DNA from: Sandaracinus amylolyticus
GTDB lineage: Bacteria > Myxococcota_A > Polyangia > Polyangiales > Sandaracinaceae
Reading direction: 5' to 3'
Length of the DNA: 64,000 bases
Assembly (NCBI RefSeq): GCF_000737325.1
Contig: NZ_CP011125.1
Location: 6,696,001 to 6,760,000, forward strand
Shown here: positions 1 to 64,000 of the stretch, one piece after another
How the letters are laid out: each line of letters begins with the position of its first letter
Numbering within the stretch: position 1 is the stretch's first letter
Position numbers and translations under genes: made by a program
Notes under the pieces: model-generated
Database searches by the model: none
What the model was told of the DNA's origin: nothing
What the model saw: only the letters and a program-made list of their open reading frames with translations

Positions 1-2363
1 TGCGACGGCACGGTCTGCTTGTACTCGCGGCGGCCCTGCGACTCCCAGCCGCGGAAGAACTCGTGCACGTAGCGGCCGCGCCACGAGAGCGTGAGCTCGT
101 CGTTGCCGAACAGGTCGTGCGCGCGGAGGTCGGCCGAGAAATTCGCGAAGAAGAACGGACGGTTCGGGATGCGGTCGCCGGCGAAGTCACCGAACGTGCC
201 CTCCTCGCTCGAGTTGCGATCCTCGAGGTACGTCGCGTTCCCCGCGAGCCGAACCCAGTCGCCGGGGCTCGTCCACGCGAGGCTCGCCTCGGCGCCGATC
301 GCGAGCGCCTCGTAGACGTTCTGGTACGTCAGCACGCGGTCGTTGCCGAGCAGCACGATCATGTTCTGGCGCCATCGCACGAAGCCCGCGGCCTCGGCCT
401 CGATCGCGCCGATCGGCGTGTCGCGGACGTCCAGCGCGACCTCGAGCGTGCCGTTGTGGCTGCGCTCGGGCGAGAGGTCGAGGTTGGGACCGACGAGCAC
501 GCCGTCGCCGAACACTTCGTAGGGCGCGGGCAGGCGCGTCGCGAGCTCGTACGTGCCGCGCACGAAGAGCTCGGGGAGGATGCGCCATCGCAGCCCGTCG
601 CCGATGCCGATGTCGTGGCTCTCTCGACGGCGCTCGACGAACGTGAACCCGGGCAGGACCTCCTCGCTCGACGCGATGTAGACGTAGTCCTTCACGAAGA
701 TCTGGTTCTCGAGCACGCGCTCGAGCAACGAGAGGTGGTACTCGAGGCCCGAGACCATCGTGAAGAGATCGCGACGCGCGGTGAGCGGATCGCGTCCTCC
801 GGGGTTCGACTCGATGCGCTCGTCGCCCGAGCGCGTCGTGTACGTCGGCGTGACGTTCAGGTGCACGCGGTGCTCGGGCGCGATCTGCCAGCTCAGGTTG
901 AGCCGCGCGGGCACTGCGTCCTCCCACACCGACTGATCCGTCGGGCGAGTCCCGATCTCGCCGACCGTGCGCCGCGCGCGCACTCGGTTGCCGTACCAGT
1001 CGTAGACCCACGGCGACGCATCGGTGAACGAGATGTCGCGGCGCGTGTAGCCGACGAAGGTGTCGATCGACAGGCCCGGCACGATCTCGTGCTGGTAGCG
1101 GAGGAGGCCGCCCCAGCTCACCTCGCCGTAGACGGCCTCGCCGTAGGGCACCGTCATCACGACGTTGTTCTGGAGGTCGCGGTCGTACTCGCTGAGGAAC
1201 CCACGGATGCTGAGGCGATCCGCGAACGAGACGCCCGCGAGCCCTGCTTCGACGGCGATGCCGTACGCCTCGTAGCGATCGTGGAATCGGCGCACGCGCG
1301 CGTCCGAGAGACGCCCGCGCGAGTCGGCGACCTCCACGTCGATCGGATAGTCGTTGTCGGCGCGGTCGTAGAACGCGCTCGCGCTCGCATAGAGCCCGCT
1401 CTCGTCGTGGCGCGTGCCCGCTTCCGTGAAGAGCCGGTAGGTGCCCCACGAGCCCGTCTGCACGTATCCGCCGGCGTGCAGCCCGTAGTAGCGCGACGGA
1501 CGCACGAGGTTGATCACGCCGCCGAGCGCGTCGGTGCCGAGGCGGACCGGGACCGCGCCGCGATAGATCTCGACGCGCTCGACCATGTTCACCGGCACGT
1601 TCGAGACGCCGAGCCCGAACCCCGCGAGCTCGAGCGGGACTCCGTCGAGGAAGTAGCGGATGCCGGAGTCGCAGATGCCGTGGATGCACAGCCGCGCGGT
1701 CGAGCCGAGCCCGCCCGAGCGACGAACCGACACGCCCTCGCTGCGCGCGAGCACCTCGCCCATGTCGGCGCTCTGCGCGCGCACCTCGTCGATCGCCACG
1801 ATGCGCACGGAGTCGGCGGACTGCGCGAGCTCGTCGGCCTCGCTCGTCGCGCTGACGACGACGTCGTCGGTGAGGAGGTCGTCGCCCCATGCTTCGTCGT
1901 CCTCGACCGGCGCGGCGTCGTCCTCGACCGGCGCGGCGTCGTCCTCGACCGGCGCGGCGTCGTCCTCGACCGGCGCGGCGTCGTCCTCGACCGGCGCGGC
2001 GTCGTCCTCGACCGGCGCGGCGTCGTCCTCGACGGGCGCTCGATCGTCCGCGGGGGGCGCTTCGTCGTCGGCGACGACTTCCTCCGTGGGCGCCGCGTCC
2101 TGCGCGAACGCCGCGACCGAGCCCGCGAGCACCGCCGTCGCGGCGCCGAGCGCGAGCGCCGCGCGCCACGCGCGGTCGTCGAGGTACGCGAGGCACATCG
2201 CGACGACCCAGAGCGGGATCGTCATCACGATGCCGAGCGCGATGCGGACGTCCTCCGGCGCCGGCGCGAAGAGCGCGAGGGCGATGCCGGCGAGCGTCGC
2301 GAGCGGGAGAGTACCGACGAGCGCGACCGTAGCGCGCGCGGCGACGACGAGACGATGGGTCAC
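1..2363 (-). CDS. TonB-dependent receptor with fused DUF3649-like N-terminus (3' end outside window)
   Basis: This is an outer-membrane, TonB-dependent importer, probably for a ferric siderophore given its neighbours. The frame is open from a GTG at 2363 to the window start (787 codons) with no stop. Residues 1-60 hold two hydrophobic segments, and residues 65-87 hold a third (AWRAALALG...) ending in a signal-peptidase-like AFA/QD. The layout resembles the small inner-membrane DUF3649 family that often precedes such receptors. A 21-bp repeat then encodes about seven copies of a seven-residue Ala-Pro-Val-Glu-Asp-Asp-Ala unit. The plug domain follows (VVVSAT, SEGVSVRR, LDGVPLEL, VERVEIYRG, GGVINLV), then beta-barrel sequence. 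The GTG overlaps the upstream stop by 4 bp, which suggests translational coupling. Internal ATGs at 2225 and 2198 are alternative receptor starts. The 2198 start would give a normal ~32-residue signal peptide, so the fusion is not proven. The receptor assignment is firm; the start is not. Confidence 0.85.
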   Translation of the reverse strand, partial: MTHRLVVAARATVALVGTLPLATLAGIALALFAPAPEDVRIALGIVMTIPLWVVAMCLAYLDDRAWRAALALGAATAVLAGSVAAFAQDAAPTEEVVADDEAPPADDRAPVEDDAAPVEDDAAPVEDDAAPVEDDAAPVEDDAAPVEDDAAPVEDDEAWGDDLLTDDVVVSATSEADELAQSADSVRIVAIDEVRAQSADMGEVLARSEGVSVRRSGGLGSTARLCIHGICDSGIRYFLDGVPLELAGFGLGVSNVPVNMVERVEIYRGAVPVRLGTDALGGVINLVRPSRYYGLHAGGYVQTGSWGTYRLFTEAGTRHDESGLYASASAFYDRADNDYPIDVEVADSRGRLSDARVRRFHDRYEAYGIAVEAGLAGVSFADRLSIRGFLSEYDRDLQNNVVMTVPYGEAVYGEVSWGGLLRYQHEIVPGLSIDTFVGYTRRDISFTDASPWVYDWYGNRVRARRTVGEIGTRPTDQSVWEDAVPARLNLSWQIAPEHRVHLNVTPTYTTRSGDERIESNPGGRDPLTARRDLFTMVSGLEYHLSLLERVLENQIFVKDYVYIASSEEVLPGFTFVERRRESHDIGIGDGLRWRILPELFVRGTYELATRLPAPYEVFGDGVLVGPNLDLSPERSHNGTLEVALDVRDTPIGAIEAEAAGFVRWRQNMIVLLGNDRVLTYQNVYEALAIGAEASLAWTSPGDWVRLAGNATYLEDRNSSEEGTFGDFAGDRIPNRPFFFANFSADLRAHDLFGNDELTLSWRGRYVHEFFRGWESQGRREYKQTVPS
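1896..2042 (-). repeat. 21-bp tandem repeat, six identical copies plus one diverged copy
   Basis: On the plus strand the unit GTCGTCCTCGACCGGCGCGG(C) repeats head to tail from 1896. Six copies are identical and a seventh (2022-2042) is diverged. On the coding minus strand each unit is exactly seven codons (Ala-Pro-Val-Glu-Asp-Asp-Ala). This gives an acidic, proline-containing linker between the signal-like segment and the plug domain of the TonB-dependent receptor. Identical copies suggest recent expansion and possible copy-number variation that keeps frame. Confidence 0.95.
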
Positions 2364-2677
2364 CACTGCATCCTCAAGACGGCGAGGCTCGCGAGCGCGA
2401 TCGCGAAGCCGATCGAAGAACCCCATGCGAGCGAGCTGGTCGCGGCGAGCAGCGGGGTGACGCTCGCGGCGCTCGTCCACGCGAGAAGCGCGACGACGGC
2501 TCCCGTGACGAGATCGGCGCCGTTCGCGACGACGCCGACCGCCGCCGCGAAGAGCGCGAAGGACGCGGCGCGCAGCGCGGGGCGCACCCACGCGCCGTCG
2601 CTCGCGAGCACGACGCGCGGCGACGCGACGCACGTCGCCGAGAGCCACGCGAGCGCCGCGCCTGCGAGCTCAGCCAC
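2360..2677 (-). CDS. Small polytopic membrane protein, DUF3325-like
   Basis: A 105-residue, strongly hydrophobic protein with three or four predicted membrane segments (near residues 5-20, 35-52, 57-75 and 82-100). No catalytic motif is visible. Its size, hydrophobicity and position between a PepSY-type membrane protein and a TonB-dependent receptor match the DUF3325 proteins of iron-uptake operons, but the assignment rests mainly on context. It overlaps the upstream PepSY gene by 8 bp, and its TGA overlaps the downstream GTG by 4 bp. The three genes therefore appear translationally coupled. The start is the ATG at 2677. The function is unknown; an accessory role in siderophore-iron uptake is inferred. 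Confidence 0.6.
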   Translation of the reverse strand: MAELAGAALAWLSATCVASPRVVLASDGAWVRPALRAASFALFAAAVGVVANGADLVTGAVVALLAWTSAASVTPLLAATSSLAWGSSIGFAIALASLAVLRMQW

Positions 2678-4232
2678 GTGCGCCTCCGAGCCGCTCGGTG
2701 CGTGCCTTCGCGTCGGCGATGCGACGCGCGAGCAGCGCCGCCGACACGAGCATCGCCGCCATCGCGAGGAGCCCGACGTCGACCGACGCGACCGCCCAGT
2801 GCCCGTCCATCAGCGCGCGCCCGATGTGGAGCGGCGTGACCGCGACGCTCGCGACGGGCGTCGCCGCGAACGCGAGCGCGCCCGCGATCAGCGCGACGAT
2901 CGCGGCGTCGAGCTCGCTGCGCACCACGAACCCGACCACCGCGGTGAGCGCCCACGCGAGCACGAACGCGATCACCTCCGCGTCCGCGTGCCAGCTCGCG
3001 TCGATCGGCGCGATGCGGTTCGCGAGGAACATCGCGCCGACCGCGGGCGCGACCCCGAGCCCGCCCGCGATCGTCAGCCGCGCGAGCGCTCGATGTCCCG
3101 CGTGACGGCGCGCCGGATCGCGCCGCGCGAGCCAGATCCAATTCCCGCTCAGGATCGTCGCGCACGCGAGCATCGCGAGCAGCGCGTAGAGCAGCTTCGC
3201 GACGTCGCCGCCGAGCCGCGCGTAGTGCAGCCCGAAGATCCAATTCATCACGCGCGTCGCCGCGCCGCTCGTCTCGGGCATCGCGACGCCGACGACCGAC
3301 CCATCGGTCGCGCGCAGTCGGACGCGCCCGGTCGCGATGCGTGTCTCCTCGAGCCGCCCCGAGACGTCCACGGTCGATCCCGCGTCGCCGTAGCCGTGCA
3401 CGCGCACGTGCTCGGCGCGGAGGTCGCTGCGAGCCCTGCGGGCGTGCGCGACGAGCTCGTCGATCGTGAGCCGCGATCCGGGCGCTCCCGTCGTCGCGGG
3501 AGGTGCCTCGTAGCCGAGCAGCTCGCGCTCCGCGAGGGTCGTGTCGCCGCCGAACACCGGGCCCTGCCACGCCCACATCATCGGCAGCGCGAGCGACAGG
3601 AGCGCGCCCGAGAACGCCATCCCGATCTGGAACGGCAGCCCCATCACGCCGAGCACCTTGTGCAGGTCCGACCACACGAACCGGATGCGCTCGCGAAGCC
3701 GCAGCTGGTGCAGCTGGCGCACGAGGTCCTTCAGGTGGACGAGCACGCCGGTGACGAGCGTGAGGAGCATGACGATCGCGAGCGCGCCCGCCGTGTACAT
3801 GCCCCACTCGCCGATCGTGCTCTCGTCGTAGAGGAAGTGGAGGTCGAGCAGGAACGTCGCGACCACCGAGCGCTCGTCGAGCAGCGCGCCGGTGGTCGGA
3901 TCGGCGAGGACGGTCGTGCGACGTTCGCTCTCGCCCCCGACGTCGATCCAGATCGGCGCGCACGCGTCGCTCGGCACCGCCGCGGTGATCGTCGTCGGCC
4001 TCGCGCCGAAGCGCGCGATCGCGCTGCGCACCAGCGGCTCGAGCGGCACGCCTTCACAGCGAGCGTCGTCGACCACGCGATGCGAGCGCGGGTCCTGCCA
4101 GATCGCGATCTCCTCGTAGAAGAGCGCGAAGGCTCCGGCGAAGAACATCACGTTCAGGACGATGCTGGTGATCGCACCGGCCCAGGCGTGGAGATCCCAC
4201 CAGCTCGTGTACGCGTGTGGATGCAGCTTCAC
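2670..4232 (-). CDS. PepSY-associated TM protein (iron-regulated membrane protein family)
   Basis: A 520-residue inner-membrane protein. It starts with the typical opening of this family: a short basic/aromatic N-terminus (HPHAYTSWWDLHAWAG) followed by the first membrane segment (IVLNVMFFAGAFALFYEE). A soluble PepSY-like domain, a second membrane segment near residue 145, further segments after about 195 and a membrane-rich C-terminal half follow. Members often sit beside TonB-dependent receptors and are thought to help reduce or release iron from siderophores at the inner membrane. That is family knowledge, not shown here. It lies 66 bp downstream of the lipoprotein gene and overlaps the next gene by 8 bp, so it is probably in one operon with the receptor. 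The start is the ATG at 4232. Confidence 0.8.
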   Translation of the reverse strand: MKLHPHAYTSWWDLHAWAGAITSIVLNVMFFAGAFALFYEEIAIWQDPRSHRVVDDARCEGVPLEPLVRSAIARFGARPTTITAAVPSDACAPIWIDVGGESERRTTVLADPTTGALLDERSVVATFLLDLHFLYDESTIGEWGMYTAGALAIVMLLTLVTGVLVHLKDLVRQLHQLRLRERIRFVWSDLHKVLGVMGLPFQIGMAFSGALLSLALPMMWAWQGPVFGGDTTLAERELLGYEAPPATTGAPGSRLTIDELVAHARRARSDLRAEHVRVHGYGDAGSTVDVSGRLEETRIATGRVRLRATDGSVVGVAMPETSGAATRVMNWIFGLHYARLGGDVAKLLYALLAMLACATILSGNWIWLARRDPARRHAGHRALARLTIAGGLGVAPAVGAMFLANRIAPIDASWHADAEVIAFVLAWALTAVVGFVVRSELDAAIVALIAGALAFAATPVASVAVTPLHIGRALMDGHWAVASVDVGLLAMAAMLVSAALLARRIADAKARTERLGGARG

Positions 4233-4298
4233 GATCGCGTCCGGACGAGGTCGACGTCGGGTCGGAACGGCGGCGCGCGCGGCGCCGCCGTCCTCGTT

Positions 4299-5492
4299 TC
4301 ACTCCACGCTCGCGAGCGCGTGGAGGAAGCCGGGCGCGGTGAGCATCCGGCGCGGCCCACCCTCGGCGGTGAGCTCGATCAGCGTCGTCTCGGCGTAGTC
4401 CGCCGTCGTCTCCGTCCCGAAGACGCGCCCGTCGACGTCGAACCACACGACGTCGGCCGTCGAGGGCTCGAGCGTCGTCACCGGCGTGACCGCGTTCGTC
4501 TCGACGTTCCAGCGGACCCAGCGCCACGCGAGCTGCCCGGTGACATCCCACGACGCACCGACGGGATCGATCTCCGCGAGGTCGGCGTCGAGGACGCGGA
4601 GGAAGATGTCCTGCCCGCCGCCGCGCACCGGCTCGCCGGCGATCGCGCCGTCGACGAGATCGGCGAGCAGCGTGTGGTAGTCGGCGTCGAGCTCGTCGGC
4701 GTCGGCGGCGACGCGCAGCGCGCACGGCGGGGTGGTGATGCGCTCGAGCTCGTACGCCGCCGCAGCGAGCGCGGCGGTGACGAAGTACGCATCGCCCGAC
4801 TCGGTCACGATCGGCGTCGTGATGCCGCCGCAGCGCGTGTCGACGTCCACGCGCGAGACCGTGTCCGTCGTGGTGTCGAGCACGACGAGCCCCGTCTCGG
4901 GCAGCACGCGATCGTTCGTCCAGTCGAACCAGCCGACCGAGAAGACGAGCGCGTCGCCGCGCATCAGCGCGCGATACGAGTAGTGCGAGAGGTATCCCTC
5001 GCGAACGGTCTGCGGCAGCGCGATGGTGCCGGTGACCTCCATCGCGGTCGGGTTCCACACGACCAGCTGCGAGCCGTCGCGGTCCGGGTAGTACGCCTTC
5101 GTCGGCGAGACGAAGTAGACGGTGTCCCAGAGGTCGCTGACGCCGTACGGCTGGAGGCTGATCGCCGCGTCCTCGACGAGCGAGCCGTCCTCGCCGAAGC
5201 GATAGCGCGTGATCGTCGGCGCTTCCCCGGAGCCGATCGCGAACCACCCGCCCGCGTACGAGTAGAGGCGCGCCGACCCCGCCACCTCGAGCGCCTGGCT
5301 CGGATCGATCTGCGTGTCGGCGTCGAGCGAGTCGACGACGTGGAAGTACGACGTGATCGACGTGTCGTCCCACACGCGCGTCGCGACCAGGTACCCGCCC
5401 CGCGTCGGGGTTGGGGACGCGTCGTCGCCGCCGCAGCTCGCGATCATCGTGGCGACGCCGAAGAGCGCCGCGCTCCTGGTCCAGCGATTCAT
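4299..5492 (-). CDS. Lipoprotein of the iron-uptake operon, beta-propeller-like
   Basis: A 397-residue lipoprotein: basic N-terminus (MNRWTR), hydrophobic core and a lipobox IASC, so the mature protein should begin at Cys20. The body repeats hydrophobic strand/turn patterns with WNPT and SPTKAY motifs, suggesting a beta-propeller-like fold. It is clearly related to the divergent lipoprotein at 5606-6850: both have SPTKAY, VWNPT, a Cys in D(T/D)RCG and a paired Cys in PPCALR/PAPCVLR. Similar proteins sit beside siderophore receptors in myxobacteria (I recall the name MxcI from the myxochelin locus, but cannot verify it). It is first in the minus-strand operon and starts 60 bp from a Fur-like site. 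A role in ferric siderophore handling at the cell surface is inferred. Confidence 0.7.
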   Translation of the reverse strand: MNRWTRSAALFGVATMIASCGGDDASPTPTRGGYLVATRVWDDTSITSYFHVVDSLDADTQIDPSQALEVAGSARLYSYAGGWFAIGSGEAPTITRYRFGEDGSLVEDAAISLQPYGVSDLWDTVYFVSPTKAYYPDRDGSQLVVWNPTAMEVTGTIALPQTVREGYLSHYSYRALMRGDALVFSVGWFDWTNDRVLPETGLVVLDTTTDTVSRVDVDTRCGGITTPIVTESGDAYFVTAALAAAAYELERITTPPCALRVAADADELDADYHTLLADLVDGAIAGEPVRGGGQDIFLRVLDADLAEIDPVGASWDVTGQLAWRWVRWNVETNAVTPVTTLEPSTADVVWFDVDGRVFGTETTADYAETTLIELTAEGGPRRMLTAPGFLHALASVE

Positions 5493-5551
5493 CTGCTTCT
5501 CCCTCGTCCGCGGACCCGGACTGCCGTGGTCCGAACGGCCAGCTCCTTGAC

Positions 5552-5570
5552 GCGAATGATAACGATTGTC
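5552..5570. promoter_or_regulatory. Fur-box-like operator between divergent iron genes
   Basis: The site reads GCGAATGATAACGATTGTC and matches 14 of 19 positions of the classic Fur consensus (GATAATGATAATCATTATC). It is a conspicuous AT-rich island in this GC-rich DNA. It lies in the 113-bp gap between two divergent, related lipoprotein genes (starts at 5492 and 5606), so one bound repressor could shut both directions in iron-replete cells. No clear -35/-10 pair was assigned. Confidence 0.65.
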
Positions 5571-5605
5571 AATGTCGCGCCAAGCTCAGAAAGCCGAGGT
5601 TTTGG

Positions 5606-6850
5606 ATGTTCTCGATGGTTCGGGTCCGTGGGGTTCGTCGTCCCGTCGTCACGCTCGCCATCGCGGCCGCGCTCTCCGGATGCGGAGAGCCATCCTCGTC
5701 GCCGCCCCTGACCTGGGACGGCGACTTCGTGCTCTCGAGCACGGTCTTCACCCCCGACAGCGCGTCGTCGTTCGTGCGCGTGATCGAGGACCCGGGGACG
5801 CCCGCCGTCGTGAACGCCGACGACGCGCTCGAGGTCGGAGGCGCCGCGGCGCTCTTCGGCTTCGACGGGCAGCGCATGTTCGCGCTCGGGAGCTCGGAGT
5901 CGCCCGTCATCACGCGTCACGTGGTGACGTCGGACGGTCGGCTCGAGGAGGACGGCGAGCTCTCGCTCGCGGGCGGCGGCTCGGGCGTCGCGTCCGCGTT
6001 CCGCCGGCCCGGGCTCGTGCCGTTCGTGTCGCCGACGAAGGCGTACTTCATCGACGACGTCACGAAGCAGGTGCTGGTGTGGAACCCGACCGAGATGACG
6101 CTCGACGGAGCGATCTCGTTCGCGTCGGCCGATCGCGAGGGCCTGGTGATCGAGGTCGGCGAGCGCGCGGTGGTGCGCGGTGAGCACCTCTTCGTGCCGG
6201 TTCGTTACCGCACGGTCGAGGAGTCGGACGCGGGCATCGCGGCCGCGCTGGTGTTCGAGCACGCGACGGACTCGTTCGTCGGCGTCGTCGAGGACGATCG
6301 CTGCGGCGACACCGTGCACGTCGTCGAGGCGAGCGACGGCACGCTCTACTTCGGCAGCGGCACGCTCGGCGCGACGTTCTACGCGCTGCAGCGGCCCGCC
6401 GGTTATCCCGCGCCGTGCGTGCTCCGCATCGAGCCCGGAGAGACGGAGTTCGATCCCGACTTCTACGTGTCGATCCCTTCGCTCGTCGGCGATCGCCCCG
6501 CGGGTCGGCTCGTCGCGGGCGTCGACGGCAACGCGTACGTGCTCGCGCTCCACACCGAGCTGCTCGAGGCGCCGCTGAGCGACGAGACCGAGCTCTACGC
6601 GCCGTGGGAGGCGTCGGCGTGGCGCTGGTGGGGCATCGAGCTCGGCGCGACGACGCCCGGCACGCAGCTCGAGAGCACGCCGGTCGCGAGTGGCGCGGGC
6701 TGGGCGCTGCACGCGGGCGACCTGCAGCTCGTCACGCAGATCCGGTACGACGAAGGACGGACGACGCTGCTCGTGCCGCAGGCGGACGGGAGCCTGCGCG
6801 CGGGCCTCGACGTCGCGGGCGTGCCGTACTCGATCGTCCGCCTGCAGTAG
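5606..6850 (+). CDS. Lipoprotein, paralogue of the 4299-5492 protein
   Basis: A 414-residue lipoprotein with an N-terminal signal and lipobox LSGC. The frame is open upstream, but the ATG at 5606 has a GAGG about eight bases before it and gives a proper signal sequence; the ATG at 5615 is an alternative. It shares SPTKAY, LVWNPTEM, a DDRCG cysteine and a PAPCVLR cysteine with the divergent lipoprotein, and the two are nearly the same length. They look like products of an old duplication that now flank a Fur-like site. It is probably an outer-membrane or surface lipoprotein induced by iron starvation. Its molecular role is unknown. It is a single gene followed by a short unremarkable gap. Confidence 0.75.
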   Translation: MFSMVRVRGVRRPVVTLAIAAALSGCGEPSSSPPLTWDGDFVLSSTVFTPDSASSFVRVIEDPGTPAVVNADDALEVGGAAALFGFDGQRMFALGSSESPVITRHVVTSDGRLEEDGELSLAGGGSGVASAFRRPGLVPFVSPTKAYFIDDVTKQVLVWNPTEMTLDGAISFASADREGLVIEVGERAVVRGEHLFVPVRYRTVEESDAGIAAALVFEHATDSFVGVVEDDRCGDTVHVVEASDGTLYFGSGTLGATFYALQRPAGYPAPCVLRIEPGETEFDPDFYVSIPSLVGDRPAGRLVAGVDGNAYVLALHTELLEAPLSDETELYAPWEASAWRWWGIELGATTPGTQLESTPVASGAGWALHAGDLQLVTQIRYDEGRTTLLVPQADGSLRAGLDVAGVPYSIVRLQ

Positions 6851-6939
6851 TGCCCGTCTCCGATGGCGCACGTCTCCATGCGTGCGCCATCGGCGTGAGG
6901 CTGCTCGCGACACGCGCGCGCGCTTACTTCTCGCGCGTC

Positions 6940-7209
6940 ATGACCGACGACGAGTGGGTCGAAGCGTTCCGCGCCACCGCGGAGGCCGCCGGCATCGACG
7001 CGCAGCTGCCGGCGAGCTGGGAATCGAGAGCCGCGCGCGCGACGCACGTCGCGCGGACGCTCGCGGCACGCCTCGACGCGACGACGGACGCCGAGCTGCG
7101 GAAGCCGGTCGCGCGCGCGTACGCCCGCGCCTTCGGGCTCGCCGTCGAGGCGGGTCGACGCGCGGACGCGGGCGGCTGGCTCATCCGTCATCCGCTCGAT
7201 CGACCGTGA
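6940..7209 (+). CDS. Small helical protein, family A (copy 1)
   Basis: An 89-residue protein starting at the ATG at 6940; the same frame is open further upstream over another gene, which is shadow. I do not recognise the family. It aligns by eye with the proteins at 7430-7714 and 31072-31359: an N-terminal helix (DDEWVEAFR), a W-x-x-R-x-A core (SWESRAARATHVARTLAARL), then a charged stretch and a conserved L-x-VEA-(G/R) near the C-terminus (FGLAVEAGRRA). No signal peptide or membrane segment is visible. It is the first member of an A-A-B-B run of small genes on one strand. Function unknown. Confidence 0.45.
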   Translation: MTDDEWVEAFRATAEAAGIDAQLPASWESRAARATHVARTLAARLDATTDAELRKPVARAYARAFGLAVEAGRRADAGGWLIRHPLDRP

Positions 7210-7429
7210 TCCGACGCGAGCCACGTCGCGCCTCGCGGCATCGCACCACGCGCCGATCCGGCGAGCCGCGCGCACAGGCTGGTGAACGCATCGCGGGCGC
7301 GTACGAGTGATCGGCTCCCGAGCGCATCGAGGGTGAGGGGACCGACGGGCTCGGTGCGCTCGGGGGCGACCACTGCGCGACGCGGCGCAGGCTCGCGGCG
7401 CTGATGGAAGACGACGCGCGCGGACATCG

Positions 7430-7714
7430 ATGGGCGTGGAACGAGACCGCTGGGCATCGGCGTATCGATACCTGCGCTCGTTCGTGGAGGGCGCGTTCGT
7501 CGAGGACGACGCGCCCGCGCCGCGCGAGGCGCCGGCGACGTGGCGAGAGCGCGTCGACGCGGTGCAGCTCGTGTCGCGCGCGCTCGCCGATGCCGTCGCC
7601 GACGAGCACGAGCCGCGACGGCGCCGCGCGCTCCAGGTCGCGCTCGCGCGATGCATCACGCTCGGCGTCGAGGCGCGGGAGAACGCGGCGCGCGACGAGC
7701 TGCGCGAGGGTTGA
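7430..7714 (+). CDS. Small helical protein, family A (copy 2)
   Basis: A 94-residue, mostly helical, charged protein. It aligns with the proteins at 6940-7209 and 31072-31359: RDRWASAYRYL resembles AQKWAATYALL of the third copy; then TWRERVDAVQLVSRALAD with AWAERCAAARQLVGLLAE; then LGVEARENAARDEL with LSVEARKHALVEEL. No known domain, signal peptide or catalytic motif is evident. The ATG at 7430 has only a weak upstream purine run. It lies 40 bp before a family B gene on the same strand, mirroring the A/B association at 31 kb. An A-B complex is a reasonable guess and nothing more. Confidence 0.5.
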   Translation: MGVERDRWASAYRYLRSFVEGAFVEDDAPAPREAPATWRERVDAVQLVSRALADAVADEHEPRRRRALQVALARCITLGVEARENAARDELREG

Positions 7715-7754
7715 CTCGTGCAGTTCGCTCATCGCCGTCCTACGATCTGCGCTC

Positions 7755-8012
7755 GTGACGCGCGAAGAGGAGACACGCGCGACGCTCGCGCGGGCCGTCG
7801 AGCTGCTGAGCGAGACGCACGCCCTGGTCGAGGCGTCGCCCGAGATCCGAGAGCAGCTCGCGCCGCTCTTCGACAGCGCGCTGCTGGCGATCGGTGACGC
7901 ACGGCGCGCAGCGGCGAGCAGCACCGACTCCGAGCGCGTGCTCCGACAAGCGCGCGAAGCGGAGCACATCGTCCAAGCGCTCGCGCGCTTCGTGCGGCGA
8001 TCGGCGACGTAG
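7755..8012 (+). CDS. Small helical protein, family B (copy 1)
   Basis: An 85-residue protein beginning at a GTG at 7755; the frame is open further upstream but that part is out of family. Its core (LARAVELLSETHALVE, then IREQLAPLFDSALLAIGDAR) aligns with LERAARLLSHAHAVGD and VRDELAPLFTAALVALGDAQ of the 31481-31756 protein, and more weakly with the 8318-8659 protein. The C-terminal half is Ala/Arg/Glu-rich and helical (LRQAREAEHIVQALARF against LRHAREAERAANALERA). No known domain is recognised. It is 40 bp downstream of a family A gene. Function unknown; probably cytosolic. Confidence 0.5.
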   Translation: MTREEETRATLARAVELLSETHALVEASPEIREQLAPLFDSALLAIGDARRAAASSTDSERVLRQAREAEHIVQALARFVRRSAT

Positions 8013-8317
8013 GCCGCGCAGCGACGACGCGGCGCATGGCCGGAGACGTGGAGCTCCTTCACCGCGAGCCCTGCGCGCGGTGATGGCCGTCACGGGGCTC
8101 CTCCGCGGACGCGACTCACCGATTGCGAGGCCGACCGTCGCGCGTAGCTACGGACAGAGCGACGGTTCGGCCGCGGTGGGGTGGGCTGAATCGCCGGCGG
8201 CGCGCGCAGCAGTCGGGGGTCCGGACGTCTGCGCGCGCCGCCGCTTCGCTCCCCGAACGGAGCGAGCGACGACCGCCGCTGGTGAGCGCTGCGCTGGCGT
8301 CTAAGGTCTAGCGTACC
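8013..8317 (+). other. Intergenic region without a supported gene
   Basis: About 305 bp between two family B genes. Short open frames exist on both strands but none has a convincing start or composition. I see no clear terminator, tRNA or repeat. It probably contains the promoter of the TTG-initiated gene at 8318. Confidence 0.5.
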
Positions 8318-8659
8318 TTGGATACCGAGCTGATCGTGCGCCTCGCGCTGGAACGCGCGGCCGTCGCGCTCGCGCTGGCGGACGAGCTCTGCGACGCGTG
8401 CACCGAGGACGAGCAACGCGAGCTGAGGCCGTGGATCGACCGTGCGGCGCTGGCGCTCGCCGACGCGCGCCAGCGGTCCTCCGGGTTCGCTGCGCTGTTG
8501 TACGCGGACGTCGCGGAGCGAGCGGCCGAGCGCGCGCGCATCGCCGCGGAGCTGTTGGAGCGCGGCGTCACGAGCCCAGCGCTCGAACATCCGCCGCGTG
8601 CGGAATTTCGATCGCGCCTCGACGAGCCGCGAAGCGTCCAGTCGCGATCACGCGGCTGA
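8318..8659 (+). CDS. Small helical protein, family B (copy 2, longer)
   Basis: A 113-residue protein with a TTG start at 8318. Its N-terminal half (LERAAVALALADELCDAC, then ELRPWIDRAALALADARQ) follows the same pattern as family B copies at 7755 and 31481: a helix, an acidic turn, a hydrophobic helix ending in A-D-A-R. The C-terminal 30 residues are unrelated, Arg/Ser/Pro-rich and probably disordered. No known domain is recognised. It ends the A-A-B-B cluster and is followed by an AT-richer gap before chrB. The start is uncertain because TTG is rare and no strong ribosome site is seen. Confidence 0.4.
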   Translation: MDTELIVRLALERAAVALALADELCDACTEDEQRELRPWIDRAALALADARQRSSGFAALLYADVAERAAERARIAAELLERGVTSPALEHPPRAEFRSRLDEPRSVQSRSRG

Positions 8660-8763
8660 GCGCGGAGCCCGCGCGACGCCGCGCGGGGGCCGGGATAGCG
8701 CATACCTAATCATCGATTCGAGACGCTTGATTCAGTTGTGACGTCGTGCGACGGATCGCCGGA

Positions 8764-9732
8764 ATGGCGGACGAGCCGCGCTGGATCCTGCTGGTCCACC
8801 AGATCCCGGCGAAGCCCGACTATCTGCGCGTGAAGATCGGCCGCCGTCTCCAGCGCATCGGCGCCGTCGCGCTGAAGCGGACCGTCTACGCGCTCCCGCG
8901 CTCCGAGCAGGCGCGCGAGGACTTCGACTGGATCCGCCGCGAGATCGAGGCGGGGGGCGGCGAGGCGATGGTGATCGACGCGTCGCTCGCCGCCGGGCTC
9001 TCGGATGCGCAGGTCGAGGATCTCTTCCGCACCGCGCGCGAGCCGGACTACGGCGCGATCGCCGCCGAGGCGCGCGCGATCGCGAGAGCGCTCCCGCGCA
9101 GAGCGCTCTCCGACGAGAAGCGCCACGCGCTCGCAAGCGACGTCGCGCGGCTCGAGCACCAGCTCGAGGAGCTCGCGCGCATCGACTTCTTCGACGCGCC
9201 TTCGCGCGAGGCAGTGCGTGGGCTCGTCGCCGCGCTCCGTGCCCGCGCGGACGCGCCGGTCCGCGACGACGCCGTCGCGCCCGCGGCGACGCCCCCGCGC
9301 GGTCGCACCTGGGTCACGCGCGCGGGCGTCCACGTCGATCGCATCGCGAGCGCGTGGCTCGTGCGGCGCTTCATCGACCCCGAGGCAACCTTCAAGCTCG
9401 TGCCGCCCAAGGGCTACGTCCCGCTGCCGGGCGAGCTCCGCTTCGACATGGACGCCGCGGAGTACACGCACGAGGGCGACCTCTGCACGTTCGAGGTGCT
9501 CTGCCGTCGCTTCGCGCTCGACGCGCCCGGGCTCCGCGCGATCGCCGAGATCGTCCACGACATCGATCTGAAGGACGCGAAGCACGCGCGGCCCGAGACC
9601 GCGGGCGTGGCGGCTGCGATCGCCGGAATCGCGCTCCTGCATCGCGAGGACGAGCAGCGCATCGCGATCGGCGGCGCGCTCTTCGAAGCGCTCCTGGCCG
9701 CGTTCGCGCGCCGCGCGCGGGAGAGAACGTGA
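8764..9732 (+). CDS. chrB: Chromate resistance protein ChrB
   Basis: A 322-residue soluble protein. The N-terminal half has the ChrB N-domain pattern (WILLVHQIPAKPDYLRVKIG, then a basic segment LKRTVYALP, resembling a small winged fold). The C-terminal half has the ChrB C-domain with GVHVDRIASAWLVRRFIDP, FDMDAAEYTHEGD and TFEVLC, including His, Asp and Glu residues suited to metal binding. In proteobacteria ChrB is a chromate-responsive regulator or accessory protein encoded beside the transporter. The ATG at 8764 gives the normal N-terminus (MADEPRW); a GTG 18 bases upstream is possible. Its stop overlaps the chrA start by one base (TGATG), so the two are translationally coupled. Confidence 0.88.
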   Translation: MADEPRWILLVHQIPAKPDYLRVKIGRRLQRIGAVALKRTVYALPRSEQAREDFDWIRREIEAGGGEAMVIDASLAAGLSDAQVEDLFRTAREPDYGAIAAEARAIARALPRRALSDEKRHALASDVARLEHQLEELARIDFFDAPSREAVRGLVAALRARADAPVRDDAVAPAATPPRGRTWVTRAGVHVDRIASAWLVRRFIDPEATFKLVPPKGYVPLPGELRFDMDAAEYTHEGDLCTFEVLCRRFALDAPGLRAIAEIVHDIDLKDAKHARPETAGVAAAIAGIALLHREDEQRIAIGGALFEALLAAFARRARERT

Positions 9733-10910
9733 TGACCGACGAGAGCTCCGAGCGTCCGCTCGTGCCGTGCACCACACGCGACGTCGCGATGTACTTCCTG
9801 CGCCTCGGTGCGACCGGGTTCGGCGGTCCCGTCGCGCTCGCGGGCTACATGCAGCGCGACCTCGTCGAGGAGCGCCGCTGGTTCTCGAAGCAGGAGTACC
9901 TCGACGGGCTCGCGCTGGCGCAGCTCGCGCCCGGTCCGCTCGCCGCGCAGCTCGCGATCTACTTCGGGTGGGCGCGCGGTGGCGCGTGGGGCGCGACGGT
10001 CGTCGGGCTCGCGTTCGTGCTGCCGTCGTTCCTGATGGTGCTCGTGCTCGCCGCGCTCTACGTGCGCTTCGAGGGCCTCACGTGGATGCGCGGCGCGTTC
10101 TACGGCATCGGCGCCGCGGTGATCGCGCTGATGGTGCGCAGCGTGCACAAGCTCGCGAAGCTGAGCCTCGCGAAGGATCGCGTGCTCTGGGGGATCGCGG
10201 GCGTGAGCGCGCTCGTCACCGCGTGGACGGAGTCCGAGATGCTCGCGGTGTTCGTCGCGGGCGGCGCGATCGCGATGATCGCGCAGCGCGTGCGTGACCG
10301 CGCGCCGCCGGCCGCCGCGATGCTCGTGTGGGCTCCGGACTGGCTCCTCGCGGGCCTCGCGGGCCCGGCGAGCGGCAGCACGTTGTGGAACCTCGCGTGG
10401 TACTTCACCGAGGCGGGTGCGTTCGTCTTCGGCAGCGGCCTCGCGATCGTGCCGTTCCTCCGCACCGGCGTCGTCGAGCGCTTCGGCTGGCTGGACGATC
10501 AGCAGTTCCTCGACGCGGTCGCGGTCGCGATGATCACGCCGGGGCCGGTCGTGATCACGGTCGCGTTCATCGGCTTCCTCGTCGCCGGGCTCGGCGGCGC
10601 GGTCGTCGCGGCGCTCGCCACGTTCCTGCCGTGCTGGTTCTTCACCGTGCTGCCCGCGCCGCACTACCAGCGCTTCGCGAGGAACACGACGCTGCGCGCG
10701 TTCGTGCTCGGCGTGACCGCTGCCGCGACGGGCGCGATCGCGGGCGCGACGTTCGTGCTCGGCCGACGCGCGATCGGCGACCCCTGGACGATCGTGATCG
10801 CGCTCGCGACGCTCGCCGTGATCACGCGGTTCAAGAAGGTGAACGAGCCGATGGTGATCGTCGCGACCGGCGTGCTCGGGATCGCTCTGCGCGCGCTCTG
10901 GCCGGCGTGA
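9732..10910 (+). CDS. chrA: Chromate transporter ChrA
   Basis: A 392-residue inner-membrane protein of the CHR superfamily, which exports chromate and gives chromate resistance. It has the long-chain two-half layout. The first CHR half begins LRLGATGFGGPVALAGYM and has the LAQLAPGPLAAQLAIYFGW signature. The second half begins FTEAGAFVFGSGLAIVPF and has AMITPGPVVITVAFIGFL. About ten membrane segments are evident. The start ATG shares one base with the chrB stop. The pair forms a two-gene operon. Expression is probably chromate-dependent through ChrB, by analogy with characterised systems. Confidence 0.93.
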   Translation: MTDESSERPLVPCTTRDVAMYFLRLGATGFGGPVALAGYMQRDLVEERRWFSKQEYLDGLALAQLAPGPLAAQLAIYFGWARGGAWGATVVGLAFVLPSFLMVLVLAALYVRFEGLTWMRGAFYGIGAAVIALMVRSVHKLAKLSLAKDRVLWGIAGVSALVTAWTESEMLAVFVAGGAIAMIAQRVRDRAPPAAAMLVWAPDWLLAGLAGPASGSTLWNLAWYFTEAGAFVFGSGLAIVPFLRTGVVERFGWLDDQQFLDAVAVAMITPGPVVITVAFIGFLVAGLGGAVVAALATFLPCWFFTVLPAPHYQRFARNTTLRAFVLGVTAAATGAIAGATFVLGRRAIGDPWTIVIALATLAVITRFKKVNEPMVIVATGVLGIALRALWPA

Positions 10911-10955
10911 TCAGGCGTCCGAGTCGGACTCGCTGCGTCGACGAAGAACCGGCGC

Positions 10956-12665
10956 TCAGTGCGATTGCAGGACGTGAACGAACGCGTCGGCGTCGGTGCT
11001 GGACGTCGTCGAGAACGAGATCGTCCCGAAGGTCGCCGTTCCGGAGAACGAGCCCGCGACGGCCACGCGCTCGCCCGAGCTCACCCCGATCGCGAGCGCC
11101 TCGTCATCGCGCATGCCGCCGAACGTCTGCACCCACTCGGTCGCGCCGGCTGCATCGAAGCGAGCGGCAAACGCTTCCGACGCGGTCGAGAAGAGCGATA
11201 CGTAGGTCCCGACGCCGATCTGCGCGCCCGGCTCGCGAACGCGACCCGCCACGAGCACGTCCGGACCGGCCATCGCCACCGCGTACACGGCGTCGGACTG
11301 CGATCCGCCGACGCCTCGCGCCCACTGGAGCGCGCCCGCGGTCGAGAAGAGCGCCACGTACCCGTCCATCACGCCTCCGCTCGTGAGCGCGACATCACCG
11401 GTGGTGGTCCCGCTGAACCAACCGCCGATCGCGATCCCGCCGCTCGAGCTCGCGATGCTCGTCACGATGTCCGACGCCGTTCCGCCGACCCGGTGCGCCC
11501 ACCGTATCGACAGGTCGTGGGCGTAGCAGGCGATGAGCCCGTCGTAGCTGCCGGCGCTGTGAAGGCTCGTCGTGCCGAACGTGGCCGATCCCTGGAAGCG
11601 CCCGCCGAAGCACGGACCGCCGGCGGCCAGGGTCATGCTGTCCAAGACGACGCCCAGGGGGACCTCGAGGCGCCAGAAGCCACGGACCTGACCGTCCTCG
11701 GGACCGAGCACGAGCACCGCGTGTCCGCCGCCCAGGTCCGACGTCAGCTCCTGGCCGGCGATCCGCGCGGTGCCGTCGAAGTGCACGAGCGCGTGGACGC
11801 CCGCGCTGCCGAACGCCAGACCGCGCAGGTCGGCGTAGCCGTCGGACACCACACCGACGGCCCAGCGGGCGCGACCGTCGGGCGCGTACGACGCGACGAC
11901 CGCCGACTCGCTCGTGCCCTGCGCGTCGAACGCGACGCCGTCGCCGAAGGCGATGCCGCCGCGGACGTCGGCTCCGACGTAGGCGTTCCCGCTCCCGTCG
12001 AGCGTCACGTAACCCGCCGAATCGGACCCCGCGCTCCCGAACGAGCGAACCGAGGTGGGAGTGCCCGCGGCATCGAAGCGAGCGACGAAGGCGTCCTCGT
12101 ACCCCGCGCTCGCGATCGTGTGCGCACCGACGACGAGCGTGTTGTTGAAGCGCCCGACGGCCACCACGGACGAGTCGTCGCCGATCGCGACTGCGTACGC
12201 GAAGTCCGCCGCGGGCCCCGCACCGATGCGCGCCGCCCACAGTGGCGTGGGACCGGTCGGGCAGCCCTCGTCGGGACCGCCCGCGCAGTTCTGGTCGAGA
12301 TCGTCGTGGCAGACCTCCGCACCTCCCGGGTGGCAGCTCGCGCATGCGTCGTCGCAGTCGCCCCCACGCGTCACCTGCCCGGCCGCGAGCGGCGCGCACG
12401 TGCTCACGCCGCTCGCGCCATCGCCCCAGCCATCGCCGTCGCCGTCGGCGTAGACCATCCGCGCCGTGCATGCGTCCGTCGGCGGAGCCCACGCGTCGAG
12501 TGGCGGCGCCGACGCGTCCGATCCCGAGTCTTCGGATCCGACCACGAACGCGTCGGCCGCGCCGGCATCGCTCGCGCCGCCATCGCCGCGGTCGCCGGGC
12601 TCCGCGTTCTGACAGGAGGCCAAGAGCACGAGCGCGAATGGGAGTGTGCGGCGCGAGAGAGTCAT
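10956..12665 (-). CDS. MopE-like lipoprotein with beta-propeller (SBBP-type) repeats
   Basis: A 569-residue surface lipoprotein. It begins at the ATG at 12665 with a signal peptide and lipobox LASC. An Asp/Gly/Ala-rich linker follows, then a MopE-type segment (YADGDGDGWGD; GGDCDDACASC; GGAEVCHDDLDQNCAGG), with acidic calcium-binding-like loops and paired cysteines typical of myxobacterial surface proteins. From about residue 145 there are repeated blades (WAARIGAG, WAVGVVSDG, WAHRVGGT, WARGVGGS, WVQTFGGM, each with FVARFDAAGT or similar), matching SBBP beta-propeller repeats. It is probably anchored outside the cell; no enzyme motif is visible. The start overlaps the end of an upstream open frame of unclear status (ATGA). 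Confidence 0.75.
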   Translation of the reverse strand: MTLSRRTLPFALVLLASCQNAEPGDRGDGGASDAGAADAFVVGSEDSGSDASAPPLDAWAPPTDACTARMVYADGDGDGWGDGASGVSTCAPLAAGQVTRGGDCDDACASCHPGGAEVCHDDLDQNCAGGPDEGCPTGPTPLWAARIGAGPAADFAYAVAIGDDSSVVAVGRFNNTLVVGAHTIASAGYEDAFVARFDAAGTPTSVRSFGSAGSDSAGYVTLDGSGNAYVGADVRGGIAFGDGVAFDAQGTSESAVVASYAPDGRARWAVGVVSDGYADLRGLAFGSAGVHALVHFDGTARIAGQELTSDLGGGHAVLVLGPEDGQVRGFWRLEVPLGVVLDSMTLAAGGPCFGGRFQGSATFGTTSLHSAGSYDGLIACYAHDLSIRWAHRVGGTASDIVTSIASSSGGIAIGGWFSGTTTGDVALTSGGVMDGYVALFSTAGALQWARGVGGSQSDAVYAVAMAGPDVLVAGRVREPGAQIGVGTYVSLFSTASEAFAARFDAAGATEWVQTFGGMRDDEALAIGVSSGERVAVAGSFSGTATFGTISFSTTSSTDADAFVHVLQSH

Positions 12666-12821
12666 CGTCGCGAGTAGACGCCGATCCAGGCACCGGCGTC
12701 CAGCGTCGCGCGGTGCACGACGCCGTCCTGCAGCACGTCGCCGACGCCCGCAGGCGCGGCGACACGACGCTCGACGCACGCGCGCGCGGAGGCGTCCTTC
12801 GAGCGACCGAGGTGAGCCGCA

Positions 12822-13017
12822 TCAGTCGCGGGGCGCGTCGTGCACCTTCTCCCTCACGATCTCGGCCGGGCCAGATCGCACGTACCAGCCCCGGCCGTGG
12901 CGGTGCGCGCCGTCATCGACGAGCCCTGCAGCACGCGAGCGTGTCCGTGCGATCGACCACCACGATTGCGTCGAGCACGTGACTGAAGCCCTGCATTCCG
13001 CTCCGCCTCGCCATCGA
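12822..13017 (-). pseudogene. Short frameshifted gene remnant
   Basis: One minus-strand frame reads MARRSGMQGFSHVLDAIVVV...DTLAC and then runs into a stop. A neighbouring frame continues naturally as AAGLVDDGAHRHGRGWYV...HDAPRD to a stop at 12822. The two halves together would make a protein of about 65 residues broken by one frameshift near 12930. No family is recognised. Between this and the lipoprotein at 12665 another minus frame is open (ending ...GAWIGVYSRR) but has no start. The region looks like decaying coding sequence; a sequencing error cannot be excluded. Confidence 0.35.
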
Positions 13018-13060
13018 GGTGCGTGCCGCCTCGGCGAGCTCAGGTCGCCCCGCCGCCAAC

Positions 13061-14353
13061 CTACGACGCGGGCGTGTGCGCCGCGCGCGGCAGCGTGATG
13101 ACGAAGGTCGTCCCCCGCCCGAGAGTCGACGACACCGAAATGGCGCCTCCGTGCGCCTCCACGATGCCACGCGCGATCGCCAGACCCAGTCCAGTCCCGC
13201 GACGCGTCGAGTCGGCCGACGTCCAATACGGGTCGAAGATGGAGACCTGGTCCTCGGGGCCGATCCCCGGGCCGGTGTCACTCACCTCGATCGTGAGCTC
13301 CGACGCATCGTCCACCGCGCGCACCTCGATGTGGCCGCCCGGCGGCGTGAACTTGATCGCATTGCCGATCAGGTTCGAGAGGGCCTGCACGAGGCGCTCT
13401 CGATCCGCACAGACGTCGCGTGAGGGTGAGCGCGAGGTTCGCACGCATCTGCACGCCGCGCTCGACCGCCTTGATCGAATCGGGCGAGATGCGGAGCCGA
13501 CCGCCCTGGATCGATGCGAGATCGAGCAGCTCGCGAATGAGATGCTCCATTCGATCCGTGGCGCGACGGATCATCTCGACACGCCTCTCGGCAGCGGCGG
13601 GCAGGTCGCCCTCGGCGGCCGTCAGCGCCCGCGCCCATCCCTTGATGCTCTGGAGCGGATTCCGGAGATCGTGCGAGACGATCGCGAGGACCTGTTCCCG
13701 AAGCTGCGCTTCCTGCTCGGCCGAGAGCCTCGCGACGCGTTCAGCGTCCAGCAGGCGGGCGTTCTCTTCACCGGCAGACCGCAGCGCCGCCTCGGCTCGC
13801 TTGCCCTCCGTGATGTCGATGATGACCGCTCCGACGCCGAGGAGCGATCCATTCGCATCGTGAACGGGATAGTAGTTTCCGAGCCACACCCGTGCTTCCG
13901 CCGTGGACTCGACGCCGAGGGCGGGAGCGTCCGAGTCGATGACGGGCCGGATCAGCTCCTCCGCACGATCGGCGATCTCGGGGAGCAGCTCCCGGGTCGA
14001 ACGTCCGATGTGCTCGCTCCGCGGGATCGCGTTCATCGACGCAAGCGCGTCGTTCACGAGCACGTACCGAAGCTCGCGATCGATGAGCGCGAAACCCACG
14101 GGGGCAGCCGCCAGGAACGTGTCGAGGAGAGCTCGGGTGGTTTGCTCCTTCACCAGAAGGCGATCACGCGCCGCTTCGGCATCCCGTCGCGCGGAGATGT
14201 CTTCGATCGTCGAGACGAAGTAGTTGGGCGATCCGTGCGCATCCAGAACGAGCCCGACGTGCAGATTGCCCCACACGATCGAGCCGTCCTTCCGGACGTA
14301 CCGCTTCTCGATCGAGTAGTCGGAGATGTTCGGCTGAGGAGCGCGCAGAGCTC
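13061..14353 (-). pseudogene. Frameshifted PAS-domain sensor histidine kinase
   Basis: Read on the minus strand, a PAS domain end (YVRKDGSIVWGNLHV, VSTIEDIS), a second PAS domain (AAPVGFALIDRELRYVLVND), a HisKA box (VSHDLRNPLQSIKG) and a HATPase domain (ALSNLIGNAIKF, VSDTGPGIG, GTGLGLAIARGI) are all present. They lie in two frames: the switch is near 13430, where the link from HisKA to HATPase is also about ten residues too short. At the 5' end the frame meets a TGA at 14351-14353. Further upstream to about 14740, GAF-like fragments (AWAAARGVAYGHAVPV) occur in shifting frames. It was probably a cytosolic GAF-PAS-PAS kinase. As it stands it should not make a full kinase, although the 13278-14276 part could be expressed alone. 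Confidence 0.65.
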
Positions 14354-14837
14354 GCGTCGTTCATCGAGCGCGCAGTGGTTTCCCTCGGGGACGGAGGTGG
14401 CGCGCCCAGACGCGCCCCACGGCAGCGGCGCTGCTGCTCGCGCAGGTCGCGGAGCAGGCGGCGGTGGCGGCGAAGCACGCAGCAGAGCGCATTCGCCGAC
14501 GACCCCGCGGAACGTGACGCCGCGACGGGGACCGCGTGCCCGTAGGCGACACCGCGCGCTGCCGCCCACGCTTCCGCGATCGGCCGCCCGCGTCCGCTTG
14601 CCTTCCGGTCCCACGTGCGATCGGGGTCGACGGCGGCCGTCGAGCCGTTGCGTGTATACGCGCCCAGCGGAGGAGCGGCATCGCGAGCACGCCGACGCTC
14701 TCGCGGACCGCGGTGGCGTGCACGCCGACCTTCGCCGCGTCGCGCGATCGCTCGTGGCTGCCACGTGCACTTCAGCAGCTTCGATGGCTCGCGGGCGCTC
14801 GCGCGACACGCCTGATCGCGGCTCGCGACCGCGGCGC
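14354..14837. other. Region with only decayed coding fragments
   Basis: About 480 bp between the kinase remnant and the antiporter operon. Minus-strand frames show pieces that read like a GAF-type sensor domain, but they jump frames several times and no intact gene is found. Plus-strand frames look like shadow. No RNA gene or repeat is seen. Confidence 0.5.
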
Positions 14838-14984
14838 TCAGCGCGTGAGCAGCCCCAACAGGATCGCGCACACGAACAGCGCGCCGATGATCACCAGGAA
14901 CCAACCAGCGCCTCCCGGCGCGCTCGGCGGCGCACCATTCGATCCACGCGCGTCGTTCTTCTTCGTCACGTTCTTTCCTCTCAT
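14838..14984 (-). CDS. 48-residue single-pass membrane protein coupled to the antiporter
   Basis: A short gene below the usual length cut-off. It has a basic N-terminus (MRGKNVTKKND), a Gly/Ser/Pro-rich linker, and one strong membrane segment (WFLVIIGALFVCAILLGLL) followed by Thr-Arg. The ATG overlaps the TGA of the Ca2+/Na+ antiporter gene in an ATGA arrangement, strong evidence that it is translated with it. The likely topology is a basic cytosolic N-terminus with the helix anchored in the inner membrane. It may be a small regulatory or stabilising partner of the antiporter; that is inference from position only. Confidence 0.6.
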   Translation of the reverse strand: MRGKNVTKKNDARGSNGAPPSAPGGAGWFLVIIGALFVCAILLGLLTR

Positions 14985-15952
14985 CCGAGCCCCAACCACA
15001 CGAGGTACGCGGCGTACGCCGCGAGCAGCACGGCGCCTTCGCCGCGGCTGATCGTCCGCGCGGTGCGCATCATCACCGCGGTGATCGCGGTCACCGCCGC
15101 GAGCACGAGGAGGTCGGCGCGCACCGACGCGAACGGCGCTCCGACGCGCCCCACAACCGCGGCTGCGCCGAGGCAGAGGAGCACGTTGAACACGTTCGAT
15201 CCGATCACGTTGCCGACCGCGATATCCGAGTGGCCCTTGCGCGCCGCCATCAGCGACGTCGCGAGCTCGGGCAGCGACGTGCCGACCGCGACGATCGTCA
15301 GGCCGACCATCCGCTCGCTCATGCCGATCGTCCGCGCGAGGCTCGCAGCGCCGTCGACGAACACGCTGCCGCCGACCACGAGCGCGACGAGCCCGACGAG
15401 CACCAGCGCGCCGAGCTTCGCGCGCGCGGCGCCGCTCACCGCTTCTGCCGCGTCCGCCGTGACCTGCGCCGCGTCGCTCGCCTCGTGCCCGTCGGCGCGC
15501 GAGGTGCGGATCATCCAGACGGTGTAGCCGAGCGCCGCCGCGAGAAGCGCCGCGCCTTCCCATCGCGACACCTCGCCGTCGAGCAAGAGGAGCGGCAGCG
15601 CGAGCGCGCTCACCACGAGGACGCGGACCTCGCGCCTCGGGAGCGCACCGGCGACGCGAGGCGGCGACACGAGCGCGGTCGCGCCGAGGATCAGCCCGAG
15701 GTTCGCGATGTTCGAGCCGATGACGTTCCCGAGCGCGATCGCGGGTAGCCCGGTGAGCGCCGCCTGAACGCCGACGACGACCTCGGGCGCCGACGTGCCG
15801 TACGCGACGACGGTGAGCCCGACGAGCACGCTGCTGATCCCGAGCGAGCGACCGAGGCGCGCCGCGCCCGCGACCAACCACTCGGCGCCGAAGTAGAGCA
15901 GCGCGAGGCCCGCGACGATGCGGAGCACGTCGACGACGAGCAGCGCCGTCAT
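14981..15952 (-). CDS. CaCA-family calcium/sodium antiporter (YrbG-like)
   Basis: A 323-residue inner-membrane protein with about ten membrane segments in two inverted halves, as in the Ca2+:cation antiporter superfamily. Both alpha-repeat signatures are clear: VAYGTSAPEVVVG with GNVIGSNIAN in the first half, VAVGTSLPELATS with GNVIGSNVFN in the second. The central loop is hydrophilic and Ala/Asp-rich. Family members exchange Ca2+ for Na+ or H+. The ATG at 15952 is preceded by a 65-bp spacer and then a ~143-bp repeated leader element found again upstream of the next minus-strand gene. A 48-residue membrane protein is translationally coupled at its 3' end. Confidence 0.88.
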   Translation of the reverse strand: MTALLVVDVLRIVAGLALLYFGAEWLVAGAARLGRSLGISSVLVGLTVVAYGTSAPEVVVGVQAALTGLPAIALGNVIGSNIANLGLILGATALVSPPRVAGALPRREVRVLVVSALALPLLLLDGEVSRWEGAALLAAALGYTVWMIRTSRADGHEASDAAQVTADAAEAVSGAARAKLGALVLVGLVALVVGGSVFVDGAASLARTIGMSERMVGLTIVAVGTSLPELATSLMAARKGHSDIAVGNVIGSNVFNVLLCLGAAAVVGRVGAPFASVRADLLVLAAVTAITAVMMRTARTISRGEGAVLLAAYAAYLVWLGLG

Positions 15953-16017
15953 GCCGCGCCCTCGAGGTGGGCGTCGGGCGAGTCGAAGCGCGGATCGGGA
16001 ACGAGTCGGGACATGAC

Positions 16018-16160
16018 GCTCCGCGAGCGCGTGGCGCTCGGAGCGGCTGGCGGCCCGACCAGCCGGGAGACCTGCGGTGCTGCGCACCGCACCCGACGGA
16101 GTGTGGACGACGAGGGTCGATACCGAGAACGGTCGGCGGTCGCAATCATTTCGAGCACGC
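16018..16160 (-). ncRNA. Putative structured leader element, copy 1
   Basis: Read on the minus strand, this segment closely resembles 16706-16848, and both end a similar distance (65 and 50 bp) before a minus-strand start codon. Three helices are visible: CTCGG (in GTTCTCGGTATC) can pair with CCGAG near the 3' end; GGTGC pairs with GCACC in a hairpin with a GCA loop core; GGCTGG pairs with CCAGCC around TCGGGCCG. Conserved single-stranded stretches include ATGATTGCG, TTCTCGGTATC and GTCCACA. Single-base indels between the copies argue against coding. I do not recognise a known riboswitch class. A cis-regulatory RNA of the antiporter gene is inferred. Confidence 0.5.
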
Positions 16161-16167
16161 GCCTCGC

Positions 16168-16655
16168 TCAGCAGCCGAGCGCCCCGGGCGACTCGCCGTC
16201 GTCGAGCGCGATCGCGAGCAGCGTCGGGTCGGCCGCGAGCTGCAAGAGCAGTGTGCGCGCGACCTCGGCGCGCAGCGCCTCGGGGGCGCTCGACGCAGCC
16301 CACCGAACGAGCTCGGCGACGCGGCCTCCGCGCGCGGCGAGGTCGAGACCCGCGAGGAGCGACGCGGTGTCGTGCGGCGTCGCGACCACGCAGGCCGCGC
16401 CGACGCGCACGGCGCGCTCGGTGATCGCGAGCGGTCCGCTCACCACGAAGGGCCGCGCCGCCGCGCGCAGCGCGCGCAACGAGACCACGTCGTCGAGCAG
16501 CGACGCGTCGGCCCACACCACGTCGGCGCTCGCGAGCGCGCTCGATGCGAGCTCCACGTCGTAGCGTCGCGCGAGCGCGGCCATCACCGATCCCGCGCGG
16601 TCGCGCGCGAGGACCAGGACACGTCGCTTGCTGCCGGCGATCGTGCCCATCATCG
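16168..16655 (-). CDS. Unrecognised protein with a receiver-like alpha/beta N-half
   Basis: A 162-residue protein starting at the ATG at 16655 (ATG-ATG; 16652 is the alternative). The first 100 residues alternate strands and helices (RVLVLARDRAGSVMAALAR, DVVWADASLL, FVVSGPLA, ACVVATP) in a way that recalls a CheY-like fold, but there is no phospho-acceptor pattern. The C-terminal part is helical (RVAELVRWAASSAPEALRAE). There is no signal peptide or membrane segment. It lies 50 bp downstream (minus strand) of the second copy of the leader element and just upstream of the first, so it is probably co-regulated with the Ca2+/Na+ antiporter. Function unknown. Confidence 0.55.
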
Positions 16656-16705
16656 CGCCGCGACGAGGACGGTCAGGGTGGCTCGGCTCTCGATCCGCAT
16701 GCGCC

Positions 16706-16848
16706 GCTCCTCGAGCGCGTGGCGCTCGGAGCGGCTGGCGGCCCGACCAACCGGGGAGACCTGCGGTGCAGAGGCACCGCACCCGAGAGACTGTGGACGG
16801 AGACTCTTGATACCGAGAACGCTCGCTCCCCGCAATCATCTCGCGCGC
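16706..16848 (-). ncRNA. Putative structured leader element, copy 2
   Basis: This is the second copy of the element at 16018-16160, in the same orientation. The helix GGCTGG/CCAGCC of copy 1 becomes GGTTGG/CCAGCC here, a change that keeps pairing through a G-U. The GGTGC/GCACC hairpin keeps its stem but changes its loop from GCA to a CTCT type. ATGATTGCG, TTCTCGGTATC and GTCCACA are unchanged. It ends 50 bp before the minus-strand start at 16655. It also lies 84 bp before mrpA on the plus strand, so a role there cannot be excluded, but copy 1 has no plus-strand gene after it. Confidence 0.5.
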
Positions 16849-16931
16849 CGGGGTATGCGCTTCGTGTCCTGGCACTTTGGGCGCTGCTCGGCGGACCTAC
16901 ACAGCGAAGGGGCGCTCGCGCGCTCGATCCG

Positions 16932-19178
16932 ATGTCGCGCGCACGCATCGCTCGCGTTCTGCTCGTGCTCGTGCCCGCAGCGCTCGCGGTCGCGCTGGCG
17001 CTCGCCGCGCCCGCGCTGATCGCGGGGCGCACGTTCGCGTGGGTGGTGCCATGGGCGCCCTCGGCCGGGCTCGAGACGGCGCTGCGGCTCGACGCGCTCT
17101 CGGGTCTCTTCGCGCTGATCGTCTGCGCGATCGGCGCGCTCGTCGCGGGCTACGCGGGCGCGTACTTCGACGACGCGCGTGCGCTGCGGCGCTTCGATCG
17201 GCTGCTCGCGCTGTTCACGCTCGCGATGCTCGCGCTCGTGCTCGCGGACGACGTGTTCTTCCTCTACTTCGCGTGGGAGCTCACGAGCGTCGCGTCGTTC
17301 TTCCTGATCGGCTTCGAGCACGAGCGCGCGGAGGCGCGCGACGCGGCGCGGCATGCGCTGCTCGTGACGGTCGCGGGTGGCCTCGCGCTGCTCGCAGGGC
17401 TCGTGATGCTCGCGAGCGCGGCCGGGACCACGCGCATCTCGGAGATCGTCGCGCGCGGTGACGTCGTGCGCGCGCACGAGCTCTACCGGCCGGCGTTCTT
17501 CACGATCGCCGTCGCAGCGTTCACGAAGTCCGCGCAGGTCCCGTTCCATTCGTGGCTGCCCCGAGCGATGGAAGCGCCGACGCCGGCGAGCGCGTACCTG
17601 CACGCCGCGACGATGGTGAAGGCCGGTGTGTTCCTGCTCGCGCGCTTCGCGCCGGCGCTGGGGGGCACGGCGGAGTGGACGTCGCTCGTCGCGACCATCG
17701 GCGGGATCACCGCGCTCGTCGGTGCGGCGCGCGCGATCGGCGAGACGCGCTTCAAGCCCGCCCTCGCCTACTCGACGGTCGCCGCGCTCGGGCTCGTGAC
17801 GCTCCTGCTCGGCATCGGAACGACGTACGCGATCGCCGCCGCGATGCTCTACGTCGTCGCGCACGCGCTCTACAAGGGCGCGCTCTTCCTCTACGCCGGC
17901 GTGGTGCAGCACCAGGCGCACGCGAAGGACGCCGAGGCGGTCGGCGGACTGGCGCGCGTGCTCCCGCACGGCGCGGTCGCCGCGCTGCTCGCGGGCGCGT
18001 CGATGGCAGGCGTGCCTGCGACGCTCGGGTTCCTCGCGAAGGATCTCGCGTACGCGGCGCTGCTCCCGGGAGATGGCGGGTACCGCGTGATCGCGCTCGT
18101 CAGCGCGTTCGTCGCGAGCGCGCTCTTCGTCGCGGTGGCGATGGTCGTCGCGGCCCGGCCGCTGCTCGGCGCGCGCCGCGGGATCTCCGACGACGTCGGC
18201 CGGCCGCGCGCGTGGCTCTGGGGCCCGCCGCTGCTGCTCGCCGCGCTCGGTCTCGTCGCGGGGATCGCGCCGGCGCTCGTCGCCCCGCTGGTCGCCGCTG
18301 CGGCCTCGCTCGTCGCGGCGCGCGCGGTGCCCGCGTCGGCGCTGGCGTTCCACGGCGTCGGCATCGAGCTCGCGCTGAGCGCGGTCACGCTCGTGGTCGG
18401 CGCCGCGGTGTTCGCCGCGCGCGCGCCGCTCCGCCGGGCGGGCGCCGCGCTGTCGCGCGCGCTGCACCTCCGACCCGCGAGCGGCTACGAGGCGGCGATG
18501 CGCGCGCTCGCGCGCGTCGCGAAGGCGCAGACGCGCGTCCTCCAGAACGGGATTCTGCGGCGCTACACGCTCGTGACCCTCGTCGTCATCGCCGTGGTGG
18601 TCGCGACGGGCATCGCGCACGCGCCGCCGCCCGATCTCGCGGGCGCGCTCGACGATCTGCAGCCGCGCCAGCTCGGGCTGGGCGCGTTCATCATCGCCGC
18701 GGCGCTGTTCGCGGTGATCGCGCCGGAGCGCTTCGCCGCCGTCGCCGCGCTCGGCGCGGTCGGCTTCGGCGTCGGCGCGTTGTTCCTCGATCTCGGCGCG
18801 CCCGACCTCGCGATGACGCAGTTCGTCGTGGAGGCCCTCAGCGTCGTCGTGTTCGTGCTCGCGTTCCGCAAGCTGCCGCGACTGCCGCTGCTCTCGAGCC
18901 GCGCGACCCGCGCTCGCGACGCCGTCGTCGCCGTCGGCTTCGGCACCGTCGTCTCGGCGCTCGCGCTCGCAGCGGCGAGGACGAACCCCGATCCGAGCGT
19001 GTCCGCGTGGTTCCTCGAGCAGAGCCTCCCCGCGGCGCACGGGCACAACGTGGTGAACGTCATCCTCACCGACTTCCGGAGCGTCGACACGCTGGGCGAG
19101 ACCATCGTCGTCGCGACCGCGGGCTTCGGCGTCTTCGCGCTCCTGCGCCTCCGCGCGCGCTCGGGAGGGGCACGATGA
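16932..19178 (+). CDS. mrpA: Mrp antiporter subunit A (MrpA/MnhA)
   Basis: A 748-residue polytopic protein, the largest subunit of the multi-subunit Na+(K+)/H+ antiporter related to complex I. The proton-channel core is clear: LYFAWELTSVASFFLIGFEH, FTKSAQVPFHSWLPRAMEAPTPASAYLHAATMV with the conserved Lys, and later HALYKGALFLYAG. The C-terminal part after about residue 560 carries the MrpA extension with FLDLGAPDLAMTQFVVEALSVV and ILTDFRSVDTLGE, the region that joins MrpB-type domains. The ATG at 16932 gives a clean first membrane helix (MSRARIARVLLVLV). It begins a seven-gene operon, mostly joined by stop/start overlaps, and is preceded by the repeated leader element. Confidence 0.92.
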   Translation: MSRARIARVLLVLVPAALAVALALAAPALIAGRTFAWVVPWAPSAGLETALRLDALSGLFALIVCAIGALVAGYAGAYFDDARALRRFDRLLALFTLAMLALVLADDVFFLYFAWELTSVASFFLIGFEHERAEARDAARHALLVTVAGGLALLAGLVMLASAAGTTRISEIVARGDVVRAHELYRPAFFTIAVAAFTKSAQVPFHSWLPRAMEAPTPASAYLHAATMVKAGVFLLARFAPALGGTAEWTSLVATIGGITALVGAARAIGETRFKPALAYSTVAALGLVTLLLGIGTTYAIAAAMLYVVAHALYKGALFLYAGVVQHQAHAKDAEAVGGLARVLPHGAVAALLAGASMAGVPATLGFLAKDLAYAALLPGDGGYRVIALVSAFVASALFVAVAMVVAARPLLGARRGISDDVGRPRAWLWGPPLLLAALGLVAGIAPALVAPLVAAAASLVAARAVPASALAFHGVGIELALSAVTLVVGAAVFAARAPLRRAGAALSRALHLRPASGYEAAMRALARVAKAQTRVLQNGILRRYTLVTLVVIAVVVATGIAHAPPPDLAGALDDLQPRQLGLGAFIIAAALFAVIAPERFAAVAALGAVGFGVGALFLDLGAPDLAMTQFVVEALSVVVFVLAFRKLPRLPLLSSRATRARDAVVAVGFGTVVSALALAAARTNPDPSVSAWFLEQSLPAAHGHNVVNVILTDFRSVDTLGETIVVATAGFGVFALLRLRARSGGAR

Positions 19179-19594
19179 TCACGCGGTCGATCATCTTGCA
19201 GGCATCGACGCGCGTGCTGCAGCCGGTGATCCTCTTCTTCTCGCTCGTGGTGCTCGTGCGCGGGCACGACGAACCGGGCGGCGGCTTCGTCGGAGGCCTC
19301 GCGGCCGCGGCGGGCCTCGTCCTGCACGCCATCGCGTACGGCTACGACTCGGCACGTCGCGCCCTTCGCATCGACACGCGCGCGATCGCCGCGCTGGGGC
19401 TCGCGATCGTGATCATCGCGGCGTTCGCGCCGCTCGTCTTCGGCGATCCGCTGCTTCGCGCCGAATGGGCGACGGTGCCGCTCGGCGAGCTCGGCGAGAT
19501 CTCGCTCGGCACACCGCTCTTCTTCGACGCCGGGGTCTATCTCGTCGTGTACGGCAGCGCGCTGACCATCGTCTTCTCGCTGGGGCGTGAGTGA
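19175..19594 (+). CDS. mrpB: Mrp antiporter subunit B
   Basis: A 139-residue membrane protein with four hydrophobic segments and the hallmark [16 protein letters not shown] (variant of the G-x-N-x-P-G-G-G-F motif). The rest (IITRS start, [22 protein letters not shown]) matches the MrpB/MnhB family. The ATG overlaps the mrpA stop by 4 bp (ATGA), indicating coupling. It is part of the membrane arm of the antiporter. The Asn usual in the motif is Asp here. Confidence 0.9.
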
Positions 19595-19941
19595 TGCACG
19601 TACTGCTCGCGGTCGTCGTCGGAGCGCTCTACGCAGCGGGCATCTACATGATGCTCCGCCGCAGCATGGTGAAGCTCCTGATCGGGCTCTCGCTGCTCGG
19701 TCATGCCGCGAACCTCCTGCTCTTCACCGCCGCGAGCCCGCAGCACGGTCCACCGCCGATCGTCCCGCAGGGCGCGGACGCGCCGCCCGCGGGCGTCGCC
19801 GATCCGCTGCCGCAGGCGCTCGTGCTCACGGCGATCGTGATCGGCTTCGGCGTCGTCGCGTTCGCGATCGCGCTGGTCCACCGCGCACACCAGACGCTCG
19901 GCACCGACGATCCCGATCGGCTGCGGAGCACCGACCGATGA
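19594..19941 (+). CDS. mrpC: Mrp antiporter subunit C
   Basis: A 115-residue membrane protein related to NuoK of complex I. Three membrane segments are seen: [35 protein letters not shown] and [20 protein letters not shown]. The conserved segment [15 protein letters not shown], typical of MrpC, lies before the third helix. The ATG at 19594 shares one base with the mrpB stop (TGATG); a GTG at 19591 is possible. The C-terminal tail is hydrophilic and runs into the mrpD start. Confidence 0.9.
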
Positions 19942-21446
19942 GCGCGATCGTCGCGCTGCCGCTCGTGTGGCCGCTCTGCGCCGCGGTCGGCGCGTTCCTC
20001 GCGTTCCGCACGCCGAGGGCGCAGGAGGTGATCTCGATCACCGCCTCGGTCGCGCTCGTCGTCACGTCGTTCGTGCTGCTCGCGCACGTTCGCGCCGAAG
20101 GGCTCCTCGTCACGCAGGTCGGCTCGTGGCCCGCGCCGTACGGCGTGTCGCTCGTCGCGGATCGGCTCTCCGCCACGATGGTGTGCATCACGTCCGTGCT
20201 CGGCCTCGCCGTCGCGATCTACTCGATCGACGGGGTCTCGCGCCGTCGTCGCGCGTTCGGATTCCACCCGCTGCTGCAGCTCGTGCTCGCTGGCGTGTGC
20301 GGCGCCTTCCTCACCGGCGATCTGTTCAACCTGTTCGTGTGGATCGAGGTCCAGCTGATCGCGTCGTTCGTCCTGCTCGCGCTCGGCGGAGAGCGCGCGC
20401 AGCTCGAGGGCGCCATCAAGTACGTGACGCTGAACCTCGTCTCGTCCGCGCTGATGCTCGCCGCGATCGGGCTCCTCTACGGGCTCTGCGGCACGCTGAA
20501 TTTCGCGGACATGGCGGTGCGCCTCGAGCGCGCGAGCCCGAGCGGCGCGATCGGCGCCGCCGCCCTGCTGCTCTTCGCGGCGTTCGGGATCAAGGCCGCG
20601 ATCTTCCCGTTCTTCTTCTGGCTGCCGGCCAGCTACCACACGCCGCCCGCGGCGGTGTCCGCGCTCTTCTCGGGGCTGCTGACGAAGGTCGGCGTGTACG
20701 CGATGGCGCGCGTGTTCGTCGGCGTCTACGGAGGAGAGCTCGCCGTGCTGCGCGACGTCCTCTTCGTCGTCGCCGCGCTCACGATGGTCACCGGCGTGCT
20801 CGGCGCGGCGGCGCAGAACGACGTGCGGCGGATCTTGTCGTTCCACGTGGTCAGTCAGATTGGCTACATGGTCATGGGCATCGCGCTGGGCACCGTGCTC
20901 GGGGTCGGCGGTGCCATCTACTTCGTGCTCCACAACATCGCGGCGAAGTCCGCGCTGTTCCTCGTCGCCGGCGTGATCGAGCGCGAGCAGGGCACGGGCG
21001 ATCTGTCGCGGCTCGGCGGGCTCGCGCGCACGCGCCCCGGCCTCGCGATGCTCTTCCTGGTGCCGGCGCTCTCGCTCGCAGGCATCCCGCCTCTCGCCGG
21101 GTTCGTCGGCAAGCTCCTCCTCGTGCGCGCGGGGCTCGACGCGCGCGCGTGGCTGCTCGTCGCGACCGCGCTCGTCGTCAGCCTGCTCACGCTCTACTCG
21201 ATGGCGAAGATCTGGATCGGCGCCTTCTGGTCACCCGCGCCGGAGACGCCCGTCGTCGCGAGCCCGCGCCGCGCTCCGGTCACGATGCACCTCGGCGTCG
21301 TCGGGATGGTGCTCGTGACGATCTTGCTCAGCGTGCTCGCGGAGCCCGCGGTCGCGCTCAGCCTCGGCGGGGCCGAGCAGCTCCTCGATCGCGGTTCGTT
21401 CGTCGACGCGGTGCTCGCGACGACCGCGGAGGTGCCCTCGCCGTGA
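19938..21446 (+). CDS. mrpD: Mrp antiporter subunit D
   Basis: A 502-residue polytopic subunit related to NuoN/NuoM, one of the two ion-translocating channels of the Mrp complex. Motifs seen: [21 protein letters not shown] (with the conserved Glu), [36 protein letters not shown] (with conserved Lys residues) and [14 protein letters not shown] followed by [18 protein letters not shown]. The ATG at 19938 overlaps the mrpC stop by 4 bp. About fourteen membrane helices are apparent. The C-terminal 60 residues carry one more helix and a hydrophilic tail. Confidence 0.92.
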
Positions 21447-21916
21447 CGTCGTTCGTCCACAACATGCTGTTCGCGATCCTCTGGGCGACGATCGTCGGCG
21501 AGGTCACGGGCCTGAACCTGCTCTTCGGGTTCGCGCTCGGATACCTCGCGCTGCGCATCCCGCCCGGTCGCGCCGCGCGCGCGCGGTACTTCGAGAAGTT
21601 CCGTCAGCTGCTCGACTTCACCGTCTTCTTCGTGCGCGAGGCCACCCTCTCGGCGCTGCGCGTCGCCTACGACGTCGTGACCCCGACGCACCACACACGC
21701 CCCGCGGTGCTCGCGGTCCCGCTCGACACGCGCACCGACACCGAGGTCGCCGTGCTCGCGAACCTGATCTCGCTCACGCCCGGCAGCCTCTCGCTCGAGG
21801 CCACGCCCGATCGCAGCACGCTCTACGTCCACTTCATGTTCGTCGACGATCCCGACGAGACGATCGCGCAGGTGAAGCGCGACTTCGAGCGGCGCGTGCT
21901 GGAGCTGCTGCGATGA
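21443..21916 (+). CDS. mrpE: Mrp antiporter subunit E
   Basis: A 157-residue membrane protein. Two N-terminal hydrophobic segments are followed by the MrpE signature region: FFVREATLSALRVAYDVVTP, then NLISLTPGSLSLEATPDRS, where the TPG turn is highly conserved, and LYVHFMFVDDP. The GTG at 21443 overlaps the mrpD stop (GTGA), so translation is coupled. It supports assembly and full transport activity of the antiporter in characterised homologues. Confidence 0.9.
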   Translation: MTSFVHNMLFAILWATIVGEVTGLNLLFGFALGYLALRIPPGRAARARYFEKFRQLLDFTVFFVREATLSALRVAYDVVTPTHHTRPAVLAVPLDTRTDTEVAVLANLISLTPGSLSLEATPDRSTLYVHFMFVDDPDETIAQVKRDFERRVLELLR

Positions 21917-22203
21917 CGTTCGACGTGACCGATCCGCTCCCGTTCGTCGTGAAGGTCGCGACGGCGATGCTCGTCGCGAGCTTCTTCGTGTGCCTCTTCC
22001 GGCTCGCGCGCGGACCGAGCCTCGCGGACCGCGTGGTCGCGCTCGACCTGACGACCTACGTGGCCGTCGCGTACTGCGGCGTGCGCGCGCTCGCCGAGCG
22101 TGACGTGCACACGCTTCGGCCCGCGCTCGTCGCGGCGCTGCTCGCGTTCCTCGGCACGGTCGCGTTCGCGCGATTCCTCGAGCGAAAGGCGGTCGACGGA
22201 TGA
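21913..22203 (+). CDS. mrpF: Mrp antiporter subunit F
   Basis: A 96-residue membrane protein with three hydrophobic segments. The MrpF signature LFRLARGPSLADRVVALDL, with the Arg-Gly-Pro and Asp-Arg pairs, is clear. It resembles bile-acid-efflux-type MrpF subunits. The ATG overlaps the mrpE stop by 4 bp and its stop overlaps mrpG by 4 bp. Confidence 0.9.
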   Translation: MTFDVTDPLPFVVKVATAMLVASFFVCLFRLARGPSLADRVVALDLTTYVAVAYCGVRALAERDVHTLRPALVAALLAFLGTVAFARFLERKAVDG

Positions 22204-22535
22204 TCGTGAGCTGGATCGCGTCGGTGCTCCTCCTGGTCGGCGGGGCGTTCGTGCTGATCGCGTCGATCGGAGTCGCGCGCCTGCCCGACCTCTACACGCG
22301 GATGCAGGCCGCGACGAAGGGCGGCGCGGTCGGGCTCGCGTTCCTGATGGGAGCGGTCGCGCTCGCGCTGCAGCGCGCGGAGGCGACGGTCCTCGTCGCG
22401 CTGCTCATCGCGTTCGTGATGCTCACCGCGCCGGTGGCCGCGCACGCGATCGGCCGCGCCGGGTACCTCAACGGCGTGCCGCTCTGGGAGGGAACGCGGC
22501 GCGACGATCTTCGCCGCGCGCGCGAGCGCTCCTGA
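22200..22535 (+). CDS. mrpG: Mrp antiporter subunit G
   Basis: A 111-residue membrane protein and last gene of the Mrp operon. Three hydrophobic segments and the family core IGVARLPDLYTRMQAATKGG are evident, followed by ALLIAFVMLTAPVAAHAIGRAGY, which matches MrpG/MnhG. It overlaps mrpF by 4 bp. It ends only 8 bp from the stop of the convergent radical-SAM gene, and no strong terminator hairpin was found in that gap. Confidence 0.9.
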   Translation: MIVSWIASVLLLVGGAFVLIASIGVARLPDLYTRMQAATKGGAVGLAFLMGAVALALQRAEATVLVALLIAFVMLTAPVAAHAIGRAGYLNGVPLWEGTRRDDLRRARERS

Positions 22536-22543
22536 GCGCCGCG

Positions 22544-23806
22544 CTATTCGCGCGGCTCGCCGAGCGATCGCTCCGACACGATCTCCGCGGGCGCGCGTCC
22601 GGCTCGGAGCAGCGCGCACATGCGCTCCATCGCCGGTCGGACGTGTCGGAAGAAGCGCAGATATCCGTCGCACAGATAGTTGAGCCCGGGCTCGCCGTCG
22701 GCGCTCTCGAGGATCCGATCCTTCGGACACCCGCCGTGGCAGGCGAAGCGCACGTCACATTGCCGACATTGCCGCGGCAGGCTCTCGCGCTTCGCGCGAC
22801 CGAAGGCCATCTGGGCCTCGGAGCTGGCGAGCGACGACATGTGCCGCCGGTGGATGTTGCCGAGCAGGTGCTCCGCCTCGACGAAGTGGTCGCACGAGTA
22901 GAGATCGCCGTTGTGCTCCATCGCGAGGGCCGCGCCGCAGGTCTCGGAGTGCACGCACAGCCCGTGCGGCTCGCCGAACCACGACGCGAGCGCGACGTCG
23001 AACATCTGCACGAACACCTCGCCGACGTCTCGCTCGACCCACTCGTCGAAGATGGCAGTGAGGAACTCGCCGTATTGCGCGCCGGTCACGGACCGAGACG
23101 TCACGCGACTGCCGTCGTGCGGTGCGGAGTCGTCGCGCTCGACGATCGGAATCGTCTGGATGAAGCGCACTCCCGCCTCGTCTCGGAGGAAGCGATAGAC
23201 CTCGAGCGGGTGCTCGGCGTTCGCGGCGTGCACCGACGTCAGGACGTTCACGTCGACCTCGTGCGCTTGCAACAGGCGCAGCGCGCGCATGACCTTGTCG
23301 AACGTAGGGTGTCCGCCTTTGTCATGGCGATATGCGTCGTGGAGATCGCGCGGTCCGTCGAGCGAGAGCCCCACGAGCACCCGATGCTGCCGCAGGAAAC
23401 GGCACCACTCGTCGTCGAGCAGAGTGCCGTTCGTCTGGATCGAGTAGGTCACGCGCGTGCCCACCCGTCGGTGCTTCTCGGCCAGCGCCACGGACCTCCG
23501 GAAGAACTCGAGCCCCATGAGCGTCGGCTCTCCGCCCTGCCACGCGATCTGGATGTCGGGCCCGATCTGCGACTCGAGATACTGGCGCAGGTATTCGGAG
23601 AGCGTCTCTTCCGACATCCGGAACGTGCTGCCCGGATAGAGCTCCTCCTTCGAGAGGAAGAAGCAGTAGTCGCAGTCGAGATTGCAGATCGCGCCAGTCG
23701 GCTTCGCGAGCAGGTGATACGCCGTCATCGGCGGACGAGCTCGCCTCTCGAACAGGAGGTCCGACGCCGGGACCAGGTCGTCGGGGCGCGTCGACGGCTG
23801 CTTCAT
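22544..23806 (-). CDS. Anaerobic sulfatase-maturating enzyme (radical SAM, SPASM)
   Basis: A 420-residue iron-sulfur enzyme that oxidises the active-site Cys (or Ser) of sulfatases to formylglycine. The radical-SAM motif CNLDCDYC (Cys41, Cys45, Cys48) binds the SAM cluster. IAWQGGEPTLMG and YSIQTNGTLL are family-typical. C-terminal cysteines (HSETCG, YSCDHF, CRQCDVRFACHGGCPKDR, YLCDGY) form the SPASM region for two auxiliary clusters. It is divergent from a Cys-type sulfatase gene, its probable substrate, across a 411-bp gap. The ATG at 23806 gives the normal N-terminus. No oxygen is needed, so it would work in low-oxygen conditions. Confidence 0.9.
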   Translation of the reverse strand: MKQPSTRPDDLVPASDLLFERRARPPMTAYHLLAKPTGAICNLDCDYCFFLSKEELYPGSTFRMSEETLSEYLRQYLESQIGPDIQIAWQGGEPTLMGLEFFRRSVALAEKHRRVGTRVTYSIQTNGTLLDDEWCRFLRQHRVLVGLSLDGPRDLHDAYRHDKGGHPTFDKVMRALRLLQAHEVDVNVLTSVHAANAEHPLEVYRFLRDEAGVRFIQTIPIVERDDSAPHDGSRVTSRSVTGAQYGEFLTAIFDEWVERDVGEVFVQMFDVALASWFGEPHGLCVHSETCGAALAMEHNGDLYSCDHFVEAEHLLGNIHRRHMSSLASSEAQMAFGRAKRESLPRQCRQCDVRFACHGGCPKDRILESADGEPGLNYLCDGYLRFFRHVRPAMERMCALLRAGRAPAEIVSERSLGEPRE

Positions 23807-24217
23807 GTCTCGACTCCTCTCGCGAAGCCGAGCGCGCCTCGCACTCCGTGTCTCTTCGGCCCCTCTCGCCGTGCTCCCAAACGCGGCATTGCGCCTTCGC
23901 GGCTCGCGGTCAGCGCCGCCCCGCGTCCCACGCCTGCGCGCGCCGAGGCACGTCGCGCGCTGCAGCGCCGCGATCGTGGATGGCACGGCGGCTGACAATG
24001 CCTCCGACGATGCGGCCCCTTCGAGAGAGCGCGACGACGCGGCGCGCAGCGCGCGACCCGAGCACGTCGGAGGGGCGCAGTCGCACCGCGGCGCTTCATC
24101 ACGCGCTTCGATTGCGACGGGGCACTTCGCGCCGGTGCCTCGTCCCGACGCCAGCACGCGCGCGATCGGCGCCGGCCCTCGATCCCGGCTCGCGCGCGCC
24201 ACCCAGGAGCCCAGTCC
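23807..24217. promoter_or_regulatory. Divergent promoter region between maturase and sulfatase
   Basis: A 411-bp gap with no supported gene; open frames in it are GC-rich shadow. It must hold the promoters of both divergent genes. A CAGGAG purine run at about 24204 is a plausible ribosome site for the sulfatase. No operator or riboswitch was recognised. Confidence 0.5.
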
Positions 24218-26554
24218 ATGACGACGAAGGTATTTCGCGGCAAGATCGACATCGACATTCGCCAGTCGACGCCCGATTGGGGGCCGTTCCTCCCGACCTC
24301 GGCGAAGCCGGGCGCGCCCAACGTGCTCTACGTCGTGTGGGACGACACCGGGATCGGCGCGTGGGACGTGTACGGCGGCCTCATACGGATGCCCAATCTC
24401 CAGCGCATCGCGCGCGCGGGAGTGCGATTCTCGAACTGGCACACGACCGCGCTCTGCTCTCCGACGCGCTCGTGTCTGCTCACCGGGCGCAACGCGACCC
24501 GGAACAATATGGCGTGCATCACCGAAGGCGCGCAGGGGTTCCCGGGCCTGAGCGGCGTCATCCCGCCGGAGAACGGATTTCTCTCCGAGATCCTCGTCGA
24601 GAACGGGTATTCGACGTTCTGCGTCGGCAAATGGCATCTCACACCGTCGACCGAGGAAATGCTCGCCGCGCCTCGTCGCACGTGGCCGCTCGGCCGCGGA
24701 TTCGAGCGCTTCTACGGGTTCCTCGGCGGAGAGACGAACCAGTACTACCCGGACCTCGTGCTCGATCAGGGCATCGTCGACCCGCCCGGCACGCCGGAGG
24801 ACGGATATCACCTCTCCTCCGATCTCTGCGATCGAGCCATCCAATTCATCGGGGACACGGTGACCGTCGCGCCCGACAAGCCGTGGCTCTGTTATCTGTC
24901 GTTCGGCGCCAATCACGCGCCCCACCATGCGCCGAAGGAGTGGGTCGAGCAGTACGCCGGCGTGTTCGACATGGGCTACGAGAAGTATCGCGAGATCGTG
25001 CTCGCGAACATGAAGAAGCTCGGGATCGTCCCGGAGAACACGCAGCTCTCGCCGATCAACCCGTGGCCCGCGCCGGACGTCATCTCCGAAGCGGACGTCG
25101 TGCGACCGTGGGAATCGCTCGGCCCCGACGAGAAGAAGCTCTTCTGTCGTATGGCCGAGACGTATGCCGGGTTCTCGTCGTACACCGACCATCAGCTCGG
25201 CCGAGTGCTCGACTTCCTCGAGTCCACCGGACAGCTCGAGAACACCATCGTCGTGGTCGTCTCGGACAACGGCGCGAGCGGCGAAGGCAGCCCGAACGGG
25301 TCGGTGAACGAGAATCGCTTCTTCAACAACTGGCCCGACTCGCTCGAGGACAATCTCCGCGCGCTCGACCAGCTCGGGAGCCCCGCCACGTACAACCACT
25401 ATCCCACCGGCTGGGCCTGGGCGTTCAACACGCCCTACAAGATGTTCAAGCGCTATTCGTTCGAGGGCGGCACCGCCGATCCGTTCATGATCGCGTGGCC
25501 CAAGGGGCTCGATCCGAAGACGTACGGCGGGCACGTGCGCGATCAGTACTGCCATGCCGTCGACGTGGTGCCGACGATCCTGGACCTCGCTGGGATCGAG
25601 CCGCCGAGCGTGATCAAGGGCGCGACGCAGAGCGCGCTCGATGGCGTGAGCCTCGTGCCGGCGCTGCGCGACGCGAAGATCACCTCCCCGCGGACCACGC
25701 AGATGTACTCGATGCTCGGGACGCGGGCGCTGTACCACGACGGATGGAAGGCAGTCGCCAAGCACGGCGCGATCTCCGGCAAGGGGAACTTCCACGCCGA
25801 CGAGTGGGAGCTCTATCACGTCGCGTCGGATCGCTCGGAGTCGACGAACCTCGCCGCGGAGCATCCCGAACGGCTGCGCGCGCTCGTGTCGTTGTGGTTC
25901 GCGGAGGCCGGAAGGAACGACGCGCTCCCGCTCGAGGATCGCACTGCGGCCGAGATCCTCACGACCGAGCGTCCGTCGATCGCGAAGGTCTCGACGCGCG
26001 CCGTGTACTACCCGGGCATGAGCGAGGTCCCCGAGGAAGTCGCGATCAAGCTGCGCAATCGATCGTTCGTGATCGGTGCGTCGCTGCGCGACGTCCAGAA
26101 GGGATGCGAGGGAGTCATTCTCTCCCAGGGCTCGCGCTTCGGCGGATACACGCTCTTCGTGCAGAACGGGAAGCTCGTCTATCTGTACAACTTCCTCGGG
26201 ATCGAGCAGTTCCGATTCGAGTCGAGCGATCCGCTCCCGACCGGTCGTGTGACCGTCGCTGTGCACTTCGAGAAGAAGGGCGAGAACCCGAAGTTCGTGG
26301 CGAACGGCGCGCTCGAGCTGCGGATCAACAAGAAGGTCGTGGCGAAGGGAACGATGCGCACGCAGCCCGGCGCGCTCTCGCTCTCCGGCGAGGGCCTCAA
26401 CGTCGGGCGGGATCGCGGTGATCCGGTGTCCCCGTCGTATCGCGCCCCGTTCGCGTTCCGGAACGGTGTGATCGAGTTCGTCGCGATCGACACGTCGGGC
26501 GAGTCGGAGCGCGACCTCGCGCGCGAGTTCGCGGCGATGCTCTCTCGCGACTGA
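24218..26554 (+). CDS. Arylsulfatase, formylglycine-dependent, Cys type
   Basis: A 778-residue sulfatase of the alkaline-phosphatase superfamily. It hydrolyses sulfate esters, but the substrate cannot be told from sequence. The activation motif is CSPTRS with Cys80 as the residue converted to formylglycine and Arg84 stabilising it, continuing into LLTGR. Metal ligands are visible as VVWDDTG (Asp42, Asp43) and VVVSDNGASGEGS. HAPHHAPKEW and the later GWKAV/ELYHVASDRSE are family-typical. The C-terminal ~200 residues look like an added beta-rich domain. No signal peptide is seen, so it is probably cytosolic. It is divergent from its likely maturase. Confidence 0.9.
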   Translation: MTTKVFRGKIDIDIRQSTPDWGPFLPTSAKPGAPNVLYVVWDDTGIGAWDVYGGLIRMPNLQRIARAGVRFSNWHTTALCSPTRSCLLTGRNATRNNMACITEGAQGFPGLSGVIPPENGFLSEILVENGYSTFCVGKWHLTPSTEEMLAAPRRTWPLGRGFERFYGFLGGETNQYYPDLVLDQGIVDPPGTPEDGYHLSSDLCDRAIQFIGDTVTVAPDKPWLCYLSFGANHAPHHAPKEWVEQYAGVFDMGYEKYREIVLANMKKLGIVPENTQLSPINPWPAPDVISEADVVRPWESLGPDEKKLFCRMAETYAGFSSYTDHQLGRVLDFLESTGQLENTIVVVVSDNGASGEGSPNGSVNENRFFNNWPDSLEDNLRALDQLGSPATYNHYPTGWAWAFNTPYKMFKRYSFEGGTADPFMIAWPKGLDPKTYGGHVRDQYCHAVDVVPTILDLAGIEPPSVIKGATQSALDGVSLVPALRDAKITSPRTTQMYSMLGTRALYHDGWKAVAKHGAISGKGNFHADEWELYHVASDRSESTNLAAEHPERLRALVSLWFAEAGRNDALPLEDRTAAEILTTERPSIAKVSTRAVYYPGMSEVPEEVAIKLRNRSFVIGASLRDVQKGCEGVILSQGSRFGGYTLFVQNGKLVYLYNFLGIEQFRFESSDPLPTGRVTVAVHFEKKGENPKFVANGALELRINKKVVAKGTMRTQPGALSLSGEGLNVGRDRGDPVSPSYRAPFAFRNGVIEFVAIDTSGESERDLAREFAAMLSRD

Positions 26555-26576
26555 GCGTCGCCTCACCGCGCGCAAT

Positions 26577-27419
26577 TCAGCGGACGAGCAGCGCGAAACG
26601 CCCGGCGACCCGCGTCTCGTAGAGCCCATCGACGTCGTGGAGGTCGTACCGGCCCTCCACACCGACTCGGATCCACTGTCCGAAAACGTCTCCGACGACG
26701 TCGACCGCGAGGCCGATCGGCAGCGCGCCCCAGTGCCCTTCCTCCCAGTCCCAGTCGAGCTCCAGGTCGCCGACACCGACGCTGATCCACGGCGCCAGCG
26801 TCACCGCGACGACGGGCTGGATCGACGTGCGCTGCTCGGACGGTGCGAGGAACGTCCGGGTGAGCGCGCCGAGCGTCACCGGCCCGACGCGCGCGACGTA
26901 ACCGACGGCGGGCCCGGCGAGCACGTTGTCGCCGTCCTCGCCGCCGTCGGGATTCGCCGCGACGTCGGGTCGGAGCTCGAGCACCGGGCCCACCGCGAGC
27001 CGCCCCGGACCGAGGGGAACGAGCACGAGATCGAAGATCTCCGTGACACCGAGCCCCGACCCGCCCTCCGGGCGATCGATCTCGTACTCGATCGACAGCC
27101 GCGCGAGCTGCTGGACATCCCACGTCGAGAACGGGATCGCGGGGCGGATGATCAGCGTCGTGGCGTCGAGATCGCGCGGACCGTGGTACGTCGCGTCGTG
27201 CTCGACGAGCACGCTCAGCTGCGCGAGCGGCGCGATCGGATCGACGACCACGCGCGCGAGGTCTTCTTCGATCGTCGGCTCGGGCTCTTCGTCTCGCTGC
27301 GCGTGAACGGCGACGACGGGCGCGACGCCGATCGCGAGCGCCACGACGAGCGCACGACCTCCTCGCGCACCGCATCCTCGCGGACGATCGCGTCGCGCAC
27401 GATGTCGTCGGAGCTGCAC
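26577..27419 (-). CDS. Exported beta-strand-rich protein, outer-membrane-like
   Basis: A 280-residue protein starting at a GTG at 27419, with a basic N-terminus, a hydrophobic segment (ALVVALAIGVAPVVAVHAQ) and a likely signal-peptidase site after VHA. The mature part opens with an acidic stretch and then alternates hydrophobic and polar residues in strand-like runs (ATTLIIRPAIPF, RLAVGPVLELRPDV, RTSIQPVVAVTLAPWISVGVG). It ends in a strand finishing RFALLVR. This suggests an outer-membrane beta-barrel of about twelve strands. No specific family is recognised. It is convergent with the sulfatase gene and separated by 122 bp from the divergent DUF4239 gene. Confidence 0.6.
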   Translation of the reverse strand: MQLRRHRARRDRPRGCGARGGRALVVALAIGVAPVVAVHAQRDEEPEPTIEEDLARVVVDPIAPLAQLSVLVEHDATYHGPRDLDATTLIIRPAIPFSTWDVQQLARLSIEYEIDRPEGGSGLGVTEIFDLVLVPLGPGRLAVGPVLELRPDVAANPDGGEDGDNVLAGPAVGYVARVGPVTLGALTRTFLAPSEQRTSIQPVVAVTLAPWISVGVGDLELDWDWEEGHWGALPIGLAVDVVGDVFGQWIRVGVEGRYDLHDVDGLYETRVAGRFALLVR

Positions 27420-27541
27420 GTCGGAGCACCATAAGCTCGCCGGGTCGACTCGACGGCGAACCGCGAGGCATCGAGTCGCCGCGGTCGAACGGTTGGGCGC
27501 GTCGCCTCGAGCGCCACGCTGGAACGCGCGTTGCGGTCCCG

Positions 27542-28387
27542 ATGCCGCACCCGATGAGCGATCGGATCGTCGATGGCGCGCCGAGCTGGTGGGTCTCGCT
27601 GTTGCTCGGGATCGTGGTGCTCCTCGCCGCGACGGAGCTCGGGTTCCGCATCGGCGAGCGGCGATCGCGCAGCGCGCAGCAGGGCGCGATCGCGGGGCAG
27701 TCCGCCGCGACGCTCGCCGCGCTGCTCGGCATGCTCGGCCTGCTGCTCGCGTTCAGCTTCGGCATCGTCGAGGGCCGCTTCGCGATGCGAAAGCAGCTCG
27801 TGCTCGACGAGGCGAACGCGATCGGCACCGCGTACCTGCGCGCCGCGATGCTGCCGGATCCCCATCGCGAGCACGTGCAGGAGCTGCTCCGCGAGTACGT
27901 CGACACCCGCACGCCGCGCGCGCTCGAAGACGTCGACGCCGCGATGCGCCGCTCCGGGGCGCTGCATCGCCGGCTCTGGGCCGAAGCGGTCACGGCGGCG
28001 CGGCTCGATCCGCGATCCGAGCCCACGGCGCTGTTCGTCACCGCGCTGAACGACGTCATCGATCTCCACGAGGAGCGCGTCACCGTCGCGCTGCGGCAGC
28101 GACTGCCCGCGCCGGTCTTCCTCACGCTGATCGGCGTGGCGCTGCTCGGGATGTCGGTGCTCGGCTACGGTGCCGGCGTGACGAACGCCCGCGCCACGCT
28201 GCCGATCGTCGCGTTCGCCGTCGCCGTCGCGACGGTGATGGTCGTGATCGTCGAGCTCGATCGGCCCGGCGGCATCTTCCGCGTGAGCCAGTCGGCGATG
28301 CTCGACACGCGCGACGCGATGCGTCGCGACGCCGAGGTCGCGCGTGAGCGCGTGACGAGCGGTGGCGGCGCGCCGACGACGAAGTGA
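27542..28387 (+). CDS. DUF4239 (bestrophin-like) membrane protein
   Basis: A 281-residue membrane protein with two N-terminal and two C-terminal membrane segments enclosing a soluble helical part. FRIGERRSR, then SAATLAALLGMLGLLLAFSFG followed by RFAMRKQLVLDEANAIGTAYLRA is the DUF4239 signature, and DRPGGIFRVSQ occurs near the C-terminus as in the family. Some members are called bestrophin-like, but transport is not established. The ATG at 27542 (second Met at 27554) is used. It is a single gene, divergent from the outer-membrane-like gene and convergent with the acetyltransferase gene. Confidence 0.8.
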   Translation: MPHPMSDRIVDGAPSWWVSLLLGIVVLLAATELGFRIGERRSRSAQQGAIAGQSAATLAALLGMLGLLLAFSFGIVEGRFAMRKQLVLDEANAIGTAYLRAAMLPDPHREHVQELLREYVDTRTPRALEDVDAAMRRSGALHRRLWAEAVTAARLDPRSEPTALFVTALNDVIDLHEERVTVALRQRLPAPVFLTLIGVALLGMSVLGYGAGVTNARATLPIVAFAVAVATVMVVIVELDRPGGIFRVSQSAMLDTRDAMRRDAEVARERVTSGGGAPTTK

Positions 28388-28412
28388 CTCTCTCCGGCGA
28401 GTCGGCGCCGCG

Positions 28413-28925
28413 TCACTCGCGCGGCGCGTCGAGCATCTTCTCCATCACGAGCTGCTTCTCGCGCGCCACCGCGCGCGCGCCGTCGTGCGCTCGGTGCTCG
28501 ACCTCGGCGACGCGCTCGCCGACCTGGCGGTAGCCGAGCGCGCGATACAGACGTGCCGCGCGCTCGTTGTCGATCGCGACCGAGAGCTGCGCGATCGGGC
28601 GCCCCGCGCGCGCGATGACGCGCTCCCCGGCGCGCAGCAGCGCGCGGCCGATGCCGGCGCCGCGCAGCCCGGGCAACACGCGCAGCGCCCAGAGCAGCCC
28701 GTGTCGCTCGTCCGCGAGATCGACCCACAGCTGCCCCACCGGGAACGCGTCGGCTTCCGCGACCAACATCGACGCCGTTCCGCGCTGATGATCGCGCCAG
28801 ACGCGACGGAACGTGTCGCGATGTGCGGTGAAGGTGCCCATCCACTCGAGCGGCTCGAGATCGGCCTCGCGGCAGGGGCGAATGTGGAAACGAACCGTGG
28901 CTAGGAAGTCGTGGGGTCCGTTCAT
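28413..28925 (-). CDS. GNAT-family N-acetyltransferase
   Basis: A 170-residue protein with the GNAT fold. A beta-strand (LWALRVLPGLRGAGIGRALL) carries the acetyl-CoA binding motif A (R-G-x-G-I-G). A later strand-helix (LSVAIDNERAARLYRALGY) matches motif B with the N-x-x-A-x-x-L-Y pattern. The substrate is unknown. The ATG at 28925 is used. It is convergent with the DUF4239 gene (25-bp gap). Nothing indicates an antibiotic-resistance role. Confidence 0.85.
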   Translation of the reverse strand: MNGPHDFLATVRFHIRPCREADLEPLEWMGTFTAHRDTFRRVWRDHQRGTASMLVAEADAFPVGQLWVDLADERHGLLWALRVLPGLRGAGIGRALLRAGERVIARAGRPIAQLSVAIDNERAARLYRALGYRQVGERVAEVEHRAHDGARAVAREKQLVMEKMLDAPRE

Positions 28926-29038
28926 CGGTCGCAGACTCTAGCGACCGCGGCCGCGTCCAGAGCACGATTCGTGAGGTCCGGCGCGACGCGGCCCGCGACC
29001 GCGGAACGAGCGCCCGAGTCGCGCTCGTCCGCGCCTAC

Positions 29039-29284
29039 ATGACGCGTGTGCACATCCTCATCGCGCAGGACCCGCCCGAACGCCGTCGCGAGCGCCCCGA
29101 GATCCCCGTCGATCCCGAGAAGAAGAAAGACGAGCCCGAGATCGACGAGCGCCCCCGGCGCGAGCCGGAGATCATCGAGACGCCCGATCCCGACGAGCCC
29201 GAGATGCCGCCCGCCCCGCCGGGTGAGCAGCCGGAGATCGACGAGCAGCGCCGCGCTCCGGACGGTCCCGTGCCGCGTCGCTGA
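29039..29284 (+). CDS. Small Pro/Glu-rich, probably disordered protein
   Basis: An 81-residue protein composed mostly of Pro, Glu, Asp and Arg (EIPVDPEKKKDEPEIDE, EIIETPDPDEPEMPP, with an E-P-E-I motif repeated about four times). There is no signal peptide or membrane segment. The regular PEI/PEID repeats suggest an extended, disordered linker or scaffold-type protein. The ATG at 29039 has only a weak upstream ribosome site. No homologue is recognised; it may be lineage-specific. Confidence 0.5.
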   Translation: MTRVHILIAQDPPERRRERPEIPVDPEKKKDEPEIDERPRREPEIIETPDPDEPEMPPAPPGEQPEIDEQRRAPDGPVPRR

Positions 29285-29287
29285 CGC

Positions 29288-29923
29288 GTGCGGCTCCACG
29301 CGCGAAGCGACGTCGTGCGCCCTGCCGACACGCCGTCGAGCGCCAGCCCGAGCGCTTCATGCGCTCGAAGCGCGCGTCGAGCTTCGTGGCGTCACCGCAG
29401 CGCGCGCGTCATTCGACCGCGTCGCGCTCGCGCGAGCTTCGCCGCGAGGTCATCGACCGATCAGCACCGCGCCGGGCGGGACTCGGCGCGTTTCTCGGCT
29501 GCGGCGCTCGCCTCCGGCTGCAGCAGCTCCGGGTGCGAAGGTGCGTGCGCGTGTCGCGGCACCGAGTGTCAGTGCCCGTCGTCGGGCGACTGCCTCGTCG
29601 ACTGCATCGGTGATTGCGATCTGACCTGCAATGGATCCGGCAGCTGCGACTTCCGATGCGTCGACGGCTGCGACACTGCGTGCACGGGATCGGGCGCGTG
29701 CGTCGTCACGGTCGGTCCGCTGAGCAGCGTCGCGTGCCCCGGCTCGGGCGGATGCGACGTGCTCTGCGAGGGCGACTGCGCGGTCGATTGTCCCGGGAGC
29801 GGCGAGTGCATCGTGCGCTGCCCGGCGGGCGCGGTGTGCACGCTCGACCGCTGCTCGGGCGATGTCGTCGAGTGCGGCGACGGTGTCGCCGTGTGCAACG
29901 GAGCGTGTCCTCCGGCGCGTTGA
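29288..29923 (+). CDS. Cysteine-rich repeat protein, probably exported
   Basis: The C-terminal ~135 residues hold about 26 cysteines in a repeating pattern: GDCLVDC, GDCDLTC, GSGSCDFRC, DGCDTAC, GSGACVV, GSGGCDVLC, GDCAVDC, GSGECIVRC. This suggests stacked disulfide loops or metal-binding turns, so an extracellular site is likely. An AAALASGC just before this region looks like a lipobox, but the upstream part of the frame (from GTG at 29288) is Arg/Ser-rich and not signal-like. The true start is therefore unclear: it may be internal, or a frameshift may separate signal and body. No named family is recognised. Confidence 0.55.
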   Translation: MRLHARSDVVRPADTPSSASPSASCARSARRASWRHRSARVIRPRRARASFAARSSTDQHRAGRDSARFSAAALASGCSSSGCEGACACRGTECQCPSSGDCLVDCIGDCDLTCNGSGSCDFRCVDGCDTACTGSGACVVTVGPLSSVACPGSGGCDVLCEGDCAVDCPGSGECIVRCPAGAVCTLDRCSGDVVECGDGVAVCNGACPPAR

Positions 29924-29980
29924 GCCGCACGCGCGAGAGCGGCGACGTTCGTAGAGCGCCGGGCGTGGAAGTCGCGCGGA

Positions 29981-30505
29981 TCACTCGGCGCGCGGATCGC
30001 GACGCGTTCGCGGGTGCCCCGTCTCGATCACGCTCGTCGCGCTTCGCGCCCCTCCGCGATCGAGCGCGACGATCTCTCCCGCGATCGCCGCGCGCACGGC
30101 CTCCACGATCGCGTCGAGACCCGCTCCCATCGCGACGATGCGAGCGCCCGCGATTCGCGCGGTCCGCTCGTCGCCCGCGCGGCTGTCGGCCGACGTCGCG
30201 ATCACCGCCGGCACGTCGCGTTGATCGGCGAGCGTGCGGATGCGTCGCACGAACGCGAGCGCATCGTGCAGCGCCATCCCGAACCCCGTGAGCACGACGT
30301 CGACGTGGAAGCTGCCCAGCACCGCGATCGCCTCCGACGTGCTCGACACCGTGATCGGGCGCGTGCCCGCGTCGCGCAGGTGCGCCGAGAGCGCGAGCGA
30401 TGCGCCTGGGCGCTGCTCGACGATCAGCACCGCGGGGGCGACGACGCTGGGACAGAAGCGAGTCTGGAAGGACGACATGGACGTCGGATCGGGCGACGGT
30501 GTCAT
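29981..30505 (-). CDS. Receiver-like protein lacking the phospho-acceptor Asp
   Basis: A 174-residue stand-alone protein. Residues 25-150 follow the CheY fold: LIVEQRPGASLALSAHLRDAG, a third strand VDVVLTGFGMALHD and PAVIATSADS. The conserved Asp at the end of strand 3 (usually LTDLGMP or similar) is replaced by Gly, and the acidic pair in the first loop is reduced to a single Glu. Phosphorylation of the usual kind is thus unlikely. No output domain follows; the C-terminus is basic. It diverges from a canonical receiver protein at 30578. It may be a constitutive or competing partner of that protein; this is inference. Confidence 0.65.
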   Translation of the reverse strand: MTPSPDPTSMSSFQTRFCPSVVAPAVLIVEQRPGASLALSAHLRDAGTRPITVSSTSEAIAVLGSFHVDVVLTGFGMALHDALAFVRRIRTLADQRDVPAVIATSADSRAGDERTARIAGARIVAMGAGLDAIVEAVRAAIAGEIVALDRGGARSATSVIETGHPRTRRDPRAE

Positions 30506-30577
30506 CTCGGTCCGCGCATCGAGGTCTCAATACGCGAACCCGCTCGCTCTGGAGGATCTCGCGAGTAGACTCGTCGG

Positions 30578-31021
30578 ATGGCGAGACCGCGTGGGGCCCG
30601 GAGGCCTCGTTCGGAGCGCATGCCCGCCGCTTCGTCGGCGACCTATCCCGTCGTCTCGCGCGCCGGCAGGGCCGTGCTGGTCGAAGATCACGACGATCTC
30701 CGCGATGCGATCACCGAGTGGCTGGAGAGCGCAGGGTGGGTGGTGCGCGCGTACGCGAGCGCCGATGCGGCGCTGCTCTCGGTGCGCAGTGAGCTACCCG
30801 ACGTCGTCGTCACGGACTTCAACACCGGCACGCTCAGCGGACCCGCGCTCGCGCGCGAGCTGCGCCTCGATCCTTCGACACGCGGGGTCGCGATCGTGGG
30901 CATGAGCGGCTCGCTCGAGCCGAGCCCCGCCATGCTGCGGTTCTTCGACGCGTTCCTTCCGAAGCCAGTCGTGCTCGCGGAGCTCGAGGCGCTCATGCGC
31001 CGCGCATCGACGAGCCGCTGA
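30578..31021 (+). CDS. Stand-alone response-regulator receiver protein
   Basis: A 147-residue protein with an intact receiver domain: LVEDHDDLRDAI supplies the acidic pair, VVVTDFNTGTLSG carries the phospho-acceptor Asp, VGMSGS the switch Ser/Thr region and FLPKPVVLAEL the conserved Lys. There is no output domain, so it acts through protein contacts (as CheY or a phosphorelay intermediate do). The ATG at 30578 adds a basic N-terminal extension; the ATG at 30620 is equally plausible. No kinase gene is adjacent. Nearby are two degenerate receiver-like genes and the family A/B pair. Confidence 0.8.
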   Translation: MARPRGARRPRSERMPAASSATYPVVSRAGRAVLVEDHDDLRDAITEWLESAGWVVRAYASADAALLSVRSELPDVVVTDFNTGTLSGPALARELRLDPSTRGVAIVGMSGSLEPSPAMLRFFDAFLPKPVVLAELEALMRRASTSR

Positions 31022-31071
31022 CGCCGCCGCTCGAGACGTCCTCGCGGTGCATCGACGCGCGGGGATCGCGA

Positions 31072-31359
31072 TCACGCGCTTCGGCGCGTCGATCCGCGCG
31101 CGAGCTCCTCGACGAGCGCGTGCTTCCGCGCCTCGACGGAGAGGGCGATCGCCTTGATCTGCATCGACGCGAGCTCCGCTCTCCGCTCGGCGTCGTGGCT
31201 GAGCTCGAGCTCCTCTGCCAGCAGACCCACCAGCTGTCGCGCCGCTGCACAGCGTTCGGCCCAGGCGTGTGGTGGCGGTGCCGCGTCGGCGCCCACGAGC
31301 GCACCGGCGAGCAACGCGTACGTCGCAGCCCACTTCTGGGCACGCTCTTCGTCCCCCAT
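31072..31359 (-). CDS. Small helical protein, family A (copy 3)
   Basis: A 95-residue, charged, helical protein. The ATG at 31359 follows a good ribosome site (CCGGAG). It aligns with the genes at 6940 and 7430: AQKWAATYALLAGAL, then AWAERCAAARQLVGLLAEEL and IALSVEARKHALVEEL. It lacks signal and membrane segments. It is divergent from a family B gene at 31481 with a 121-bp gap, whereas at 7.4 kb A and B are in tandem. Association of A and B at two loci in different orientation supports a functional link. Function unknown. Confidence 0.6.
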   Translation of the reverse strand: MGDEERAQKWAATYALLAGALVGADAAPPPHAWAERCAAARQLVGLLAEELELSHDAERRAELASMQIKAIALSVEARKHALVEELARGSTRRSA

Positions 31360-31480
31360 CTCAGGCTCCGGAGGTAGGTGCGCTCCCGGAGGTCGCAATC
31401 GCAGCCGAGCCGCGCGGCTGATCCAGATCATCCCGCGATGGCGAGCTCTCGTCCCGCGACCACATTCTGTGTCTCGTCGC

Positions 31481-31756
31481 ATGAGCGCCGAAGACGAGGT
31501 GAGAGTGCTGCTCGAGCGAGCCGCGAGGCTCCTCTCCCATGCGCACGCCGTCGGGGACGAGTCGCCCCACGTTCGCGACGAGCTCGCGCCGCTCTTCACG
31601 GCGGCGTTGGTCGCGCTCGGCGATGCCCAATGGCGCGCGTGGTCCGGCGCGTTCCACGTGCGCGATGCGCTGCGGCACGCGCGTGAAGCAGAGCGCGCCG
31701 CGAACGCGCTCGAGCGCGCGGTCGAGATCGCGGCGCGCGCGCGCGAGGCGAGCTAA
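31481..31756 (+). CDS. Small helical protein, family B (copy 3)
   Basis: A 91-residue helical protein starting at the ATG at 31481. Its core (LERAARLLSHAHAV and VRDELAPLFTAALVALGDAQ) matches the family B protein at 7755-8012 closely, and LRHAREAERAANALERA matches the C-terminal helix. It diverges from the family A gene and its stop overlaps the stop of the convergent receiver-like gene. No signal, membrane segment or known motif is visible. Confidence 0.6.
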   Translation: MSAEDEVRVLLERAARLLSHAHAVGDESPHVRDELAPLFTAALVALGDAQWRAWSGAFHVRDALRHAREAERAANALERAVEIAARAREAS

Positions 31757-32202
31757 CCCAGCGCCCAGTCGAGGGGCGCGAGGAGGTCGGGCTCGATCGT
31801 CGACGGCGCGCGACGTACGCCCCGGCGAGCGCTCCCGACCTGCGCAGCGATCGCCGCGACGAGGTCGACGCGCACGATCGGCCAGCCGAGGAGCTCGTCG
31901 ACGACGGAGAGCAAGCGCGCGTTGCTGCTCGTCAGTCGGCGGGTCTCGAGCCAACACACGCGCGGTGCGTCGGCGCATCGAGCAGCGGCGTGCGCGAGCG
32001 GCCTCGCCCAGGCGCCGTCGCTCACGATGAGCACGATCACGTCGAACGACGACACCGCGAGGAGCCCGCCAGCCCGAGCCGGCGGAGCGCCGATCGCCAT
32101 GTGCCCGGCCTCGGCGAGCCACTCGAGCACGGCATGCAGACGCGACGGCTCTTCGTCCACGACGAGAACCCGCCCGTGCAGCGGGGCGGCGCAAGTCATC
32201 AT
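31753..32202 (-). CDS. Degenerate receiver-like protein
   Basis: A 149-residue protein whose first 120 residues follow the receiver pattern: VLVVDEEPSRLHAVLEWLAEAGH with an acidic cluster, then FDVIVLIVSDGAWARPL in place of the usual strand 3 with Asp. The phospho-acceptor position appears lost, or shifted to the SD two residues later. There is no output domain. Its start (ATG-ATG at 32202) is about 120 bp from the left repeat of the integrated element. It lies convergent with the family B gene. It is probably a non-phosphorylated relative of the 30578 protein. Confidence 0.6.
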   Translation of the reverse strand: MMTCAAPLHGRVLVVDEEPSRLHAVLEWLAEAGHMAIGAPPARAGGLLAVSSFDVIVLIVSDGAWARPLAHAAARCADAPRVCWLETRRLTSSNARLLSVVDELLGWPIVRVDLVAAIAAQVGSARRGVRRAPSTIEPDLLAPLDWALG

Positions 32203-32325
32203 CGCGCCCCGTCATGGACACCGACGCGAGCGACGCAATCGAGCGCGCGTCGACGCACCGAACGTGGTGCGCGAGCGAAGGCCTCGCGCCGGGGGGAGCG
32301 CGCGTCGTCGCACTCTACTCGTCGA

Positions 32326-32382
32326 TGCCGGGAGAGGGATTCGAACCCTCATGCCTCTTCCGAGGCGTGGGATTTTAAATCC
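32326..32382 (-). repeat. Left attachment repeat: displaced 3' part of tRNA-Leu
   Basis: These 57 bp match 44207-44263 with one mismatch (T/C at position 15). On the minus strand they are the anticodon loop to the 3' end of tRNA-Leu(UAA), including the TTCGA of the T loop, but there is no 5' half. This is the partial copy left when an element integrates into a tRNA gene, and marks the left end of the element. Confidence 0.9.
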
Positions 32383-32411
32383 TCATGCCGCGCACAATTT
32401 CGGCGCGAATG

Positions 32412-33557
32412 TCAGACTTTCGCGTCGTGCGGGGGCAGTGCGGGGGCAATAGATGCGAGCGCGTTGACCGCGTCGCGCATGTGGTCGTCCGCGAGGTGCG
32501 CGTACCGCCGAGTCGTCGCGATCGTGGTGTGCCCGAGCAGTCGTTGGATCACGTCGAGCCCGATGCCGGCCTCGCGCGTTCGAGTCGCGAACGTATGCCG
32601 GAGATCGTGCAGCCTCAGATCGTCGATCTGCGCCGCGTCCGCGACCTCGCGGAAGGCGCGCGTCGCGCGCTCGGCGCGCCTCGCAGCCTCGCTCCGCCCG
32701 CGTCCGGGGCCGAGCGTCAGCGGGATCAGGAACGCCGTAGGTTCGCCCTCCTGCGCGAGCAGCGACGCGACGATCGAGCGAACGTCGGGATGCATCGGCA
32801 CGGTGCGCGGGGTGCCCGTCTTGGTGTGCTCGATCGTGATCGCGCCGCGCGCGAGGTCCACGTCGGCTCGGCGGAGCTTCGTCAGCTCGCTCCGTCGGGC
32901 GCCGGTGAGCATCGCGAGCACGACGAGCACGCGCAGCTCGGGATCGAGCCGATCGATCGCGTCGAGTAGGCGCCGCTGCTCGTCGGCGCGCACGTGGCGG
33001 ATCCGCTCCTGAGGTTCGGGCAGGAGCTTGCGCTTTCGAATCCGCGCGGCGGTCTCGATCGAGATGATGCCGCGCTCTTCCCACCAGGACGCCGCGTGTT
33101 TGAGCGTCGCGAGGTGTCGGTTGATCGTCGCGGGCGCGCGGCCGGGCTCCGCCTCGAACGCATCGAGAGCCGTGATCGTGATCTTCTCGGGTGCCGTGCC
33201 CTGCCCCAGCGACGCGCACCACGCGGCAGCGTGCGATCGACGATTCGCGATCGAGCGTAAGCCGCGCGCCTTGAGGTGCGCGAGGTACTGATCGAACGCC
33301 GCGCGTAGCGTGAGCCGTGCGGGCGCGTCGTCCCGGACCTCGCCGCCGCCCGGCGCGGGGATCGGACCGCCGGCCATCGCGGCCGTGAGAACCTCCTGGG
33401 CGCGGCGCGTCGCAGTCGCCTTGTTCACCCCGACGGGGAGCGCCTCCTTGTGGCGCTGTTTCGAGCCGTCCTTGGCGCCGTACCGGAGATCGATCCGGTA
33501 GCGCCCGTCCTTGCCCTTGATCAGACCCCGGACCCCTGTTCTCGACGGCAGCGGCAT
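32412..33557 (-). CDS. int: Tyrosine-type site-specific integrase
   Basis: A 381-residue recombinase that should catalyse integration and excision at the tRNA-Leu site. Domains: an AP2-like or arm-binding N-terminus (GVRGLIKGKDGRYRIDLRYG), a core-binding SAM-like domain (ARLTLRAAFDQYLAHLKARG), and the catalytic domain with Arg in GARRSELTKL, HDLRHTF, LLGHTTIATT and the nucleophile Tyr in RRYAHL. The ATG at 33557 gives the expected length; the open frame upstream is shadow. It ends 30 bp from the left attachment repeat, and its last codons include a repeated GCGGGGGCA motif that could be an arm site. It diverges from the excisionase-like gene. Confidence 0.93.
   Translation of the reverse strand: MPLPSRTGVRGLIKGKDGRYRIDLRYGAKDGSKQRHKEALPVGVNKATATRRAQEVLTAAMAGGPIPAPGGGEVRDDAPARLTLRAAFDQYLAHLKARGLRSIANRRSHAAAWCASLGQGTAPEKITITALDAFEAEPGRAPATINRHLATLKHAASWWEERGIISIETAARIRKRKLLPEPQERIRHVRADEQRRLLDAIDRLDPELRVLVVLAMLTGARRSELTKLRRADVDLARGAITIEHTKTGTPRTVPMHPDVRSIVASLLAQEGEPTAFLIPLTLGPGRGRSEAARRAERATRAFREVADAAQIDDLRLHDLRHTFATRTREAGIGLDVIQRLLGHTTIATTRRYAHLADDHMRDAVNALASIAPALPPHDAKV
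32428..32450 (+). repeat. Putative integrase arm-type repeat, left
   Basis: Two tandem copies of TGCGGGGGCA followed by AT lie within the 3' end of int, 46 bp from the left attachment repeat. An almost identical pair, in the same orientation, occurs at 44091-44112 near the right end. A further GGGGGCAATC lies at 33571, just upstream of int. Such repeats at both ends are typical of integrase arm sites. This is an inference from position and repetition; GC-rich context raises the chance of coincidence. Confidence 0.4.
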
Positions 33558-33790
33558 GCATGGGATATACGGGGGCAATCGACCGAGAGCAACCAGGAAC
33601 TTTCCGCGTTGACCAGAACGCGCCCCCGATCCAGGTTTGCGGCATGAACCCCAGGGCGGACGCGCCCGGGGCCCCCGGGATCCTCTCGGGGGCGTAACGA
33701 GCCCGACGGGGTGGTGACGGCCGCGATTTCGCGCGTGCGGCCCGGACCGGAGCAGAGAGCGCAAAGACCCTTCCGCTACGCGGAGGCGCC

Positions 33791-34039
33791 GTGCTCTCTC
33801 CCGATGACGTTCGCGCCCTGATCCGTTCCGAGATCGCCGCCCTCGGTCCCCGTCGTCGCGCCCCAGCGCTGTTGACGATCGAGGAAGTCGCGAGCGCCGC
33901 CCGCGCGCCCGTGGGTAGCGTCCGTGACTGGATCGCCCGAGGCGACCTCCGAGCGCAGCGCCCCGGCCGTCGCGTGCTGGTGCGCAGACGGGATCTCGCG
34001 GCGTGGCTCGGCTGCACCGAGGACGAGATCGAGATCTGA
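33791..34039 (+). CDS. Excisionase-like winged-helix DNA-binding protein
   Basis: An 82-residue protein of the excisionase / HTH_17 type. LLTIEEVASAARAPVGSVRDWIARGDLRAQRPGRRVLVRRRDLAAWL has the MerR-like winged-helix layout: a strand, the recognition helix (VGSVRDWIARG), and a wing with Arg residues. The N-terminal 25 residues form an acidic/basic helix. The ATG at 33791 is used. It is divergent from int across 233 bp, a usual position for a directionality factor or AlpA-like activator. Which role it plays cannot be decided from sequence. Confidence 0.75.
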   Translation: MLSPDDVRALIRSEIAALGPRRRAPALLTIEEVASAARAPVGSVRDWIARGDLRAQRPGRRVLVRRRDLAAWLGCTEDEIEI

Positions 34040-34064
34040 CGCGCGCCGCCGCCGGGGACTGACA

Positions 34065-34094
34065 CGGAATGACCATTCATGTATGGCCATTCCG
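34065..34094. promoter_or_regulatory. 12-bp inverted repeat, likely operator
   Basis: The arms CGGAATGACCAT and ATGGCCATTCCG flank a TCATGT centre and are complementary at 11 of 12 positions. The palindrome sits between the excisionase-like gene and the MerR-like regulator, 33 bp upstream of the latter's GTG. It is more AT-rich than its surroundings. It is a good candidate operator for autoregulation of the regulator. Confidence 0.6.
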
Positions 34095-34127
34095 TGGGCG
34101 TGGTATTGTTACTCGGGAGGTCGAGCC

Positions 34128-34481
34128 GTGCAAGACGAAATGAATGTTGCCGAGGTGGCGCAGTTTCACAACGTGACCGAGTTGTCCGTTCGCGCGTGGG
34201 TGCGGAAGGGGCTGCTAGTTCCCTCCCGGCAGGGGCGTCGAGGACGCGGCAACGGCTTCCGGTTCAACCGTGCGGACGTGGTCGCGTTCACACCCCCCTC
34301 GCAGGCTCGTGGCCGCGCCGCGGAGGCGCGAGCCCTCGCGAGTCTGACCCCCGAGGAACGGGCGACGGTCGATCGCCTGCGGCGGGATCTCGGCCTGCCC
34401 GAGGCCGCCGATCTCCGAGTGATCGTGATCCGCGGGATGCTCGCGCAGCTGGAGAAGATGCTTCCGACGGGTGCGCGATGA
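34128..34481 (+). CDS. MerR-like HTH regulator of the element
   Basis: A 117-residue protein with an N-terminal MerR-type winged helix (MNVAEVAQFHNVTELSVRAWVRKGLLVPSR followed by a basic wing and FRFNRADVVAF) and a helical C-terminal half with LTPEERATVDRLRRDLGLPE. The GTG at 34128 has a strong GGGAGG seven bases upstream; the in-frame ATG at 34140 is possible. A 12-bp palindrome lies just upstream. Its TGA overlaps the next ATG by 4 bp. It probably controls the replication module and perhaps itself. Confidence 0.75.
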   Translation: MQDEMNVAEVAQFHNVTELSVRAWVRKGLLVPSRQGRRGRGNGFRFNRADVVAFTPPSQARGRAAEARALASLTPEERATVDRLRRDLGLPEAADLRVIVIRGMLAQLEKMLPTGAR

Positions 34482-34642
34482 GGCGGCACGCGACCCCGAA
34501 TCTCCGCGAGGCACCGCTCTGGGGCTCGCACGAGGCACGACGCGGGATGTTCGTCGGCCAGTCCGACGCCGCGCCGAACCGGAAGACCCGGCGCGCGGAT
34601 GCCTCCGCAGCAAGGCGCGTGAAGCGCGACCGCAAGGCCTGA
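34478..34642 (+). CDS. 54-residue basic protein coupled to the regulator
   Basis: A short gene whose ATG overlaps the regulator stop (ATGA). The product is strongly basic: LWGSHEARRGMFVGQ, then KTRRADASAARRVKRDRKA. There is no signal peptide or known domain. A nucleic-acid-binding role would suit the charge, but that is a guess. It precedes the primase-helicase gene by 79 bp. Confidence 0.5.
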   Translation: MRRHATPNLREAPLWGSHEARRGMFVGQSDAAPNRKTRRADASAARRVKRDRKA

Positions 34643-34721
34643 ACACCACGAACGCGCCCGGGGGACCGCTCAAACGAGCGCGCCCCAGCCCTGCCAGGCC
34701 GGAGGCGCATAGGAACCCGCA

Positions 34722-37592
34722 GTGAACCAGAGTACCACGACGCCCGTCGAGGGCAACGAATTTTCGCCAGCAACCGCGCCGCTCCCGGAGCTACTCCGCT
34801 TCACGATCTGGCACGGCGCGAACGGGCGCCCGGGCGGGCCGCGTGTCTACCCCACGCCCCCCGTCCACCACCAGCGCGAAACGACGTGGGCCGAGTGGGT
34901 CCGCGCGTTCGTGAACAAGGCGCGCGAGATCGTCACTGATAAGCACCTCGTGCGCTGCACCGTGGGCGGGCTCTCGCCCGAGGGCTGGAAGACCGACGAG
35001 CACGTCGCGGAGCGTTCGCTCCTCATGGTCGATTTCGACGCGCTCGGGGCCGACCCCAGGCCCTTCGAGCGCGCGATCGATGCCGTGCGGCGAGTCGGGC
35101 TCGCGCACCTCGCGCAGCGTCGGGACAAGCTCTCGGGCGAGGTCCGTGCGCGCATCCTGATCCCCCTCGCGATCGACACCGATCGCGAGACGTTCCAGAA
35201 GCGCGCGGAGCGGTTCCTAGAGTGGCTGGAGCGCGAGAGCGGCACCGCGATCGACCCGGCGCCCGCGCGCTGGTCGCAGCTCGTCTACGCCTACGCGCAG
35301 GTCGCGGACGAGACGCGCCCCGTCGAGACCGTCTCAGCGTGTTCGGACGGGCTCGCGCTCGATCTTCGCGGCGTGCCCGCCGCTCGCGGTCGAGCGAGGC
35401 GCGCCGCGGCCAGACACCGCGCGCGCACGGCGTGCCCCCAGGAAGTCGTCGCTGCGGCGACCGCGGCCGAAGAGTGGTTCGTGGCGCTCGGTGGCGTCCT
35501 GCGTGGCCCTGGGCGGGGCGATTGCCCGTTCCGCGACGATCACGACGGGCGCGGGGACGCCTACGTGATGATCGACGATCGCGGGGTCCGGTGTTGGGGC
35601 TCGGCGCACTCGACGCGCGAGGGCGCCGAGCGGTTCCAGGAGCGATTGCGCGCCGCGAACCCGGGCGCGTACGTGCGCTGGACGAAGAACGCGAGTCGCC
35701 TCCGCCTCGAAGCGGAGGAGGAGCGCGCGGACGTCTCGCTGCTCGCGGAGGAGACCGACGAGGATGAGGTACCGCTCATGGCGCCCGACGCGGCGCGCGC
35801 GCGGCTCGTCCAGGTCCTCCGCGACCGCGACGAGAGCGATCGTCTCCTGGTCCACGTGGACGCGGGCGCGGGCAAGTCGTTCGCGATGACGCGCGACCTC
35901 ATCGACCGACTCTCGCGCGGTCCGGGGCTTGGCGTGATCGCGTTGCCGACGAACGCGAGCGCGGACGACGTCGAGCGCGATCACACCGAGCACGCCGCTG
36001 CCTCGGGCGTCGCTCTCCTGCGCCCCCGGTCGAGCCGCGAGGTGTGCAAGCTCCCGACGGTCGCGGACGAGGCCGCAACGCTCGGACTCGCCCCGCGCTC
36101 GTTCGGAGCGTGCTTTTCGTGCGAGCACCGCGCGACGTGTGAGCGCGAGATGCGCGTCACGGCCGCCGAGGACGCGATCTCCGGTGGACGCGGCGCGGTC
36201 GCGGTGCTCACGCACGCAATGATCGACTGGGCGGAGAACGTGGACGAGCGCGCGATCTTGTTCCGCCCGCACCGCCGCGGCTCGATCCGCTTCCTCTACG
36301 TGGACGAGAACCCGCGCGAGGCGATCGTGGCGGTCGAGGTCGAGGCCGCCGAGCTGGACGCGTTCCGTGCTGCCGCGGCCCCGGGCGGGCTCTTCGAGGT
36401 GTGGGGGCGCGATACGAAGGTGCAGCGGCGCCGCGCGACGACGGTGCCCGAGTCCGATCCGGAGGTCGAGGAGGAGATCGACGTCCTCGATGGTGTCGCG
36501 GCGGGGCCGACCCGGCGCTCCGGCGATGTCGCGCCGTTCACGTCGACCGCGGCTCGAGCCCGGGCGCTCCTCGCGGGCGCGGCGGGAGACGCGCGACCGC
36601 CGTTCACCTACGTGCAGATCCAGGGGCAACGCGAGATCGTTGCCCTGTGGCGCACGTGGCAGAAGCTCCTGCGCGCCCGCTGGGCAGGCATCGCGATCCC
36701 GGCCGTGGGAGAGCTCCGGGCGTGCGCCTGGAACCCGCTAATCCGCAAGGCGGACGTGCTCGCGACCGCGACGCCGCACCCGGCGGTCGATCACGTGCTC
36801 GCGAACGTGCGCCGGGAGCGAATCCGGGTCGCGGACACGGTCCAGGTGTTGCGGGTCTGGATCCCCAACGGTCAGAGCATGTCGGGCGTGTTCTCGCGCA
36901 AGCCGGCCGAATGGGAGGCGTCGTTCCGCAAGCACGTCGTGCCCGAGGTGCAGCGGGCGCGGCGCGCGCTCGTGGGCGTGTCGACGAAAGCCCAGGCGGA
37001 GGCCGCGCGCGCGATCTTGGGCGAGGGCGTGGACGTCGTGAACATGGGCCAGATCGAGGGCGTGAACCGCTGGCGTGACTGCGACGTGATCATCGCGTTC
37101 GGCGGGATGATCCCCCGCGATCCGGCGTTCGGGCGGGGCTCGCACGTGGAGGCGCAGATCGACGATCAGGACTGGACGCGGCGCGTCGGGCGGAACGAGC
37201 TGGCGCAGCTCTTCGGCCGGGCGCGGACGCGGTCCGAGCGACGCCCGGGCGAGCCGGACGCGGTGCGGATGGTCTGCATCGGCAAGGTGCTGCCGGCGGA
37301 CTGGGCGGGGCTGCCCGTCGGTGTCGCGTTTTCGTGGGAAAACAGTGCGAACCTGACCCTGTATAGCCATCACAGGGTCAGGTTCGCACTTGCCCGGATC
37401 ATCGCGTTGGCGGGATCGAAGCGCCGCGCCGCGGCTGCCCTGGGCGTGACCGACACCGCGCTGCGCAAGTGGGAAAAGGGCGCGATCCCGCCAGACCGAT
37501 ACGAGGAGATCACGCTACGCGCCGCGGAGATGGAACCGAGCGACGACGAGATCGCCGCGGCGGAAGGGGACGCGGACACGGACGCGGCGTGA
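34722..37592 (+). CDS. Primase-like/SF2-helicase fusion with C-terminal HTH
   Basis: A 956-residue replication protein. Residues 1-220 resemble the archaeo-eukaryotic primase-type domain of plasmid and phage replicators (LLMVDFDALGAD with the Asp pair; VRARILIPL; SQLVYAY). Residues 240-320 form a Cys/His-containing link (CPFRDDHDGRG, VRCWGSAHST). The helicase starts near 375: Walker A DAGAGKSF, a four-Cys set (CKLPTV, CFSC, ATCERE) placed as in XPD/DinG iron-sulfur helicases, Walker-B-like LYVDENPRE, and motif VI QLFGRARTR. The last 80 residues hold an HTH (GSKRRAAAALGVTDTALRKWEKG). The ATG at 34722 is used. A perfect inverted repeat lies at the helicase-HTH joint. It probably initiates element replication. 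Confidence 0.7.
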   Translation: MNQSTTTPVEGNEFSPATAPLPELLRFTIWHGANGRPGGPRVYPTPPVHHQRETTWAEWVRAFVNKAREIVTDKHLVRCTVGGLSPEGWKTDEHVAERSLLMVDFDALGADPRPFERAIDAVRRVGLAHLAQRRDKLSGEVRARILIPLAIDTDRETFQKRAERFLEWLERESGTAIDPAPARWSQLVYAYAQVADETRPVETVSACSDGLALDLRGVPAARGRARRAAARHRARTACPQEVVAAATAAEEWFVALGGVLRGPGRGDCPFRDDHDGRGDAYVMIDDRGVRCWGSAHSTREGAERFQERLRAANPGAYVRWTKNASRLRLEAEEERADVSLLAEETDEDEVPLMAPDAARARLVQVLRDRDESDRLLVHVDAGAGKSFAMTRDLIDRLSRGPGLGVIALPTNASADDVERDHTEHAAASGVALLRPRSSREVCKLPTVADEAATLGLAPRSFGACFSCEHRATCEREMRVTAAEDAISGGRGAVAVLTHAMIDWAENVDERAILFRPHRRGSIRFLYVDENPREAIVAVEVEAAELDAFRAAAAPGGLFEVWGRDTKVQRRRATTVPESDPEVEEEIDVLDGVAAGPTRRSGDVAPFTSTAARARALLAGAAGDARPPFTYVQIQGQREIVALWRTWQKLLRARWAGIAIPAVGELRACAWNPLIRKADVLATATPHPAVDHVLANVRRERIRVADTVQVLRVWIPNGQSMSGVFSRKPAEWEASFRKHVVPEVQRARRALVGVSTKAQAEAARAILGEGVDVVNMGQIEGVNRWRDCDVIIAFGGMIPRDPAFGRGSHVEAQIDDQDWTRRVGRNELAQLFGRARTRSERRPGEPDAVRMVCIGKVLPADWAGLPVGVAFSWENSANLTLYSHHRVRFALARIIALAGSKRRAAAALGVTDTALRKWEKGAIPPDRYEEITLRAAEMEPSDDEIAAAEGDADTDAA
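37344..37390. repeat. Perfect 19-bp inverted repeat inside the primase-helicase gene
   Basis: The arm AGTGCGAACCTGACCCTGT (37344-37362) is exactly repeated in inverted form at 37372-37390, with a 9-bp loop. It is read through as codons (NSANLTLY then HHRVRFALA) at the junction between the helicase end and the HTH domain. Its local composition is less GC-rich than the rest of the gene. Possible roles: protein binding site, replication signal, or a scar of insertion of the HTH module. Confidence 0.95.
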
Positions 37593-37917
37593 CCGGAGCC
37601 GGGCGGCGGTCGGATCCGCATACCTCCGAGCCCCGGTCGCGCCGGTCCGCGTCGTGTGCCGGTGCCCTGCGCCAACCCGCGCCAGATCACGACCGGGGTC
37701 CCGCACTGCCCCCGAGGGCAACGCGCTGCGCAAGATTCGGCGGCAGATCCCGCGCTTGCGCTTGGGATTGCGCATCCCGCGCACGCCGCCCCGGCGGCCT
37801 ATCGAGCCCGTGCCCCCGGTGCCGGTCCGGTGCGGGTGCGCCGCCCCGCCCGTGCTGCGCGCCTTCCCCGAGCCCTCCGGCCCAACGGGTACGCAACGCC
37901 CCATGGTACCCTCGTAG
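37593..37917. other. Intergenic region after the primase-helicase gene
   Basis: About 325 bp without a convincing gene. A plus-strand frame (37654-37917, 87 codons) ends right before the next start, but its Arg/Pro-rich product has no recognisable features and I do not call it. A short GGGAT/ATCCC hairpin lies near 37767. The region probably carries the promoter for the following run of genes. Confidence 0.45.
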
Positions 37918-38478
37918 GTGCAGCACGACGCCCTACACCGCGCCCTCCAACGCCTCGGGAGCGCCCGCGCCCTCGGCCTCGCCCTCGGGGGCGTTGCCCC
38001 CGGCACGGTGCGCGCGTGGGCGAGCCGCGGCGAGGTTCCGGCCCGGCACGAGGCCGCGGTGGTAGCGCTCGCGGACGGCGCGCCCGTCGGCCCCGTCCAG
38101 TCGCCCCACGACGCGCACCCGCTCCTGTCCACGCCGTGGACGCTGCCCTTGCTGCCTCGCACCGAGGGGCAACACCTCCTGCCCTGGCAGTACCAGGCGC
38201 GCGCGTGGTTCGAGCGCGTCGTCGGACGCGGCGAGGTCCAGGCCGGCGGTGGCCTCGCGGTCGCGCGTGTGCGTGAGCCGCTCGTGATCGCGACGTGGCG
38301 CTGGGCTCTCCGCGATGGCTCGTGGGTCTACCTCGCGCGCGGCGAGGCCGAGGGCGGCGCGTGGGTCGACCGCGCGCCGGGTCCGTGGGCGCCCGAGGGG
38401 CGCGGCAACGAGCACGTGTGGATCTCGTCGGCGCCGATCGGGATCCCGCACGTGGACGCGTTCGAGGTCCTCTCGTGA
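37918..38478 (+). CDS. Hypothetical element protein with N-terminal HTH
   Basis: A 186-residue protein starting at a GTG at 37918. The first 50 residues (LHRALQRLGSARALGLALGG, TVRAWASRGEVPARHEAAVVALA) have the look of a Cro/CI-type or YdaS-type HTH. The rest (WTLPLLP, WQYQARAWFERVVG, VWISSAPIGIP) is unrecognised and may be beta-rich. Its stop overlaps the next GTG (GTGA), so the pair is coupled. It is the first gene of the late-looking run of the element. Confidence 0.55.
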   Translation: MQHDALHRALQRLGSARALGLALGGVAPGTVRAWASRGEVPARHEAAVVALADGAPVGPVQSPHDAHPLLSTPWTLPLLPRTEGQHLLPWQYQARAWFERVVGRGEVQAGGGLAVARVREPLVIATWRWALRDGSWVYLARGEAEGGAWVDRAPGPWAPEGRGNEHVWISSAPIGIPHVDAFEVLS

Positions 38479-39215
38479 GCCGCGATCCTGCACGTGAACG
38501 CGCCCTCGCTCGTGCGCGTGATCTCGTGCGCGCGGGCGTTCCGATCGCAGACGCGGCGCGCGCGGTCGATCTCTCGGTCGACGTCGTCAAGAAGGCGTGC
38601 GCGAAAGGGCGCTGGCTCGCGGACACGCCGCCCGCCGAGGTGCGCGCCCAGGTACCGCCGAGCGGCACGCTGCTCTCGCATGAGGTTGCGCAGCAGATCC
38701 GCGGCGCACTCGCGACCGGGAAGACTCCGGCGCGCGATCTCGTCGTGCTCCACGCGTGGGCGCGCGAGCAGGAGCACGCCGAGCAGGAAGCCGCGTCCCG
38801 GGCCGCGCTCGACTTCGGCAATCTGCCCGATCACCGGCTCGACCTGATCGAGGTCGTGACCGACGCCGAGCACGGCGCGTGGAGCGGGCCGCACGCCGCG
38901 GTCCTCGATCAGCTGGTGCGAGCGGTCTCGGACCTCGCGCGCGCCGCGCAGTACGGCGACGCGACGATCCACGACGCTGCCCTCGCGCGCGTCCGTGCCG
39001 CGCTCGCGCCCGAGGGCGACGCAGAGGCCGCGACGACGCGCACCGAGGTCGACGCCGCGACCGCGCGCGCGACCGCCGCAGAACACGACCTCGCCGCAGC
39101 TCGCACCGAGGTCGAGCACGCGCGCGCGGACCTCGCGGCGACGCGCATCGAGCTCGATCAGGAGCGCTCTCGCGTGCGCGGCCTGGAGGCCTTGCTCGCC
39201 GGGCGCCCGGCGTAG
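38475..39215 (+). CDS. HTH protein with C-terminal coiled coil
   Basis: A 246-residue protein starting at the GTG at 38475, in a 4-bp overlap with the previous stop. The N-terminus has a putative HTH (LVRAGVPIADAARAVDLSVDVVKKACAKGRW), reminiscent of phage terminase small subunits, followed by a helical middle. The last 80 residues form a long coiled coil (TTRTEVDAATARATAAEHDLAA and beyond) rich in Ala, Glu and Arg. A terminase-small-subunit-like or DNA-scaffolding role is possible but unproven; no large terminase gene follows. Confidence 0.5.
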   Translation: MSRDPARERALARARDLVRAGVPIADAARAVDLSVDVVKKACAKGRWLADTPPAEVRAQVPPSGTLLSHEVAQQIRGALATGKTPARDLVVLHAWAREQEHAEQEAASRAALDFGNLPDHRLDLIEVVTDAEHGAWSGPHAAVLDQLVRAVSDLARAAQYGDATIHDAALARVRAALAPEGDAEAATTRTEVDAATARATAAEHDLAAARTEVEHARADLAATRIELDQERSRVRGLEALLAGRPA

Positions 39216-39342
39216 CGGCGCGGCACGCGCGCCGAGCCCAGATCGCGTGCGACCGCCGCGGACTTGACGTCCGTCGGTCAGCAATCCGAGGTGTGCATAT
39301 GTGCGCTTGACTTGCGCGGAGAATGTGCTCGCGCCGCCGTGT

Positions 39343-39348
39343 TACAAT
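39343..39348 (+). promoter_or_regulatory. Candidate -10 box of the RHH gene
   Basis: TACAAT stands out in GC-rich DNA upstream of the RHH gene. The best -35-like sequence, TTGACT at 39307, is too far (30 bp), so the promoter may rely on an activator or on an unrecognised -35. The distance to the ATG suggests a leaderless transcript. Confidence 0.35.
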
Positions 39349-39356
39349 GACGATCG

Positions 39357-39527
39357 ATGGAAGACACGGTGCACGCCCGCTGCGATTCGCGCCTCGTTGG
39401 TGAGGTCGAGCGCGCACGCGATCGCGTGTACGAGGCGACCGGGGTGCGACCCTCGCGCTCGCAGATCGTCCGCGCGGCGATCGAGCGCGGGCTGCGCTCC
39501 CTGCTCACGGAAGAGAGCGAGCGATGA
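39357..39527 (+). CDS. Ribbon-helix-helix DNA-binding protein, 56 residues
   Basis: A small gene: a strand (TVHARCDSRLVGEVE), a helix (VERARDRVYEAT) and a second helix (SRSQIVRAAIERGLRSLL) give the ribbon-helix-helix pattern of Arc/CopG-type regulators. The ATG at 39357 lies only eight bases after a TACAAT at 39343-39348, so transcription would start at about the ATG and the message may be leaderless. The TGA overlaps the next ATG by 4 bp. It could be a repressor of this part of the element or of a host phage. Confidence 0.65.
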   Translation: MEDTVHARCDSRLVGEVERARDRVYEATGVRPSRSQIVRAAIERGLRSLLTEESER

Positions 39528-39820
39528 TCATCCAGGGCACGCCCGATCGCGACGACCAGGGCCCGTACATCGACCTGGAGCACCCCGCCGGGATCACGAG
39601 CGCGCAAGCGCTCGGCGCGACCGTCGCGATCTTCCTCGACGCCGAGGGACACGAGGTCTCGCGCCAGCGCCCCGGGCGCACGTTCCCGACCCCGCGCGAG
39701 GTCTCGCGCGTGCGGTTCGTCGAGCGCGAACCCGGTGCGGTGTCGGTCGTGATCGTCGCGACCGCGAAGGAACCCGTAAGCATCGGCCCGCGCATCGTCG
39801 CGCCGGCCTGGGAGGACTGA
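39524..39820 (+). CDS. Hypothetical element protein, 98 residues
   Basis: It starts at the ATG at 39524, overlapping the RHH stop. The protein opens MIIQGTPDRDDQGPYIDLEHP and has several strand-like stretches (ATVAIFLDAEGHEV, VSRVRFVEREPGAVSVVIVAT), suggesting a small beta-rich domain. No family is recognised; similar small beta-rich proteins are common in phage structural regions. Confidence 0.5.
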   Translation: MIIQGTPDRDDQGPYIDLEHPAGITSAQALGATVAIFLDAEGHEVSRQRPGRTFPTPREVSRVRFVEREPGAVSVVIVATAKEPVSIGPRIVAPAWED

Positions 39821-39828
39821 ACCCCGCC

Positions 39829-40176
39829 ATGAGTGAGACGAAAACCAGCGACACCGCGTTCGTGCTCGGACGCATCGACGCGAGCGGCCGCTCTGTGGCC
39901 GGCACGCCCCTGGGTGACGCGCGGCGCGACGCGAAGCCGTGCACCTGCGCGCCCGAGCACGAGCCCGAGGACGACGGCGCGCACGAGATCCTCCCTCCGC
40001 CGGGCCAGGGCGGCGCGGTTGTGCGCCCCGAGGTCGCGCGAGAGAGCGTTGCCCCGAGCGAGCAGCGGAGCGCGAGCGTGGGCGCCGAGCCCGCGCGCCG
40101 GAAGCTCCCGACGGGAGCGGAGGCGCACCAGCACCTGCGTGATCAGATCGCGAGCCTGAGCCGAGGTGCGAAGTGA
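39829..40176 (+). CDS. Hypothetical element protein, 115 residues
   Basis: It starts at the ATG at 39829, 8 bp after the previous stop. The product is hydrophilic and low in predicted structure, with an Arg/Ala/Glu-rich middle and a CTCAPEHEPEDDG stretch. The C-terminal helix (GAEAHQHLRDQIASLSRG) may pair with something. Its TGA overlaps the next GTG by 4 bp. No family is recognised. Confidence 0.45.
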   Translation: MSETKTSDTAFVLGRIDASGRSVAGTPLGDARRDAKPCTCAPEHEPEDDGAHEILPPPGQGGAVVRPEVARESVAPSEQRSASVGAEPARRKLPTGAEAHQHLRDQIASLSRGAK

Positions 40177-40601
40177 TCTCGATCGACGATCGCATCGCAG
40201 CCCTGGAGGCGCGGATCGCTGCCCTCGAACCGAAGCCGCGTTCGCGCGGGCGGATCCCCCCGGACGTTCCGATCTCGTTCCTCGCGAGCTGCCCCTGCTC
40301 GTGGTCCGAGGACGGCAAGCCGCTCTCCGACGAGCGGATCGTGTTCGTGCTCGGCGCGTCGCCGCCGTCGAAGGCGCGTGATCAGCGGTGGCTCTGTTAC
40401 GAGGGCGATCGCGGCGTCTGGGTCACGCCGTGCTGGGTCCCCGTGGGCTGGTCGCCTCCGGCCGATCTCCGCGAGCTGCGACTCCAGATCATCGAAAAGC
40501 CCGAGGCGCCGTCGAACGTGCTCGGTTGCGAGCAGGCCGCGATGCTCACCGTCGACGCGGTGATCGAGATGCGCCGAGCCCAGTACGGCCGACGCGTATG
40601 A
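40173..40601 (+). CDS. Hypothetical element protein, 142 residues
   Basis: A GTG start at 40173 overlaps the previous stop. The N-terminus is a short coiled-coil repeat (ISIDDRIAALEARIAALEP), then a compact domain with aromatic and Cys residues (LASCPCSWSEDG, RWLCYEGDRGVWVTPCWVPVGW). It ends with a helix. The coiled coil may make it oligomeric. No family is recognised. Its stop overlaps the next ATG (ATGA). Confidence 0.45.
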   Translation: MISIDDRIAALEARIAALEPKPRSRGRIPPDVPISFLASCPCSWSEDGKPLSDERIVFVLGASPPSKARDQRWLCYEGDRGVWVTPCWVPVGWSPPADLRELRLQIIEKPEAPSNVLGCEQAAMLTVDAVIEMRRAQYGRRV

Positions 40602-41257
40602 TCGCGTGCTGCGCACCGTGCGCGGCCTCGGGCTCGCGCTGCGATTCCTCGACCGTGAGCGGCGTCGTGCGCGCGGCGGGGTGGCTCTGGTATCCCGACG
40701 GCGCGAACCGGGTCGACGCGCACCCATCGAGTCTCGGTGAGCCGCGCACGCTGGTCGGTCTGCCGGTGCGTCTCGGGCACGGTGGCAAGACCATCGGCAC
40801 GGTGATCGACGCGCGCGCGGAGGGCGGGGCTCTCCACGCGGACATGCGCATCGACGATGCGGGCGCGCTCGCGGAGATCCACGCCGGTTCGACGCGTGAG
40901 TTCAGCTGCGGGTACGTCGTCGACGTCGACGCGGACGGTACGCAGCGCCGGCCTCGGTTTCACGAGGTCGCGCTCGTGCCTCACGGCCGGTGCGGTTCGA
41001 CGTGCTCCGTCACGCGCGTCGCGGATGGCCAGCGCGCCGACGCGCGCCTCGCGGCGGAGGGCCTGAGCCCGAGCGAGATCGCGCGTACCGAGATGATCGC
41101 GGGCCGCGCCCTCGCGGCCGCCGCGCCGGTCGTGCGCGCGGACAATCGTTTGACCTCAAACGATCTCGCTGCGCGCCTCGCCGCCGACGGCGAGAGCCCG
41201 TCCGAACGCGCACGCGCCGCCATGCGCGCGCGCCCCTCGATTCACCTGGAGACCTGA
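40598..41257 (+). CDS. DUF2213-like phage protein (putative capsid-protease relative)
   Basis: A 219-residue protein. STREFSCGYVVDVDADG followed by FHEVALVPHGRCGSTC matches the conserved part of DUF2213 (pattern E-(L/F)-S-x-G-Y ... N/E-H/V-A-L-V ... R-x-G-x-x-C), found in phage head-maturation regions. Upstream, LGEPRTLVGLPVRLGHGGKTIGTV fits the family's first half. A C-terminal tail (NRLTSNDLAARLAADGESPSERAR) repeats a motif also seen just before it (ARLAAEGLSPSEIAR). The ATG overlaps the previous stop. It is the only clear phage-structure-related gene here. Confidence 0.55.
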   Translation: MIACCAPCAASGSRCDSSTVSGVVRAAGWLWYPDGANRVDAHPSSLGEPRTLVGLPVRLGHGGKTIGTVIDARAEGGALHADMRIDDAGALAEIHAGSTREFSCGYVVDVDADGTQRRPRFHEVALVPHGRCGSTCSVTRVADGQRADARLAAEGLSPSEIARTEMIAGRALAAAAPVVRADNRLTSNDLAARLAADGESPSERARAAMRARPSIHLET

Positions 41258-41264
41258 GAGAACC

Positions 41265-42014
41265 ATGCCCGCACCCTCAACCTCGCCCGGATTCGCCACG
41301 CAGGCCCTGTACACCGTGGACGGCGACCCTCACGGCGGCACGCCCACGCGCGTCGATCCGGGCGCGCCGCGCCGAACGGAGGGCTTCGAACCGGGACAGG
41401 TTCTCGACGCCGAGGCGCTGAACTTCGTGTTCGGGAACCACGGCGATTGGCTCGCGTGGTTGGAGGAGGAGCGCGCCCGGATCGAGACCTCGCGCGCCGA
41501 GCTGCATGCGTTCACCCGCCCCGACCTCGCGGCGAGCCGCGGCACCTACCTGCACGCGCTCCAGGGCTCGTCGGGCTGGGACTCCACCGACACGATGCCC
41601 GGGTGGGCCGTGAGCGTCCTCGGGGCGACCTCGCAGGGCGCCGCCAAGTCGCCGTTTCACTGGAGCCTCATGGGCGGCGGCGTGCTGCCCTCGGTCTGCG
41701 AGATCACGGCCGTGCGCGTGTTCCTCAAGCCCGGCGCGGCTCGCGCGACGAGCAGCAATCGCACACGCGTGCAGGTGTACCGCGTGCCCGCGTCCGGCCT
41801 CGTGCCGGTCTCCATCGCGGACGTGCGGAGTGACGCGACGTCGAACCTACAGACGGTCTCGGCCACGGGTCTTTCGATCACGCTCGCTGACACCGATTCG
41901 AGCGTGTACGGCCACACGAATCTGGGGCTGCTCGTGCGCGTAGATCCCGGCGCCGACGCGAGCCCGGATTCGGTCTACGTCTGCGAGGTCCGCTACACCA
42001 CCGCGATCCTGTGA
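41265..42014 (+). CDS. Hypothetical element protein, phage-structure-like
   Basis: A 249-residue protein. It opens with a Pro/Ser/Thr-rich stretch (MPAPSTSPGFATQALYTVDG), then a helix (LNFVFGNHGDWLAWLEEERARIE) and a C-terminal beta-rich half (ITAVRVFLKP, NRTRVQVYRVPASG, NLGLLVRVDPGADA). This layout resembles phage tail-fibre or decoration proteins, but no domain is named. The ATG at 41265 follows a GAGAGAACC run. Its stop overlaps the next GTG by 4 bp. Confidence 0.5.
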   Translation: MPAPSTSPGFATQALYTVDGDPHGGTPTRVDPGAPRRTEGFEPGQVLDAEALNFVFGNHGDWLAWLEEERARIETSRAELHAFTRPDLAASRGTYLHALQGSSGWDSTDTMPGWAVSVLGATSQGAAKSPFHWSLMGGGVLPSVCEITAVRVFLKPGAARATSSNRTRVQVYRVPASGLVPVSIADVRSDATSNLQTVSATGLSITLADTDSSVYGHTNLGLLVRVDPGADASPDSVYVCEVRYTTAIL

Positions 42015-42223
42015 TCGAGCTCGATCACGACGTCGAGAGCGATTGCGGGCTGCACGTGGGCACGGGGCCGTGCGCCGCGTGCGCGCTCGCGGCGGAGGCG
42101 AACGCCGCCGCGTCCCGCGAGCTGCGCGCCGAGGAGGGGCCCGCCGCGGCGGTCGTACGCGCCACGTACCAGCGCAAGGTCGCGCGGGCTCAGGAGCGCG
42201 CGCGGGCACGCGGCGCGGCTTAG
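42011..42223 (+). CDS. Small Cys-containing protein, 70 residues
   Basis: A GTG start at 42011 overlaps the previous TGA. IELDHDVESDCGLHVGTGPCAACALAAEA has a C-x8-C-x2-C arrangement that might bind a metal; the rest is a basic helix (ATYQRKVARAQERARARGAA). It is the last of the overlapping run and its stop overlaps that of the convergent DUF2971 gene. Confidence 0.45.
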   Translation: MIELDHDVESDCGLHVGTGPCAACALAAEANAAASRELRAEEGPAAAVVRATYQRKVARAQERARARGAA

Positions 42224-43185
42224 CGGTAGGACGCCTCGGACTTCCGGATCTCGACGTCGTGTCCGGTGCAGTCGAGAAACGCAGGGATCGCGAACGCGGT
42301 CTCGGCGGTGCTTTTCGGCCCGAGAACGACCTGCTTGATCACCGGACCCGGCGGGTTGCCGCTCGGGGCAACCGAAGGCGGCTCAAGACGCCAGTCGAGA
42401 TACGGCGCGAGTCCGTACTTCGTCGGACGGAACCGCAGGGGCAGGTCGGGATGACCCTTAGAGTAGCTCTGTTGAGCGAACGTCGGCTTCGCCCCAGGCG
42501 GTGCCTTGTCCACGCACGGCCCAAGCCACACGAGCCGCCACTCCTGCTCTTCTTCGTACGCCTGGTGTTTGAACGTCACCGCGCAGAAGTGCGCCATGCG
42601 CAGCACAGCACCGGCGGCGATGGCCTGGAACTTCGGATCACGTCGCAGGGGCTCAGGGAGCATGCGCATACCGCCGATGTCGAACAGGGCGTCGAACGCG
42701 CGATCTTTCGCGCGCGCGTCGTACTCGACCCGGACCACAAACGGCCCGCCGCAGACGTTCTGCGGCACGCCGACGTCCTCATGCGAAGGCACCGCGCGCA
42801 GGTCCATGCCGATCGCGAAACCCTCGCCGTCACGTGCGTACGCGCGCCACTGACTCAAGCGGTCCGAGTCGCTGGAGAAGCACGCGAGGTAGGTGCCAGC
42901 ACGAGTCACCTCGATCGCATGACTAAGGAACCGCACACCGGCCGGCTGGTCCTCTCGCTCGAAGCGTTCGCGGAGCAGGTCGAGCGTGTGCAGCCCCTCG
43001 TTCGGATCGTTGAGAAACCGGATGTGCGTCGCCCAGATGCGCCGGTTCGTCAGGATGCCCTGGAGCCCCGCGAGATCCGTGTACTGCCAGAGGATTGGCG
43101 GCGCGTGTTCGAGGCTACGGAAGTGCTCTTCGAGGAACGCACTCACCGCGGCGTCGGTGATCCGCTCGTACTCTTCCAGCTCCAT
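42220..43185 (-). CDS. DUF2971 family protein, possible defence cargo
   Basis: A 321-residue soluble protein starting at the ATG at 43185. The signature LWQYTDLAGLQGILTNRRIWATHIRFLNDPNEG is that of DUF2971; later CFSSDSDRLSQWRAYARDGEGFAIGMD and EWRLVWLGP are conserved in the family. Members are widespread in mobile elements and near defence genes; their chemistry is not settled as far as I know. It is on the strand opposite the overlapping run and next to small unknown genes near the right end of the element, a usual spot for cargo. An anti-phage role is inference. Confidence 0.65.
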   Translation of the reverse strand: MELEEYERITDAAVSAFLEEHFRSLEHAPPILWQYTDLAGLQGILTNRRIWATHIRFLNDPNEGLHTLDLLRERFEREDQPAGVRFLSHAIEVTRAGTYLACFSSDSDRLSQWRAYARDGEGFAIGMDLRAVPSHEDVGVPQNVCGGPFVVRVEYDARAKDRAFDALFDIGGMRMLPEPLRRDPKFQAIAAGAVLRMAHFCAVTFKHQAYEEEQEWRLVWLGPCVDKAPPGAKPTFAQQSYSKGHPDLPLRFRPTKYGLAPYLDWRLEPPSVAPSGNPPGPVIKQVVLGPKSTAETAFAIPAFLDCTGHDVEIRKSEASYR

Positions 43186-43242
43186 CGACCTCGATGGTAC
43201 GCCCGACGCGCAACCGCGCGCGACCCCGACCGACACGCGGGC

Positions 43243-43434
43243 ATGTTCACCCGCGCCGGTCTCGTCGCCTGTGTCGCCGCGCAGGACGCGCCCCCGCTCG
43301 TCATGGAGGATCACTCCGAGGTGATGCTCGCGTGGGGTTCGGTCGCGCTCGTCGTCGCAGCCCGCACGCCGCGCCTCGCGCGGTGGTTCATGCGCGCGAG
43401 GCCGGTGCTGATGGTGACCTGGGGCGAGGCCTAG
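43243..43434 (+). CDS. Hypothetical 63-residue protein
   Basis: The frame from the ATG at 43243 encodes MFTRAGLVACVAAQDAPPLV, then a hydrophobic stretch (VMLAWGSVALVVAA) and a basic tail with RLARWFMRARPVLMV. It may be a single-pass membrane protein. The longer open frame upstream is shadow of the DUF2971 gene. It lies just upstream of, and divergent from, DUF2971 and its stop overlaps the next convergent gene. Real status is uncertain. Confidence 0.35.
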   Translation: MFTRAGLVACVAAQDAPPLVMEDHSEVMLAWGSVALVVAARTPRLARWFMRARPVLMVTWGEA

Positions 43435-43649
43435 CGACGGCTCCCGGCGGCGCGTCGCTCGGCTTCGGCGATCCAGTGCTCCCGCGCCTCGTGCTCGGTC
43501 TCACCGAACGCCTCGAAAACGACCCCGAGGGCGTCGGGGCCGCTCGCGACGAAACCAGGCCGCCGGGCCTGCTCGCTCGCGATCGTCTTGTCAGCGGAGC
43601 GCCCCACTCGCGGGCGAGGTTCGATCTTCTCGGGCTGGAGTTGACTCAT
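43431..43649 (-). CDS. Hypothetical 72-residue protein
   Basis: A charged, mostly helical protein (MSQLQPEKIEPRPRVGRSADK, then FEAFGETEHEAREHWIAEAERRA). No signal peptide, membrane segment or named domain. The ATG at 43649 follows AGAGTTGCC, a weak ribosome site. It sits among small genes at the right end of the element. Confidence 0.4.
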   Translation of the reverse strand: MSQLQPEKIEPRPRVGRSADKTIASEQARRPGFVASGPDALGVVFEAFGETEHEAREHWIAEAERRAAGSRR

Positions 43650-43721
43650 TCGGCAACTCTAGCTGCGGGTCGTGGGCGATGCGGCCCCGCGCGGCCGGTT
43701 CGTGCGCACGGGGCCTGCCCC

Positions 43722-44015
43722 TTAGTCGATCTCACTCCAGCGTGCGTGCGCGTCCACGAGCTGATTCGCGTCGCCGGTCACGCGGTGCCACTGCCCGCCG
43801 ATCATGATCGTCGCCTCGCCGTCGCCCGTGGCGGCCCAAGCCTGCACCGCGACGAGCTTCACCTCGGCGGCGCCGATCCCTGCGAAGTGCAACCGCGCCA
43901 CCTCAGGGGGCGGAGGCTCACCGGGCGTCAGCGCGACCTTGATATCGTGAAGATCGTCGGAGATGTCCTTGAGCAGGTCTTCTTTCCTGTCCCTGAACGA
44001 CGAGATCGGTTCCAT
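43722..44015 (-). CDS. Hypothetical 97-residue protein
   Basis: The ATG at 44015 has a strong GGAGGA ribosome site (the longer frame upstream is shadow). The product begins with a charged helix (SFRDRKEDLLKDISDDLHDIKVAL) and continues with a small beta-rich part (ARLHFAGIGAAEVKLVAVQAW, GEATIMIGGQWHRVTGDANQLVD). No family is recognised. It is the gene nearest the right attachment site. Confidence 0.5.
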   Translation of the reverse strand: MEPISSFRDRKEDLLKDISDDLHDIKVALTPGEPPPPEVARLHFAGIGAAEVKLVAVQAWAATGDGEATIMIGGQWHRVTGDANQLVDAHARWSEID

Positions 44016-44090
44016 GCTCCTCCGTCCGTGTGGGTGCGGCCAGGGGTCGACTCTGGAGGACCGACACGCCGTCAACAAGGGGGGCTGACC

Positions 44091-44112
44091 CCGGGGGCAA
44101 TGCGGGGGCAAA
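44091..44112 (+). repeat. Putative integrase arm-type repeat, right
   Basis: CCGGGGGCAATGCGGGGGCAAA is nearly identical to the tandem pair at 32428-32450, same orientation, 95 bp from the right attachment repeat. Taken with the left pair it may bind the integrase N-terminal domain. Confidence 0.4.
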
Positions 44113-44206
44113 ACGACCCGGATCGACCGGGATCTACCGTGAACGACCGTTGCCCTCGATTGCCGCCGATCGCTCGATTTCGCCCCTCGTTCGTCGCGGT
44201 TCGTAT

Positions 44207-44263
44207 TGCCGGGAGAGGGACTCGAACCCTCATGCCTCTTCCGAGGCGTGGGATTTTAAATCC
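44207..44263 (-). repeat. Right attachment repeat within tRNA-Leu
   Basis: The 57 bp from the anticodon stem to the 3' end of the intact tRNA-Leu gene, matching 32326-32382 with one mismatch in the T loop region. It marks the right junction of the integrated element. Confidence 0.9.
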
Positions 44264-44291
44264 CCTGCGTCTGCCGTTCCGCCATCCCGGC
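44207..44291 (-). tRNA. tRNA-Leu (anticodon UAA)
   Basis: An 85-nt class II tRNA on the minus strand. The acceptor stem GCCGGGA pairs with TCCCGGC, with discriminator A; CCA is not encoded. The D arm has GCG/CGC; the anticodon loop is TTTAAAA with anticodon TAA; the long variable arm is GCCTC-GGAA-GAGGC; the T arm is GAGGG-TTCGAGT-CCCTC. The outermost anticodon-stem pair reads G-A, a mismatch. The sequence from the anticodon to the 3' end is duplicated at 32326, because an element is integrated at its 3' half. Confidence 0.95.
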
Positions 44292-44317
44292 GCGTCCGAC
44301 GCGCATCCTACACGCGC

Positions 44318-44355
44318 GAAGGCAGCTCGCGAGCACCGGGCTCGGAGCTGCCTTC
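44318..44355. terminator. Strong hairpin between panD and tRNA-Leu
   Basis: GAAGGCAGCTC and GAGCTGCCTTC form an 11-bp perfect stem, extended by CGAGC/GCTCG, with a small loop. It lies just past the panD stop (minus strand) and upstream of tRNA-Leu. It lacks a long U run, so it may end transcription inefficiently or in a factor-dependent way. Confidence 0.6.
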
Positions 44356-44382
44356 TTCGTGCGCGACGCGCTCGCGCGCGCT

Positions 44383-44799
44383 TCAGCTCGGCTGCGGGAC
44401 GCCGCGCTCGTGGTGCAGCGGCATCTGCGGGCCCGCGCGCTCGGCCTCGTCGCCGATGATGCGGTTCTTCTCGTCGACGCGGACGACCTTCGGCACGTGA
44501 CGGCGCGCTTCGTCGTCGTCCATCTCGCCGAACGTCGCGAGGATCACGAGGTCGCCCGGCTTGTTGAGGTGCGCCGCCGCGCCGTTGATGCAGATGACGC
44601 CCGAGCCGCGCGGACCTGCCAGCGTGTACGTCACGAGGCGCGTCCCGCGCGTGACGTTCCAGATGTGCAGCTCCTCGTGCTCGATCATCCCCGCCGCGTC
44701 CATCAGGTCGGCGTCGATGGTGCAGCTGCCCTCGTACTCGAGGTCGGCGTGCGTGATCACCGCCCGGTGGACCTTCCCCAGGAACATCCGTCGCCGCAT
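44383..44799 (-). CDS. panD: Aspartate 1-decarboxylase
   Basis: A 138-residue pro-enzyme that makes beta-alanine for pantothenate and coenzyme A. It self-cleaves between Gly24 and Ser25 (YEGSCTID) to form a pyruvoyl group. Using the ATG at 44799, Lys9 (FLGKVHRAV), Gly24/Ser25, Arg54 and Tyr58 (TRGTRLVTY) fall at the same numbers as in the E. coli enzyme, which supports this start. GGAGGT six bases upstream is a good ribosome site. [11 protein letters not shown] is the conserved C-terminal motif. A strong hairpin follows the stop. Confidence 0.95.
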
Positions 44800-44959
44800 C
44801 TGACTACCTCCGTGGCGGCCGCCGCGAGGGCGGTCCACCCGTCGTGCGGGGGACTGTGCAGCAACGAACAAGCCGCGTCCAGTGTGAAAACGGCGCGTTT
44901 CGCGACACTGGCCAGACCTTCTGGACAGCTCGCCCGTCGCAGCGCGGAGGAGGTCCGCC

Positions 44960-45205
44960 ATGCGTCTCACGATCGCTCTCTCGGCCGCTCTGATCGCCGC
45001 CCTCGCCGCTCCCGCGGCAGCTCAGGACACGCGATCCGGGGAGGTCACCACCTACGACTTCATCGACGGCGATCTCGTCCAAGGCGGCCGCTACGAGGAC
45101 GAGCTCGATCGCATCTTCAGTGTCCGCGGCCGCGCGCGCCGCACGCTGATCCACCCGCGCACCCATTTCGTCCCGGAGATGCTCAAGTCGGTCGAGCATC
45201 TCTGA
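44960..45205 (+). CDS. Small secreted protein, 81 residues
   Basis: An N-terminal signal peptide ([22 protein letters not shown]) with an AAA/Q cleavage site is followed by about 60 residues with [47 protein letters not shown]. The mature part recalls short periplasmic proteins of myxobacterial envelope systems, but no family can be named. GGAGG precedes the ATG. It is divergent from panD and 91 bp upstream of the lipoprotein gene. Confidence 0.65.
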
Positions 45206-45257
45206 TCGCGGAATGATCCAGAGAAGCGGCTTGACCTCGCCGCGCGCGTCTCGAATC

Positions 45258-45288
45258 GTGGGGGCTTCCATTTTTTTCGATCCCCCAC
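45258..45288 (+). promoter_or_regulatory. Hairpin just upstream of the amidohydrolase lipoprotein
   Basis: GTGGGGG and CCCCCAC form a 7-bp stem with a 17-nt loop containing a T run. It ends nine bases before the ATG at 45297, and the GGAG ribosome site overlaps its edge. It could be the terminator of the upstream gene or affect translation; neither is proven. Confidence 0.35.
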
Positions 45289-45296
45289 GGAGCCTC

Positions 45297-48200
45297 ATGG
45301 ACGTTGCACGGCTGCTTCGGGTCGCAGCTCTCCTCTCCATCTCTCTCGTCCCCGCGATGCTCGCGACCGGCTGCGGCGACGACGACGACGGCGGCACCGT
45401 CGACGGCGGACCGCGCCCCGACGGCGAGACCCCAGACGTCGATGCGCAGGTGCCCGACGGCGGCATGCCCGACGGCGGTGGCGGCGACGACGTGATGATC
45501 GTCGAGTGCCCCGCCGCCGACGCACCTTCGCTGCCCGGCGGCGCGATCTGCGAGACCACCGCGGGTGACGCGAACCTGCTGATCACCGCCGACGTGCTGA
45601 TGGCCGACGGCCGCGTGCTCGCGGGCGGCCAGGTGCTCGTCAACGCGACGGGCTCGATCGTGTGCGCCGACTGCGACTGCGCGAGCGCCGAAGGCGCGAG
45701 CGGCGCGACGCGCGTCTCGTGCCCCGACGGCGTGCTCTCGCCCGGCCTCGTCAACGCGCACGAGCACATGACGTATCAGGGCCTTCCGACGGAACCGACG
45801 TTCGCCGGCACCAACGAGCGCTTCGAGCACCGGCACGACTGGCGCCGCGGCCTGCGCGATCACTCGGACGACTTCCGGCCGCCGGGCCGCGCGTCGCAGG
45901 CCGAGATGCAGTGGGCCGAGCTCCGCATGATCATCGGCGGCGCGACGGCGGTGAACGGATCGGGCGGCAGCTCGGGGCTCATGCGGAACCTCGACAGCGC
46001 AGGCGCCAACATGGAAGGCCTCGGCCAGGCAGAGACCTACTACCAAACGTTCCCTCTGGGCGACAGCGGCGGAACGCTGCGCGAGAGCGGCTGTAGCTAC
46101 TCGTGGGAAGACAGCGCCGAGCGCATCGCCGGCGAGGACGCGTACACCCCGCACGTCTCCGAGGGCATCGACGCCGAGGCGCGCAACGAGTTCCTCTGCA
46201 TGCGCATGGAGGGCGCGAACGACCTCATCGAGCCGCAGACCGCGATGATCCACGGCATCGGCCTGCTGCCGAGCGACATCGAGCACGCCGCGGCCGAGGG
46301 CACGATGCTGGTCTGGTCGCCGCGCTCGAACATCTCGCTCTACGGCGACACTGCGCGCACCCCCGAGTACGACCGTCTCGGCGTGCCGATCGCGATGGGC
46401 ACCGACTGGATCTACAGCGGCTCGATGAACATGCTCCGCGAGCTCCAGTGCGCCGACGAGCTCAACGCGCAGTACTGGGACGGTTACTTCTCCGATCTCG
46501 ATCTCTGGCGCATGGCGACGCTCAACGGCGCGATCGCCACCGCGACTGACGACGTGATCGGATCGATCGCGCCGGGCCGCGTCGCGGACCTCGTGATCTT
46601 CGACGGCTCGGTGAACGCGCTGCACCGCGCGGTGATCGACGCGCAGCCGGAGAACGTCGCGCTCGTGCTGCGTGGCGGAGAAGTGCTCTATGGTGAGGCG
46701 GCCGTCGTCGCGGCGCTTCCCAACGGCGATGCGTGCGACACGATGGACGTCTGCGGCAGCCCGCGTCGCGCGTGCGTGATGCGCGAGACCGGGATGAGCC
46801 TCGCAGCGCTCGAGGCGGCGAACGACCGCAAGTACCAGCTCTTCGTCTGCGACGGCGCGACGCCCCCGGACGAGCCGACCTGCCATCCGCGCCGTACCGA
46901 GTACCCCGACGCAGTCGTCGCGATGCCGAGCATCGACGGATCGAACGAGTACGACGGCAACGCGACGGCCGACGACTCCGACGGCGACGGGATCGCGAAC
47001 GCCGAGGACAACTGCCCGTCGATGTTCAACCCGATCCGCCCCCTCGACATGGGCGCGCAGGCGGACGCGGACGACGACGGCGAGGGCGACATCTGCGATC
47101 CCTGCCCGCTCGAGGCGGACGCGACGACGTGCGAGGCGTTCGATCCGAACGATCAAGATCGCGACGACGTCCCCGACACGACCGACAACTGCCCCGGTCG
47201 GTCGAACCCCGATCAGATGGACATGGACGACGACGCCAAGGGCGACGCGTGCGACGTGTGCCCCACGCGGTCGAACCCCGGCGCGGCGGGCTGTCCCGGC
47301 ACGATCTACGAAGTCCAGGACGGCACGTTTGCGGCCGATACGCGCGTCGTGGTGCGCGGGGTCGTGACCGCGGTCGCGAGCAACGGCTTCTACGCGCAGG
47401 TCGCTGAGGACGACGAGGACTACGACGGCGAGGACCAGTCGGGCGTGTTCGTCTTCGTCGGCGGCGATGGACCGACGCAATCGATCGGCGACGAGGTCAC
47501 GATCGACGGAACGGTCCAGGAGTTCTTCGCCGAGACGCAGATCTCCTCGTCCGCTGCGAGCGTGATGGTGACCGGCACTGGCACGGTGCCCGCCCCGGTC
47601 GATGTCACTCCCGCGGACGTCACGACCGGTGGCGCACGCGCCGAGGCGCTCGAGGGCGTGCTCGTGCGCGTGATGAACGTGTCGGTGACCAACGTCGCGC
47701 CCGCTCCCGCGGGCGGAGAGACCGCGCCGACCTACGAGTTCGAGGTGACGGGTGGCCTGCGCATCGACGACCTCTTCTTCCGCCTGACGCCGTTCGCGAC
47801 GGCGGGCGAGACGTTCACCTCCATCACCGGCGTGCTCTCGTGGCGCCGGGAGAACAGCAAGCTGCATCCGCGCGATGCTGACGACGTGGTCGCGGGTACG
47901 GCGCAGCTGCTCGAGCTCGGGCCTCCGCTCTCGTACGTGCGCGAAGCGGGCGCGAGCCCGACCGCGACGTTCCCGACGCCGCTCACGGTCCGCCTCGCGC
48001 GGGCGGTTCCGACGGCGACGACGGTGACGATCACCGCCGGCACGGGCCTGACCGTCGCCGACGTGATCATCCCGGCGAACGCCGCGAGCGCGGAGGTGCC
48101 CGTGGTGGGCGCGGCGGCGTCGAGCACGCCGGTGACCGTCACCGCGACGCTCGGCGGCGCGATGCGCAACGCGCAGGTGCGCGTGCTCGGCGCGGCCGAG

Positions 48201-49040
48201 ACGCCGGGCGCGTTCACGCTCACGCCGGGCACCGCGGTCGTGCGCGTCGGAGAGATGCAGGCGTTCACGGTGACAACCGACATCCCCGCGCCTCCGGGCG
48301 GTACGACCATCACGCTCGCGGTCGACGCGGGCGGGGCGGTGCCGCCGAGCGTGACGGTACCGGCGGGCGAGACCACGGCGACGTTCGCGTTCACCGCGGG
48401 CGCGAGCGCCGCAGAGGGCACGCTCACCGCGACGATGGGCGCGGTCACGCGCACCGCGGACGTCGAGGTCAGCGCGGGTGGCGCCGGCACGGTCGTGATC
48501 AACGAGGTCGACTACGACATGCCGGGCGCGGGCGACAACGTAGAGTTCATCGAGCTCTACAATCCGGGCTCGACCGCGTTCGATCTCACCGGCGTGATCG
48601 TCGTGCTGGTGAACGGGGGCGCGATGAGCGGGCCGGTCGAGTACGGCCGCATCGCGCTGAGCGGCTCGCTCGACGCGGGTGAGTATCTGGTCATCGCGCG
48701 CGACACCGTGACGATCCCGAGCAGTGTCGTTCGCGTGCCGTTCCCCGGGACGGCCGCGACCGACAACCTGCAGAACGGGCCGAACGACGGCATCGCGATC
48801 CTACGCGGCACCGAGCTGCTCGACGCGCTCACGTACGAGGGCCCGGTCACCGCGGTGACGATCAGCGGGACCACTTACAACCTCGTCGAGGGCACCGCGT
48901 CGACCGCACAGGACGTGGGCTCGACCGCGTCGATCAGCCGCATCCCGAACGGTCGCGACACGAACGACGCGGCGACGGACTGGGCGACGACCGCGATGGT
49001 CACGCCCGGCGCGCCGAACGTCGCCGATCCCGACATGTGA
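45297..49040 (+). CDS. Multidomain amidohydrolase lipoprotein with TSP3 and lamin-tail-like domains
   Basis: A 1247-residue protein. It has a signal peptide with a lipobox-like ATGC, a Gly/Asp-rich linker, and then an imidazolonepropionase-type amidohydrolase (GLVNAHEHMTY with HxH; HGIGLLPSDIEHAAAEGT; WSPRSNISLYGD; PIAMGTDWIYSGSMNMLRE; APGRVADLVIFDG). From about residue 555 come thrombospondin type 3-like Asp repeats (DSDGDGIANAEDNCP, DQDRDDVPDTTDNCP) that bind Ca2+, an OB-like region (GVVTAVASNGFYAQV), Ig-like repeats, and a C-terminal lamin-tail-like domain (VVINEVDYDMPG...FIELYNPGSTAFDLTG). It is probably on the cell surface. The ATG at 45297 is used. The substrate is unknown. Confidence 0.75.
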   Translation: MDVARLLRVAALLSISLVPAMLATGCGDDDDGGTVDGGPRPDGETPDVDAQVPDGGMPDGGGGDDVMIVECPAADAPSLPGGAICETTAGDANLLITADVLMADGRVLAGGQVLVNATGSIVCADCDCASAEGASGATRVSCPDGVLSPGLVNAHEHMTYQGLPTEPTFAGTNERFEHRHDWRRGLRDHSDDFRPPGRASQAEMQWAELRMIIGGATAVNGSGGSSGLMRNLDSAGANMEGLGQAETYYQTFPLGDSGGTLRESGCSYSWEDSAERIAGEDAYTPHVSEGIDAEARNEFLCMRMEGANDLIEPQTAMIHGIGLLPSDIEHAAAEGTMLVWSPRSNISLYGDTARTPEYDRLGVPIAMGTDWIYSGSMNMLRELQCADELNAQYWDGYFSDLDLWRMATLNGAIATATDDVIGSIAPGRVADLVIFDGSVNALHRAVIDAQPENVALVLRGGEVLYGEAAVVAALPNGDACDTMDVCGSPRRACVMRETGMSLAALEAANDRKYQLFVCDGATPPDEPTCHPRRTEYPDAVVAMPSIDGSNEYDGNATADDSDGDGIANAEDNCPSMFNPIRPLDMGAQADADDDGEGDICDPCPLEADATTCEAFDPNDQDRDDVPDTTDNCPGRSNPDQMDMDDDAKGDACDVCPTRSNPGAAGCPGTIYEVQDGTFAADTRVVVRGVVTAVASNGFYAQVAEDDEDYDGEDQSGVFVFVGGDGPTQSIGDEVTIDGTVQEFFAETQISSSAASVMVTGTGTVPAPVDVTPADVTTGGARAEALEGVLVRVMNVSVTNVAPAPAGGETAPTYEFEVTGGLRIDDLFFRLTPFATAGETFTSITGVLSWRRENSKLHPRDADDVVAGTAQLLELGPPLSYVREAGASPTATFPTPLTVRLARAVPTATTVTITAGTGLTVADVIIPANAASAEVPVVGAAASSTPVTVTATLGGAMRNAQVRVLGAAETPGAFTLTPGTAVVRVGEMQAFTVTTDIPAPPGGTTITLAVDAGGAVPPSVTVPAGETTATFAFTAGASAAEGTLTATMGAVTRTADVEVSAGGAGTVVINEVDYDMPGAGDNVEFIELYNPGSTAFDLTGVIVVLVNGGAMSGPVEYGRIALSGSLDAGEYLVIARDTVTIPSSVVRVPFPGTAATDNLQNGPNDGIAILRGTELLDALTYEGPVTAVTISGTTYNLVEGTASTAQDVGSTASISRIPNGRDTNDAATDWATTAMVTPGAPNVADPDM

Positions 49041-49044
49041 CCCG

Positions 49045-49890
49045 CTAGGACGAAAGGCGCGCCGCGAGACGCTCGAGCGCTCCCGCGGCGCGCACGCCGT
49101 ACCAGAAGAGGTCCTTTCCGCAGATGAGCTCGACGCGCCTTCCGGGCGCCTCGAGCTCTCTCTTTTCCGTCTCGCCGAAGCGGTACGGCTCGTCGGGCAA
49201 CAAGACGCGCTCGGGCGCGCGCGTCTCGACCTCGGCGAGCTCGAAGCGCGGATAGCGCGTGTCGCGCGTCGTGGGCTTCGCCTCCGCGCGCCCGAGATCC
49301 GCAGCGAGCGGATAACGACGCGCGCGATCGGCGAACACGTTCACGCCGCCCGCGAGCCGCACGAGATCGCTCGCGTACGTGCGCCCGTCGAACGTCATCC
49401 ACGGGTCCTTCCAGATCGGCGCGAACACGCGCACCGGCCGCGCCCTCACGTTCGCCTCGGCGCGCGAGAGCGCGACACGCAGCGCATCGATCTCGGGCAC
49501 GCGCGAGGGCTCGACGTAGAGCAGACGCGCCGTCGTCTCGAGATGCGCGAGCGCCGCCGCGACCGTGCACGGGAACGAGACGAACACGTTCACGCCGCGC
49601 GCGATCAGCGCCTCGACGTCGCGCTGCGAATTCTCTTCCTGGTTCGCGAGCACGAGGTCGGGCGCGAGCGCGCACACCGCGTCGACGTCGACGTTCTTCG
49701 TCCCGCCGATCGTCGCGATGGACTCGATGCAGCCCCGCGGCTCCTCGCAGTACTCGGTGCGCGCGACGAGCCGCTCGAGCCCGACCATCGCGACGACGGA
49801 CTCGGTCTCGCTCGGCACCAGCGACACCACGCGCCGCGGCTCGCGCGCGACGACGACCTCGCGCCCCAGCGCGTCGATCTCGATCACCAC
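49045..49890 (-). CDS. BtuF-like helical-backbone substrate-binding protein
   Basis: A 281-residue protein of the vitamin B12/iron-siderophore binding protein fold: RRVVSLVPSETESVVAMVGLERLVART, then IATIGGTKNVDVDAVCALAPDLVLANQEENS, and the long backbone helix. RPVRVFAPIWKDPWMTFDG and TYASDLVRLAGGVN are typical of BtuF relatives. It lacks an obvious signal peptide from the ATG at 49890, so either it is cytosolic or the start lies elsewhere. No ABC transporter genes are adjacent. A cobalamin or corrinoid ligand is suggested by family, not shown. Confidence 0.75.
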   Translation of the reverse strand: MVIEIDALGREVVVAREPRRVVSLVPSETESVVAMVGLERLVARTEYCEEPRGCIESIATIGGTKNVDVDAVCALAPDLVLANQEENSQRDVEALIARGVNVFVSFPCTVAAALAHLETTARLLYVEPSRVPEIDALRVALSRAEANVRARPVRVFAPIWKDPWMTFDGRTYASDLVRLAGGVNVFADRARRYPLAADLGRAEAKPTTRDTRYPRFELAEVETRAPERVLLPDEPYRFGETEKRELEAPGRRVELICGKDLFWYGVRAAGALERLAARLSS

Positions 49891-49941
49891 GCCGGAGCGA
49901 TAGCGCAGCCCGGCGGGACCGCGCGAGCCGTTTGGAGCAGC

Positions 49942-51492
49942 TCAGCCGACGTGACCCGGCTCGATGCCGAGCGCCTCGAGATCGAAGAGCGCGCGCTCCT
50001 CCTCGTCCTGCGGCACGACCTGCCGCGGCGCCGACGCGGGCAGGCGGAAGCGCACGCCGTGCAGCGCGAAGTCGCGCGAGAGCGTCGGGTGCTGCGTCGC
50101 GATCTGCTCGAGCGTCGTGCGGTACGCGATCTCCTCGATCTCGCGCCGGTAGAACACCTTCATCGGCGAGCCCGCGAGCACGCGCATGTCGTCCTGCTCG
50201 GGCCGGAAGAGGTGGAACGCGACGTCGGGATACATCGCGCGGATCGCGTGCACTGCCTTGTCGAAGCGCCCGTTGATGAGCGCCTTGAGGCCCTGCATCG
50301 TGCCGTAGATGCCGCCCCGCGCGCGCACGTGGCCGGGCGTCGGCGCACGGACCGGGACGAGCGGGTCGACGAGGATCACCAGCGTCGCGCCCTCGTCCAC
50401 CGCGACGCGCATGTTCGTCGTGCGCGAGAACGCTCCGTCGACGTACCAGCGGTTCCCGATGCGCACCGGCGCGTAGAACGGCACGAGCGCCGAGCTCGCG
50501 CGCGCCGCGAGGTGCACCGGCACCTCGGGCGTCGTCTTCGCGCCGAAGAGCATGGCCTCCGACGTGTCCTGATCGGTCGCGCCCACGTAGAGCGGACGGC
50601 GCAGGCCGGAGAAGCGGTTCGACATGCCCGGCGACGTCAGCTGCCGCTCGAGCCATCGCTCGAGGCGCTTGCCCGCGAACACCGCCGGCGGCACCGCGCG
50701 CGCGAGCGACGAGACCGCCCCGCGCGGCCCCGCGCCGCCGCGCAGCAGCTCGCGGACGAGCCCGGCGAGCCGGCGCGCGACCTCGCCGATGTCGGGATCG
50801 AAGAGCTCGTAGCGCCGGATCGGCTCGAGACGCGCGCTGCCCTGCCCGGTGAGCGCGCGGAGGATCTCGTCCGGCCCGATCCCGTTCGCCAGCAGCGCGC
50901 CGAGGATCGACCCCGCGCTGATCCCGCAGAAGAAGTCGAGGTCGACCAGCGAGCGATCGACGAGGCACGTCTCGAGCGCGCGCAGCACGCCGAGCTCCCA
51001 GAGCAGCCCCTCGATGCCCCCGCCCGCGAGGCAGAGCGCGATGCGCCCGCGGCCGCGCCCCGCGAGGATCGCGTCGACGCGCGCGAAGAGATCGTGCAGC
51101 TCGGGCGCGACGAGCACCTGCCCCACCCCGCGCCGTCCGAGCTCGAACGCCGCGCTCGCCCCATCCGCCCCGGGATCCACGACCGCGATCGTGCGATCCG
51201 GCAGCACCGGGCCCGAGAGCGCGCCGCGCCCGAACAGCCGCTCGTGCGCGTCGCGGCAAAGCGGGAGCCCGTCGCCCCGCGCGTCGAGCACCAGGACGTC
51301 GGCGCCGCGCCCGACCACCGCGACCGCCCCGTCCGCGCTGGCGGCGGGGATGACGCGGACGATGCGACGAGCCCCGCCGGGCCCCTCCCGCTCGAGCGCG
51401 ACGGCTCCGCCCGTCTGGGCTCGCGCGCCTGGGATCCCCAGCAGAGGCAGGGGTGGAAGCGCGTGGCTGCGAACGACGACGACCCTGTCCAT
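49942..51492 (-). CDS. Patatin-like phospholipase with N-terminal extension
   Basis: A 516-residue protein. From about residue 160 the patatin domain is clear: CLAGGGIEGLLWELGVLRALE (oxyanion-hole loop), FFCGISAGSILGALLANG (nucleophile Ser in GxSxG) and RWYVDGAFSRTTNM (catalytic Asp in DGA). The N-terminal 150 residues (VVVGRGADVLVLDARGDG and related) are unrecognised and may be a regulatory domain. There is no signal peptide. The ATG at 51492 is chosen; an ATG at 51525 would add a few residues. The enzyme probably hydrolyses phospholipids or other acyl esters in the cytosol or at the membrane. Confidence 0.8.
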   Translation of the reverse strand: MDRVVVVRSHALPPLPLLGIPGARAQTGGAVALEREGPGGARRIVRVIPAASADGAVAVVGRGADVLVLDARGDGLPLCRDAHERLFGRGALSGPVLPDRTIAVVDPGADGASAAFELGRRGVGQVLVAPELHDLFARVDAILAGRGRGRIALCLAGGGIEGLLWELGVLRALETCLVDRSLVDLDFFCGISAGSILGALLANGIGPDEILRALTGQGSARLEPIRRYELFDPDIGEVARRLAGLVRELLRGGAGPRGAVSSLARAVPPAVFAGKRLERWLERQLTSPGMSNRFSGLRRPLYVGATDQDTSEAMLFGAKTTPEVPVHLAARASSALVPFYAPVRIGNRWYVDGAFSRTTNMRVAVDEGATLVILVDPLVPVRAPTPGHVRARGGIYGTMQGLKALINGRFDKAVHAIRAMYPDVAFHLFRPEQDDMRVLAGSPMKVFYRREIEEIAYRTTLEQIATQHPTLSRDFALHGVRFRLPASAPRQVVPQDEEERALFDLEALGIEPGHVG

Positions 51493-51650
51493 CCGACGGC
51501 GACACGGTACGGGTCCGTCGGTCATGCCGCAAGGTGACGCACTGCGTCGTAAGAGGGGCGAGCGCACCTCGCTCGTGCGTTGCTCCCGCGGAGCTGGCGG
51601 TGGTACGCTGCGGCGCGGCGGCGCGGTATGACGCGCTCCCACCGAGCAGG

Positions 51651-52082
51651 ATGGACGTCAAGAAGGTGAAGGAGCAGCTCGTCTCGGCGGGCATCGAGGT
51701 CTACCGGACCCGTCCGACCGAGATCCACGTCGCCGAGCGCGTTCGCCTCCACATCATGGACTCGGGCGTGCGGCTGCTCCTCGGGGAGGAGATGCGGGTC
51801 TCCTTCACGGCGCGCTCGCAGCGCTCGGACTTCCCGGAGGGCGCGACCGAGGACGAGCTCTTCGCGCGGGTGCGCGAGGTGATCGGGCCCGGCGCGAAGG
51901 AGCGCGGCTACGCGGAGACCTGGTCGGGCACGACGCAGGTGCACGACCCGATCGACGCCGCGAAGGTGCTCGACGTCTGGCACGAAGTGACGTGGACGAA
52001 GCCCGCGAGCGACACCGAGTCGGCGATCGACGAAGTGCGCTGGGCGCTGGGCCTCGAGCGCTACGTCCCGCCGGTGCGGTGA
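51651..52082 (+). CDS. Conserved-looking hypothetical protein, 143 residues
   Basis: The ATG at 51651 begins a soluble protein with a clear alpha/beta pattern: KKVKEQLVSAGIEVYRTRPTEIHVAERVRLHIMDSGVRLLL, then VSFTARSQRSDFPEGATEDELFARVREVIG and GYAETWSGTTQVHDPIDAAKVLDVWHEVTW. No named domain. It reads like a compact single-domain protein. It ends just before the GC-rich tandem repeat at 52088. Confidence 0.6.
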   Translation: MDVKKVKEQLVSAGIEVYRTRPTEIHVAERVRLHIMDSGVRLLLGEEMRVSFTARSQRSDFPEGATEDELFARVREVIGPGAKERGYAETWSGTTQVHDPIDAAKVLDVWHEVTWTKPASDTESAIDEVRWALGLERYVPPVR

Positions 52083-52087
52083 GCACG

Positions 52088-52174
52088 CCGGGGGCTGTAT
52101 CCCCCGATGCCGGCGGCTGTATCCCCCGATGTCGGCGGCTGTGTCCCCCGATGCCGGCGGCTGTATCCCCGATC
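52088..52174. repeat. Four tandem copies of a 22-bp GC-rich unit
   Basis: The unit CCGGCGGCTGTATCCCCCGATG repeats four times (52088, 52110, 52132 and 52154), with small changes and a one-base deletion in the last. The first copy contains GGGGG-CTGTAT-CCCCC, a small hairpin. It is intergenic, between the 143-residue protein gene and the cold-shock gene. Function unknown. Confidence 0.9.
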
Positions 52175-52190
52175 GGGTCGACGGAACGTG

Positions 52191-52222
52191 AAGGGCCGCC
52201 TCGTGAGTCGAGAGCGGCCCTT
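52191..52222. terminator. Bidirectional hairpin between convergent genes
   Basis: AAGGGCCGC (52191-52199) and GCGGCCCTT (52214-52222) form a perfect 9-bp stem with a 14-nt loop. It lies between the plus-strand gene ending at 52082 and the minus-strand cold-shock gene ending at 52249, so it could serve both. A U tract is weak on either strand. Confidence 0.5.
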
Positions 52223-52248
52223 CGTCTATCTCTTCCCCCCGAACGAGA

Positions 52249-52452
52249 TCAGTCGACGCGCTTCACACCCTCGGCGAGGGGTCCTTTAGGACCCTGCTTC
52301 AGCTCGAACTGAACGATCTGGCCCTCGCGCAGCGTGCGGAACCCGTCACCGGTGATCTGCGAGTAGTGGACGAACACGTCCGGGCCCTCGTCCTGACGGA
52401 TGAAGCCCCAGCCTTTGGCATTGTTGAACCACTTGACAGTACCGCTTGCCAT
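52249..52452 (-). CDS. Cold-shock domain protein (CspA family)
   Basis: A 67-residue single-domain RNA/ssDNA-binding protein. RNP1 (KGWGFI) and RNP2 (VFVHYSQI) are intact, with the typical start [16 protein letters not shown] and end [18 protein letters not shown]. It is full length for the family. The ATG at 52452 is used; the upstream frame is a 5' leader. Homologues act as RNA chaperones or antiterminators, not always induced by cold. Confidence 0.95.
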
Positions 52453-52646
52453 TCTGCTCTTCCTCCAGACCGGAGAGGCGGGCCCAACCGACCCCACCTC
52501 ACTCCTCGGGAGCGAGACCCGGACACACGTCGCCGCCGCCCGACCAGCCCGCGTGTGAGACACGCGGGCCGCGCGGGTTGTACGTCACCATGTGTGCGGA
52601 ACTGCCCCCCTACGGTGGCCCGAGAGTACGCGGGGCAATGCCCCAG

Positions 52647-54590
52647 TCAAGTCGCCTCCCCGGGGCTCTCCGGGGCGTTCACACCGTCGACGCGCGCCCG
52701 CTCCAGGCTGCCCCCGAGCCGGCGTAGACGCCGCTCGAGACGCGCGATGGGGGCTCCGTCTCGCAGGAGGACGCCCCCGGAGAGCACGCGGACGATCCAC
52801 GGCGCGAACGCGTCATCGCGAGTGATCGTCTGACGCAGTGCGTCGTCGGGCACGTCGAGGTACGCGCTCGCGGGGACGAGCTCGCACGGGACGAGGTCGC
52901 GCGCCTCGACCTCGAGCAGGCGCGCGGCGTCGGCATCGGGCGAGGCGAGCGCGTCGAGCGCGCCGCGGATCGAGTCGAGCTCGCCGCGCGTCGCGAGCTG
53001 CTCGATGCGCTCGCGGTCGAGGCGCAGGACGAGGTCGTGCTCGCGGGGAACGACGCGTCCGATCGCCGCGACCGCGAGCAGGCGCGCGAGCTCGACGCGT
53101 GAAGAGAGGCGCAGGCGCCCTCCGCTCTCCCAGCGCGCGACGGGCTCGGGGCGTGAGGGCGTGCGGCCCGGGACGCCACGCAACATCGCGCGGACCGGCG
53201 CGGCCAGGCGGACGAGCTCGCCGCGCTCGGTGCGATCGAGGGCGCCGAGCCCCGGCAGCGAGCGCTCGAGGATCGCCTTCAGGATCGCGTCGACGGAGGG
53301 GACGAGCACGCCCGTCGCGCGCCGCGACGCGCGCTCGAGCATCGAGGCGGCGGCGTCGCAGCGCAGGTCGGAGCGGGTCGCGCGCAGGACGGCATCCGCC
53401 GGCGCGAAGCGGCCTTCGGGCAGTGAGGCGAGCAGCTCGAGCAGGGCCTCGCGGACCGCGCTCGTCGGTGTGAGCGCGCGGAGCGCGGGCTCGGTCGCGC
53501 GCATCCGGTCGGGCTCGAGGCGCGCTTCGTCCCACGCGCCGCCGGCGCGCCAGGTGCCGATCAGCTGGGCGTGGAGATCGGCGATCGGGCCTCCGCGCAC
53601 CGCACGCGCGAGCGCGACGAGGAGCTCGGCGCGCTCGGGGTCGATGTCGGCCTCCTTCGCGGCTGCGCGCAGCGCGGAGCGACGCACCGCCGCGCCTCCC
53701 TCGAGCTCGCGACGCGCGGTGAGCTCGGCGAGCAGCGCAGCCGCGAGGGGACCAGGATCGTCGGCGAGGCGAGCGCGCGCCGGGTCGTCGTCGGCGCGGG
53801 CGATGCGGCGCGCGAGGTCCTCGCGGACGCGCAGCGCGGCGCGACGGCGCTCTCGGCCCACGATGGTCGCGACCTCCGCGGGCAGCGCGAACGCACCGGC
53901 GGCGACTGGGAGCAGGAACGCGCGCGAGACGAGCATCGCGAGCGCGCCCGACTTCGGGATCGTCGTGCTCGGGCCCCAGCGCGCGGGCTCCTTCGCGAGC
54001 TCGAGCAGCTCGTCCGCGGAGACCTCGCCTCCTCGCGCTTCGATCGCGGCGAGCAGGCGCTGCTGGGTGCGCGGGAGGCCGGCGAGGGCGCGCTCGAGCT
54101 CGGACGTGGCCTCGAGCATCGAGAGCACGTCGCCGAGCACCAGGGGTCGCGGCGCGACCGGAGGGCGCCCGAGCAGCGCGATCGCCATCGCGCGGTAGGT
54201 CTCGGCGTCGACGGCCGCGAGGAGCGCGCGCGCCGCGCGAGGGTCCTCGGGCGGAGGCGCGGGGAGCTGCAGGCGATACGCGGCGGGCATCTCGAGCACG
54301 TCCGCGGCGTCGGAGCGCGGGAACACGAGGCCGAGCTCGACGAGCGGGAGCGCACCGCCGCCGAGCGCGGCGCGCGGCGCGTGCCCGGGACGCGCGGTCA
54401 GCGCGCGCATCGCCTCCTGCGCGGACGCGGGCAGCGACGCGAGACGCTTCACCGGCAGCACCGCGAGGGCGCGCGCGGCCTGCTCCGTGGGTGGGAGCCG
54501 CTTGCCGGGATCGAGCGTGACGCCCCGCCGCGCGAGCAGGCGCTCGAACGCCGCGGGCGGCATCGCCGCGAGCGCATCCGCGAGGCGCAT
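52647..54590 (-). CDS. Large helical protein, helicase-associated-like
   Basis: A 647-residue protein starting at the ATG at 54590. It is built of repeated Leu/Arg-rich helices (ALAVLPVKRLASLPASAQEAMRAL; LERALAGLPRTQQRLLAAIEARGG EV as an apparent winged helix). The C-terminal half has segments such as RVVPREHDLVLRLDRERIEQLATRGEL and EVEARDLVPCELVPAS. The overall look recalls the helicase-associated DNA-binding proteins of actinobacteria and myxobacteria (XPB/Ssl2-like), but the match is weak. No Walker motif is present. It is divergent from the exonuclease gene at 54648 with a 57-bp gap, which may mean a DNA-repair pair. Confidence 0.45.
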   Translation of the reverse strand: MRLADALAAMPPAAFERLLARRGVTLDPGKRLPPTEQAARALAVLPVKRLASLPASAQEAMRALTARPGHAPRAALGGGALPLVELGLVFPRSDAADVLEMPAAYRLQLPAPPPEDPRAARALLAAVDAETYRAMAIALLGRPPVAPRPLVLGDVLSMLEATSELERALAGLPRTQQRLLAAIEARGGEVSADELLELAKEPARWGPSTTIPKSGALAMLVSRAFLLPVAAGAFALPAEVATIVGRERRRAALRVREDLARRIARADDDPARARLADDPGPLAAALLAELTARRELEGGAAVRRSALRAAAKEADIDPERAELLVALARAVRGGPIADLHAQLIGTWRAGGAWDEARLEPDRMRATEPALRALTPTSAVREALLELLASLPEGRFAPADAVLRATRSDLRCDAAASMLERASRRATGVLVPSVDAILKAILERSLPGLGALDRTERGELVRLAAPVRAMLRGVPGRTPSRPEPVARWESGGRLRLSSRVELARLLAVAAIGRVVPREHDLVLRLDRERIEQLATRGELDSIRGALDALASPDADAARLLEVEARDLVPCELVPASAYLDVPDDALRQTITRDDAFAPWIVRVLSGGVLLRDGAPIARLERRLRRLGGSLERARVDGVNAPESPGEAT

Positions 54591-54647
54591 GGCGCGGTGC
54601 TCTAGCACGTGCTTGCAAGGGCGCCGCGCAGCTCGAAGGATTTGCGG

Positions 54648-55493
54648 GTGAGCTGGGACGAGCCGCTGTCGCGGGTGGCGCTCGCGTTCCTCGACCTCGA
54701 GATGACGGGGTGCGATCCCGCGAACGATCGGATCTGCGAGGTCGCGATCCATCGCGTCGTCGGCGGCGAGGTCGTGGATCGCGTGGTGTCGCTGATCGAT
54801 CCCGGCGTGAGCGTCGGCGCGTCGGTGGAGGTCCACGGGATCACCGACGCGATGCTCGCGGGCGCGCCCCTGCTCGAGGCGCTCTCGGCGCGCATCGGCG
54901 AGGTGCTCGAGGGCGCGGTCGTGATCGGGCACGCGATCGCGTTCGATCTCGCGTTCCTGCGTGCAGCGGTCGCGCGCGGTGAGCTCGCGTGGGCGCCCGA
55001 GGTCGCGATCGACACGCGGGGCCTCGCGCAGCGCGCGCTGCGCGTCGGGAGCGCGTCGCTCGCGGCGCTCGCACAGGATCTCGCGCTGCCTCGACCGACG
55101 CATCGCGCCGAGCCCGACGTGCTCGCGACGCGCGCGCTCTTCGACGCGATCTGCGAGGTGCTCCGGCCCGAGACCGCGCGGCATCTCTTGCTCGCGCAGG
55201 ACGTCGGCGGGCGCGCGACGCTGCGCGGCGACGTGGAGGCGACGCTGCGCGACGCGCACGCGCAGGGTCGCGCGGTGCGCGTGTGTTATCGGGTGCCGGG
55301 GCGACGCGCGATCGAGGATCTCTTCGACGTGTGGGCGCTCGAGCCGCCGCGCGTCGAGGGCTGGCTCCACGACAAACAGGTGCAGCGCGCGCTGCGCGGC
55401 GATCGGCTGCTCTGGGTCGAGGCGACCGACGAGCCCGTCGCGCGCACCGCGCCGGCGGGATGGACGCCGACGATCCCGCGCCGCGATGTGTAG
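54648..55493 (+). CDS. DEDDh 3'-5' exonuclease with WYL-like tail
   Basis: A 281-residue protein. Residues 1-175 are a DnaQ-type exonuclease: FLDLEMTGCDP (Exo I, Asp and Glu), VVIGHAIAFDLAFL (Exo II) and HRAEPDVLATRAL (Exo III with His and Asp). The C-terminal part (DAHAQGRAVRVCYRVPGRRAIEDL, then VWALEPPRV, QRALRGDRLLWVEA) resembles a WYL-type ligand-sensing domain. The GTG at 54648 follows GAAGGA with good spacing; the ATG at 54609 upstream is less likely. It is probably not the replicative epsilon subunit but a repair or regulatory nuclease. Confidence 0.75.
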   Translation: MSWDEPLSRVALAFLDLEMTGCDPANDRICEVAIHRVVGGEVVDRVVSLIDPGVSVGASVEVHGITDAMLAGAPLLEALSARIGEVLEGAVVIGHAIAFDLAFLRAAVARGELAWAPEVAIDTRGLAQRALRVGSASLAALAQDLALPRPTHRAEPDVLATRALFDAICEVLRPETARHLLLAQDVGGRATLRGDVEATLRDAHAQGRAVRVCYRVPGRRAIEDLFDVWALEPPRVEGWLHDKQVQRALRGDRLLWVEATDEPVARTAPAGWTPTIPRRDV

Positions 55494-55504
55494 ACTCGCG
55501 CGCC

Positions 55505-56590
55505 GTGCGACGTCTGGCGGTGCTCTCGTGGGTGGTGTGCCTCGCGGCGTGTGGAGGCGCGGCGGCGCGGACGAGCGATGCGCGCGCGATCGACGACGCG
55601 GTGCGCGCGTATCGCGCGGGTGAGCTCGAGACCGCGCTCGCGCGCAGTGAAGACGCGCGCGCGACGTTGCCCGGCGATCCCTTGCCGCGCGAGATCGCGG
55701 CGCGCGCGGCGCTCGCGATGCGGCGGCCCGAGGTGGCGCTCGCTGCGACCGAGGGCGCGTACGAAGAGCCGCTGGTCCGGCTGCGCGCGGCTGCGTTCCT
55801 CGCGCGCGACGAGTACGACGCCGCGGCGCGTGTGCTCGAGCGGCTCGAGGACGATCCGTGGGCGAGCGCGATCACCGCGATCGCGGAGCGCGCGCGTGGT
55901 CGCTCGTTGCACGATCGCGAGGGCGCGACGTCGAGCACGATCGCGCTGCGCGAGGACTCCGCGCTGCCCGTGATCGCGATCCACGTCGAGGGGCGCGCGA
56001 CGCTCGCGCTGATCGCGACGTCGGTGCACCTCACGGTGCTCGCGCCCTCGCTGCGCGCCGAGCACGGCGTCGCGGACGAGATCGCGCTCGGCGCGATGCG
56101 GGTGCGGGGCGTCCCGTTCGTGGTGCGCGAGCTCGACGCGGAGAGCGCGGCGCTCGGCGTGGAGCTCGGCGCGGTGATCGGGCTCGATCTGCTCGCGCGG
56201 CTCGGCGCGCGCATCGAGCAGGGATCGCGACTGACGCTCGGCGAGGACGCGTCGCGCGAGGGGATCGCGCACGCGACGTTCGAGGGGACTATCGTCGTCG
56301 CGCGCATGGAGATCGACGGGCGCACCGCGCGCATGCTCGTGGACAGCGCCGGCGCCTACGCGCTGGCGATCACGCCGAGCGGCGCCGAGCGGATCGGGCT
56401 CGATGCGGACACCGCGACGGTGCGCCTCGGTGACGTCGCGATCACCGACGTGCCGATCTCGCGCGACGTGATGGACGATGCGCTCGAAGAGCACGTCCAG
56501 AGCGCGATCGACGGTGCGCTCGGGTGGGCCCTGCTCGCGTCGCTCGTCGTCGAGCTCGGGCCCGGGCACGTCGCGATCAGCGCGGAGTGA
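55505..56590 (+). CDS. Lipoprotein with retropepsin-like aspartic protease domain
   Basis: A 361-residue lipoprotein with a GTG start at 55505, signal peptide and lipobox LAAC. Residues 25-140 are helical, TPR-like (VRAYRAGELETALARSEDAR). Then a retropepsin-type fold appears: an N-terminal lobe (LGAVIGLDLLARLGARIEQG) and MLVDSAGAYALAITPSGAERIGLD with the Asp-Ser-Ala instead of Asp-Thr/Ser-Gly, followed by DVPISRD...GALGWALLASLVVEL. The altered triad suggests weak or no proteolysis. It is probably periplasmic, facing inward or outward from an outer-membrane anchor. It starts 11 bp after the exonuclease gene. Confidence 0.65.
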   Translation: MRRLAVLSWVVCLAACGGAAARTSDARAIDDAVRAYRAGELETALARSEDARATLPGDPLPREIAARAALAMRRPEVALAATEGAYEEPLVRLRAAAFLARDEYDAAARVLERLEDDPWASAITAIAERARGRSLHDREGATSSTIALREDSALPVIAIHVEGRATLALIATSVHLTVLAPSLRAEHGVADEIALGAMRVRGVPFVVRELDAESAALGVELGAVIGLDLLARLGARIEQGSRLTLGEDASREGIAHATFEGTIVVARMEIDGRTARMLVDSAGAYALAITPSGAERIGLDADTATVRLGDVAITDVPISRDVMDDALEEHVQSAIDGALGWALLASLVVELGPGHVAISAE

Positions 56591-56605
56591 TCACGGGGCT
56601 GGGTC

Positions 56606-57196
56606 TCAAGGAGCGAGGCGCGTCGCGCGCCAGGTGCCGTCCTCCTGGCGCTCGTAGCGGAAGCGATCGTGGAGGCGATAGTCGCCCTCGACCCAGTGCT
56701 CGACGATCTGCGGGATCACGCGATAACCGCCCCAGTGCGGCGGGCGCGGCACCGGCTTGCCCTCGAACTGCGCCTCGAGCTGCCGCACGCGATCCGTGAG
56801 CGTCTCGCGCGACGCGATCGGGCGGCTCTGATCGCTCGCCCACGCGCCCACCTGCGAGATCCGCGGGCGCGACGCGAAGTACGCGTCGCTGCGCGCCGCG
56901 CTCGCCTTCTCGACCGGGCCCTCGATGCGGAACTGGGTGTGCACGCTCGGCCAGAAGAAACAGAGCGAGGCCCACGGGTTCGCGTCGAGGTCCTTGCCCT
57001 TCTGGCTCTGCTCGTTCGTGTAGAACCAGAAGCCGTCCGCATCGACCTCCTTCACGAGCACGAAGCGCGCGCTGGGGCGGCCCTTCGCGTCGGCGGTCGC
57101 GAGCGCGCACGCGACGGCGTCCCACGGCTCGTTCGGCTCGGCGCGCGAGCGGGTCTCGAGGAAGAGGGCGATCGGATCGGGCACGGGCGAGCTCAT
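56606..57196 (-). CDS. pdxH: Pyridoxamine 5'-phosphate oxidase
   Basis: A 196-residue FMN flavoprotein that converts pyridoxamine- or pyridoxine-5'-phosphate to pyridoxal 5'-phosphate. Conserved blocks: PSARFVLVKEVDADGFWFYTNEQSQKGKDLDANP, CFFWPSVHTQFRIEGPVEK, then SDAYFASRPRISQVGAWAS and the C-terminal WGGYRVIPQIVEHWVEGDYRLHDRFRYER with FMN-binding residues. The ATG at 57196 gives the normal length; the long open frame upstream is shadow. It is convergent with the retropepsin-like gene (15-bp gap). Confidence 0.93.
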   Translation of the reverse strand: MSSPVPDPIALFLETRSRAEPNEPWDAVACALATADAKGRPSARFVLVKEVDADGFWFYTNEQSQKGKDLDANPWASLCFFWPSVHTQFRIEGPVEKASAARSDAYFASRPRISQVGAWASDQSRPIASRETLTDRVRQLEAQFEGKPVPRPPHWGGYRVIPQIVEHWVEGDYRLHDRFRYERQEDGTWRATRLAP

Positions 57197-57355
57197 CGTC
57201 GTGCGCGATACGTACGCCCGCGCCGCGGATCCGCCCAGGGTCATTCGCTCCCGAGGCCCGGAGACCAAACGAAGAGGCATTCGCGAGACGGAGACGACGT
57301 ATGGTAGCCTGCTCCTCCCACCGCCGGACCCTGGACAGCGAGCCCCGCGAGAGAG

Positions 57356-60300
57356 ATGGACGCGACGGCCGAGGAGCTCATCGCACGCCTGCGCCGCAAC
57401 CCGGACGATGCGTCGGCGTACGCAGCGCTCCGGGCGCACTACCAGCGCATCGGCGACTACGCGTCGCTCGCCAATCTCCTCGAGGGATGGGCGGGACGAA
57501 GCACCGACCACGGCGCGGCATCGCACGCGTTCTTCGAAGCGGGCGAGCTCGCGTGGAGCGCCCTCGGCGACCGCGCGCGCAGCATGCGTCTCTACGAGCG
57601 CGCGCTCGAGCGCAACGCGGCGCACGGCGACGCGGGCCTGAGGCTCACCGCGATCTACGAGGAAGCGGGCGATCACCGCAGGCTCGCGGAGCTGCTCGAG
57701 CGACGCGCCGATGCGCTCGCGCACGCGGGCGGCGAGCCACGCGACGTCGCCGCGCTCCAGCACCGGCTCGGCGAGGTCTGGGAGCACTCGTTCAAGCGCG
57801 CCGACAAGGCGATCACCCACTATCGCAAGGCGTTCGAGCTCGACCCGACGCTCGTGCCGGCGATCTACGCGGCGCGCGAGATCTATCGACAGGCCGGCAA
57901 CCTCAAGGCCGCGGCGACGCTGTGCGAGCTCGAGTCGAAGGCCGAGCCCGATCCCGAGCGCAAGGTCGCGCTGCTGCGCGAGCTCGCGCACGTCCGCGCA
58001 CACGACCTCGGGGACACCGAGGGCGCGGTCGTCGCGCTCAAGCGCGCGCTCGGCGTCGCGCCGGGCGACGTCGAGGCGATGCAGGACCTCGCGCGCGTGT
58101 ACCTCACGCGCGCCGATCAGAGCGGCGACGCGATGATCGCGGACGCCGATCGCCGGCGCGCCGCGGACGTGCTGTTCCAGCTCGCGCAGAAGCTGCCCCC
58201 CGCCGACGCCGTCGGGCACCTCGAGACGGCGCTCGACGGCGCGCCCGATCACGACGGATCGCTCGCGCTGCTCGAGCGGATCGCGGAGCGCGTCGGGCAC
58301 TTCGATCTGCTCCCGCGGCGCTGGGTGGCGTTCCTCGCGCGCGCCCCCGAGGCGCCGGGCGCGGCCGAGCGTCGCCGCCGTCTCGCGAAGGCGTACCTCG
58401 ACGCGGGCCAGGTCGAGTACGCGATCACGTGCCTCGAGTGGCTGCTCGAGGAGCGCGACGCCGAGGCCGCGTCGCAGCTCGTCGAGCTCTATCGGCGCGC
58501 CGGGCGCGACGAGGACGCGCTGCGCGCGCTGACCGTCGCGTCGCAGGGCCTGCCGCCCCACGAGCGCATCCCGCGGCTGCGCGAGATGGTCGGCGCGCTG
58601 CGCGCGCGCGGTGACGAAGAAGGCGCGGTCGCGTCCGCGCGCCAGATCCTCGAGCTCGATCCGTCGGACGCGGAGGCGCTCGCGCTCGTCGAGGAGCACC
58701 TGCGCAAGCGCGGCGAGTGGGCCGCGCTGCGCGAGCTGCTGCTCGGCGCGGCGCGGATGCCCGGGCTCTCGGTGGAGGCGCGCACCCAGCGCCTGCGCGA
58801 GGTCGCGGCGCTCAGCGAGCGGCGGCTCGGGGACTCCGAGGGCGCGATCGGCGCGTGGAAGGGCGTCGCGGCGCTCGATCCCTCGGATCGCGAAGCGCGC
58901 GCGGCGCTGGTGCGGCTGCTCGAAGCGACGGAGCGCTGGGACGACCTCGTGCAGGTGCTCGAGCGCGAGGCGCTCTCGACGCTCGAGCCGCAGCAGAAAG
59001 CCGAGGTCTACCGGCGCCTCGCCGCGATCCATCGCGATCGACGCGGGGATCTCGAGGAGGCGATCTCCGCGCTGCGCAACCTGCGCGATCTCGTCCCGAC
59101 CGATGCCGCGGGGCGCGACGCGCTCTGCGACGTGCTGCTCGCGTCCGGCGCGTTCTCCGAGGCGATCCCGATGCTCAAGGCGCGCATCGAGCAGGCCGAC
59201 GGAGCGCACCGCGCCGCGCTGTGTCGCTCGCTCGCGCGCGTGCTCGAAGAGCGCATGAGCGACGAGGAGGGCGCGTTCGCCGCGTGGGCGCGCGTGCTCG
59301 AGGACGAGCCGGGTGATCCCGAGGCGCTCGCGCGCATGGAGGCGATCGACGAGCGCGCGGGCAACGCCGATCGACTGCTCACGACGCTCTCGTATCGCAC
59401 GGACGTGGAGGACGGGCCCGAGCGCGCCGCGACGTACACGCGCATGGGGCGCATCGCCGCGGAGACGCTGCGCGATCTCGCGCAGGCCGGTGAGTTCTAC
59501 GCGCGCGCCCACGAGCTCGCGCCGCGCGACGAGGCGATCCTCGACGCGCTGTGCGACGTCTACGATCGCAGCGAGCGCTTCAAGGATCTCGTGGTGCTCC
59601 TGCGCGAGCGCGCGCGGCTCGAGGAAGACCCCGCGATGCGCGCGGCGCTCTACCGGCGCATCGCGCGCACGCTGAGCGAGCGCGTGGGCAACGAGGCCGC
59701 CGCGGCGGAGGCGTATCGCGAAGTGCTCGACGCGGGCGAGGACGTCGAGGCGCTCTCGTTCCTGCGCGATCGTGCGCGCGCGCAGGACGACGTCGCGGCG
59801 CTCGACGAGGCGCTCGAGCGGCTCGCGAACGTGGCCGAGGCGCCGAGCGACAAGCGCGAGCTGCTCCTCGAGCGCGCCGCGCTGCTCGCCGAGCGCCTCG
59901 ATCGTCCGCGCGACGCGATCGAGCTGCTCAACGTCGTGGTGCGCACGCTCGATCCGACGTGCCTCCCCGCGCTCGAGCTGCTCGCGACGTGGAACGATCG
60001 CATCGAGGATCGCCACGGCGTCGCCGACGCGCTCGAGCGCACGCTGCAGGTGCTCGAAGATCCCGGGCTGCGCGTCCCGGTCGCCAAGCGTCTCGCCGAT
60101 CTCTACGAGGACGAGCTGCGCGATCCCGCGCGCGCGATCGACGCGCTCTACGCGTGGGCGGACGCGGACCTCGCCGAGGCCGAGCCGCTGCGGCGGCTGA
60201 TCGCGCTGCTCGAGCCGGCGGAGCGCTGGAAGGACCTCGTCATCGCGCTCGACTCGCTCGCGGATCTCGGAGACGACCCGACCGCGGTCAGCGCGCTCGT

Positions 60301-62572
60301 GCGTCGGAGCGCGGAGATCGCGTTCCGTCGTCTCGGCGACGTGGACGGCGCGTGGGAGAAGCTCGCGGAGCGAGCGCGCGAGGGCGATGCCGACGCGGAA
60401 GCGCAGCTGCGCGAGCTCGCGCGCGCGGCGGGGATCGCGCCGCGGCTCGTCGAGCACTTCGTCTCGATCGCGGAGAGCAGCGACGACGCGACGATCAAGC
60501 GCACGCGCTGGCTCGACGCGGCGCGCGTGCAGGAAGAGCTCGGTGACGCGAGCGGCGCGCTCGAGTCGACGCTGAAAGCGCTCGCGATCGACCTCGACGC
60601 GGTGGTGCGCGGCGACGATCGCGCGGTGCACGACGAGGTCGATCGGCTCGCAGTGCGCGCGAGCGCTTGGCCGCGGCTCGCGCAGGTGTACGAGACGCTG
60701 ATCCGTCGTGCCGAGGAGAAGGAGCGCAAGATCGAGCTCCTCCTGCGCCACGCGTCGCTGCTCGATCAGGAGGCGGAGGATCCCTCGGGCGCGCTCGATC
60801 GTGCGCTGCGCGCGTGCTCGCTCGCGCCGAACGACGACGAGGTGCTCGCGGTCGCCGAGGATCTCGCGCCGCGCGCGGGCCGCGCCGACGAGCTGCTCGT
60901 CGTGTACGACCGCCGCCGCGGGAGCGCGAAGGACGACGCGGCGCGCATCGAGGCGCTGCTCCGCGCGGTGCGACTCTGCGAGGACGGTCTCGAGGATCGC
61001 GAGCGCGCGCTCGAGTACCTCGCGCAGGCGGTGTCGCTGGCGGTGCGCTCGCGCGAGCTCGCGCCGCGCGTCGAGGAAGCGGCGCGCGAGCTCGATCGCG
61101 AGCGCGAGAAGGACGCGGCGAGCGGCCTCCTGCGCGCGCTGGTCGACGTCTACGCGGCGATCGCCGAGGACATGGAGGCCGACCCGAAGGGGGGCGCCGC
61201 GCTGCTGCTCCGTGCGTCGCGCCTGCTCGAGAGCGAGCTCGACGAGCCCGACGGCGCGTGGGGCGCGCTGCTCCGCGCGAGCACGTTCGCACCCTCCGAG
61301 CCGGGCCCGCTCGACGCGCTCGAGAGCCTCGGCGCGCGCAACGGGCGCCTGCCGATGCTCGATCAGCACCTCGCGAAGCTCGTCGAGGACGCGCTCGACT
61401 CGAAGACCGCGGCCGCGCTGCTGCGCCGGCGCGCGAGCGTGCTCGAGCACCTCGGTCGCCCCGGCGACGCGGCGGACGTGCTCGGTCATCTCAAGGCGGT
61501 CGCGCCGAACGATCCCGAAGCGCGCGTCGCGCTCCGGCAGTCGCTGCGGCGCGCGGCGCGCCACCAGGATCTGCTCCTCGCGCTCGACAGCGACCTCGTG
61601 AAGGCGCGCGGCGATCGCGAGCAGGAGATCGCGCTGCGCAAGGAGATCGCGCTGACGTGGGAGCGCGGCCTGCGCAACCGCTGGGAAGCGCTCGAGGCGT
61701 GGCAGAAGGTGCAGAAGCTCGCGCCCGACGACGCCGACGTCGTCGCTGCGCTCGCGCGCATCGAGGGAGGTGCGCGCGGCGCGCTGGACGACGACTCGGT
61801 CGAGGCGAGCGCGGTCGACGTCGCGCTCGCGGAGACCGAGCAGCGCGACCTCGCGAGCTCGCGCGCCGCCGCGGAGAACACCGATCCCGGCATCGACGCA
61901 CCGCCCGAGCCGGGCCTCGATCACTCCGACGCGCTCGAGCTGCCGCCCTCGTCCGCGCTGCTCCCGACCGATTCCGTCGAGGCCACGCCGGAGCAGCTCG
62001 ACGAGCCGAAGCCGGCGTCGTTCGGCGCGCTGCCGCCGACTGTGCGCTCCGGTCGCGTCGAGGTCGACGGCGCGCCGCTGCCGCGCGTGTCGACGCAGGT
62101 GATCGCCGACGAGGAGCGCGGCTGGCGACCGCCCTCGGAGCCGCCCGCGCGCGAGCCCGCCGAGGTCACGCACGCGATCGCCGGCCCGCCCGACGACGAC
62201 GACGGCGACTTCGAGGACGCCGCGGCGTTCGCGCACGACCACGACGACGCGATCGAAGCCGAGCCGATCGACGACGAGATCGACGAGCTCGACGACGACG
62301 AGGCGATGCACGCCGACGCGCTCGCGGAAGCGATCGACGACGACGCGGTCTCCGCCGAGGTCGAGGCCTACGACGAAGACGAGATCGAGGAGCTCTCGTC
62401 CGAGGAAGCGCCGCTCGCCGAGGTCCCGCTGCCCCTCGCCGCGATCCCTCCTCGTCCGAGCGTCCCGAGCGCGCCTCCGCCGTTCCCGCCGCGCCCGACC
62501 AGCGTGCCGCCGCCGCCACCGCACGCAGGCAAGCCCTCGGTCCCGCCGCCTCCGCCGCCGCGCCGGAGCTGA
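57356..62572 (+). CDS. Giant tetratricopeptide-repeat protein
   Basis: A 1738-residue protein. Residues 1 to about 1430 consist of successive TPR-type helix pairs: AYAALRAHYQRIGDYASLANLLEGWAG, ALRHLYERALERNAAHG-type repeats, ALERLANVAEAPSDKRELLLERAALLAERLD and so on. The last ~300 residues are acidic and Pro-rich (DDEIDELDDDEAMH; ending PPPPPPRRS), likely disordered. There is no signal peptide, so it is cytosolic or a scaffold at the membrane. Such large TPR proteins are common in myxobacteria and bind partners. The ATG at 57356 follows GAGAGAG. The TPR count is about 40 by eye. Confidence 0.8.
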   Translation: MDATAEELIARLRRNPDDASAYAALRAHYQRIGDYASLANLLEGWAGRSTDHGAASHAFFEAGELAWSALGDRARSMRLYERALERNAAHGDAGLRLTAIYEEAGDHRRLAELLERRADALAHAGGEPRDVAALQHRLGEVWEHSFKRADKAITHYRKAFELDPTLVPAIYAAREIYRQAGNLKAAATLCELESKAEPDPERKVALLRELAHVRAHDLGDTEGAVVALKRALGVAPGDVEAMQDLARVYLTRADQSGDAMIADADRRRAADVLFQLAQKLPPADAVGHLETALDGAPDHDGSLALLERIAERVGHFDLLPRRWVAFLARAPEAPGAAERRRRLAKAYLDAGQVEYAITCLEWLLEERDAEAASQLVELYRRAGRDEDALRALTVASQGLPPHERIPRLREMVGALRARGDEEGAVASARQILELDPSDAEALALVEEHLRKRGEWAALRELLLGAARMPGLSVEARTQRLREVAALSERRLGDSEGAIGAWKGVAALDPSDREARAALVRLLEATERWDDLVQVLEREALSTLEPQQKAEVYRRLAAIHRDRRGDLEEAISALRNLRDLVPTDAAGRDALCDVLLASGAFSEAIPMLKARIEQADGAHRAALCRSLARVLEERMSDEEGAFAAWARVLEDEPGDPEALARMEAIDERAGNADRLLTTLSYRTDVEDGPERAATYTRMGRIAAETLRDLAQAGEFYARAHELAPRDEAILDALCDVYDRSERFKDLVVLLRERARLEEDPAMRAALYRRIARTLSERVGNEAAAAEAYREVLDAGEDVEALSFLRDRARAQDDVAALDEALERLANVAEAPSDKRELLLERAALLAERLDRPRDAIELLNVVVRTLDPTCLPALELLATWNDRIEDRHGVADALERTLQVLEDPGLRVPVAKRLADLYEDELRDPARAIDALYAWADADLAEAEPLRRLIALLEPAERWKDLVIALDSLADLGDDPTAVSALVRRSAEIAFRRLGDVDGAWEKLAERAREGDADAEAQLRELARAAGIAPRLVEHFVSIAESSDDATIKRTRWLDAARVQEELGDASGALESTLKALAIDLDAVVRGDDRAVHDEVDRLAVRASAWPRLAQVYETLIRRAEEKERKIELLLRHASLLDQEAEDPSGALDRALRACSLAPNDDEVLAVAEDLAPRAGRADELLVVYDRRRGSAKDDAARIEALLRAVRLCEDGLEDRERALEYLAQAVSLAVRSRELAPRVEEAARELDREREKDAASGLLRALVDVYAAIAEDMEADPKGGAALLLRASRLLESELDEPDGAWGALLRASTFAPSEPGPLDALESLGARNGRLPMLDQHLAKLVEDALDSKTAAALLRRRASVLEHLGRPGDAADVLGHLKAVAPNDPEARVALRQSLRRAARHQDLLLALDSDLVKARGDREQEIALRKEIALTWERGLRNRWEALEAWQKVQKLAPDDADVVAALARIEGGARGALDDDSVEASAVDVALAETEQRDLASSRAAAENTDPGIDAPPEPGLDHSDALELPPSSALLPTDSVEATPEQLDEPKPASFGALPPTVRSGRVEVDGAPLPRVSTQVIADEERGWRPPSEPPAREPAEVTHAIAGPPDDDDGDFEDAAAFAHDHDDAIEAEPIDDEIDELDDDEAMHADALAEAIDDDAVSAEVEAYDEDEIEELSSEEAPLAEVPLPLAAIPPRPSVPSAPPPFPPRPTSVPPPPPHAGKPSVPPPPPPRRS

Positions 62573-62636
62573 CTCACGGTTTCCCCGGCTCGGGACCGAT
62601 CCCGGGCAACATCCCCCTTCCCTCGCCCCTCGCGCC

Positions 62637-63440
62637 ATGACACGAGAAGCGACGATGAGCTCCGAGCAAGCCCCTCCCGCACCGAGCTCCGACACCGACT
62701 CCCGTCCGGTCGCCTCGCGCCCGCCGGAGAGCGCCACCCGACTCTCCGAGCTCCCACCCGCGGAAGGCGCCGAGCGCCTCGCGTCGCGCCTGCTCGATCC
62801 CGACGAGCTCGAGTTCGTGCGCGCGCTCCGCAACGCGGGCGTCGCGAAGGATCTCCAGGGCGACGAGCTCCTGCGCGTCGCGACGGCGATCGGCGACGGC
62901 GATCCGATCGCGCGCCGCGTCGATCTGCTCGAGGCCTACTACGCGGCGGGCGGCGACGAGCGGACGGCGCGCGCGCGGAAGCTCGCGGACCGGCTCTTCG
63001 TGCAGCGCGCGAACGATCCGGTCACCGCGGGTGCCCTCGTCGCGCGCCTCTCCTCGATCGCGCCCGAGCTCGGCGCGGTGAAGATGGAGCGCATCGGATC
63101 GAGCGCGGACGCGCCGCTCGTGCTGCGCGCGGGCGAGCACTTCGTCGCGCTGCTCGACGACTACGAGGAGTCGCTCGACACCGACGAGATCGATCTGCGC
63201 GAGCTCGAGGAGCGACGCCGCCGCGGTCACACGACGATGGTCACGGTGCGCGGCCTCGTGCGCGCGGTGAACGTGCTCCTCGATCGACACGGCGTGCGCG
63301 ACCGGCTCGTCGCGCTGAGCAGCGACGACGATCGCGAGGTCTACATCGCCACGAGCGTCACCGAGGCGATCGAGCTCGCGCGCGGCGGCTGGCTCGACGA
63401 CGAGAACGTCGAGGACGTGATGGAGCTCGGCGGCTGGTGA
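62637..63440 (+). CDS. Hypothetical protein, 267 residues
   Basis: It starts at the ATG at 62637 (a second Met at 62655 is possible). The first 40 residues are Ser/Pro/Thr-rich, probably disordered. The rest is a compact alpha/beta domain: DELEFVRALRNAGVAKDLQGDELL, RVDLLEAYYAAGGDERTARARK, LVLRAGEHFVALLDDYEESLDTDEIDLRELEER and TTMVTVRGLVRAVNVLLDRHGVRDRLVALSSDDDREVYIATS. No family is recognised. It follows the TPR gene by 64 bp and may be in the same transcription unit. Confidence 0.6.
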   Translation: MTREATMSSEQAPPAPSSDTDSRPVASRPPESATRLSELPPAEGAERLASRLLDPDELEFVRALRNAGVAKDLQGDELLRVATAIGDGDPIARRVDLLEAYYAAGGDERTARARKLADRLFVQRANDPVTAGALVARLSSIAPELGAVKMERIGSSADAPLVLRAGEHFVALLDDYEESLDTDEIDLRELEERRRRGHTTMVTVRGLVRAVNVLLDRHGVRDRLVALSSDDDREVYIATSVTEAIELARGGWLDDENVEDVMELGGW

Positions 63441-64000
63441 TCAGCCGACGAACGTGACGTTCGCGTCGAGCGGCCCGCGCGTGGTGCGGCACTCGTTCGC
63501 GGCGGCGCGCTCGTCCTCGTAGCCCATCGCGATCCCGAACAGGATCTGCACGTCGTCGCCGACGCCGAGCTCCTTCCGCGCGACGTCGGGGTACGTCGCG
63601 AGCGCGGCCTGCGCGCACGTCGAGACCCCCTCCGACGTCGCGAGCAGCAGCACGGACTGCAGCCAACATCCGACGTCGAGCGCGGCGTAGAGCCCGAAGC
63701 GGCGATCGATCCCGACGATCGCGACGTGCGGCGCGTCGAACGCGACGAAGTTCCGCATCCACGCGTGGTGGCGCCCGACCATGTCGTCGCGCGCGACGCC
63801 CATCGCCTCGTAGAGCGCCTTGCCGCACTGCTTGCGGTGCGTGCCGTAGGGCTCGGGATAGTCGCCGGGGAACGCCACGTCGGGCTCGGGCATCCGCGCC
63901 TTCGCCCCCTCGACGAGGCCTGCGACGAGCCGCACGCGGGCCTCGCCCGACGCGACCCAGACGCGCCACGGCTGGATGTTGCACCACGAGGGCGACTGCT
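63441..64000 (-). CDS. Nitroreductase family protein (5' end outside window)
   Basis: The frame is open from the window end to a stop at 63441, giving the last ~185 residues. Near the window edge SPSWCNIQPWRVWVASGE is the typical FMN-binding N-terminal part of nitroreductases (S-x-x-N-x-Q-P-W). Later, YEAMGVARDD, FGLYAALDVGCWLQSVLLLATSEG (the conserved helix) and GIAMGYEDERAAANECRTTRGPLD match the family's C-terminal part. It reduces nitro compounds or quinones with NAD(P)H. The gene start is not in view. Confidence 0.88.
   Translation of the reverse strand, partial: QSPSWCNIQPWRVWVASGEARVRLVAGLVEGAKARMPEPDVAFPGDYPEPYGTHRKQCGKALYEAMGVARDDMVGRHHAWMRNFVAFDAPHVAIVGIDRRFGLYAALDVGCWLQSVLLLATSEGVSTCAQAALATYPDVARKELGVGDDVQILFGIAMGYEDERAAANECRTTRGPLDANVTFVG

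Follow-up and report, generated by a model that had tools for sequence, protein, structure and literature searches.

Gene organization and the repeat

The window analysed in this paper is a stretch of 64,000 nucleotides of the Sandaracinus amylolyticus genome (contig NZ_CP011125.1, positions 6,696,001 to 6,760,000), and all coordinates are counted from its first letter. The genes under study are the following:

14838..14972, minus strand: gene of a small membrane protein (tm) downstream of caxA, 83% identical to a 42-aa protein of the sister species
14981..15952, minus strand: caxA, Na+/Ca2+ exchanger family protein of 323 aa (Pfam PF01699 Na_Ca_ex, E 5e-63)
16168..16653, minus strand: unk, an orphan gene of the genus, 161 aa

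Strong matches to unk were found only in genomes G000 and G002, the latter being the sister species; matches outside the genus were weak (E near 1e-3) and, at the one locus inspected, unconvincing. No Pfam family matched the protein. Its N-terminal part resembles a response-regulator receiver domain in a two-sequence profile (best E 1.3e-4), with the usual receiver lysine apparently replaced as read by eye (VATPHD, GVPYEL), and the AlphaFold model made without an alignment has a mean pLDDT of 47. The window also holds a divergent mrp operon without an aptamer of its own.

Upstream of caxA and unk lie two copies of a repeat, at 16018-16160 and 16706-16848 respectively. Read on the minus strand, the copies are identical in 120 of 145 alignment columns. 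They reach a local alignment score of 184, whereas about 2,000 random pairs of 143-mers drawn from the window average 33 and score 70 at most. The same-orientation repeat of about 143 bp claimed in an earlier note on this DNA is therefore real. Its description of the differences between the copies also holds: most indels lie in the P1 loop or in the linker between helices P1 and P2, and a C-to-U change (GGCUGG to GGUUGG, against CCAGCC) keeps the P2 pairing. As to the start codons, the distance of 65 nt to caxA (ATG at 15952) is correct; that to unk (ATG at 16653) is 52 nt, not 50. Two nearer ATGs, 3 nt and 5 nt past the repeats (16014 and 16700) and opening short ORFs, had been overlooked.

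Assignment to the nhaA-I class

Both copies match the Rfam family nhaA-I (RF03057), also named Li+-I, over model positions 1-55 of 55, and both exceed its curated covariance-model cut-off of 37 bits:

16045..16094, minus strand: copy 1 nhaA-I (Li+-I) aptamer with P1 and P2, 54.3 bits
16733..16784, minus strand: copy 2 nhaA-I (Li+-I) aptamer, 50.5 bits

There is hardly any room for doubt that both belong to this class. The repeat is a known riboswitch class and not a new one; the earlier note, which proposed a search against Rfam, had assigned it to no known class and was mistaken in this. Naming the element means that no new ion-sensor class is to be claimed. The aptamer takes up no more than about 50 nt of each 143-bp copy, and the unit most likely consists of a promoter, the aptamer and a hairpin hiding a Shine-Dalgarno (SD) sequence.

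The whole genome (10,327,335 bases, one contig) contains three nhaA-I matches, two in the window and a third before nhaA (Pfam Na_H_antiport_1). As for the genes that follow, caxA with its Na_Ca_ex domain stands after copy 1, nhaA after the third copy, and the non-transporter unk after copy 2. In the order, 45 of 184 genomes carry a match above the cut-off, and most class members directly precede the start of nhaA itself.

The class was validated as the Li+-I riboswitch by White et al. 2022 (PMC9646797), with Li+ as ligand, an ON direction and a mechanism presumed to act at the ribosome binding site; other class members are known to bind Li+ selectively and to raise expression in response to it (PMC9646797). 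By membership in this class, the ligand of the window aptamers is expected to be Li+, perhaps Na+, rather than Ca2+ or Mn2+.

Conservation of P1 and P2

Covariation was examined in 35 leaders, comprising the two window copies, the loci of the order search, and L065, L100, L140 and L147. In these leaders 97.5% of the P1/P2 cells are paired. Double-changed cells number 44, where shuffles give 12.3 and none of 500 reaches the observed value; the covariation score is 0.275 as against 0.108 in shuffles, both comparisons being uncorrected for relatedness of the leaders. Slid versions of the pairing score far lower. P1 and P2 are conserved with compensatory change, which is the outcome of the covariation check that the earlier note had called for.

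The 5' third of the repeat finds no support as an RNA helix: RNAalifold gives P1 and P2 only in the aligned leaders, and promoter-like boxes lie in this region. The note's proposal of an ion-sensing cis-regulatory RNA beside cation antiporters is borne out by covariation and by homologues before antiporter genes, except that the class was already known. The first interpretation as a whole is partly supported.

The promoter-like 5' region

16117..16145, minus strand: copy 1 promoter-like boxes TTGCGA (16145-16140) and TATCGA (16122-16117), 17 nt apart
16807..16835, minus strand: copy 2 promoter-like boxes TTGCGG (16835-16830) and TATCAA (16812-16807), 17 nt apart

Boxes of the form TTGCG[A/G], 17 nt, TATC[A/G]A end 22 nt before the aptamer in copy 1, in copy 2 and in the sister species, and the nhaA aptamers have TTGC and TA boxes with the same 17-nt spacing 24 nt upstream. 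A strict promoter consensus scan lists no promoter at these boxes, so it is by inference that the 5' third is regarded as probably promoter DNA.

On the other side of copy 2, the spacer towards the divergent mrp operon (16848-16926) is conserved in the sister species (e.g. GCGCTTCGTGTCCTGGCACTTTGGGC). This conservation suggests an mrp promoter or a regulator site.

The Shine-Dalgarno hairpin P3

16018..16044, minus strand: copy 1 hairpin P3, right arm 16030-16018 with the likely Shine-Dalgarno GGAG
16706..16732, minus strand: copy 2 hairpin P3, right arm 16718-16706 with the likely Shine-Dalgarno GAGGAG

In both copies and in most relatives, a hairpin containing an SD directly follows P2. In the window this hairpin, P3, reads GCTCCGAGCGC...GCGCTCG[C/A]GGAGC; it begins in the P2 3' strand and carries the likely SD in its right arm, with an ATG 3 or 5 nt later. 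P3 differs between leaders in the length of its arms and loop, for which reason RNAalifold does not recover it from the MAFFT alignment; it was instead tested against shuffles in each leader individually. Of the 35 leaders, 27 have P2-end bases paired into the hairpin downstream, where shuffles keeping those bases give 16.3, and 24 have an SD motif paired with the P2-end/arm stretch, where 7.1 are expected; relatedness of the leaders is uncorrected in both counts. There is therefore competition between P2 and the base of P3 for shared bases.

A terminator-type platform was also sought, and no terminator-like site was found in 15900-17000. In Desulfobacterota leaders the 3' strand of P2 serves as left arm in an intrinsic terminator, a use that points to the same logic as in the SD hairpin.

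From these relationships a switch can be proposed. In the unbound state, the SD would be held in P3 with the help of the last P2 3'-strand bases and those that follow them; the ion, most likely Li+, would stabilise P2, withdraw the shared bases and open translation of the short upstream ORF (uORF) that follows. The P3 of Sandaracinus is very stable, at about -20 kcal/mol, and the predicted fold of copy 1 accommodates P2 and P3 together, so that stabilisation of P2 may not open P3. The lever may act kinetically, or more weakly than this scheme suggests. For the class, a testable idea is offered: the P2 3' strand is common to the SD hairpin, as it is to the terminator in related leaders.

Upstream ORFs and their probable coupling to caxA and unk

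15949..16014, minus strand: uORF1, MSRLVPDPRFDSPDAHLEGAA, 21 codons, its TGA overlapping the caxA ATG
16650..16700, minus strand: uORF2, MRIESRATLTVLVAAR, 16 codons, its TGA overlapping the unk ATG

The same arrangement, a short ORF with its SD in the riboswitch hairpin and its stop overlapping the gene start, is present in both copies and in the sister species, where a uORF of 14 codons ends with its TGA across the caxA ATG. All three non-nhaA leaders of the genus thus show the ATGA overlap, with uORF lengths that differ and a frame that is kept. Among 141 distinct aptamers, 7 are followed by an SD-preceded short ORF ending at the start of a long ORF, compared with 0.8% of control positions; three of the 7 are those of this genus, and some of the others (e.g. 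L099) may be spurious. Outside Sandaracinus, L155 has a 32-codon uORF downstream of its aptamer, and the end of this uORF overlaps an NhaA gene start in an ATGA.

A possible SD belonging to caxA itself, GAGGG, lies inside uORF1 of copy 1, and neither the unk ATG nor the caxA ATG of the sister species has a visible SD upstream. The overlap of short uORFs with the gene starts suggests that the switch probably controls caxA and unk by termination-reinitiation: ribosomes stopping at the ATGA would reinitiate on caxA in copy 1 or on unk in copy 2. In this manner caxA and unk would be switched on together with nhaA elsewhere in the genome. At ppe2 of Mycobacterium tuberculosis, a riboswitch-controlled translated leader followed by reinitiation at an AUGA has been shown (PMC11260477).

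Origin of the two copies

The genome of the sister species has one riboswitch (RS) before caxA, the small membrane protein gene and unk, giving the order RS-caxA-tm-unk, as compared with RS-unk-RS-caxA-tm in the window, where no unk follows the small membrane protein gene. In a blastn comparison the one leader of the sister matches each of the two window copies, at 92% within window 16705-22454 on the side of copy 2 and mrp, and at 81% within window 14837-16156, which holds copy 1, caxA and the small protein. Duplication of an operon is the probable source of the second copy, and the simplest route would be a tandem duplication of the RS-caxA-tm-unk operon with subsequent complementary gene loss. 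In addition, the nhaA and caxA leaders have a common stretch from the aptamer to ATGTC[C/T]CGA, suggesting that a cassette including the start codon was copied between nhaA and caxA, in either direction.

Other loci of the class

A caxA-like gene is found downstream of riboswitch-led nhaA in L065 (Archangiaceae) and L114 (Polyangiaceae), so the link between caxA and the riboswitch is not confined to this genus. By Pfam, mrpA-like genes come directly after the riboswitch in several genomes (L014, L039, L154).

A small membrane protein of about 90-155 aa recurs as the first gene after nhaA-I aptamers in several phyla (L045, L105, L020, L043, L069, L079, L123, L129, L141), with motifs seen by eye such as RLFWMVFGN... 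and ...RYLDI...GLTA; the two members scanned had no Pfam match. In L105 (positions 778-1400; Thermodesulfobacteriota) two nhaA-I aptamers about 510 nt apart each precede a copy of this gene, in the order riboswitch-gene-riboswitch-gene. The aptamers of L148, 242 nt apart, are in tandem within one leader, before a gene that is NhaD-like by sequence. The Desulfobacterota loci L176-L203 have intrinsic terminators with the nhaA-I P2 3' strand as left arm. In their P2 loop, U is changed to C in three leaders, all with terminators, and U is retained in eight leaders with terminators. Genome contigs were scanned with a pattern that required U in the P2 loop; the matches listed are a lower bound and do not represent class-wide frequencies.

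Discussion

The first question is whether the repeat has a regulatory role at all. Two near-identical copies close together in one orientation might be taken for a dispersed repeat, a possibility that the earlier note had itself raised. The chance of this is negligible: in 10.3 Mb there are only three nhaA-I matches, standing before unk, caxA and nhaA, the conserved 5' box has exactly two perfect occurrences, and the structure covaries between genomes. A dispersed repeat or mobile element was rejected, as the only three genomic copies all precede genes. It is also improbable that the aptamers have drifted to Na+, or to both ions, and serve Na+ homeostasis beside caxA and mrp. The neighbouring genes are indeed Na+ antiporters, and Na+-responsive variants of nhaA-I, termed Na+-II, are known as rare members from Deltaproteobacteria in the old sense (PMC9646797). 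However, these variants have an intrinsic terminator and a C replacing a conserved U, at position 54 of the D. propionicus RNA (PMC9646797), whereas both window copies have U in the P2 loop (GGUCGGG), at what may be the equivalent position. The C found at the P2-loop U site in Desulfobacterota occurs only with terminators (3 of 3), and the window copies have none.

The more substantial rival accepts ordinary Li+-I riboswitches and regards the uORFs as incidental, with caxA and unk initiated directly at their own starts. It fits the usual position of the class directly before the nhaA start, the possible SD before the caxA ATG of copy 1, and the chance ATGA overlaps at 0.8% of control positions. 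Yet each of the three non-nhaA leaders in the genus has the overlap, with the frame kept in spite of differing uORF lengths, the unk ATG and the sister's caxA ATG have no visible SD, and the SD hidden in the hairpin belongs to the uORF. Direct initiation is considered rather unlikely. The complete chain of promoter, Li+-I aptamer, SD hairpin, uORF reinitiation and origin by duplication is slightly favoured, with the rarity of coupling in the class (7 of 141, three being this genus) counting against it. More tentative, and just short of being favoured, is the reading in which Li+-I gates the uORF and, by reinitiation, caxA or unk, on a cassette copied between nhaA and other operons in the genus.

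With these results, the likely lithium response of the genus would come to include a gene of the Na+/Ca2+ exchanger family and an orphan gene; if the coupling is true, Na+/Ca2+ exchange and a possible signalling protein become part of the lithium response. The searchable literature, which includes few subscription journals, yielded no account of a lithium riboswitch coupled to a uORF. Within that literature, the class is known and its setting before caxA and unk, together with the uORF coupling, appears new but modest.

Comparison with known systems indicates where the locus is typical. Like nhaA-I/Li+-I riboswitches in general, the window copies have a full-length aptamer, conserved P1, P2 and loop, and a hairpin over the ribosome binding site; they are placed before cation antiporter genes, the third copy before nhaA. 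Unlike typical members, their first genes are caxA and the orphan unk instead of nhaA, and the start codon that would be controlled is, as read from the sequence, that of a short uORF. With Na+-II they share the aptamer architecture and a P2 3' strand common to the expression platform, but they lack its intrinsic terminators and have U at what may be the site of its C. The ppe2 B12 riboswitch (PMC11260477) likewise controls a short ORF whose stop overlaps the gene start; it differs in its B12 aptamer and ligand and in being an OFF switch (PMC11260477), and reinitiation, shown at ppe2 (PMC11260477), is inferred for the window copies. Tandem Li+-I copies are known from environmental sequences (PMC9646797) and similarly bring two aptamers close together on one strand. 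In contrast to such leaders with two aptamers, a gene lies between the window aptamers, so that each copy would serve its own gene.
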